NCBI GenBank assembly: GCA_021736135.1
Contig: JAIPGO010000042.1
Location: forward strand, 1 to 33,413
DNA: 33,413 nt
DNA from: Candidatus Cloacimonadota bacterium
Lineage (GTDB): Bacteria; Cloacimonadota; Cloacimonadia; Cloacimonadales; TCS61
Direction of reading: 5' to 3'
Part shown: piece after piece, positions 1 to 33,413 of the stretch
Numbering within the stretch: position 1 is the first letter of the stretch
Layout of the letters: the number at the start of each line of letters is the position of its first letter
Made by a program: the position numbers and the translations under genes
Notes under the pieces: model-generated
The model's input: only the letters and a program-made list of their open reading frames with translations
Told to the model about the DNA's origin: nothing
The model's database searches: none

Positions 1-155
1 GAAAGTTGACAGGAAAAAGTGTGGAATCGAAAATAAGAATGCACAAGAAAAAAGAAGGAAGAGGGAAATATTTCCTTTCTCTCTTCTTTCTTGATGATTT
101 TAGCAATCTTATGGGGACATTTGGCACTAATGTAAATAATTGTAGTGTGATATTT

Positions 156-186
156 AAAGCCCCTGGAATTCCAGGGGCTTTTTTTC
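156..186 (+). terminator. Rho-independent terminator
   Basis: A perfect 11-bp stem (AAAGCCCCTGG at 156-166 with CCAGGGGCTTT at 171-181) closes a 4-nt AATT loop and runs into a T tract at 178-185. It would end a transcript entering from the left edge of the window. No gene for that transcript is visible in bases 1-155; that stretch holds only an imperfect purine/pyrimidine hairpin around 49-96. Confidence 0.85.
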
Positions 187-264
187 TAACTTACTCTTTT
201 TTAATCAATTTTCCTTGACGCTTCTACTGATTCAGGAATTGTAAAATCCTTACAGGAGTGAAAT

Positions 265-684
265 TTGAAAAGTATAGACAGGATTGATATAAACCGCAAA
301 TGGCAGAGACCGGGCTGGGTACCAATGCTGCTGCTGCTCTGTGCTTTTGCCGGTTTCTTAATAGGCAAATGCAATCATCAGGCTCAGAAGGAATATATAT
401 TATTTTCAGATATAGAGTTGCAGTCAGTGACCCACTCTAATATTGATGTTGCCTTTATTGCTAAAAACCGCACGAAGATCAATTATGAAAATAAAGCAAT
501 CCTGATCAAAGTGTTTGATCTAAATAACGAGGAAATAGCCAGTAAGATCACTACGATTGCCCTGGGTGCCGGAGAACAGAAACGCTTCCTGAAGGTTCTC
601 ACCAAACTCCGCATCCCGATAACCGGAGCAGATGATATAGCCGGCGTTACGGTTGAAAAATATCATCCCGGCTTATTTAACTAA
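265..684 (+). CDS. Small membrane-anchored protein, function unknown
   Basis: 139 residues from a TTG start, chosen because CAGGAG at 253-258 sits 6 nt upstream. A basic N-terminus is followed by one hydrophobic segment at about residues 19-35 (VPMLLLLCAFAGFLIGK), so it is probably anchored in the inner membrane with residues 40-139 outside the cytoplasm. The soluble part alternates short beta-type stretches (DIELQSVTHSNIDVAFIAKN, KAILIKVFDLNNEEIASKI) and loosely resembles FxLYD-type domains, which are carried by many anchored or exported proteins; that likeness is weak. It ends 9 bp before coaBC and is probably co-transcribed with it. I do not recognise a function. Confidence 0.75.
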   Translation: MKSIDRIDINRKWQRPGWVPMLLLLCAFAGFLIGKCNHQAQKEYILFSDIELQSVTHSNIDVAFIAKNRTKINYENKAILIKVFDLNNEEIASKITTIALGAGEQKRFLKVLTKLRIPITGADDIAGVTVEKYHPGLFN

Positions 685-693
685 GGAGTAGCC

Positions 694-1875
694 ATGCTTG
701 AAGACAGAAAGATTTTAGTAGCAGTTACCGGAGGAATAGCAGCTTTCAAAGCAATCTCACTCTGCAGTATGCTCAAGAAGCAGGGGGCTGAAGTACGTGT
801 AATTCTAACTGATAATGCGCTTCGATTTGTTTCTCCCCTCTCCTTTAGTGCTATCACGCGTCATCCTGTTGCCACAACTCTCTGGAAAGAAAACGGGGAA
901 ATTCCGCATATTGATCTGGCAGACTGGGCGGATATCATAGTGATAGCGCCGGCAACTGCCAATATTATTGCCAAATGTGCACACGGTATAGCAGATGATC
1001 TACTCAGTTCCACTTTTCTGGCTGTCACCGGTCCGGTGCTATTTGTTCCGGCAATGAATGTGCACATGCTGGAGAATCCTGCTACACAGGCTAATCTAGC
1101 TCTTTTAAAGCAAAGGGGCTGCTTTACAATAGAGCCGGAACATGGCATTCTAGCCTGCGGATATGAAGGCAAAGGCAGATATCCCGAAAATGAAGAAATA
1201 TTATATTATATAAGGGCATATCTGCAATATACCCGGGACTGGGCAGGCAAAAAAGTAATGATCACAGCAGGTGCCTGTCGTGAAAGTATAGACCCGATGC
1301 GCTATATCAGCAATCGTTCATCAGGAAAGATGGGACTGGCTCTGGCACGTGCAGCCAGCATCCGGGGTGCGGAAGTAACCCTTATTACTGCTGACGTCAC
1401 TGAAATTATACCGGCATATCTCCCTGCCATCAAGGTGAGTAGTGCCGCAGAAATGTATGATGCCTGTCTGAAAAGTTATTCCAATCATGAGCTGGTTATT
1501 ATGGCAGCAGCCGTAAGTGATTACAGACCGACTTATGAACAGAAATCAAAAATCAAAAAGGGTGAAAACCTGCAACTGGAACTGGTAAGGACAAAGGACA
1601 TCATCTCAGAAATGGCTCAGAAGAAAAATGACGGGCAGATCATTTGCGGATTTGCCGCCGAAAGCGAAAATATAATTGAATATGCCCGTGAAAAAATGCT
1701 GAGAAAGGGACTCGACTGCATTATAGCGAATAATCTAAAGGTCGCTGGAGCTGCTGCAACTAACTGTCATTTTATATCTCCCTCTTTGGAAATGGAATTG
1801 TCAGGTGATAAATTTGACGTTGCCCTGCAGATTCTTGATTTATTAAAAACTATAGGCGGCGACAACGATGATTAA
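694..1875 (+). CDS. coaBC: Bifunctional phosphopantothenoylcysteine decarboxylase / phosphopantothenate-cysteine ligase
   Basis: This enzyme joins cysteine to 4'-phosphopantothenate (CoaB) and decarboxylates the product to 4'-phosphopantetheine (CoaC), the middle steps of coenzyme A synthesis in the cytoplasm. The CoaC flavoprotein half spans residues 1-180: the TGGIAAFKA flavin loop, catalytic His72 in PHIDLADWAD, Asn122 in the PAMN motif, and Cys155 in the LACGYEGKGR clamp. The CoaB half starts near residue 187 with ITAGACRESIDPMRYISNRS, then AAAVSDYRP and the KIKK lysines near 286-289. The length of 393 is normal for the fused form. The ATG at 694 has AAGGAG at 683-688. Its 3' end overlaps the next gene by 8 bp. 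panC and panD of the same pathway lie at 18351-19556. Confidence 0.97.
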   Translation: MLEDRKILVAVTGGIAAFKAISLCSMLKKQGAEVRVILTDNALRFVSPLSFSAITRHPVATTLWKENGEIPHIDLADWADIIVIAPATANIIAKCAHGIADDLLSSTFLAVTGPVLFVPAMNVHMLENPATQANLALLKQRGCFTIEPEHGILACGYEGKGRYPENEEILYYIRAYLQYTRDWAGKKVMITAGACRESIDPMRYISNRSSGKMGLALARAASIRGAEVTLITADVTEIIPAYLPAIKVSSAAEMYDACLKSYSNHELVIMAAAVSDYRPTYEQKSKIKKGENLQLELVRTKDIISEMAQKKNDGQIICGFAAESENIIEYAREKMLRKGLDCIIANNLKVAGAAATNCHFISPSLEMELSGDKFDVALQILDLLKTIGGDNDD

Positions 1876-2626
1876 CACTGATTATGCCTTGGTCGTCACC
1901 GGCGCTAATGGCAACCTGGCATCACATTTCAACCGGAAAGTTCTGCAGCAGGGATATAATCTCATTCTGCTGTATCATAATAATCGGCAGCGACTGGACG
2001 AACTGCTGATGGAGTGTGCCAGCCGCATCAGATTGATCAGGACTGATTTTGCCAGTGCCGATGACTTAAAGCGGCAATTTGCAGATGTTTTTACGGAAAC
2101 AGGCTGGATTCCTCGAGGTTTATTTCATACAACCACGGCACGTTCCAGTGATTTTCAACCTCTGGCAGATAGTCCGGAAGCCACCTGGGAATATGTGATA
2201 GATGTAAATATAAAAGGCACATTCCGGCTTCTGAAAGCACTTATCCCCTATTTCCGCAAATATAATTACGGTAAAATCGTGCTTATGGGCAGTAATGTGA
2301 GCCGCATCGGTTTACCTCGCGGTTCCGCATATTCACTTTCCAAAGCTGCCATGGGAAACCTGAGCCGCTGCCTGGCTACGGAAGAGGGGCATAATAACAT
2401 CTTTATCAATACTATATCACCGGGACCCATCAAAATGGACGATAGCCATTTTTCCGAGAGCTATCGCAAGTTTCGAGAAGAATATTATAAGGAAAGGATA
2501 CGGGAAATTCCCCTGCAGCGTTGTGCTTCCGTGGAAGACATCTTCGGGCTTGCCTGGTTTTTGCTTTCTGAAAACAACAGTTACATTACTGGAGAGGAGT
2601 TTTATATAACCGGTGGCAAATTATAA
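1868..2626 (+). CDS. Short-chain dehydrogenase/reductase (FabG-like SDR)
   Basis: 252 residues, a usual SDR length. It is an NAD(P)-dependent Rossmann oxidoreductase: the cofactor loop VTGANGNLA is at residues 10-18, and the catalytic tetrad is complete with Asn114 (DVNIKG), Ser142 (MGSNVS), Tyr155 and Lys159 (AYSLSKAA). INTISPGPIK near 180 is the usual SDR PG motif. The glycine motif is looser than the classic TGxxxGIG. The sequence sits near 3-oxoacyl-ACP reductases, but no acyl-carrier or fatty-acid gene is adjacent, so the substrate is open. It is translationally coupled to coaBC (8-bp overlap), and its last 14 bp overlap the next gene. Confidence 0.9.
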   Translation: MINTDYALVVTGANGNLASHFNRKVLQQGYNLILLYHNNRQRLDELLMECASRIRLIRTDFASADDLKRQFADVFTETGWIPRGLFHTTTARSSDFQPLADSPEATWEYVIDVNIKGTFRLLKALIPYFRKYNYGKIVLMGSNVSRIGLPRGSAYSLSKAAMGNLSRCLATEEGHNNIFINTISPGPIKMDDSHFSESYRKFREEYYKERIREIPLQRCASVEDIFGLAWFLLSENNSYITGEEFYITGGKL

Positions 2627-3698
2627 AATACTCTTTTTGATCCTGATCCTGATTAGTGCATCTAACCTCACTTCTGTTGAGAATGATCCAGGAACAGGCT
2701 TTGCCTTTTATCCTTTTGCGGGTTACAGTAGCGAAACCAACATTATGTTTGGCAGTTATGCCCTCTATACTTATCGTCCGGCAAATATACCTGCTAACTA
2801 TGAGCCATCAAAACTGGAGTTGAATGTGATTTACACTCTCAATAACCAGTTAAGGCTATTACTCAGGAATAAACTGCTGTTAGCTGACGGCAAATATAAT
2901 ATTGGTTTACCTTTACGCTATTACAAATGGCCTACTACATTTTATGGTTTATATATGCAGGAAGAGCCGGAACTGGAAGAGAAATTTGATCTGCAGGCCT
3001 GGGAGATATATCCTTTCCTGGAAGTAATGCTTGGACAGCATAATTCTTTGACAACCACCTGGTATGCAAAGGGATTCCAAATACTCAAAGAAGACGATGA
3101 ATGTGGATTATTATGTGATCAGATCACCGGGTTTACTGATTATTTCATATCTTGTATTGAACTTAAATTGCAGCGTAAAACAATTGATAATGTCAATTTC
3201 CCGACCAAAGGTTATGATCTTTCAATAAGTGATCAAGTCTATGATAATTCGTTAGCCAGTGACTTTGATTTCAATGTATTAGAGATTGATCTGCGCATTT
3301 ATCAGGCATTAAACGGACAGCAGACTATTGCTGCTCAGTTGTTTTTCAAGAAGGTAACCGGTGATGTCCCTTTTTATGAACTTGCTGATCTTGGTTCCTG
3401 GCTACGTGGTTATGACAGTCATAAATATATCAGCAACAATCTCACATTTGCCCGTATAGAAAACCGGGTCTTCCCCTGGAGCGATACAATTTTTCAATCT
3501 TACGGTTTCGTGCTTTTCTGCGAAGCAGGAGAAACATTTAAGCACGGTGATGACCTGAATTATGAAAACCTGAAACTCAGCTATGGCTTTGGTCTGCGGT
3601 ATACACTTCTACCAAAGGAAAAGCTCAACCTAAGGCTTGATATCGGTTTCAGCAAAGACGGCATGGAAATCGATATCATATCTTTTGAGGCATTTTGA
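2613..3698 (+). CDS. Omp85/BamA-type outer-membrane beta-barrel protein without POTRA domains
   Basis: 361 residues from a GTG start (14-bp overlap with the SDR gene; GGAG at 2596-2599 is a somewhat distant ribosome site). A signal peptide is visible (YKILFLILILISASNLTSVE). The rest is a run of amphipathic beta strands. The C-terminal part carries the Omp85 signature LRGYDSHKYISNNLTFARIE at about residues 264-283, where the RGY motif is followed by the E-x-R strand typical of BamA/TamA barrels, and the chain ends on a C-terminal Phe, the usual outer-membrane beta-signal. No POTRA repeat fits between signal and barrel, so this is the short surface-antigen form, whose cargo is generally unknown. 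It overlaps the DUF3108 gene downstream. Confidence 0.82.
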   Translation: MANYKILFLILILISASNLTSVENDPGTGFAFYPFAGYSSETNIMFGSYALYTYRPANIPANYEPSKLELNVIYTLNNQLRLLLRNKLLLADGKYNIGLPLRYYKWPTTFYGLYMQEEPELEEKFDLQAWEIYPFLEVMLGQHNSLTTTWYAKGFQILKEDDECGLLCDQITGFTDYFISCIELKLQRKTIDNVNFPTKGYDLSISDQVYDNSLASDFDFNVLEIDLRIYQALNGQQTIAAQLFFKKVTGDVPFYELADLGSWLRGYDSHKYISNNLTFARIENRVFPWSDTIFQSYGFVLFCEAGETFKHGDDLNYENLKLSYGFGLRYTLLPKEKLNLRLDIGFSKDGMEIDIISFEAF

Positions 3699-4438
3699 TG
3701 AAATATCTTATAATTGCAATTGTGTTCATGCTCATCTCCCCTTTAACTGCTATAAATGATGGTGAAATTCTAGAATTTGACATCAATTACGGTGTAATTC
3801 ATGCGGGTGATGTCCGTATGACCGTATCTACCGGCACCTGGCAGGATTCTATTCCCACTTTCATCGTACTGTCCGAAGCCAGAACAGTTAAGTTCTTTGA
3901 TAATTTCTATAAGGTGCGGGATCGCATTGAAATCGAATTTTATCAGGCGGATTTTCAAAGCATTAGATATCATAAGCAGCTGCGGGAAGGCAGTTATGTG
4001 CAAAACAGGATAAATTATTATTATCCGCAACTTGGTTATGCCATACTCTTCAAGAAAGATAAAAAAGCTACAGAATGGACTGAGAAGAGTTTTGATATTC
4101 CGGAAAAAAGTAACGATATTTTTACTACTTTCTTTAAGGTCAGGGAATACGACTTTGCCGTAGGTGATACGATTCCCGTCACGATCTCAGAAGACGGGAA
4201 AAATACGACCATCGATATCGTCATTCACCGCATTAAGAAAATTGATACTATCTTCGGAAAAATAGATTGTTATGAAATGGAGCCCCAGCTTAAGGATACG
4301 GAATCCATCTTCAAACAGTCCGGCGAGATCTATATCTATCTCACGGCTGACGAACGAAAGATCCCCGTTCTACTCCAGAGTCAGGTTATTTTCGGAAAAT
4401 TCAAGGCTACTCTGGAAGCTTATAAACCGGGTAAGTAG
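3698..4438 (+). CDS. DUF3108 family exported protein
   Basis: 246 residues from the ATG at 3698, which overlaps the previous stop codon (TGATG); GAGG at 3687-3690 is correctly spaced. A TTG one codon upstream is possible but less likely. There is an N-terminal signal peptide (MKYLIIAIVFMLISPLTA). The mature part follows the DUF3108 layout: an opening GEILEFDINYGVIHAGD, then FDNFYKVRDRIEIEF, a central DIFTTFFKVREYDFAVGDT, and a beta-rich C-terminal half. DUF3108 proteins are predicted periplasmic or envelope beta proteins of unknown role. Being coupled to an Omp85-type barrel gene, it may be a periplasmic partner of that barrel; this is inference. Confidence 0.82.
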   Translation: MKYLIIAIVFMLISPLTAINDGEILEFDINYGVIHAGDVRMTVSTGTWQDSIPTFIVLSEARTVKFFDNFYKVRDRIEIEFYQADFQSIRYHKQLREGSYVQNRINYYYPQLGYAILFKKDKKATEWTEKSFDIPEKSNDIFTTFFKVREYDFAVGDTIPVTISEDGKNTTIDIVIHRIKKIDTIFGKIDCYEMEPQLKDTESIFKQSGEIYIYLTADERKIPVLLQSQVIFGKFKATLEAYKPGK

Positions 4439-4530
4439 CTTTACTTAAACTGAAAACCGAATAAGAAGATTATTGACTACGAGAGGCACGAAAAAATAAA
4501 ATTAAAAAAAGTCGAAAATATTCGGGTTTA

Positions 4531-5199
4531 CTAATATTCTGAATAGTTCTTTTGAATTTTATCAGGTAAGGTTATCATCTTTCCTTCGGCATCCAGTAAG
4601 GCATGAAACTCCTGTAATACACGGTAATTTTCGGGTAAAGCAATTTCACAGGTTTTCCGCAAATGTTCGTAATTATATGGTAACTCACCTAATCCCATTG
4701 CTTCAAAAACTCTGAAAGTATATTTATCTATGACCATAACCGGCATTTTAAAGGCATAAAGCAGAATGGAATCTGCTGTCTCAGGTCCAATACCCCAGAT
4801 GTTCAGCAGTTCGGCACGTGACGGAATTCTCCCCTGCAGCGATGGCCAGAATTGCACTAATCCCTTGATCTTACGGGTTTTCTGGTTGAAATATCCGCTG
4901 GATTTGATCAATTGCGCCAGTTCAGCAGGTGCCAGCGCAGCAAGTTTCTCCGGTTTCATCAAGTCTGCCTGTTTAAGGTTTATCAATGCTTTAACGGTAT
5001 TTTGCCAATTAGTGTTCTGCGTTAGTATAGCGCCCAGACAGATTTCCAGTTTCTGCTCTTCCGTATCGGGATACTGATATTCTCCAGGATGATAACAACA
5101 TTCCCAGCTACCAGAGCTATTCTGTTCCAGAAGGGGCCACCAGCCCTGCTGACCGTGTTTTGCCAGCAATTCCTCAAATAAATCTCTGATGGACGGCAA
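4531..5199 (-). CDS. HhH-GPD DNA glycosylase of the MagIII / endonuclease III-like family
   Basis: 222 residues, with a TTG start at 5199-5197 preceded by GGAAG. It should excise alkylated bases such as 3-methyladenine from DNA in base-excision repair. The helix-hairpin-helix is LLNIWGIGPETADSILLYAF, followed by VMVIDKYTFRVF with the catalytic Asp. Two details point to the Helicobacter MagIII type rather than true endonuclease III: the hairpin has Glu where endonuclease III has its lyase Lys (so a monofunctional glycosylase is expected), and the C-terminal four-cysteine iron-sulfur loop is absent. An N-terminal GWWP at residues 19-22 matches the Trp-Trp-Pro that lines the MagIII base pocket. 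It lies 3 bp after the chitinase stop. Confidence 0.88.
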   Translation of the reverse strand: MPSIRDLFEELLAKHGQQGWWPLLEQNSSGSWECCYHPGEYQYPDTEEQKLEICLGAILTQNTNWQNTVKALINLKQADLMKPEKLAALAPAELAQLIKSSGYFNQKTRKIKGLVQFWPSLQGRIPSRAELLNIWGIGPETADSILLYAFKMPVMVIDKYTFRVFEAMGLGELPYNYEHLRKTCEIALPENYRVLQEFHALLDAEGKMITLPDKIQKNYSEY

Positions 5200-5202
5200 T
5201 TT

Positions 5203-6645
5203 TTATTCTTCCACCGGAAATTGCAGAATCATTCCCACACTAAATCGCAGGATCAAAGCCGCATCGAACGCGCTTAATTGTCCGTCACCATCCACATCCG
5301 CTCTTTGCAGCCTTTCCTCTTCCCAGGGTCGCGGATCAAGCTCCGGCAACGGCTCCAGTCCCACGTAATACTGCAAGAGAAGTGAAGCATCAAAAGCTTC
5401 CACGATACTATTCTCATCAATATCCCCATAAAACGTCTCCGAACCTGAAAATGCCCTGTAGATTTCATCTATCAGTTCCTCATCCCGGTCTCCAGAAAAT
5501 TCCCAGAACATCACTCCGCCCAGTTCTTCCTGATTTACATATTCCGTCTTGTGCGATACGGATAAAGTATCATCAAAGGTGATCATTATCTGCTGCTCCG
5601 GATTAAAGATCCAGGGAACAAGCCCTTCCTCATCCCAGAATGAGTCATAACCGTTCAAATCTATATAATTATAACGAAGATCGGTATAATCAAAACAACC
5701 GTTTTCCCAGGTTCCGATCCAGGGACAGTTGATCCAGTCCTGATAAAGTCCATTGTTATTTATGGTTACACCGCCAAATCCTCTACCGTAAAAGGGGATT
5801 CCCAGATTGATCTTAGCACTGGCAATTCCCGCTGTGAGATATGCTGCCACAGCAGCAGAACCGTTATAAGAAGTATTATATGGTTCCGGCAACGGATCAT
5901 CTGTCTGCGGATATAATGCCGCTAAATGACCCGTAACCGCATCTCCTTCCCCACTCCAGGGTCCATGAAAATCGTAAGCCATAATATTGAAATAATCCAG
6001 GTAAGGTTCCATGCCCGGCAGATCATGATTAGCTATTTTTTCCGGTCCCGCCGGTACAGCGGCCGTCAGCAGATAATCACCTGCCGCATCAAGCTGCTGC
6101 CGTAATTCTGCCAGCAGGAAAACGAAATTTTCCGGATCGTCAGGACTGTAATAGTTGCCTGGCAAACCTCCACTAACCGGGTATTCCCAGTCAATATCCA
6201 CGCCGTCAAAACCGTATTCCTCAATAAATGCCACGCAGGATGCTGCAAAATCCTGACGCGACTGCTCTGTTGCTGCCACCAGTGAAAAACAGGTTGACCA
6301 CGTCCAGCCTCCCACGGAAATCAGGGTTTTCAACTCAGGATGATTTTCTTTCAAGATCTGCAACTGGTGGAATGAACCACGCAAAGAACCCGGTTCCCAA
6401 CTGTCACCGGGATAAAATCGGTCGATATCCGCATAAGCATCACCTAACATTATTTGAAGTGAATTACTATTTATATTAGCAAAAGCATAATTAATGTGCG
6501 TGATCTTATCAGCAGGAATATCCGGTACATGGTAATCCCGTCCATAAATGCTCCAGGAAGTATAATACCCGATAATATTTCTGTCAATCTGCCCCCAAAG
6601 CCCGGTAATGATCAGGCAAAAAATCAAAACCAATAACTTTTTCAT
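5203..6645 (-). CDS. Secreted GH18 chitinase with C-terminal dockerin
   Basis: 480 residues; ATG start with AAGGAG 6 nt upstream. The signal peptide is residues 1-18 (MKKLLVLIFCLIITGLWG). The GH18 catalytic barrel covers about 22-400: it opens with IIGYYTSWSIYGRDY, has the substrate motif LISVGGWTWS at 108-117 and the catalytic DGVDIDWE at 147-154 with Glu154 as the acid, and later MAYDFHGPW and GVMFWEFSGD. Residues 405-475 form a type I dockerin-like module: two calcium-loop segments, GDIDENSIVEAFDASLLLQY and ADVDGDGQLSAFDAALILRF, separated by a proline-rich linker. It should hydrolyse chitin or related beta-1,4-GlcNAc polymers outside the cell. No cohesin or scaffoldin is in the window. Confidence 0.93.
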   Translation of the reverse strand: MKKLLVLIFCLIITGLWGQIDRNIIGYYTSWSIYGRDYHVPDIPADKITHINYAFANINSNSLQIMLGDAYADIDRFYPGDSWEPGSLRGSFHQLQILKENHPELKTLISVGGWTWSTCFSLVAATEQSRQDFAASCVAFIEEYGFDGVDIDWEYPVSGGLPGNYYSPDDPENFVFLLAELRQQLDAAGDYLLTAAVPAGPEKIANHDLPGMEPYLDYFNIMAYDFHGPWSGEGDAVTGHLAALYPQTDDPLPEPYNTSYNGSAAVAAYLTAGIASAKINLGIPFYGRGFGGVTINNNGLYQDWINCPWIGTWENGCFDYTDLRYNYIDLNGYDSFWDEEGLVPWIFNPEQQIMITFDDTLSVSHKTEYVNQEELGGVMFWEFSGDRDEELIDEIYRAFSGSETFYGDIDENSIVEAFDASLLLQYYVGLEPLPELDPRPWEEERLQRADVDGDGQLSAFDAALILRFSVGMILQFPVEE

Positions 6646-6730
6646 ATATACTCCTTCAAGTCAGATTTTCACCAGAGCGGGTTTGGGGAATGAATGACGA
6701 CTACATCAACTCAGATTAAGTAGTTACGAC

Positions 6731-6773
6731 CGTGTTCATTCCCCATGCTGCGCATTGGTGAACGTCCACTTAG
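6731..6773. repeat. Dispersed intergenic repeat, copy 1
   Basis: Bases 6731-6768 match 17933-17970 at 35 of 38 positions; the shared core runs from CGTGTTCATTCCCCAT to TGGTGAACGTCCA. In this copy TTCATTCCCC (6735-6744) is also inverted against GGGGAATGAA (6685-6694), so the chitinase-hydF gap (6646-6779) can fold into a hairpin with a 40-nt loop. Both copies are intergenic. Confidence 0.7.
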
Positions 6774-6779
6774 CATTTC

Positions 6780-7994
6780 TCACCTCTCACTGATCTCATA
6801 CCCCAATGGCTTCACCGTCCTCGCCAGCACGCCCTGCAGTTTAGAGATTGTCAATCCGTAATTCGTGATCGGCACACCTCTTCTTTCTGCTTCACGTATC
6901 CGGCGCTGCATTTCCGTCTGACCGATCATGCAGCCCCCGCAGTGAAGAATTAAAGCATAGTTTTCCAGATCTTCCGGAAAATCATGACCGGTACTCACCT
7001 CAAAATCCAGCTTTCTTCCCGTATACTGCAGCAGCCAGCGCGGGATTTTCACTCTGCCGATATCATCACACTGAACGTTATGCGAACAGTTTTCCGCAAT
7101 GAGAATTTTATCTCCATCTGCCAGTTCATCAATCTTTTTCACGCCGTCCAGTAAAACATCGAGGTCTCCTTTATAGCGTGCAAAAAGAATAGAAAATGTA
7201 GTCATTGGCACTTCTGCCGGAATATCTCCATCCACTTTCAAAACGACCTGCGAGTCGGTGATCACCAGATCTGGTAATTTTGCCAGACCTGCCAGTGCTG
7301 CTTCTATTTCCCGTTCTTTAACTATCATCCCTACGGCATCGTTATCCAGAATTTCTCTTAAAATCTGCACCTGCGGCAGGATCAGCCTGCCTTTCGGTGC
7401 TGCCGAATCGATGGGTGCAATCAAGAGCACCACATCTCCTGCCTTGATCAAATCACCTGCCAGGACTCTATCCTGCCGGTATTCCAGTGGCGCCAGATGT
7501 GCAAGTTTATCTTTCAGTTCCTTGATCCCGCTGCTCTTTGCAGTGGAAACATTCTGCCATGGCCAGCCCTGATCAACGCAGTATTTAATATCCTTCGGTT
7601 TCACCTCTGCCAGATCAGATTTATTGAATACTACCAGCAAAGGGATTTTCAGTGTTTCGAGCAGCTCAAGTATTTCCTGATCTTTAGGTGTTATACCTGT
7701 TTCATCAATAACCATCACCACTATGTCACTGCGGAATAGTACTCGCTCTGTGGCTTTTACCCTTTTATCCCCCAGTTCTCCTCTGTCGTCTATTCCTGCT
7801 GTATCATATAATGTTACAGGTCCCAATGGTAATAATTCATACGATTTTGCCACGGCATCCGTCGTTGTGCCTGCTTCTTCGGAAACAATGGCAATGGCCT
7901 GTCCCACCAGCGCATTGATCAAAGAACTTTTCCCGGTATTCCTTCTACCCACAATGCTGATGATCAGGCGTTCTCCCCGCGGTGCTTTAGCCAT
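6780..7994 (-). CDS. hydF: [FeFe]-hydrogenase H-cluster maturation GTPase HydF
   Basis: HydF is the scaffold on which the di-iron subcluster of [FeFe] hydrogenase is assembled and from which it is delivered to the apo-enzyme. It has 404 residues in the family order. The N-terminal GTPase has P-loop GRRNTGKSS at 16-24, the DTAGI switch at 64-68 and NKSD at 124-127; then come a dimerisation region and a C-terminal iron-sulfur domain. The cluster ligand set is complete: Cys303 and His305 (NCSH), then His351-Cys352-x-x-Cys355 (HCGGC), spaced as in the family CxH...HCxxC signature. The ATG is 1 bp after the hydE stop, with AGGAG spaced 7 nt, so the two are one operon. hydG is not in the window. 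Confidence 0.97.
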   Translation of the reverse strand: MAKAPRGERLIISIVGRRNTGKSSLINALVGQAIAIVSEEAGTTTDAVAKSYELLPLGPVTLYDTAGIDDRGELGDKRVKATERVLFRSDIVVMVIDETGITPKDQEILELLETLKIPLLVVFNKSDLAEVKPKDIKYCVDQGWPWQNVSTAKSSGIKELKDKLAHLAPLEYRQDRVLAGDLIKAGDVVLLIAPIDSAAPKGRLILPQVQILREILDNDAVGMIVKEREIEAALAGLAKLPDLVITDSQVVLKVDGDIPAEVPMTTFSILFARYKGDLDVLLDGVKKIDELADGDKILIAENCSHNVQCDDIGRVKIPRWLLQYTGRKLDFEVSTGHDFPEDLENYALILHCGGCMIGQTEMQRRIREAERRGVPITNYGLTISKLQGVLARTVKPLGYEISER

Positions 7995-7995
7995 T

Positions 7996-9072
7996 TTAAG
8001 CTCCTGTCCTTTTTTGCCAGTGACGTGAATTACCTTGCAGCCCGAAACCTATTTCTTCACCAATTCCACTTACGGAATTTTGCAGAGCCTGGCGAAAGCC
8101 CTCTGCACTTTCATCGGAAACAGGCTTGCCGTCATATAGCAGATAATCCCCCCGATGCTCATTTTCTGTGATCACAGGCATGATCACGTTTGCCCCGGCT
8201 TTTAATCCCTGCTCTCTGCCAAAGGGATCAATTGCCTGCAAAGCCGTGGTAGCGGCAATATTAACGTCTTTCAGATATAGCCGCACCAGCGCGATCATTT
8301 TAATTCCCATTTCCAGTTGCTTTTTCTGATCAATTTGAGGATATTGCACACCCAGAGGCGTATCATGATGCGGCAGCCAGGGTCCCATTCCGATCATATC
8401 GATATCCTGTTTTTTAAAAAATATAATGTCATCTGCCAGGTCCTCAAACGTTTGACCGGGCAGCCCGATCATCACTCCCGTACCCACCTGATAACCTGTT
8501 TTTCGTAAAAGCGCCAGACTTGCCAGTCTTTCTTCAAAACTGTGATCTGCCGGATGGATCTTCTTATACAATTCAGGATTGCTGGTTTCGATGCGCAACA
8601 GGAACCGTTTAGCGCCTGCTTCCCGCCAGAGACGATATGCTTTTTCGCTCTGTTCTCCCACCGAAAGCGTTATCCCCATGCTGCCATTGGAAAACCTGTT
8701 TATTTCTCTCAAAATGTCAGTTATAAATTCCACAAAATCCGTATCTGAGCGTTCACCGGATTGTAAAGCCAGCGAGGCATATTTCTTTTCCCAAGCCCAT
8801 TTAGCCGCCTTTATTATCTCATCTTTGCTCATCATGAAACGGCGCACATGCGCGTTACTCCGCCTCACACCACAATAATAGCAATCCTTGCTGCAAATAT
8901 TTGATATTTCTATAAGACCCCGCAGATAAACCTTATTCCCCACATATTTTAACTTGGTCTCATAAGCCCGGTCATATAAGTATTGCAGCTCATTGGAGTT
9001 TTCCCTCTGTAATAACCAGATCAGATCATCCCGTGTCAGTCTCTCAAAGTCAATGTCTTCTATTTTTTTCAT
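7996..9072 (-). CDS. hydE: [FeFe]-hydrogenase H-cluster radical SAM maturase HydE
   Basis: A radical S-adenosylmethionine enzyme that helps build the dithiomethylamine-bridged di-iron site of [FeFe] hydrogenase. From the ATG at 9072 it has 358 residues; the radical-SAM cluster motif is C-x3-C-x2-C at Cys60, Cys64 and Cys67 (ICSKDCYYCGVRRSN), followed by the SAM-binding GERSD segment, MIGLPGQTFEDL and MGPWLPHHDTPLG. These segments match HydE rather than biotin synthase, its nearest common relative. An in-frame TTG at 9078 is an alternative start; neither has a strong ribosome site, because the upstream bases are an AT-rich repeat-like string. It sits between aspA and hydF in one operon. Confidence 0.95.
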   Translation of the reverse strand: MKKIEDIDFERLTRDDLIWLLQRENSNELQYLYDRAYETKLKYVGNKVYLRGLIEISNICSKDCYYCGVRRSNAHVRRFMMSKDEIIKAAKWAWEKKYASLALQSGERSDTDFVEFITDILREINRFSNGSMGITLSVGEQSEKAYRLWREAGAKRFLLRIETSNPELYKKIHPADHSFEERLASLALLRKTGYQVGTGVMIGLPGQTFEDLADDIIFFKKQDIDMIGMGPWLPHHDTPLGVQYPQIDQKKQLEMGIKMIALVRLYLKDVNIAATTALQAIDPFGREQGLKAGANVIMPVITENEHRGDYLLYDGKPVSDESAEGFRQALQNSVSGIGEEIGFGLQGNSRHWQKRTGA

Positions 9073-9102
9073 TATCAATTATCCATTATCAATTTTCAAT
9101 TT

Positions 9103-10485
9103 CTAAAATCCTTGTTTATACATTTGCTGAGGAGATAGAATTTCCGAAATCTGTTCCTCATTTAGTAAACCTTTTTCCAGAAGCAGCTCAGCCAGACTTT
9201 TTTCCGTAATATCCACTTCATGTAAAAGTTCTTCGATCTTTTCATAACCAAATCGAGGAATTAAAACTGCTGCCAGAGATCTGCTTTGCTTCACCAGATT
9301 TAGACAGTGTTCGGAATTTGCCGTTATTCCTCTCAGGCATTTATGAACCAGAAGGGGTATGGTTTTTATTAATAATTCCAGAGATTGTAAAATTGTATGC
9401 GCCAGCAGGGGTAGAAACTGATTTAATTCCAGATTTCCCAATGCTGCTATCTGAGTGATCAAATTATCATTATTCATCACTTGCAGACTCACCTGTGCCG
9501 TCATTTCCGGTATTACCGGATTTACTTTTCCCGGCATTATCGAAGAACCCTTCTGCAAAGCCGGCAGATTGATCTCCCCTATGCCGCCATAAGGTCCGCT
9601 ACTCAAAATCCTCAGATCCTGGCTTATCTTAAATAGATTTACTGCCAGGGCTTTCAGCATCCCTGATATTTCCACAAAAGGATCCAGGTTCTGCGTAGCA
9701 TCAACCAGATTTTCCGCCCGGGCAATACTCAATCCCGTCACCTTGCGCAACTGTTCAACAACCCGGAAAATATATTCACGTGGTGCAGCCAGTCCCGTTC
9801 CAATGGCAGTTCCACCCAGATTCAACTGCTTAATGCGCTCTCTGCTTTTAAAGATCCGCCAGCGGTCACGGCTTATGGCTTCTGCCCAAGCGCTGAATTC
9901 CATACCTAATGTCATGGGAACCGCATCCTGCAATTGCGTTCTGCCTAATTTGACCACATCCCGGAATTCCAGTTCCTTTTCCTGTAAACTGCTTTGCATT
10001 TCCCCAATCACTTCCTCCAGTTCTTTCAGTTTATAGAGCACTGCCACGCGTAAAGCACTGGGATATACGTCATTAGTCGATTGATGCATATTAACGTCCC
10101 GCAGAGGATGAATGATCTCATAATTTCCAGGTTCTTCCTGCAATTCCAAAAGCGCCAGATTGGCTACTACTTCATTAATATTCATATTGGTGGACGTTCC
10201 TGCCCCACCTTGAAAAGCATCAACTATTATCTGGCTGTCATATTCACCGGATGCCAGTTTCTCACAGGCTGTCACGATGGCAGCACCCTTGCCCTTATCC
10301 AGAAATCCCAGTTTCATATTCGTCTCGGCACATGCCCATTTCACTTCTGCCAGAGCTTTAATAAAAACTGGCGGCATCTTTTCACCTGAAACGGCAAAAT
10401 TCTCCCGCGCTCTTACACTCTGTATTCCAAAAAGTTCAGTATCTGCTAACTGAACTTCTCCATATTCATCTTTCTCTTTTCGCAA
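9103..10485 (-). CDS. aspA: Aspartate ammonia-lyase (aspartase)
   Basis: 460 residues of the fumarase/aspartase superfamily; it deaminates L-aspartate to fumarate and ammonia in the cytoplasm. Conserved regions are all present: TSTNMNINEV near 97-106, HQSTNDVYPS at 134-143, GRTQLQDAVP at 181-190 and the superfamily signature GSSIMPGKVNP at 313-323 with catalytic Ser314. TSTNMN and GRTQLQDA favour aspartase over class II fumarase. The start is TTG with AGGAG 5-6 nt upstream. It lies 31 bp before hydE and is apparently the first gene of the aspA-hydE-hydF operon. Aspartases occur beside hydrogenase maturases in other anaerobes, where ammonia supply for the bridging amine has been proposed; that role is inference here. 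Confidence 0.93.
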   Translation of the reverse strand: MRKEKDEYGEVQLADTELFGIQSVRARENFAVSGEKMPPVFIKALAEVKWACAETNMKLGFLDKGKGAAIVTACEKLASGEYDSQIIVDAFQGGAGTSTNMNINEVVANLALLELQEEPGNYEIIHPLRDVNMHQSTNDVYPSALRVAVLYKLKELEEVIGEMQSSLQEKELEFRDVVKLGRTQLQDAVPMTLGMEFSAWAEAISRDRWRIFKSRERIKQLNLGGTAIGTGLAAPREYIFRVVEQLRKVTGLSIARAENLVDATQNLDPFVEISGMLKALAVNLFKISQDLRILSSGPYGGIGEINLPALQKGSSIMPGKVNPVIPEMTAQVSLQVMNNDNLITQIAALGNLELNQFLPLLAHTILQSLELLIKTIPLLVHKCLRGITANSEHCLNLVKQSRSLAAVLIPRFGYEKIEELLHEVDITEKSLAELLLEKGLLNEEQISEILSPQQMYKQGF

Positions 10486-10726
10486 AACAGCTCCTGTTTT
10501 CTAATTTCCAGTTTACAAAAAGATAAGGCTCTCCCCTGTAAAGCAAAATCTACTCTTCCTGAATATGCCCCAACACGAGACTGTTCAACATCAAGCACTC
10601 CTTTTCAGTAACTTATCCTTAATAAGATCAATAATAATGCACACACTAACAATTTCTTAAGAAATATGGTTTAAGTCAATACCATAAATCGGCATTTTGA
10701 AGCGGATATTGCCTTTGATTATTTTT

Positions 10727-10862
10727 TCCCCTGTAGGGGATATCCAATTGTAGAAATGAGATCATCACGCAGCCCCCACCCCGGCGACGCGGAGCCGGTC
10801 GCCGGGGTGGGGGGATTAGGTTGGCAACAATATATTCTACAAATGGATAAGTCCTACGGACT
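10727..10862. repeat. Symmetric REPIN-like element with GC-rich central hairpin
   Basis: Five paired blocks are arranged symmetrically. Outer hairpins TCCCC-TGTA-GGGGA (10727-10740) and AGTCC-TAC-GGACT (10850-10862) flank the element. Inside them TATCCAATTGTAGAA and TTCTACAAATGGATA are inverted copies with one mismatch. The core is a perfect 16-bp stem, CCCCCACCCCGGCGAC (10773-10788) with GTCGCCGGGGTGGGGG (10798-10813), around a 9-nt loop. The GC-rich core contrasts sharply with AT-rich flanks. The GTAG-containing feet recall REP sequences mobilised by RAYT transposases; no such gene is in the window. Confidence 0.6.
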
Positions 10863-10908
10863 AAATTAAACCCATATTGTGCAGTAGAAATTAGCGAATA
10901 GCAGTAAC

Positions 10909-11027
10909 ATTTTGGCACAGAGAGAGTTAGATAATTTTCATAAATATAAAAATAATTTTCATAAAAATTCTCTAACTCTTCTGTACTCAAAATCTTACTA
11001 CTCTTCATCAAATCCTACTGCCAAAAT
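10909..11027. repeat. Nested inverted repeat
   Basis: ATTTTGGCA (10909-10917) pairs with TGCCAAAAT (11019-11027). Inside it AGAGTTAGATAATTTTCAT (10923-10941) is inverted, with two mismatches, relative to the segment ending CTAACTCT near 10979. The direct repeat ATAATTTTCATA also occurs twice between the arms. The purpose is unknown; it could be a decayed repeat element. Confidence 0.5.
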
Positions 11028-11210
11028 GGGTTAAAATCCGTTGCTTGCTATAATAAAAGTCCTTTTTGTTAATTTCGATAATTTGAATTCGTAATAATAA
11101 ATGTGCACTTTATAACTATATTTCAATAATTCCGGTTATTACATAATGAGTTACGTTGAACAGTCTCCCCTACACCGATTATTTGCAGAGATTCATAAAA
11201 AAATCCTGAT

Positions 11211-11274
11211 CTCGTCATACAGCATAGACACCCATAACAAAAAAATGTCATCCGTGTCTACCTTGAAAGACGAG
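11211..11274. repeat. Two-step inverted repeat (possible structured RNA)
   Basis: CTCGTC (11211-11216) pairs with GACGAG (11269-11274), and TAGACAC (11225-11231) with GTGTCTA (11254-11260). The two stems are separated by exactly 8 nt on each side and enclose a 22-nt A-rich loop. The equal internal-loop lengths make a folded RNA or a protein-bound dyad plausible, but no function can be named. Confidence 0.4.
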
Positions 11275-11411
11275 TAAGAAATTTTCCGGTCACAGCTCTT
11301 TGTCATTTTTTTAGCCGGACAGATCACATAATGACATTAACAAATTATAGAGAAATTGTTTCCCTTGAGACATATTTCTTAAACATATCAGGATAAATCC
11401 GGTTGTGATTC

Positions 11412-11483
11412 CCGGTTTCTTGAAAGCTGATTTGCTATAGAGTGTAATATGAAACCGGACAGTCTCGTCCGGAAGATGCCGGA
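11412..11483 (+). promoter_or_regulatory. Mutually exclusive CCGG stems upstream of the 11575 gene
   Basis: Three stems compete for the same bases: CCGGTTTC (11412-11419) with GAAACCGG (11451-11458); CCGGAC (11455-11460) with GTCCGG (11467-11472); and TCCGG (11468-11472) with CCGGA (11479-11483). If transcribed, this could act as a conformational switch; on DNA the first dyad could be an operator. A promoter-like TTGAAA-N17-TGTAAT (11420-11448) lies between the arms of the first dyad. Confidence 0.35.
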
Positions 11484-11499
11484 TATCGAGAACAATTTC

Positions 11500-11529
11500 T
11501 TGACAATTAAGGGCAAATTATATCATAAT
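11500..11529 (+). promoter_or_regulatory. Putative sigma70-type promoter of the 11575 gene
   Basis: TTGACA at 11500-11505 is followed after 18 bp by CATAAT at 11524-11529, which would start transcription near 11536, about 38 nt before the ATG. The -35 is a perfect consensus hexamer; the -10 matches 5 of 6. Confidence 0.5.
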
Positions 11530-11574
11530 CTTAGAAATAAAAAAAGGTATAATCTCAGGATCAAGGAACTATGA

Positions 11575-12756
11575 ATGGAAAATGTTTTTGCACTAGTATC
11601 TCCCCATATTGATGAGAAATCAATAAAATCATATCTGGAGGAAAAAGGGCTGGGCAGTGTTGAAATATGGTCACAGGATAATATACCCCCCTTTATTAAT
11701 CCTCTAGAAGCTATTATCATCCTGTTGTTATCAGGAGGTACGGAGCTTCTAGTAAAACGGATTGTGGAAAAAGCCTTTTCTAATGTTTATGTCAACTGCG
11801 TACCAGTAAATAACTCCCTATCTGCAGCCGCGGAATTAAAGGGCTATTACAGCAATAACAATGAGATAAGTATAACTAGTTTTTCGGAAGAAACTTTTAA
11901 TCTGTTATTTAATATTGAAAACATAAAGAGCAGTATTAACAAATCAAAGCTTCTAATCATTGGACGCCCCCAGGAATGGTTATTAACTTCAGAAAATATT
12001 TCTGCACCGGCGCCTTTTCAATCAAAACTCATACCTTTGAACTGGCGAGAGTGGCAAAGTACTCTGAGCAGGATGAAACAGGAAGAAGCCATACGTGAGT
12101 CAGAATACTGGGATAACAGGACAGATCTAGGCAAGATTTCACGGGAAGTCTTTTTCAATTCCGGCTTATTATATGTCACTTTCAAGTTTCTGTTAGAGTT
12201 ACATGGGGCAAATATGCTTGGTATTCGTTGTGGAGAATTACAGAAATTTGGAGCCGCCGTATGCCTTGCTCTAGACCGCCTGAACGAAGAAGGCATTATT
12301 ACTTCCTGTGAAGGTGATATCGAAGCTGCCTTTTCCATGAAGATCTTAAATTCTCTAACTCACACCCCTTGCTGGATGACCAATATCTCGCATATTGATT
12401 TTAATACAGGGAAATTATTCCTTACTCACTGTACAATGCCGGTTGATATGTATTCGATAAATCGAAATAAGCAGCTATCACCCGAATCTGATTATGACTT
12501 TATGGAAGAATTTATGAAAGAGAAAAAATCCCTGGACGTAACAATTTTCCGGTTAGGTAAAAATCTTAATTTCTCTATACTGGAAGGTTCAATGCCACAG
12601 GGAATTATAGGAAAATTCTATCATTGCCGAACTACTATGGAAATTCAGACGGAAAACTCTCTACATGACTGGTTTGATGATATTTGCGGTAATCACCAGA
12701 TTATCACATATGGTAAATATGCAGAGCAATTACGTTATTTCTTCAGTATTCTTTGA
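11575..12756 (+). CDS. Short L-fucose/L-arabinose isomerase-fold protein
   Basis: 393 residues; ATG at 11575 with AAGGA 7 nt upstream. The C-terminal half carries the hallmarks of the FucI/AraA fold: IRCGELQKFGAAVCLALDRL, then EEGIITSCEGDIEAAFSM with the acidic motif CEGD, LFLTHCTMP with the HC motif, and a terminal NHQIITYGKYAEQLRYFFSI that matches the last strand-helix of archaeal and bacterial fucose-isomerase-like proteins. It is well short of FucI (about 590) and AraA (about 500), and the N-terminal domain is only loosely similar. A metal-dependent aldose-ketose isomerase of unknown sugar is likely. No sugar kinase, aldolase or transporter is adjacent, so the substrate cannot be inferred. 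Confidence 0.78.
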   Translation: MENVFALVSPHIDEKSIKSYLEEKGLGSVEIWSQDNIPPFINPLEAIIILLLSGGTELLVKRIVEKAFSNVYVNCVPVNNSLSAAAELKGYYSNNNEISITSFSEETFNLLFNIENIKSSINKSKLLIIGRPQEWLLTSENISAPAPFQSKLIPLNWREWQSTLSRMKQEEAIRESEYWDNRTDLGKISREVFFNSGLLYVTFKFLLELHGANMLGIRCGELQKFGAAVCLALDRLNEEGIITSCEGDIEAAFSMKILNSLTHTPCWMTNISHIDFNTGKLFLTHCTMPVDMYSINRNKQLSPESDYDFMEEFMKEKKSLDVTIFRLGKNLNFSILEGSMPQGIIGKFYHCRTTMEIQTENSLHDWFDDICGNHQIITYGKYAEQLRYFFSIL

Positions 12757-12811
12757 ATAGAGGATATTGACAGAAATACCGTGTTACTGATTAATTTCAT
12801 CAGGAGATTTA

Positions 12812-14164
12812 ATGAAAAAGATATATGTGCTTGATACTAATGTGCTCATCCATAATCCGGATGCGCTTTTCGCTTTTGAAGATAATGAGATCGTTATACC
12901 GATTACAGTAATTGAAGAAATAGACAATTTCAAAAAAGGTGTTGATGAGAAAGGGCGTAATGCCCGTCAAATAGGTCGCCTGCTGGATAAATTACGCAAT
13001 GAAGGCAGTCTGCAGCAGGGAGTAAAAACGGAGAAAGGCGGTAAGATCAAAGTCGTACTCAGTAAATATATTTCCCAGACAGCCAAAGATATTCTGATCA
13101 CAGATACAAATGATAACCTGATCATTGGCACGGCAATGTGGGAACAGGAGCAAAATCCGGGAGTGCCGGTATTACTTGTTTCCAAGGATGCGAATGTACG
13201 CATCAAGGCAGATGCGGTTGGTTTGAAAGCGGAAAACTATGAAACTGAGAAGATTAACTTTAATGAGATATATAATGGTTTTTCCGTTCTGGAATGCGAA
13301 CCTGAGCTTATCGAGAAATTCAAAGCCGATAAAATTTTAAAAAATGAGTATGGCGATTTTGTTCCACATCAGTTCCTCAAACTGGTTCAGAAGAACGAAA
13401 GTGGTGAAGAGATAATTGAGCTGGCACGTTATAACCATTTGACTAATGCATTTTATCCACTTGCGAATTATTCGGGACAGGAGCTTTTTGGGATCACGGC
13501 TCGAAATCCGGAACAGGCGATGGCATTTGATCTGCTTCTTGATCCGGAAGTAAAACTCGTGAGTCTGATCGGAAAAGCAGGTACAGGCAAGACCTTGATC
13601 GCTTTAGCTGCGGGATTGAACCAGGTTGTGGAAAAAGACCTCTATACGCGGCTGGTGGTTTCCCGACCTGTTTTTCCACTGGGAAAAGATCTGGGATATC
13701 TGCCGGGCACGATATCTGATAAATTATCCCCCTGGATGCAGCCGATATATGATAATATGGAAATTCTGCTGACCAATAAATCTGAAGAGGAATCACGTTC
13801 CAACGGGCGCATTTTCGGCAAAAAGAAACCTTCACTCAATGATTATCTCGATTTTGGATTCATTGAACTGGAACCCTTGACCTATATTCGCGGCAGAAGC
13901 CTTCCCAAACAGTTCATCATCATTGACGAAGCGCAAAACCTGACCCCGCATGAAATGAAAACGATCATCACGCGCGCCGGGGAAGGCACGAAGATCGTGA
14001 TCACCGGCGATCCGTATCAAATAGACATTCCCTATCTGGATAGTGATTCTAACGGTCTGAGCATAGCCTGTGAACGCCTGAAAGATGAAGAGATTGTCGG
14101 GCACGTGACTTTGCTGCAGGGCGAACGTTCGCAACTGGCAAATATTGCGGCACGGTTCTTTTAG
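12812..14164 (+). CDS. PIN-PhoH family ATPase/RNase (PhoH2 / YlaK type)
   Basis: 450 residues with two domains. An N-terminal PIN nuclease-like domain (1 to about 140) begins IYVLDTNVLIHNPDALF and continues with VIEEIDNFKKG and a later TDTNDN, supplying the acidic metal ligands. The C-terminal PhoH ATPase has Walker A IGKAGTGKTLIALAAG and Walker B FIIIDEAQNLTPHEMK, followed by KIVITGDPYQIDIPY. PhoH2 proteins with this order act as ATP-dependent RNA unwinding and cleaving enzymes in actinobacteria; the role here is inferred from the family. The ATG has AGGAG at 12802-12806. Its TAG is directly followed by the ATG of alr. Confidence 0.94.
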   Translation: MKKIYVLDTNVLIHNPDALFAFEDNEIVIPITVIEEIDNFKKGVDEKGRNARQIGRLLDKLRNEGSLQQGVKTEKGGKIKVVLSKYISQTAKDILITDTNDNLIIGTAMWEQEQNPGVPVLLVSKDANVRIKADAVGLKAENYETEKINFNEIYNGFSVLECEPELIEKFKADKILKNEYGDFVPHQFLKLVQKNESGEEIIELARYNHLTNAFYPLANYSGQELFGITARNPEQAMAFDLLLDPEVKLVSLIGKAGTGKTLIALAAGLNQVVEKDLYTRLVVSRPVFPLGKDLGYLPGTISDKLSPWMQPIYDNMEILLTNKSEEESRSNGRIFGKKKPSLNDYLDFGFIELEPLTYIRGRSLPKQFIIIDEAQNLTPHEMKTIITRAGEGTKIVITGDPYQIDIPYLDSDSNGLSIACERLKDEEIVGHVTLLQGERSQLANIAARFF

Positions 14165-16045
14165 ATGGAGAGAGATTTGCGGAGCTGGGTAGAAATAGAT
14201 TTATCAGCCTTTGCGCATAATTTCGAAGTCCTGAAGGGATTTTTGAGACCTGATGTGGAAATTATGCAGATCGTGAAAGCTGATGCTTATGGGCATGGAG
14301 CAGCAGAAATTGCTGAAAAAGCGCTGGCAGGCGGAGCTACCTGGTTAGGCGTGGCCAATGCGGATGAAGGAGCGCTTTTGCGTTTGCAGGATTTTGAATG
14401 TCCAATTCTTATTTTATCACCCAGCCTGGTTTCGGAAATACCTTTAATTATAGAAAACAGATTAACCCCGGCAGTATCGGAACTTGACTTTGCGGAGAAA
14501 CTATCTGCAGCCGGGCAGGCTGAATATAATATTCATTTGAATATAGATACCGGGATGGGCAGAAGCGGTGTCAGGTTAAAAGAAGCAGATGAGTTATATC
14601 ATAAAATTGCAAAACTGAAAAATCTGGTCATAGAAGGAATTTTTACGCATTTTGCTGCTGCTGAAAATGACCCTGAATATACGGAAACACAGATTATTGC
14701 CTTTCATAAATTTATAAGTTCTCTGCCCGTTAAACCAAAATATATCCATTCCGCCAATAGCAGTGCTGTTCTTGCCGGTAAATTATTACAGGGAAACCTG
14801 GTACGGCTGGGTGCATTAACTTACGGATTTTATACTGATGACAGCCAGAAAGATAAAATTTCCCTGCGCCCCGTAATGAGTTTTAAAAGCCGGGTCAGCC
14901 AGATTAAAATGGGACAAAAAGGCGAATATATCGGATATAACAAAACTTATTGCTGCCCTGAAGATATGCGCTATGCTATCATTCCCGTGGGATATGCCGA
15001 TGGATATGACTTTCTGCTTTCCAATCTTGGCAAAGTTATGATCAAGGGTAATATTGTGCCAGTGATCGGAAAGGTGTCTATGGATCTTATTGCCGTTGAC
15101 ATCAGCAGTTTGCCTTCCTGCGAAACCGGATGTGAGGTAATGCTTCTGGGCGCTGAAAACGAACTGCACGTGGATGATATAACCGCTTTATATAAAGGCA
15201 GTCCTTATGAACTTCTCTGCCAGATGGGGCGTCGCGCCAGGAGATTCTTTTTTGAAAATGGTAAATTAGTAGCTTCGGCTCCCCGACTGCGCCGGGAATT
15301 TGTTTCTACGGATTATGATGATCAAAAGCTGAACCGGATCATTGAATCTGCCATTGCGCAGCGACTGCAAAGCTCCGAAATTGCTGATTTCATAACTGAG
15401 GACCTGATCAAAAATATCTTTCGTGACCGGGATAAGCAAATCGATTACCGGCATGATTTTCGGCATAAGATAACTTTTCGCAGCGAAACTTCACCCGGCT
15501 TTGAGGATTATTTCGTGGTTAAAACGGAGCTGCGCTACTGCAAAAAGCTCTCAGGTTCACATTTCATTATTGCCTGTGCAAATGATGAAGCACATCTCTC
15601 GGAATATTTTCTGAAACCGCAAGTGGAATACCGCTGGTTATTAGATAGTTTTTTGCCTCTCAGCAAAGAAACATTCCTTGTGGATAAAATCATGGTTAAT
15701 GGACTGGAACTGGAAACCAGCTATAAAAAAAATAAGAATTGCCTGGAAATTCATTGCCACAATGATAAACTGTCAGAACTCACAGGAGAAGACGTTGATT
15801 TTCTGATCACCACCACGACGTTCTACCCACGTTCCTATCATCAGTTAAGCGTTTTTATCACGGATATCACCTGTGGTTATGCCATAGAATTCAATTATCC
15901 CCAAAACCTGAAAATGGAAAGCATTATACCCATATTTTCAGGCAGAGATAAATTCCCGGAACTACAGAAAACACCGCAGAAGATCCTGGCAAGTTCCAGT
16001 GACTGGGTTTTCCCGTTGAGCGGGATAGTTTTTGTTTATACGTAA
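14165..16045 (+). CDS. alr: Alanine racemase with an uncharacterised C-terminal extension
   Basis: Residues 1 to about 370 are a complete PLP-dependent alanine racemase that makes D-alanine for peptidoglycan. Lys38 in VKADAYGHG holds PLP, Tyr258 in YIGYNKTY is the second catalytic base, and IPVGYADGYDFLLSN and PVIGKVSMDLIAVDI are family signatures. The usual enzyme is 360-390 residues; this one is 626. Residues about 375-626 form an extra region with no motif I recognise: helical at first (KLNRIIESAIAQRLQSSEIA), then mostly beta-rich, ending in DWVFPLSGIVFVYT. It has no signal or membrane segment. The start abuts the phoH stop with no clear Shine-Dalgarno, suggesting translational coupling. 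Confidence 0.95.
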   Translation: MERDLRSWVEIDLSAFAHNFEVLKGFLRPDVEIMQIVKADAYGHGAAEIAEKALAGGATWLGVANADEGALLRLQDFECPILILSPSLVSEIPLIIENRLTPAVSELDFAEKLSAAGQAEYNIHLNIDTGMGRSGVRLKEADELYHKIAKLKNLVIEGIFTHFAAAENDPEYTETQIIAFHKFISSLPVKPKYIHSANSSAVLAGKLLQGNLVRLGALTYGFYTDDSQKDKISLRPVMSFKSRVSQIKMGQKGEYIGYNKTYCCPEDMRYAIIPVGYADGYDFLLSNLGKVMIKGNIVPVIGKVSMDLIAVDISSLPSCETGCEVMLLGAENELHVDDITALYKGSPYELLCQMGRRARRFFFENGKLVASAPRLRREFVSTDYDDQKLNRIIESAIAQRLQSSEIADFITEDLIKNIFRDRDKQIDYRHDFRHKITFRSETSPGFEDYFVVKTELRYCKKLSGSHFIIACANDEAHLSEYFLKPQVEYRWLLDSFLPLSKETFLVDKIMVNGLELETSYKKNKNCLEIHCHNDKLSELTGEDVDFLITTTTFYPRSYHQLSVFITDITCGYAIEFNYPQNLKMESIIPIFSGRDKFPELQKTPQKILASSSDWVFPLSGIVFVYT

Positions 16046-16110
16046 TCGTGAGTCGTGTCTTCATGTTTTCAGGAAGTCTTGTTTTCGATGCTAAATAATA
16101 AGGAGTTGAG

Positions 16111-16392
16111 ATGTTTAAAGTTAATGAATATTTTGAGGGAAAGGTGATGTCACTTGGATTTAAAAGTGCGGAAGGACGCGCTACTATCGGCGTTATGGCT
16201 GCCGGTGAATATGAGTTCGGGACTTCCACGGTGGAATATATGACCGTTACCAGCGGTGAAATGATGATAAAGCTGCCAGGTGAAACCGAATGGAAAACTT
16301 ATAAACCATTTGAGACCTTTGTCGTTGCTAAAGATGTGAAATTCAAGGTTAAAGTTCTGGGAGATACTTCGTATAAATGCGTGTATAAATGA
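16111..16392 (+). CDS. ppnP: Pyrimidine/purine nucleoside phosphorylase PpnP (DUF1255)
   Basis: 93 residues, the usual size (the E. coli protein has 94), forming a single cupin barrel. It phosphorolyses nucleosides such as uridine, adenosine and guanosine to base plus ribose 1-phosphate. Conserved segments are NEYFEGKVMSLGF, TIGVMAAGEYEFGT, EYMTVTSGEMMIKLPG and ETFVVAKDVKFKVKV. The ATG has AGGAG at 16101-16105. It lies 65 bp after alr. The 176 bp that follow (16393-16568, between convergent genes) hold only low-complexity AT-rich and GAGAGCCG-type sequence. Confidence 0.95.
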   Translation: MFKVNEYFEGKVMSLGFKSAEGRATIGVMAAGEYEFGTSTVEYMTVTSGEMMIKLPGETEWKTYKPFETFVVAKDVKFKVKVLGDTSYKCVYK

Positions 16393-16568
16393 GAATTGAG
16401 AATTGGTGAACAGTGAGAAGAATCGAGAGCCGAGAGCCGGGAACTGAAAGCCGATATTCGTTAATAATTAGCCGAGAGTCGTTAACATAAGAAAATTATC
16501 CGTGTAATCCGTGCTATCCTTGGTAAAAAAAATATTCTCTTCTTTCGTGTTTTTCGCACCTTTCGCGG

Positions 16569-17594
16569 TTAAAATATTATTGTATTCAATTCTGCTTGAT
16601 TTAATCCATAATGCCCCATTTCTGATGCTAATAGCAGATCATCAAGGGTTTCCACTTCCGGCAACCAGTTCTCAGGGCTTAGCGTTTTCAGATCAAAACC
16701 AAGTGTTGCAGCAGCCCGGAACGTCACACGTATCCAGAGGTGCACAACACTGAAAACTTTGTCATTTAACTTGAAATTATCTTTATACCATAATTCATGA
16801 TATTTGTTCCAGACCTCCAGAAACTCAGGCTGCACACCATTCCAGCAATTTACAATCAGGGGAACCACTTCCGCAAAGTACTGCGTCTGCGGGTTTTCGG
16901 ATTGACTTGCCTTAATGCGCACATACATGATTCCAGGATTACTGGTTTTAGCGATCTGCAGATAGCTTCCCACGTCCCCGCTGAGACTCTTGTAAACATC
17001 AATCCTTTGCAAGTGCCTGCGATAGGTTTTTCTACTCACAAATTCCGGCACCGGCAGTTGCAGTATTTCTTCCAGATGCTCAGTAAACCATTCCTGATAG
17101 GCAGTTTCCAGCTCAGCATCATCTGCGATAACGATCACTTCCCTTTCGCTGAAAATTTCATTATTTTGATAGCAACTTAACTTTATACTTCCCGGTTCCT
17201 GAAAATTGTATTCCAGTTTTGTGCGGGGAGCCAGCGTCCTGGTCGTGGATACACTTCCTGTATTCAGATCATATTCGCTACGCTGAAAGATCTTATAGAA
17301 AGTATTGGCAGTGAAACTGTATCTGCCCCGGTAAATAATATAAGGTGTATAATAAAACAGAATACCGGCAAATCTTTTATAATCTTCGGAACGAAGGTTT
17401 GTGAGCATTCCAAGCACCTTGTTGATAATGTCGGTACGCCTGCTTAATACAGTTGCCGCATATTTGGGAACATATTCATAATCATATTCCCAAAGTTCAC
17501 CATTACGCTTACGGCGGTAAACAGTATTATCCAGTTTGCCGTAAATATTGCATGTCCGCTTTAGGAACGCAATGTCATTTTCCATATCACTCAT
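16569..17594 (-). CDS. Unrecognised 341-residue protein
   Basis: ATG at 17594 with AGGAG about 10 nt upstream gives 341 residues. I do not recognise the family. It is rich in Tyr and Trp, has no signal peptide or membrane helix, and no helix-turn-helix, nucleotide-binding loop or metal cluster is obvious. The N-terminal third looks helical (VLSRRTDIINKVLGMLTNLR), the middle has beta-type stretches (EREVIVIADDAELETAYQEW), and the C-terminal part is Trp-rich (EFLEVWNKYHELWYKDNF, VVHLWIRVTFRAAATLGFDL). It stands alone on the minus strand, convergent with ppnP, and the duplicated palindrome at 17625-17668 just upstream suggests it is tightly regulated. It appears to be cytoplasmic. Confidence 0.75.
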   Translation of the reverse strand: MSDMENDIAFLKRTCNIYGKLDNTVYRRKRNGELWEYDYEYVPKYAATVLSRRTDIINKVLGMLTNLRSEDYKRFAGILFYYTPYIIYRGRYSFTANTFYKIFQRSEYDLNTGSVSTTRTLAPRTKLEYNFQEPGSIKLSCYQNNEIFSEREVIVIADDAELETAYQEWFTEHLEEILQLPVPEFVSRKTYRRHLQRIDVYKSLSGDVGSYLQIAKTSNPGIMYVRIKASQSENPQTQYFAEVVPLIVNCWNGVQPEFLEVWNKYHELWYKDNFKLNDKVFSVVHLWIRVTFRAAATLGFDLKTLSPENWLPEVETLDDLLLASEMGHYGLNQAELNTIIF

Positions 17595-17624
17595 AATAAT
17601 AATCTCCTGTGCTTCTTAAGTTTA

Positions 17625-17668
17625 CCCCTATCACGTGATAACAATTATATGTTATCACGTGATAAGGG
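17625..17668 (-). promoter_or_regulatory. Twin palindromic operator flanking a -10 hexamer
   Basis: Two copies of the 12-bp perfect palindrome TATCACGTGATA (17629-17640 and 17653-17664) are centred 24 bp apart. They lie in an 18-bp inverted repeat (17625-17642 versus 17651-17668) with one mismatch. On the minus strand a perfect TATAAT (17649-17644) lies between them, so a bound protein would block the promoter of the 341-residue gene, whose ATG begins at 17594. The -35 is poor. Binding by a dimeric repressor is inference. Confidence 0.6.
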
Positions 17669-17932
17669 CAGATATACGAAGCAGATAATTTAGTTAAATT
17701 GTCAATAGTTATTTTTATAATAAGAAGTTAATGGCAGATTTACAGGATTTAACTTTATTTAAAAAAAAATTAATCTGGAAGATTAATCTACATTAAATGT
17801 AGGTCAAACTTTTCTGGTGTTTTCAGTTGAATATAGCTTTTGAGAGGTTAGATTGGAAGAAAGTGAAAAAGCTTATGATCGCTTTTTTTTCAATCCGAAT
17901 GACGGCGAGTTCTCAAAAATCGTGTCAGCTTT

Positions 17933-17970
17933 CGTGTTCATTCCCCATACTGCGTACTGGTGAACGTCCA
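17933..17970. repeat. Dispersed intergenic repeat, copy 2
   Basis: Matches 6731-6768 in the same orientation at 35 of 38 positions; the differences are single-base changes within the CATACTGCGTACTGG part. It lies upstream of the two-hairpin repeat. Confidence 0.7.
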
Positions 17971-18010
17971 ACACAGGTAGTTATAAATTATGAATTTTGA
18001 ATGGAATCTC

Positions 18011-18063
18011 AATCAGGGCAAGGATGCCCTGTGAACGTTTCCAGACCATCCCTGGTCTGATTT
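18011..18063. repeat. Two-hairpin REP-like repeat, copy A
   Basis: Hairpin 1 is CAGGGCA-AGGA-TGCCCTG (18014-18031); hairpin 2 is CAGACCA-TCCC-TGGTCTG (18042-18059). They are joined by a short linker containing AACGTTTC, and the outer AATCAG/CTGATT ends are also inverted. Copy B at 32317-32369 has the same layout with paired changes in hairpin 2. Confidence 0.75.
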
Positions 18064-18155
18064 CGGGGCATCCACTTAGAGTTAATCGTTAGTCGTTAAT
18101 TAATCAAAGCCAGGTTTTCCTGAAGTAATTGAAGTCTCATTCTCCCCAGCCAAAA

Positions 18156-18260
18156 CCTTGTGAATGTCTTTAGACTTTCGCAATGGTTGTAAAATTAAAC
18201 TTCCCTGCTGTAAAAAATATCAATCGCCACCATTGCGAAAGTACAAGACTATTCGCAAGG
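18156..18260. repeat. Long imperfect inverted repeat
   Basis: The arm at 18156-18186 (CCTTGTGAATGTCTT then ACTTTCGCAATGGT) is inverted against 18229-18260 (ACCATTGCGAAAGT then ACAAGACTATTCGCAAGG). The longest perfect block is 14 bp, ACTTTCGCAATGGT, and the 3' end of the arm repeats with small indels. The arms are about 42 bp apart. It lies downstream of panC and could fold in its transcript, but has no T tract typical of a terminator. Confidence 0.6.
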
Positions 18261-18350
18261 CAGCTTAGTTAAGTTAAGATATCGTAAATAGTTAGTTTTT
18301 TCGGATCTCGTGTTTCGGGTTTCTGTCAATTCACTGTTTACTATTCACTT

Positions 18351-19190
18351 TTATTGCAGAAGAATCGCATTATCTATGAGACGGGTTTTTCCTATGTATA
18401 TGGCGAGGAAAATACGGGTTTCTTTGTCTATGATTTCAGTTGCTGAGAGATCATTGCTTTGGCGGAATTCGATGTAGTCTATTTTGCCGTGGGCGGCAGT
18501 AATGAATTGGGTAATAATATTAAGAATAACCTCAGGATTCCGGCAGCCTTGGGCAACGCTTTGCCGGGCTAATTTCACAGCTTTACTGAGGCAGAGGGCA
18601 TCTTGCCTCTGTTTTTCATCGAGATATTTATTTCTGGAACTTAAGGCGAGTCCGTCAGGTTCTCGCACTATTGGGCATGGCACAATTATGGTATCGGAAT
18701 TGAGGTCCTTGAGCATTTTTTTCAGAACGGTGATCTGCTGAAAGTCCTTTTCACCCATATACATATAATCCGGCTGAACAATATTGACCAGTTTAAGCAC
18801 AATAGTTGTCACGCCGCGAAAATGGGAAGGTCTTGATCTTCCGCAAAGCACTTCGGAAATACCTTTCACTTCCACCCAGGTATTATAGTCAGGGGGATAC
18901 ATTTCGTTATTATCGGGAAAGAAGATATAATCAACCTCAAGTTCAGCGAGGAGGGCGTAATCGCGTTCAAAATCGCGGGGATATGAAGCCAGGTCTTCAC
19001 TGGGTGAGAACTGAGTGGGATTAACATAAATGCTGACAACAACTACATCGCATTGTTTTTTTGCCAGGCGCACGAGGCTGAGATGCCCTTCTTGAAGAAA
19101 GCCCATGGTGGGCACAAATCCAGTTAATCCGGCATGTTTTCCGGTTAATTTCTTCATTGCAGAAATGCTGGTAATGATCTCAGGTTTCAA
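18351..19190 (-). CDS. panC: Pantothenate synthetase (pantoate-beta-alanine ligase)
   Basis: 279 residues, normal length. It condenses pantoate and beta-alanine with ATP to pantothenate in the cytoplasm. Family segments are VPTMGFLQEGHLSLVRL, VVVSIYVNPTQFSPSEDLAS, the long PSHFRGVTTIVLKLVNI, MGEKDFQQITVLKKM and VREPDGLALSSRN (KMSKS-like). The first His of the nucleotidyltransferase HxGH motif is Gln here (LQEGH, codon CAA), which is unusual; the second His is kept. The TTG start is 3 bp after the panD stop, with AAGGA 8 nt upstream, so panD and panC are coupled: PanD makes the beta-alanine that PanC uses. Confidence 0.95.
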   Translation of the reverse strand: MKPEIITSISAMKKLTGKHAGLTGFVPTMGFLQEGHLSLVRLAKKQCDVVVVSIYVNPTQFSPSEDLASYPRDFERDYALLAELEVDYIFFPDNNEMYPPDYNTWVEVKGISEVLCGRSRPSHFRGVTTIVLKLVNIVQPDYMYMGEKDFQQITVLKKMLKDLNSDTIIVPCPIVREPDGLALSSRNKYLDEKQRQDALCLSKAVKLARQSVAQGCRNPEVILNIITQFITAAHGKIDYIEFRQSNDLSATEIIDKETRIFLAIYIGKTRLIDNAILLQ

Positions 19191-19193
19191 TTT

Positions 19194-19556
19194 CTATTCC
19201 TTGATCGTCCATTTGAGGTTATCTTCAGATTGAATAACAATAATGCGTGATTTATGATGTGGAATTTCACGTTCGGCAAGCTGGCAATAGGAGACAATAA
19301 TAACTTTGTCACCGAGAGCAACTTTATGAGCAGCAGCGCCATTCAGCCCTATTTTGCCGGAACCTGATTCCGCTTCCAGAACATAAGTGGAAAAGCGCTC
19401 ACCATTAGTAATATTATATATATCAACCTTTTCGTCAGGTAAAAGTCCGCTGGCTGCGAGAATATCGCGATCAATAGAAATACTGCCTACGTAATTCAGG
19501 TCACGCTCATTCACAGTAGCGTGATGAATCTTGGCAAAGAGAAAACTTCTATACAT
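19194..19556 (-). CDS. panD: Aspartate 1-decarboxylase proenzyme
   Basis: PanD decarboxylates L-aspartate to beta-alanine for pantothenate synthesis. It cleaves itself between Gly24 and Ser25 to create the pyruvoyl cofactor; YVGSISID puts that bond exactly at 24-25 and the conserved Lys at position 9 when the ATG at 19556 is used, which also has AGG 8 nt upstream. A GTG at 19565 would add three residues and spoil this register. 120 residues, normal. FLFAKIHHATV, Gly-Ser, YVLEAESGSGKIGLNGAAAH and DKVIIVSYCQL are all family features. It is the gene before panC; 96 bp separate it from the MFS gene upstream. Confidence 0.96.
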   Translation of the reverse strand: MYRSFLFAKIHHATVNERDLNYVGSISIDRDILAASGLLPDEKVDIYNITNGERFSTYVLEAESGSGKIGLNGAAAHKVALGDKVIIVSYCQLAEREIPHHKSRIIVIQSEDNLKWTIKE

Positions 19557-19652
19557 TTTAATCACCTTTCCTTCTATTTATGCCTGAGATTAAAGAGGCA
19601 TTTATTTTGTCTATAAATTAACTGATTTTCCTGGAAAGTAAAGAAACTTTGA

Positions 19653-20906
19653 TCAGGTGTCGATCCAGTTCCCGGCGGCGGTTAGACCTTTTTTTTCATC
19701 AACAAAATATAGAACCACTAATCCCGTAATGAAAAACACCGTAATAGCGAGTATGGAAAACCTCTGAGAACCAGTAATCCTGGCAATTTCACCATATATA
19801 AGGGGACCTATCACCGAGGAAACCTTTCCGGTAAAAGAATAGAAACCGTAAAATTCTGCCATTTTGGCGGGAGGCGTGAGCAGGGCGAGCATCGTGCGGC
19901 TGGATGACTGGCTGGAACCAATGGCTAAACCGGCAACGAGACCTACAACATAAAAAGCAGTTATGGAAGCAGCAAAAAAGGCACCTAACGTTACGACAAT
20001 CCAGAGCAGCAATGTGATGGAAATTGTGATCCGGGCACCAATTCTGTCCAGAATATAGCCAAATATAAAAGCACCGAAAAAGGAGGAAATCTGCATTATA
20101 ACAAAAAATGAGATCAAAGAAGCGGTTGTCATTCCAAAACGGGTGGCACCATAGATGGAAGCAAAGGAAATAACCACAACTATGCCGTCATTATAGATCA
20201 TAAAGGCGATCAGGAATTTGATGAGTTCTTTGAAATGCCTGATACTGCGAACTGAAGCATAAAGACGTTGGAAGGCAATTTTGAAATAGTTAGTACGCCG
20301 AGAGAACCGGGACAGAGAGCCCTTGAGAAAGATAAAAGTAATCAGGGCAAAAGTAGAAAAAAATAAAGCCACTACTGGAAAAACGAGCCGGATATTGTAA
20401 TTCACCAGGGGATAAACGAGCAGCAGAGAAACCAGACCGCCTAAATAACCGAAACTCCATCCCCAGCCGGAAACCTTACCCAGTGAACTTCGAGATGTGA
20501 TATCCGGGAGCAGGGAATTATAAAAAACATTAGCGCAGTTAAAACCGAAATTGGCAATTATAAAAAACCAGAAGCCTCGGGAAATATCACCAGGCTTCAC
20601 ATAATAAAGCAAGGCTGTGAAAACGACGGTGATGACCGTAAAATAAAAGAGAAAATTCTTCTTAGCTCGCGAAAAATCGGCCACAGCACCCATAATGGGA
20701 GCTGCCAGAGCAACCATGAGCATGGAAATACTGATGGCTCTCCCCCATAGAGCAGTGCCCATCTCTCCGGAATTGACGACGACATTTTTAAAATAAACGG
20801 CATAGATAACCGTAACAATAATAGTAGTAAAAGAGGAATTGGCAAAATCATAAAATATCCAGCCCAGAACGTTACGGTTCAAGTCAGCAGGTTTTCGGAA
20901 TTTCAT
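19653..20906 (-). CDS. MFS transporter, UMF1/Atg22-like
   Basis: 417 residues with about twelve hydrophobic helices. The N-terminal VLGWIFYDFANSSFTTIIVT matches the signature of the UMF1 / Atg22-like branch of the major facilitator superfamily, and AVADFSRAKKNFLFYF is the usual loop 2-3 with basic residues. Relatives have been linked to amino-acid efflux or remain uncharacterised, so the substrate is unknown. The ATG lies 2 bp after recF, and its ribosome site AGGA falls within the last recF codons, so it is co-transcribed with dnaN-recF; a functional link to replication is not expected. Confidence 0.9.
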   Translation of the reverse strand: MKFRKPADLNRNVLGWIFYDFANSSFTTIIVTVIYAVYFKNVVVNSGEMGTALWGRAISISMLMVALAAPIMGAVADFSRAKKNFLFYFTVITVVFTALLYYVKPGDISRGFWFFIIANFGFNCANVFYNSLLPDITSRSSLGKVSGWGWSFGYLGGLVSLLLVYPLVNYNIRLVFPVVALFFSTFALITFIFLKGSLSRFSRRTNYFKIAFQRLYASVRSIRHFKELIKFLIAFMIYNDGIVVVISFASIYGATRFGMTTASLISFFVIMQISSFFGAFIFGYILDRIGARITISITLLLWIVVTLGAFFAASITAFYVVGLVAGLAIGSSQSSSRTMLALLTPPAKMAEFYGFYSFTGKVSSVIGPLIYGEIARITGSQRFSILAITVFFITGLVVLYFVDEKKGLTAAGNWIDT

Positions 20907-20908
20907 AT

Positions 20909-21973
20909 CTATTTCCTGAGCGGAATAATCGGCAGGTGTAAATCATTATAAGCAGCGAGATCCGGCGTGGCAATCAGCACCTGGTGGTCTCCATGCAGTA
21001 ATTCCAGTATCCGGTTCCTTCTGTTGTTATCAAGTTCTGAAAGCACATCATCAAACATCAGCAACGGTTTATCATTCTGGTCCCTGCTTATGAGGAGAGC
21101 CTGTGTGATGCGGGCAATAATGGTAAGACAGCGAATCTGTCCCTGAGAAGCAAAGCTGCGTGCCCTGCGGTTATTTATCATAAATTCCAGATCATCAAGA
21201 TGAGGACCGATAAGAGAACGCTGCAGCAGGATTTCCTGTTTTTCCAGTCTTGTCATCTGCTGCTGAAATTCATTAACAGAGAAACGAGGTGATTTCTGAT
21301 TATGACCAAAAGTGTATAAAATGGTAACCTCTTCCCTGGTTTGAAGCAATTGCGCATAGTAGGTCTTAAAAAGTGGAATAAATTCATCCAGATAAGTGAG
21401 TCTTTTTTCGATAACCTTACGGGAAGAGAGCAGATACTGTTCATCCCATGATTTTTTCTCAGAAGTCTGGAATCTGCTTTTTAAAAGGGCATTTCGCTGC
21501 CTGAGAATCTGGCGGAAAAGTCTCAGTTCCACGAGATATTCCGCATCATACTGGGAAATAGCCTGATCAAGAAACAATCTTCTTTTACCGGGATTACCCG
21601 TGATGATCTGCAGGTCTGCGGGCGAGAAATAAACTGTCTGAAAATATTTGAATAATTCGGAAATCCTTGCCAGAGAGACATTATCAACTTTGAATACTTT
21701 ATTATTTCTGTCGGCAGCAGCAGAAATCACAATTTTCTTTTCGGTATGGAGAAATGAACCGGCAATACGGAAGAAATTCTGGTCGAACCTGATGATTTCC
21801 GAATCAAGGGCAGTGCGGAATGATTTACCAAAAGCGAGGTAATAGACTGCTTCGAGGAGGTTGGTTTTTCCCGTGCCGTTATCTCCTGAAATAATAGCCC
21901 CCAGTCTGTCAAAATCCAGACGGAGGGCATTATAATTTCTGAAATCAGCTAATTCCAGTGATTTAAGCAGCAA
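20909..21973 (-). CDS. recF: DNA replication and repair protein RecF
   Basis: 354 residues, normal for RecF, an SMC-like ATPase that helps load RecA at gapped DNA. The N-terminus LLKSLELADFRNYNALRLDF is the classic opening. Walker A is GDNGTGKTN at 30-38, the ABC-type signature region is the FASQGQIRCLTIIARITQAL segment, and Walker B is LLMFDDVLSELDNNRRN near the C-terminus. The start is TTG directly after the dnaN TAA, with no good Shine-Dalgarno, implying coupling to dnaN. The dnaN-recF pair is conserved near the origin in many bacteria, but dnaA and gyrB are absent here. Confidence 0.95.
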   Translation of the reverse strand: MLLKSLELADFRNYNALRLDFDRLGAIISGDNGTGKTNLLEAVYYLAFGKSFRTALDSEIIRFDQNFFRIAGSFLHTEKKIVISAAADRNNKVFKVDNVSLARISELFKYFQTVYFSPADLQIITGNPGKRRLFLDQAISQYDAEYLVELRLFRQILRQRNALLKSRFQTSEKKSWDEQYLLSSRKVIEKRLTYLDEFIPLFKTYYAQLLQTREEVTILYTFGHNQKSPRFSVNEFQQQMTRLEKQEILLQRSLIGPHLDDLEFMINNRRARSFASQGQIRCLTIIARITQALLISRDQNDKPLLMFDDVLSELDNNRRNRILELLHGDHQVLIATPDLAAYNDLHLPIIPLRK

Positions 21974-23092
21974 TTACAGCAACCGTAGTGGCATTAAAAG
22001 AAAACGGGTGGAATAGTCTTCTTCCTGGTCAACATTGAAAAGGAGCGCAGCTTCATTGGAAGCGCCCAGTTTGAATTCAACCCTGGGAGTTTCAATCACA
22101 TTTATAATAGCCAGCAGAAACTTGTAATTAAATGCAATTTCTATATCCTTGCCATCATAGGTGAATTCCGTGATCTTTTCCCTTGCTTCGCCTTCTTCTC
22201 GATTAACGCAATCAATGATGAAACTGTTATTAGAAATAGATAGATGTATTTTGTAAGTATCTTCCGTTGCCAGCAGGGAAACACGCCCAATAGCCTGCTT
22301 GAGATGTTCTTTATCAACTATCAGAATACTGTTGTTATTTTTAGGTATAGCTTTATTATAATCAGGATAGCGTCCTTCAATAACATGAGTCATAAGCAGA
22401 TAGGAATCGTAACTGAAGATCACGCGGTTAGGTTCAATGAGCACGTTGACTGTATCGAAGTTTTCCGTGATTACTTTATCCAGGAAATTTAAACCCTTCG
22501 TGGGAATAATGCAATCGATCCGCTCTGTAACATGGGTAGGTTTATGATGAGTAAACTCAGCAATCTTCTTTCCATCCGTGGCAGCCATCATCTGAAACTC
22601 AGGATCAAGAGTCCAGTTTATACCAGTAAAAATAGGACGATTGATCTCTGTGGAAACAGCAAAGCTTGTGCTGCTGATCATTTTACGGAACAGACCGGCA
22701 TTAAAAGCGACGGAATCAGCCAGATCAACATCCGGTACCATCGGGAACTGATTTGCTTCAGCGCAGAGCAGGTCAAATTTGGCAGATATGGAAGTAATGA
22801 GCAATTCGTCTTCCTGGTAAATAAAATTAATGACTTCATCGGGCATACGGGTCAATATTTCCATCAGTTTCCTGGCAGAAACTGCCACTTTACCTCCCAG
22901 CATAATATTAGCCTTTATAGTGGCAATTACCGTTATTTCAAGATCGGTTGCTGTAATGATCAGCTGATTTTCATTTTCGTCTGCTTTAATAAGATAGTTG
23001 GTCAATATGGGCATAGTATTCTTACTGGGAATAATATTATTTAAATGTTGAATAAAAGGCAGCAAATCCTTCTTTTCTATTGAAAATTTCAT
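21974..23092 (-). CDS. dnaN: DNA polymerase III beta subunit (sliding clamp)
   Basis: 372 residues in three clamp domains, the usual size. It forms the ring that tethers polymerase III to DNA. The N-terminus MKFSIEKKDLLPFIQHLNNI and the segments PILTNYLIKADENENQLIIT, AVSARKLMEILTRMPDEVIN, RPIFTGINWTLD, IEGRYPDYNKAIPK and the C-terminal FLLMPLRLL are diagnostic. The ATG has GAGGA about 6 nt upstream. It is the first gene of a minus-strand run dnaN-recF-MFS-panD-panC. Confidence 0.97.
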   Translation of the reverse strand: MKFSIEKKDLLPFIQHLNNIIPSKNTMPILTNYLIKADENENQLIITATDLEITVIATIKANIMLGGKVAVSARKLMEILTRMPDEVINFIYQEDELLITSISAKFDLLCAEANQFPMVPDVDLADSVAFNAGLFRKMISSTSFAVSTEINRPIFTGINWTLDPEFQMMAATDGKKIAEFTHHKPTHVTERIDCIIPTKGLNFLDKVITENFDTVNVLIEPNRVIFSYDSYLLMTHVIEGRYPDYNKAIPKNNNSILIVDKEHLKQAIGRVSLLATEDTYKIHLSISNNSFIIDCVNREEGEAREKITEFTYDGKDIEIAFNYKFLLAIINVIETPRVEFKLGASNEAALLFNVDQEEDYSTRFLLMPLRLL

Positions 23093-23170
23093 AATATCCT
23101 CTTTCGTTTATTATTCTGGAAATACAAAATCCTTTTAAGGCAAAACAGTCAATAATAATATTTCCGGGGC

Positions 23171-23202
23171 AAAAAAAAGCAGGAGCTTTGGGGCTCCTGC
23201 TT
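23171..23202 (-). terminator. Rho-independent terminator of the HU gene
   Basis: Read on the minus strand, a perfect 10-bp stem AAGCAGGAGC/GCTCCTGCTT (23202-23193 with 23186-23177) with a 6-nt loop is followed by a run of eight T. It separates HU transcription from dnaN. Confidence 0.9.
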
Positions 23203-23225
23203 AATTCCGTTGAGGTGACAAAAAA

Positions 23226-23495
23226 TTAAACAATTTCTTTCAATTTCTTTCCAGGTTTAAATACGGGCACTTTACGGGCGGGTATTTTAATTTTTTTGCC
23301 TGTGGAAGGATTAACTCCAGTACGAGCTTTTCTTTCGGTAACCTTAAAAGTACCGAATCCAACCAATGAAATCTTGTCACCTTTTGACAGAGCGCCAGAG
23401 ATGCCGTCAAGGACGCTGAGCAAAGCAGCATTTGCCTGCTTCTTTGTCAAAGTGCAATCCTCACAAATCTTCGCAACTAAATCCTGTCGATTCAT
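23226..23495 (-). CDS. HU-family DNA-binding protein
   Basis: 89 residues. HU is a dimeric nucleoid protein that bends DNA without strong sequence preference. MNRQDLVAKICEDCTLTKKQ opens the helical body; GDKISLVGFGTFKVTERKAR and TGVNPSTGKKIKIPARKVPV form the beta ribbon arms, with the Pro that intercalates DNA, and FKPGKKLKEIV closes it. Two cysteines are absent from the arm, so this is not a redox variant. The ATG has a strong GAGGAGG. It has its own terminator; the 216 bp upstream (23496-23711) are AT-rich with no gene. Confidence 0.96.
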   Translation of the reverse strand: MNRQDLVAKICEDCTLTKKQANAALLSVLDGISGALSKGDKISLVGFGTFKVTERKARTGVNPSTGKKIKIPARKVPVFKPGKKLKEIV

Positions 23496-23711
23496 TAAAA
23501 ACCTCCTCGGTATTTTATGATTTATTTTTTGGCTTCTCTTCCTTTTGTTGTCAAGAAATAATTTAGATTCAAACTAATAATATAGTTCAAATAAACCCTT
23601 AGAAATAGTACGGATCAACTATCATCAAACCATAAAGACATAATTTGGTAGAGTTTAAGGTAGATATAATACAAATTAAAAGAAATAAAAAAAATTTGCG
23701 AAATGCGAGTA

Positions 23712-24131
23712 TCAGCGCAGATAGTAGATAACCAGGTAAATAAAGATTCCGATCACCGGCAGCACGGTTAGAATCAGGATCAGGAAGAAAGTATATGGGT
23801 TAAGAATGTAATCAAGCTGTTCAGGAAAGATCTTGATCAGAAATTTCTCGAAAGCATTATCTCTTTGCACGGTCTCCTGTGTTTTAATATATCTGGTATC
23901 GGGAGCAGCCATATCGTCTCTAACCTGAACTTCTTTCTGCTCATCTTTCGATACATAACTTGTTCGGGCATTAGTATTTTGGGGAATGGTTTCAACTTTT
24001 TCTGATTTATCCTTCGATGGAGAATAGACAAGTTCGAAGAACACGTCTATACCGTCATATATAAACCAGCTCAGAACCAGAAAAACTGCCAGAATAATTA
24101 CAAATAAAAAGAGAAACTTGTATTTTCTCAT
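23712..24131 (-). CDS. Two-helix membrane protein, function unknown
   Basis: 139 residues. A membrane helix lies at each end: FLFLFVIILAVFLVLSWFIY near residues 6-25 and FFLILILTVLPVIGIFIYLV near 115-134. They are joined by about 85 polar residues rich in Lys, Glu, Gln and Thr that probably face one side of the inner membrane. There is no recognisable domain. Its ATG overlaps the stop of the aminotransferase gene (ATGA), so the two are translated together; a shared function cannot be deduced. Confidence 0.75.
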   Translation of the reverse strand: MRKYKFLFLFVIILAVFLVLSWFIYDGIDVFFELVYSPSKDKSEKVETIPQNTNARTSYVSKDEQKEVQVRDDMAAPDTRYIKTQETVQRDNAFEKFLIKIFPEQLDYILNPYTFFLILILTVLPVIGIFIYLVIYYLR

Positions 24132-25183
24132 TTCATAAATCTCATAATCCTGCTAATAAACATATCATTTTCCTTCATATTGCCTACTGTAACTCTCAGG
24201 CAATTCTCTAAAACTTCAAAGCTTCCCACATCCCTTAAAGCAATATCACAAGCAATGAGGTAAGTAAATAAGTCAACAGATTTTTGATAACGAAAAAGGA
24301 TAAAATTTGTGGAAGAAGGAAATACGGTTATCTCAGGAAATTTCCTCAGTTCATTTGCCAGTCTTTCTCTTTCTGTAACTATGCTTTGATTGTGCTGCAG
24401 AAAAATTGCTTTATTATGCAGGATTGCCAGCGCCATAGTTTGTGATAAAATGCTGAGATTGAAAGCAGTAACCACTTTTCTGATTTCAGAGATCACTTTA
24501 GTGCCGGCAACCAGGTAACCGAACCTTAATCCGGCAGCAGAAAACGCTTTGGAAAAGGTTCGCAGAATTATAAGATTAGGATACCGGGCAAGTTTTGGCA
24601 GCCAGGAAACTCCGGAAAATTCAAAATAAGTCTCGTCAATGAGGACGAGGCGTTCCTTATCTGCAGCAATAATCTCCTCGAGCTGTTCTTGCGGAAAGAG
24701 ATTACCAGTAGGATTGTTGGGATTACATAAAATGAGCAGTTTGCAGGCTGAGTCAGCTGCCATTTCAAGGAATCTGGCAGTTGAGAAGCTGAAATCCTTT
24801 TCCAGAGGTAACATTTTTAAAGGCAAACCTACTGCCTGGCAATAACTGAGATAGTCAAAATAAGAAGGAGACAAAGTGAGTGCAAACGCCTGGGGATCAT
24901 TAACAGCAAGAAAGAGATAGTATAAAAGTTCATCTGCCCCATTTCCCATAATGATCATATCCTGTGTCACTTCCACATAAGCTGCCAGTTCTTTTTTTAA
25001 AGTAGCAGTGATCCAACTGTAATAGCGGTTAAGATGAATATTTTCCATCAGTTCCAGAAACTCACTTTTTACAGCCTGATAGGGGTCTAAAGAGCTTTCA
25101 TTCAGGCACATCATCACTTTTTTATGAGGGACATCTACCACAACCGGCTTTTTCCCCACTAAATCTTTACGAAAAAAACTCAT
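24128..25183 (-). CDS. PLP-dependent aminotransferase, histidinol-phosphate aminotransferase-like
   Basis: 351 residues from the ATG at 25183 (AGAGG about 8 nt upstream); an upstream TTG at 25234 would add a poorly conserved leader and is rejected. It is a fold-type I class I/II aminotransferase: NGADELLYYLFLAVNDP, LCNPNNPTGN, LIDETYFEFSG, and RTFSKAFSAAGLRFGYLVAG with the PLP lysine at about residue 212. The overall order matches HisC, which transaminates imidazole-acetol phosphate, but no other histidine gene is near, and CobD-type or aromatic aminotransferases share these motifs. The C-terminal FRYQ...LRVTVGNMKEN is HisC-like. Confidence 0.88.
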   Translation of the reverse strand: MSFFRKDLVGKKPVVVDVPHKKVMMCLNESSLDPYQAVKSEFLELMENIHLNRYYSWITATLKKELAAYVEVTQDMIIMGNGADELLYYLFLAVNDPQAFALTLSPSYFDYLSYCQAVGLPLKMLPLEKDFSFSTARFLEMAADSACKLLILCNPNNPTGNLFPQEQLEEIIAADKERLVLIDETYFEFSGVSWLPKLARYPNLIILRTFSKAFSAAGLRFGYLVAGTKVISEIRKVVTAFNLSILSQTMALAILHNKAIFLQHNQSIVTERERLANELRKFPEITVFPSSTNFILFRYQKSVDLFTYLIACDIALRDVGSFEVLENCLRVTVGNMKENDMFISRIMRFMK

Positions 25184-25230
25184 AAGAATACCTCTGAACG
25201 CCATCCAGCCGTTAAGGAATCCGGCAGACA

Positions 25231-25246
25231 GCAATATTTATATTGC
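25231..25246. promoter_or_regulatory. Palindrome in a divergent promoter region
   Basis: GCAATAT-TT-ATATTGC is a perfect 7-bp inverted repeat in the 110-bp gap between the aminotransferase gene (minus) and the HAD gene (plus). Its AT-rich centre could be an operator or overlap a -10 element. No family is assigned. Confidence 0.4.
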
Positions 25247-25293
25247 CGAATAGTGAGCAACCCTGAAATTGGCAAATGAAATTTAGGAGAATT

Positions 25294-25977
25294 ATGAAAA
25301 GTTATAAATATGTGCTTCTGGATTTGGATAATACGCTCTATGACACGCGCCGCACGGAACGGCTGGCCATGCAGGAGCTTATCTGTCATTATGCCGGGGA
25401 TAGAAACGAACCGGAACTATATGAACTTTACCGTAGAATTAATGCCGGGAAATGGCAGCTACTGGAAACAGGAGATATCAGCATTGCAAAGATTAATCTG
25501 CAGCGATTCCATGATTTTTTTCTGGAAGCAGAAATTAAGGGGGACTGGCAGGAAGCAGCCGCGTTTTATATTGATCTGCTGGCCAAACATCATAAGTTCC
25601 TACCGGGAGCAGAGGAAATTTACCGATACTTGACAGAAAAGTATCAGGTGGCATTAATCACAAACGGGTTGAAAGAAGCTCAGATAAAAAGGATAAAGGG
25701 AACGTTTATGGATTATGATCTCACTCAGCTTTTTGCCGGAGAAGATCTGGGTATTCATAAACCTGCTCCGGAAGTAATTAGTATTATCCGGCAAAAGATG
25801 AACTGGCAGCCCGGGGGAGCTATGATCCTGATCGGAGACAGCCTGCAGTCTGATGTAAAATGTGCGATGAATGCAGAGATAGACAGTATCTGGTGCAACT
25901 TTCTCCAGGAAGAGCAGGGAGATTATCAGCCGGTTTACACCGTTACATCTCTGCATCAGATCAAAGATATTTTATAG
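25294..25977 (+). CDS. HAD-superfamily hydrolase, YjjG-like nucleotidase type
   Basis: 227 residues from the ATG at 25294, preceded by AGGAG; an upstream ATG at 25276 has no ribosome site. All HAD motifs are present: nucleophile motif LLDLDNTLYDT with Asp10 and Asp12, motif II ITNG, the Lys of GIHKPAPEV, and motif IV GDSLQSDVK. A helical cap separates motifs I and II. Size and the DLDNTLYDT motif resemble YjjG, a 5'-nucleotidase that cleans up unusual pyrimidine nucleotides, but HAD substrate prediction is unreliable. It heads a plus-strand run into phnD (13-bp gap). Confidence 0.9.
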   Translation: MKSYKYVLLDLDNTLYDTRRTERLAMQELICHYAGDRNEPELYELYRRINAGKWQLLETGDISIAKINLQRFHDFFLEAEIKGDWQEAAAFYIDLLAKHHKFLPGAEEIYRYLTEKYQVALITNGLKEAQIKRIKGTFMDYDLTQLFAGEDLGIHKPAPEVISIIRQKMNWQPGGAMILIGDSLQSDVKCAMNAEIDSIWCNFLQEEQGDYQPVYTVTSLHQIKDIL

Positions 25978-25990
25978 GTAATGAGGTAAA

Positions 25991-26893
25991 ATGAGAAAAA
26001 TCACAATATTCTTTATCTTAATTATAGCAGTTACGTTTAGCGGTTGCGGGAAAAAAGGTGAACTGGGAAGCCAGGATAATCCCATAAAGATGTATTTTGT
26101 ACCATCCATGGAAGCAGGAAAAGTGGTGAGCAGCGGGGAAGCAATTGCCAGTCAACTGGAATTACTGACCGGATACAAATTCAAAGTGGCAGTACCCACA
26201 AGCTATGCAGCGGTTATTGAAGCAATGGGTGTTTCTCAGGCTGATATAGGCTGGCTGCCCACTTTTGCCTATATTCTGGCAAAACAGCGCTTTAATGCTC
26301 AAATTGGCTTAACTACTATCCGTAATGGTCTGGAATCTTACCGTGGACAATTTGTAGTCCGGGCAGATAGTGATATTAAGTCTTTAGCTGATATTGAGGG
26401 CAAGACAATTGCTTTTACTGACGCGTCTTCTACTTCCGGTTATATTTACCCTTCGGCACTTCTAAAGAAAAATGGAATAACTCCTGGCAAATATTATTTT
26501 GCCGGTGGACATCCGCAGGCAATTCTTTCTGTTTATCAGGGCAGAGCTGATGTAGGTTGTTCTTACTGGTCACCAGCCGCTGACAGTATTCCTCAGGATG
26601 CCAGAAAGGCAGTTATGGATACATATCCTGATATAATGGAACAAGTTGTACCCATAGCGTTTACGGACTGGATACCCAATGATACGGTCACTTTCCGACA
26701 GGGGATTTCTGAAGAAATCAGGACTAAGGTGATTAACGCCCTGATGGCTTATGCTCAAACAGCCGAAGGCAAGCGCACACTGCAGGAGCTTTATTCGGTT
26801 GACGGTTTTGTACTGGCAGTTGATGCAGATTATGACGTGGTTCGTGAGGCTTTAGATGCTCTTGATAAAAATGCAGAGGAATTTCTGAAATAG
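25991..26893 (+). CDS. phnD: Phosphate/phosphonate-type ABC transporter substrate-binding lipoprotein
   Basis: 300 residues with a lipoprotein signal: hydrophobic residues 4-16 and lipobox FSGC with Cys19 as the lipid-carrying residue, so it sits in the periplasm tethered to membrane. The mature part is the PhnD/PtxB periplasmic-binding fold: PIKMYFVPSMEAGKV, VPTSYAAVIEAMG, ADIGWLPTFAYILA, SLADIEGKTIAFTDASSTSG and GRADVGCSYWSP. Family members bind phosphonates, phosphite, hypophosphite or related anions; the ligand here is undetermined. Its stop overlaps the phnC GTG by 1 bp. Confidence 0.92.
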   Translation: MRKITIFFILIIAVTFSGCGKKGELGSQDNPIKMYFVPSMEAGKVVSSGEAIASQLELLTGYKFKVAVPTSYAAVIEAMGVSQADIGWLPTFAYILAKQRFNAQIGLTTIRNGLESYRGQFVVRADSDIKSLADIEGKTIAFTDASSTSGYIYPSALLKKNGITPGKYYFAGGHPQAILSVYQGRADVGCSYWSPAADSIPQDARKAVMDTYPDIMEQVVPIAFTDWIPNDTVTFRQGISEEIRTKVINALMAYAQTAEGKRTLQELYSVDGFVLAVDADYDVVREALDALDKNAEEFLK

Positions 26894-27657
26894 TGGAATT
26901 TATAAAAATATCTAATCTGCATAAAACGTATCCAGGCGGCATTAAAGCCCTGAAAGGTATTGATCTGGAAGTAAAACAAGGCGAGTTTCTCATCCTTCTC
27001 GGATTGAGCGGTTCCGGTAAATCCACGCTTCTGCGCTGCCTGAACAGACTTATACCGTCCACTCAGGGAAGCATAATTTTTCAGGGAAAAGAGGTTACTA
27101 CTGCCAGTCAGGTCAACCTGCGCGGCATCCGCCGGCAGATAGGTATGATCTATCAGCAGTTTAACCTGGTAAAAAATCTTTCGGCACTTACCAATGTGAT
27201 ATCCGGCTATCTGGGTTATCTTTCTCTGAGTAAAAGTCTGTATCCTCTGCTGGATAAGGAACTGGTAAATAAAGCACAGAAGAACCTGAAACGGGTGGGT
27301 CTTGAGCAGATGGCAGAGAAAAAAGTGAGGAATCTCAGCGGCGGTCAGCAGCAACGGGTTGCTATTGCCAGAACGCTGATGCAGGATCCGCAGCTCATTC
27401 TGGCAGATGAACCGGTTGCCAGTCTTGATCCCGCTACGGCTGACAGCGTAATGCGCTATCTTGGCGAACTTAACCGGAATGACGGGATCACTATTATCTG
27501 CTCTCTGCATTTCCTGAGTCTTGCCCGGAAATACGGCTCCCGCGTTATTGCCCTGAAAGACGGTAACATCGTATTTTCAGGTTCACCGTCGGAAATTGAT
27601 CCTAACCGTTTTCGGGAAATATATGGTGAAGACGCGGAAGAGGTGGATATAGTATGA
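26893..27657 (+). CDS. phnC: Phosphonate-type ABC transporter ATP-binding protein
   Basis: 254 residues; GTG start overlapping the phnD TAG by one base. It is a complete ABC ATPase that powers uptake: Walker A GLSGSGKS at 37-44, Q-loop YQQFNLVKNLSALTNV, signature LSGGQQQRVAIARTL, Walker B LILADEPVASLD and the switch histidine in CSLHFLSLA. QFNLVKNLSALTNVISGYLG and the KSLYPLL insertion are typical of PhnC rather than other importers. It has a 4-bp ATGA overlap with phnE. Confidence 0.95.
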   Translation: MEFIKISNLHKTYPGGIKALKGIDLEVKQGEFLILLGLSGSGKSTLLRCLNRLIPSTQGSIIFQGKEVTTASQVNLRGIRRQIGMIYQQFNLVKNLSALTNVISGYLGYLSLSKSLYPLLDKELVNKAQKNLKRVGLEQMAEKKVRNLSGGQQQRVAIARTLMQDPQLILADEPVASLDPATADSVMRYLGELNRNDGITIICSLHFLSLARKYGSRVIALKDGNIVFSGSPSEIDPNRFREIYGEDAEEVDIV

Positions 27658-28634
27658 AAAGGATTTATGCAGTTTTAATTGATATTCTTGCCTTTGGTTA
27701 TATCCTGGGAAGTATAGTTTTCCTGCTGCAGCAGATATTCGATTTCTCATTACAATTACTTCCGCTAATACTGTTATCCTTAATTCTCACACTCATCTGC
27801 CTGTTTCTGGAAGATTCACTGGGATTGCTGATCTTCGGGTTTTCCGCCGGAAAAAAATACTGGCACAGCTTCAGTGGCTGGCTTATCACTGTGATGTTAA
27901 TATTGACCTTCATCTGCGGCTGGATCATAGTCGAGATCAATCCTCTTTATTTTTTTGAGGGGATAAATAATACCCGGGGAATATTACAGGGTCTGTTTTC
28001 ACCCAATTTTCAGAATCTGCTGCCTATGCTATCAGCATTGGCAGAGACTATCTATCTGGCATTACTGGCCACGATATTCGCTTTACCTTTTGCCTTTGCT
28101 TTCAGCTTTCTGGCTGCCCGTAACCTGATGCCAAATACTTTCTGGGGAAATTCTATTTATATATTTATCAGGACTCTTGCAACTTTCTTCCGTTCCGTGG
28201 AAGCAATTATCTGGGCAATCATATTTTGCGTTTGGGTTGGCATTGGTCCTTTTGCCGGTATGCTGGCTTTAATGATCCATTCCATAGCCTCACTCACGAA
28301 GCTTTTTTCGGAGCAGATAGAAAACATCGATCAGGGACCCGTGGAAGCAATAACGGGTACCGGTGCCTCAACTCTTCAGATCTGGCTTTATGCCGTAATA
28401 CCACAGATAGTCTCACCCTTTCTGGCATTTACCATCTACCGCTGGGATATAAACGTGCGTATGGCAACAATAGTCGGTTTTGTGGGAGGTGGCGGTATTG
28501 GTCTGGCACTACAGCAGGAGCAACAAATGCTGCGCTGGCATAATGTGGGCTTGATCATCTGGCTGATTGCCATCACCATCTGGATTATGGATATGGTTAG
28601 TGGAAAAGTGAGAGCCCGCTTAATGGAATTATAA
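27654..28634 (+). CDS. phnE: Phosphonate-type ABC transporter permease
   Basis: 326 residues of mostly hydrophobic helices. The C-terminal two thirds match PhnE: SALAETIYLALLATIFALPF, FSFLAARNLMP, FIRTLATFFRSVEAIIWAII, the coupling EAA loop around GPVEAITGTGASTLQIWLYA, and RMATIVGFVGGGGIGLAL. About 85 N-terminal residues with three extra predicted helices precede the core and are longer than in many PhnE proteins. A single permease gene is present, so a homodimer is expected. It is overlapped by phnC before and the second HAD gene after. Confidence 0.93.
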   Translation: MKRIYAVLIDILAFGYILGSIVFLLQQIFDFSLQLLPLILLSLILTLICLFLEDSLGLLIFGFSAGKKYWHSFSGWLITVMLILTFICGWIIVEINPLYFFEGINNTRGILQGLFSPNFQNLLPMLSALAETIYLALLATIFALPFAFAFSFLAARNLMPNTFWGNSIYIFIRTLATFFRSVEAIIWAIIFCVWVGIGPFAGMLALMIHSIASLTKLFSEQIENIDQGPVEAITGTGASTLQIWLYAVIPQIVSPFLAFTIYRWDINVRMATIVGFVGGGGIGLALQQEQQMLRWHNVGLIIWLIAITIWIMDMVSGKVRARLMEL

Positions 28635-29305
28635 TGAATAATCTGCAGGCAGTGATCTTCGATCTTGATGGCACTTTGATCGATTCTATGGGTATCTGGG
28701 TTAAAGTCGATGTGGAATATCTCACGCGAAGAGGAATTCCGGCAACTCCTGATCTTTTTTCCAATGTTCCGGCTGGCAACAGCTTTCATGAACTGGCGCA
28801 TTATGTGAAAAACAGGTTTGATCTGCCGGATAGTATAGAAACAATTTGCCAGGAATGGACGGATATGGTCAAGGAGCATTATGAAAATGACATTGAACTC
28901 AAAGCCGGAGTAAGAGAATTACTGGAATACCTGCGAGCCAGCCATATAAAAATGGCAATAGGCACCAGTAACAGTTCTCTGCTGACCGAGGCGGTGCTTG
29001 TCAATAACGGCATTCGGGATTTTTTTGAAGTGATAACTACCGGTGATCAGAACCTGCGAGGTAAACCCTATCCCGATATTTTTCTGACTGCTGCCGCTGA
29101 TCTGAACGTTATGCCCGAAAATTGCCTGGTGGTGGAGGATACTCTTGCCGGTGCCAGATCTGCCGCAGCAGCAGGTATGAAGGTTATTGCCATTGAAGAA
29201 GATGAATCAAAAAAAGACTGGCCGGATATTGAAAAGATTGCCATATTTTCCGCAAAAGAAATAATTGATATTAGTAACTTTATAAAGAATTTGTCGAGGT
29301 ACTGA
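28634..29305 (+). CDS. HAD hydrolase, beta-phosphoglucomutase-like
   Basis: 223 residues; the ATG overlaps the phnE stop by one base. HAD motifs are IFDLDGTLIDS (Asp10 nucleophile, Asp12), motif II GTSNSSLL, the Lys in GKPYPDIFL and motif IV VVEDTLAGARSAAAAGM, as in the beta-phosphoglucomutase/YcjU subfamily, with a helical cap at about 18-85. It could be a sugar-phosphate mutase or phosphatase. Its position directly behind phnE suggests action on the imported phosphorus compound. The Lys-containing cap signature of phosphonoacetaldehyde hydrolase (PhnX) is not evident, so phosphonatase activity is not supported. Confidence 0.9.
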   Translation: MNNLQAVIFDLDGTLIDSMGIWVKVDVEYLTRRGIPATPDLFSNVPAGNSFHELAHYVKNRFDLPDSIETICQEWTDMVKEHYENDIELKAGVRELLEYLRASHIKMAIGTSNSSLLTEAVLVNNGIRDFFEVITTGDQNLRGKPYPDIFLTAAADLNVMPENCLVVEDTLAGARSAAAAGMKVIAIEEDESKKDWPDIEKIAIFSAKEIIDISNFIKNLSRY

Positions 29306-29307
29306 TT

Positions 29308-31722
29308 ATGAGAAAAGTTTTTTTCTTCAGTTTGTTGTTACTCATGTTTACCCAGATTGCCTATGGTTTTTCGCTGCGCAGACCGCTCACTCCGGAAGAA
29401 CGCTATCAAAGCTGGCGAGACCGACTGTTTCGTGCCGGAAGAGATAGTGTAACCGTTCGTTATGCCATCCAGTCGGAAGCCAGAAAACTGATGAAAAATA
29501 AAGAAGTGGAGGCCAGGTATTATGGCATGATGGGACTGATCATAGCGGAAGCGGATACTTCCGAAACAAACCCTCTTGGATCTCATATTGTAAGACTTTT
29601 CCCTGCTTCTGAAGAAACTTTCAAAATTGCCAGAGATGATTTTTATGATCAGATATATCCGTATTGGGAAGATGACCATGAAAAAATTCTCATCATTGAG
29701 AACCTGCTGGAAAAATATCCGGCTTCTAACTGGCGCCGGACTATGTATCAGTATCTTTGTTATTCTCTCTATAATATTAAGGATTTCGAGTTAATGCTTT
29801 TCTATCTTGAAGAATGGCGTGATGCCTTTCCGGAAGACTATCTGCCCTGGTACACTGCTGCCCGTTTTACAAAAGATACTCAGGCAGACAGCACTTTATA
29901 TTTTGCCGAGAAAGCCTATCATCTCAGTCTTGCCCCCAAAAAAGTCACCTATTATCCTGAAGAGGAATGGCAACTGGAAAAAAGATCTGCCAAGATCATC
30001 AGTGCCTATATTTATGGAAGATTATTAACTGATGCTTCCAATTCCAGTCTGGCGGAACAGATACTTACGGATGCCATAGAAAATAATGAACTCGGAATTG
30101 ATGACGAAACTAACACCTGCAGTCTGCATTATGCCCTGGCAAAACTCTATGACATACGTAATGAGCAGCAAAAGGCAATTGAGCACTGCTGCCGGGCGCT
30201 GGTTCTCGGCGATAGCAGAAATGTATATACTCCGGTTGCGGATAGTCTCCTGATCAAGCTTGCCGGGCTGGATACCGCTAAAAAATCCACTCTACAATAC
30301 AGTCGTGAGCGTCTGAATTATCAGGATGTCATTTTTTCTGATGTCACGTCTAAAACCGGACTGCAGAATGTTTCCGGAAGCAGGATTGCCTGGGGTGATT
30401 TTGATGAGGACGGCTGGGAAGATTTTCTCCTCAGCGGAGCAGGTAGATTATTTAAAAACTTTAAAGGTAAAAATTTCGTCGATGTCACTAAGGACGTTTT
30501 TTCTTCCGATATAAATTTTGGTGGGGCTCTCTGGGGTGATCTGGATAATGACGGTGACCTTGACATAGTAACTAAGGATCCGGAGGCAGTCTGGATAAAC
30601 ATTGATTATAAATTCCATCGTTTCCAGAGAAATTCTGCCTTTACTGATAATGGGATTTCCACGGAAGGTATGGCATTAGGTGATGTAAACCGTGATGGCA
30701 ATCTTGATCTGTACCTGGCAAATTATGAGGGCAACGATAAATATTATCAGGATAAACTCTTAATTGGTCTGGGAGATGGCTCTTTTAAGGACATGACCAG
30801 CGAATTGAATGCCCTGCCGGAAGATATGGTCAATCGTGCCGGGCGTGGCGTTAATATGGGGGATTATAATAATGACGGCGAACTTGATATATATGTGAGT
30901 AATTACCGCCTGAACCGCAATTACTTCTTTGTGAATCATGGTAATGGCAGGCTCAGGGAAAAAGCGGAAGTTTTAGGAATTGCCGGAGATCAAATGGAAG
31001 GCTGGTGGGGACATACGATCGGCAGCGAATGGGGTGATTTTGATAATGACGGTGATCTTGACCTCATTTGCGCCAATCTGGCTCATCCCCGTTATATTGA
31101 TTTTTCCAACCGTACTATGCTTTATGAAAACCAGGGTCGTCCATATTTCACGTTTAAAGACATCCGGCGTCAGGCTGGAATTAAATATGAGGAAACCAAT
31201 TCCGAACCATCCTGGGGTGACGTAAATAACGATGGCTATCTTGATCTCTACCTCACGGATGTCTATGATGGCAGACGTTCCTTCCTTTACCTGAATAACG
31301 GTGATAAAACATTCAGGGAAGTAACCTGGCTTTCCGGAACCAGACACTTTAACGGCTGGGGTTCCGCCTTTTGCGATTACGATAAAGACGGCGATCTTGA
31401 CCTGCTCGTTTGTGGAGGCAATATCCAGCTCTTTCGTAATGATACCGTAAATGAAAACAACTGGCTGGAAATTGAAGTTCAGCCGACTGTAGGCTGTGAC
31501 GGTATCGGCACCCGCATGAGTTTAACGGGAAAGGACTGGATCCAGATCAGAGAAATCCAGGGAGGAAAAGGTACCACTAATCAGCACTCACTCATTCAGC
31601 ATTTTGGACTGGGTAATCATAAAAGCGGGATGCAGATCCGCATTGAATTTCCATCCGGTATTTCTCGCACTGCTACTATTAAAGATATCAACTATCGCTA
31701 TACAATCAAAGAGGGGCTATGA
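29308..31722 (+). CDS. Exported TPR / FG-GAP (VCBS) repeat protein with ASPIC/UnbV domain
   Basis: 804 residues. The signal peptide is residues 1-20 (FFSLLLLMFTQIAYG). Residues about 30-330 are helical, TPR-like repeats (for example WYTAARFTKDTQADSTLYFA and LHYALAKLYDIRNEQQKAIE). Residues about 345-710 form a beta-propeller: at least seven calcium-loop motifs of the form DxDxDGxxD are seen (DFDEDGWED, DLDNDGDLD, DVNRDGNLD, DYNNDGELD, DFDNDGDLD, DVNNDGYLD, DYDKDGDLD). The last 80 residues are an ASPIC/UnbV domain (IREIQGGKGTTNQHS). Such CRTAC1-like proteins are surface or periplasmic and of unclear role. The ATG has GAGG 8 nt upstream; the gene overlaps the Nudix gene by 4 bp. Confidence 0.9.
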   Translation: MRKVFFFSLLLLMFTQIAYGFSLRRPLTPEERYQSWRDRLFRAGRDSVTVRYAIQSEARKLMKNKEVEARYYGMMGLIIAEADTSETNPLGSHIVRLFPASEETFKIARDDFYDQIYPYWEDDHEKILIIENLLEKYPASNWRRTMYQYLCYSLYNIKDFELMLFYLEEWRDAFPEDYLPWYTAARFTKDTQADSTLYFAEKAYHLSLAPKKVTYYPEEEWQLEKRSAKIISAYIYGRLLTDASNSSLAEQILTDAIENNELGIDDETNTCSLHYALAKLYDIRNEQQKAIEHCCRALVLGDSRNVYTPVADSLLIKLAGLDTAKKSTLQYSRERLNYQDVIFSDVTSKTGLQNVSGSRIAWGDFDEDGWEDFLLSGAGRLFKNFKGKNFVDVTKDVFSSDINFGGALWGDLDNDGDLDIVTKDPEAVWINIDYKFHRFQRNSAFTDNGISTEGMALGDVNRDGNLDLYLANYEGNDKYYQDKLLIGLGDGSFKDMTSELNALPEDMVNRAGRGVNMGDYNNDGELDIYVSNYRLNRNYFFVNHGNGRLREKAEVLGIAGDQMEGWWGHTIGSEWGDFDNDGDLDLICANLAHPRYIDFSNRTMLYENQGRPYFTFKDIRRQAGIKYEETNSEPSWGDVNNDGYLDLYLTDVYDGRRSFLYLNNGDKTFREVTWLSGTRHFNGWGSAFCDYDKDGDLDLLVCGGNIQLFRNDTVNENNWLEIEVQPTVGCDGIGTRMSLTGKDWIQIREIQGGKGTTNQHSLIQHFGLGNHKSGMQIRIEFPSGISRTATIKDINYRYTIKEGL

Positions 31723-32300
31723 AATTTGAGGTAAAAAATAGAAAATTACTTATTAATGAATATTTTAAAGTAGAAAAAGTAAAAGTAGCCTTCGATTATC
31801 ATAATAGTGCTAGAACCGCTGAAGCTGAGCGCTTTAATCTTATTCGCGGTGTTGCCGTCTCTGCTCTTTTGTATCATAAAGAAAAAGACGCCGTGCTGCT
31901 CGTGAAGCAATTCCGCTATTCCACTGCTGAAGCAGGCTACCCCTGGCTAATGGAACTGCCTGCCGGACTTACAGATGATGATGAAATGCCTGACCAGGCG
32001 ATCGAACGCGAATTAATTGAAGAAACGGGATATCACGTCACCGGACTCAAGGAAATTCAGAGATTCTTTGTTGCTCCCGGCTGTACTGATGAAGAGATCA
32101 TCCTCTATTACGGTGAAATCAGTGAAGCAGATAAAGTTGCCCCCGGGGGAGGACTCGCCATAGAGCATGAGGATATCGACATCATCTTTCTGCCCGTTGC
32201 CGAACTGGCAGATTACATTACCACCGGAAAAATCCGCGACTCCAAGTCAATAATCGGATTCTACTGGCTGATCAACTACAAAAACATACCTGGAAAGTAA
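31719..32300 (+). CDS. Nudix hydrolase, ADP-ribose / GDP-mannose pyrophosphatase type
   Basis: 193 residues of the AdpP/NudK (YffH) branch, which hydrolyses nucleoside diphosphate sugars such as ADP-ribose or GDP-mannose. The Nudix box is complete at residues 83-105: Gly83, Glu89, Arg97-Glu98, Glu101-Glu102 and Gly104 in the pattern Gx5Ex7RExxEExG. RGVAVSALLYHKEKDAVLLV and VKQFRYSTAEAGYPWLMELP are the usual preceding strands, and RFFVAPGCTDEEIILYYG the following one. The ATG overlaps the previous stop (ATGA), and it ends the plus-strand run that began at 25294. Confidence 0.93.
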   Translation: MKFEVKNRKLLINEYFKVEKVKVAFDYHNSARTAEAERFNLIRGVAVSALLYHKEKDAVLLVKQFRYSTAEAGYPWLMELPAGLTDDDEMPDQAIERELIEETGYHVTGLKEIQRFFVAPGCTDEEIILYYGEISEADKVAPGGGLAIEHEDIDIIFLPVAELADYITTGKIRDSKSIIGFYWLINYKNIPGK

Positions 32301-32316
32301 CCGTCATTCATTCCAA

Positions 32317-32369
32317 AATCAGGGCAGAGATGCCCTGAAAACGTTCCCAGGGCATCCCTGCCCTGATTT
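32317..32369. repeat. Two-hairpin REP-like repeat, copy B
   Basis: Hairpin 1 is CAGGGCA-GAGA-TGCCCTG (32320-32337); hairpin 2 is CAGGGCA-TCCC-TGCCCTG (32348-32365). Compared with copy A at 18011-18063, hairpin 2 differs at positions on both sides of the stem so that pairing is kept. Its last stem is followed by ATTTT. Confidence 0.75.
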
Positions 32370-32573
32370 TCTTCTGATTTCACATTCAAAATTCAAAATT
32401 ACTATAGTTCCCTGCCTTGATTGAAATTTCACCAATCACAAATCACTGATCACCAATCACGCTGAACAAAGTGAAGTAGTAATCATGTAGTCTAGTTTTC
32501 AGTAGTCCAGAAGTCATGAACGAAGTGAAATCCCCTCACATTTTCGTTTTCCCACTGAATGAAATGAAGCTTA

Positions 32574-32611
32574 TTTTTCAATTTTCAATTTTCAATTTTC
32601 AATTTTCAATT
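32574..32611. repeat. ATTTTCA heptamer tandem array
   Basis: Four exact ATTTTCA units (32581-32608), preceded by a near copy TTTTTCA and followed by a partial ATT, give five units with a 7-bp period. A similar string (ATCAATTTTCAATTT) lies just before hydE at about 9088-9102. Confidence 0.75.
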
Positions 32612-32689
32612 GGGTCCCCTCCCTCGATCCCTCGTTTTCACCCATCACTGAGTGAAGCTCAATCGTCACCGATCACTCATCACCATTAA

Positions 32690-33303
32690 TCAATACAAGA
32701 ATCCCGCCAGATACAAAGGAATCACATTCTCATATCCAATGCTTATCCCGTCTTTAAAAACATAACTATTCTCAATATCCTTGATCTGGCTGCGTGATTT
32801 GCTTTTCCCTCCGATTTCGAAGGAAATGATCTTGCCCTGGAAATCAAGCTCATAATCAGTTACCTGAGAGGCATATAGAGGCTGCTCAATCTGCGAGACA
32901 AAAAATGACTCCCTTATATTTCCCAGGTCAGGAGTGTGTTTCCATAATTCACTGCTTATGGCATAATACAGATTAGGATTCAGAAATAATATCCTGGTAT
33001 CTTTCAATGATCTGATGCTCGCTTTACGCTTTCTGACCATATTTATCAGATCAGCTCTCTGTAAAAGATCAAAAAATTCGTATAAAGTCTCTTTCTTGAT
33101 GTCAAGTTCATTGCAAACTGAAGAAACCTTGATAGTTGGAATAGTCCAATAAGCCAGATAAGCGATAAGTTTCTTAAATATTATCAGAGAGGAACTCATC
33201 ATATTTTTAATTGTAGCAGTATCTTCATAAATTACTTTATTAAGTATATTGTGCAGAAGGCTTATATACTCATCTTGAATATTCCGGAGCAAATTGAACC
33301 ACC
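32690..33303 (-). pseudogene. 5'-truncated DUF4143-type AAA ATPase
   Basis: The readable part matches the C-terminal half of the large family of AAA+ ATPases with a DUF4143 domain: EYISLLHNILNKVIYEDTAT, IKVSSVCNELDIKKETLYEF (a winged-helix-like segment), FDLLQRADLINMVRKRKASI, then ILFLNPNLYYAIS and the nuclease-like ending DYELDFQGKIISFEIGGKSK. The P-loop ATPase half that should precede it is missing. The frame stays open up to 33391, but those residues are coded by 22-bp repeats that look like an insertion-sequence end, so the original gene probably stops at about 33303. Confidence 0.65.
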
Positions 33304-33413
33304 TGTCCGGTAAAAGGATACCGTTATTCCGGTAAAATGATACCGATATTCTGGTCAATGATACCACTTGTCTTATAATGTAACTATGCATCTAATCATG
33401 CAACTACTTATAA
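33304..33413. mobile_element. Probable IS21-family terminal region (partial)
   Basis: From TGTCCGG at 33304 three copies of a unit lie at a 22-bp period: CCGGTAAAAGGATACC (33307), CCGGTAAAATGATACC (33329) and CTGGTCAATGATACC (33351). Multiple terminal repeats beginning with TG are typical of IS21-family ends. The transposase genes would lie beyond the window edge, so this remains inference. Confidence 0.45.

Follow-up and report, generated by a model that had tools for sequence, protein, structure and literature searches.

Cloacimonadota alanine racemases carry a conserved C-terminal extension with a predicted M1 aminopeptidase N-terminal-like fold

An extended alanine racemase gene and its surroundings

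The window analyzed here, a stretch of 33,413 nucleotides from a Candidatus Cloacimonadota genome, contains on its forward strand an open reading frame (14165..16045) that encodes a protein of 626 aa with no internal stop and ends in a stop codon at 16043. An earlier interpretation made from the letters alone (hereafter, the sequence-only reading) had described this protein as an alanine racemase (Alr) with a core complete by about residue 370 and a frame running unbroken to residue 626. Both statements are borne out: the Pfam domains stop at residue 361 and the NCBIfam model TIGR00492 at residue 362, and the frame is kept in more than 100 other genomes. The C-terminal tail, as defined here, comprises residues 362-626 (265 residues, window positions 15248-16042). 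The tail start originally proposed, 15270, lies two bases out of frame, residue 370 beginning at 15272, a discrepancy that is immaterial to a tail that is itself real. The features of the locus are as follows.

12812..14164, + strand: PIN-PhoH protein (PhoH2-type; Pfam PIN_4 and PhoH), directly upstream of the racemase and outside the tail domain
14165..15247, + strand: alanine racemase core (residues 1-361), PLP barrel and C-terminal beta domain (Pfam, NCBIfam)
15248..15436, + strand: linker (residues 362-424), a pair of conserved helices preceded by the invariant motif RR.F...D at residues 376-383 (AlphaFold, conservation)
15437..16042, + strand: all-beta domain (residues 425-626), predicted fold like that of the M1 aminopeptidase N-terminal domain (AlphaFold pLDDT, Foldseek)
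15668..15754, + strand: hairpin ..FLVDKIMVNGLELETSYKKNKNCLEIH.. (residues 502-530), aligning with the M1_N hairpin 'ldVdsVlvNg...y....i.I.l' (hhalign, suggestive only)

The core has the features of an ordinary racemase. Pfam assigns residues 11-223 to Ala_racemase_N (206 bits) and residues 237-361 to Ala_racemase_C (127 bits), and TIGR00492 (alr; cut-off 168 bits) covers residues 7-362 at 333 bits. The fused MurF-Alr model NF008897 was rejected as an identity for the protein, with only its racemase half matching (286 bits against a cut-off of 804). Lys38, Arg133, Tyr258, Met306 and Asp307 do not vary among 54 aligned homologues; on the model of known Alr enzymes, we take Lys38 to be the Schiff-base PLP lysine and Tyr258 the catalytic tyrosine. 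A Foldseek comparison of the full-length model with solved Alr structures returned an E-value of 3.5e-37, a TMt of 0.88 and 33% identity. The extended Alr is the only PF00842 copy in about 70 genomes; in one of these, the one-contig, 99% complete G048, it is accompanied by a Ddl scoring over its cut-off. That G048 pairs its single Alr with a Ddl supports interconversion of L-Ala and D-Ala by the extended protein, and together with the other single-copy genomes it suggests that the extended Alr is probably the normal D-alanine source in these bacteria. About 33 genomes, the window's included, carry a short Alr as an additional or sole copy, and nearly all of these short proteins, about 28-32% identical, fall in a separate clade. 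The second Alr of the window's genome (L106, G000:C40:4816-5937), a 411-aa frame of ordinary length, belongs to that clade, which is present in about a third of Cloacimonadota.

The PIN-PhoH gene abuts the start of the racemase gene and is probably cotranscribed with it. Among relatives with an informative upstream region, phoH2 precedes the extended racemase in 62 of 73, and this adjacency across most Cloacimonadota suggests an operon in which RNA metabolism and D-Ala synthesis are combined. Elsewhere in the window, positions 11575-12756 and 16569-17594 encode proteins of 393 and 341 aa, respectively, with no Pfam match, and positions 5203-6645 encode a family 18 glycosyl hydrolase that has a dockerin type I domain at its C-terminus.

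Distribution, conservation and origin of the tail

A protein search of relatives identified the tail in 82 of 99 genomes, and a profile search found it fused to a racemase in 101 of 125 Cloacimonadota genomes. Among good Cloacimonadota genomes (completeness of 90% or more, contamination of 5% or less), 65 of 71 harbor the tail and 66 of 71 encode any Ala_racemase_C domain, such that the tail is present in 65 of the 66 racemase-bearing genomes; the exception, G045, has only a short Alr copy. The sequence-only reading had named absence from close relatives as grounds for abandoning its claim, and the tail is found in nearly all of them. A scan of 84,980 species genomes, which depends on conserved peptide motifs and could miss diverged forms in other phyla, returned 77 loci, all of them in Cloacimonadota or Neomarinimicrobiota bar one record titled Armatimonadota. 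This record (L058) has the same contig match and assembly as G021, from the window's own family, and is therefore mislabelled.

The tail lies behind a racemase-length N-terminal part in 77 of 77 relatives, unless a contig edge cuts the gene. Profile searches with the tail alone, a check proposed at the outset, revealed neither a free-standing copy nor a fusion to another protein in the genomes searched, and no second copy was found in the window's own genome. No relatives of the tail were detected in IMG/VR viral contigs or on plasmids. Two seemingly longer proteins (G076, G072), reaching up to 849 aa, were discounted: their reading frames stay open across the upstream phoH2 gene, in a frame other than its own, and add no further domain.

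Mean pairwise identity is 52% in the core, 50% in the helical linker and 47% in the beta domain, and the identities of core and beta domain correlate at 0.75 over pairs of sequences. By these comparisons, core and tail appear to evolve at similar rates. Invariant positions in the tail include R376, R377, F379, D383, K460, Y489, R490, W491, Y554, Q560, W614, S619 and F623, and the DVEYRWL and WxFPxSGVVF motifs of the beta domain are nearly invariant. Conservation of this kind would not be expected for a dispensable part of the protein.

The tail is also present in 8 of 245 Neomarinimicrobiota genomes, in one of which (G134) it lies on a single contig of 2.79 Mb; the remaining racemases listed for that phylum have the usual length. 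On a tree inferred from 84 racemase cores, the extended cores group together in a single clade (SH-aLRT 98), the Neomarinimicrobiota sequences fall in two places inside it, and the nearest tail-less core (L142, 396 aa) comes from a Cloacimonadota genome that also holds an extended copy. The simplest reading of this topology would be one fusion followed by two transfers, and we infer that the tail was gained once, in an ancestor of Cloacimonadota. Two contigs labelled as Neomarinimicrobiota (L086, L087) encode racemases nested inside Cloacimonadota, a placement that may reflect either transfer or misbinning.

Sequence searches and predicted fold

Residues 362-626 have no sequence match in Pfam, NCBIfam or the PDB, a profile built from 60 relatives retrieved nothing from PDB sequences, and a PADLOC search of the tail gave no convincing match. 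Scanning the 60 relatives against Pfam produced scattered weak matches only. Among the candidates, SATase_N (E 0.13) is weak and not common to the relatives, and REase_II (1.8e-4) appears in one member of 60 and is not shared; both were judged to be chance matches. No profile match to a known racemase extension was found either, an outcome that would have told against the sequence-only reading. In the literature, we found no publications treating Cloacimonadota together with alanine racemase, and nothing relevant, by title or abstract, on C-terminal extensions of Alr or on links between PhoH and Alr. The tail is thus not previously described in the libraries and literature searched, and it constitutes a new architecture, not a new kind of system.

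The sequence-only reading had also proposed structure prediction and a fold search. The tail was modelled with AlphaFold from 60 sequences, and the succession of helices and beta-rich segments anticipated from the letters was recovered as two linker helices, at residues 386-401 and 404-420, followed by about 14 strands spanning residues 429-625. The beta domain is predicted confidently, with most ten-residue blocks at a pLDDT of 86-98. The linker has low pLDDT in both the tail-only and the full-length models (46-61 in the latter), and the full-length model, in which racemase and beta domain are confident, has a pTM of 0.65; the position of the beta domain is therefore not fixed in the monomer model. 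Helices that are uncertain yet conserved are as expected if they need a partner to fold against, but their low pLDDT could instead reflect too shallow an alignment.

The best 50 PDB matches of the tail model in Foldseek, all with E<0.001, comprise 49 M1 aminopeptidases and 3kd4, a record titled putative protease that we take to be a DUF3857-type protein. The M1 matches, the best of which has an E-value of 3.7e-5 and a probability of 1.00, include leukotriene A4 hydrolase (LTA4H), APN, ERAP1, IRAP and bacterial M1 enzymes. TM-scores to M1 proteins are 0.34-0.42 when computed on the whole query, low in part because 52 disordered or low-confidence residues are included, and identity is 5-10%. LTA4H has no all-beta domain other than its N-terminal one. 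We therefore assigned the match to the M1 N-terminal domain, and the beta domain of the tail probably adopts that fold. The earlier statement that the tail matches no recognisable domain hence stands at the level of sequence, in Pfam, NCBIfam and the PDB, and gives way at the level of fold.

At the level of sequence profiles, PF17900 had no match over its cut-off in the window protein or in 59 relatives. An hhalign comparison with 20 Cloacimonadota M1 N-domains aligned 27 columns, at the VNG hairpin, with P = 0.034 for the full extension, P = 0.024 when the beta part was used by itself, and a score of 21.0, against 13.4 ± 2.4 (maximum 17.6) in 40 column-shuffled controls; being above the shuffles yet short of convincing, this match is suggestive only. 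The DUF3857 Pfam profile (PF12969) does not match the tail, and hhalign of the tail against Cloacimonadota DUF3857 copies was null (P = 0.41). A viral fold library yielded weak matches only, the best of them to giant-virus proteins, one of which is named aminopeptidase M1-like.

Possible roles of the tail and comparison with known systems

Taken together, the results favor, as a reasonably likely interpretation, a functional racemase that bears, throughout the phylum, a non-catalytic M1-N-like accessory domain used in regulation, in partner binding or in oligomerisation. The racemase core would supply D-alanine for peptidoglycan, and the conserved two-helix linker would join it to a non-catalytic all-beta domain, the helices most likely packing across the dimer, or across a higher oligomer, of the racemase. 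In M1 enzymes the N-terminal domain takes no part in catalysis but helps to bind the amino end of the substrate. A comparable role may fall to the beta domain of the tail, which would then bind a small ligand or another protein, perhaps a cell-wall peptide or an enzyme that consumes D-Ala, and so tune or localise D-Ala production. The sequence-only reading, which took the tail for an unknown C-terminal domain on an essential cell-wall enzyme, is upheld to that extent by the lack of a profile match and by about 70 relatives in which the racemase is the single PF00842 copy; of the roles that it offered, a regulatory or binding one is the best reading and is inferred only. The narrower proposal that an M1-N-like domain was captured once by Alr and now serves as a sensor or docking module controlling the D-alanine supply of the phylum is more tentative, and we regard it as possible.

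A purely structural tail, stabilising the dimer or building a larger assembly while binding no ligand or partner, is somewhat unlikely. Such an add-on would account for a domain that is always fused and never free in the genomes searched, and for conserved helices with regularly spaced hydrophobics, the hydrophobic moment of which is just slightly above that of shuffled sequences; the invariant polar and aromatic residues K460, E488-Y489-R490-W491, H559-Q560 and S619 suggest instead a binding surface. That the tail is a second enzyme, making the racemase bifunctional, is improbable. Bifunctional Alr fusions do exist, as in MurF-Alr (NF008897), and the 3kd4 title could be read in the same sense, but the tail matches no Pfam or NCBIfam enzyme and its fold matches correspond to a non-catalytic domain. 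Moreover, the HEXXH zinc motif, present in the genuine M1 proteins of the same genomes, is absent from the 626-aa sequence, tail included, and the tail shows no other recognisable catalytic motif, so the second catalytic role once suggested is not sustained. Equally hard to credit is a function tied to PIN-PhoH, such as RNA-linked control of cell-wall synthesis: the adjacency in 62 relatives speaks for it, but phoH2 is absent next to the tail in six of six Neomarinimicrobiota loci and in the early-branching (basal class) Cloacimonadota loci examined, which indicates that the linkage is secondary and does not explain the tail. Finally, an error of assembly, a fusion by frameshift or a recent joining of two genes can be dismissed, since a frame conserved, with the identical fusion, in more than 100 independent assemblies, including the single-contig G048 and G134, excludes chance or misassembly.

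Alanine racemase, a drug target (of D-cycloserine), is one of the classical enzymes of cell-wall synthesis. Elsewhere it is compact and has, to our knowledge, little built-in regulation; we know of no alanine racemase for which a sensor or docking domain controls D-alanine supply. The tail is of interest because it is conserved throughout a phylum on an essential enzyme that is otherwise compact. Its presence on the usual, and often only, Alr points to a distinct handling of D-Ala production in Cloacimonadota, which are mostly uncultured and common in anaerobic digesters. The tail also provides a concrete domain not represented in sequence databases, and possibly a case of the M1-N fold being used outside peptidases.

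Compared with ordinary bacterial Alr (TIGR00492; PF01168 and PF00842), the window protein has the same full core, PLP lysine and catalytic tyrosine, but ordinary Alr, like the second copy of the window's genome and most Alr of Neomarinimicrobiota, ends near residue 370-390, whereas here 265 further residues make up the C-terminal tail. The fused racemases MurF-Alr (NF008897) and VanT resemble it in placing an Alr-type domain within a larger chain; their partner, a ligase or membrane domain, is N-terminal, whereas the Cloacimonadota beta domain is C-terminal. DUF3857 domains, which occur before transglutaminase-like domains, have a similar all-beta fold and appear through 3kd4 in the same match list. 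The Peptidase M1 N-terminal domain (PF17900; LTA4H, APN, ERAP1) probably shares the predicted all-beta fold, and its VNG hairpin aligns weakly, but the tail has no significant sequence homology to it, is followed by no catalytic domain, lacks HEXXH and sits on a racemase.
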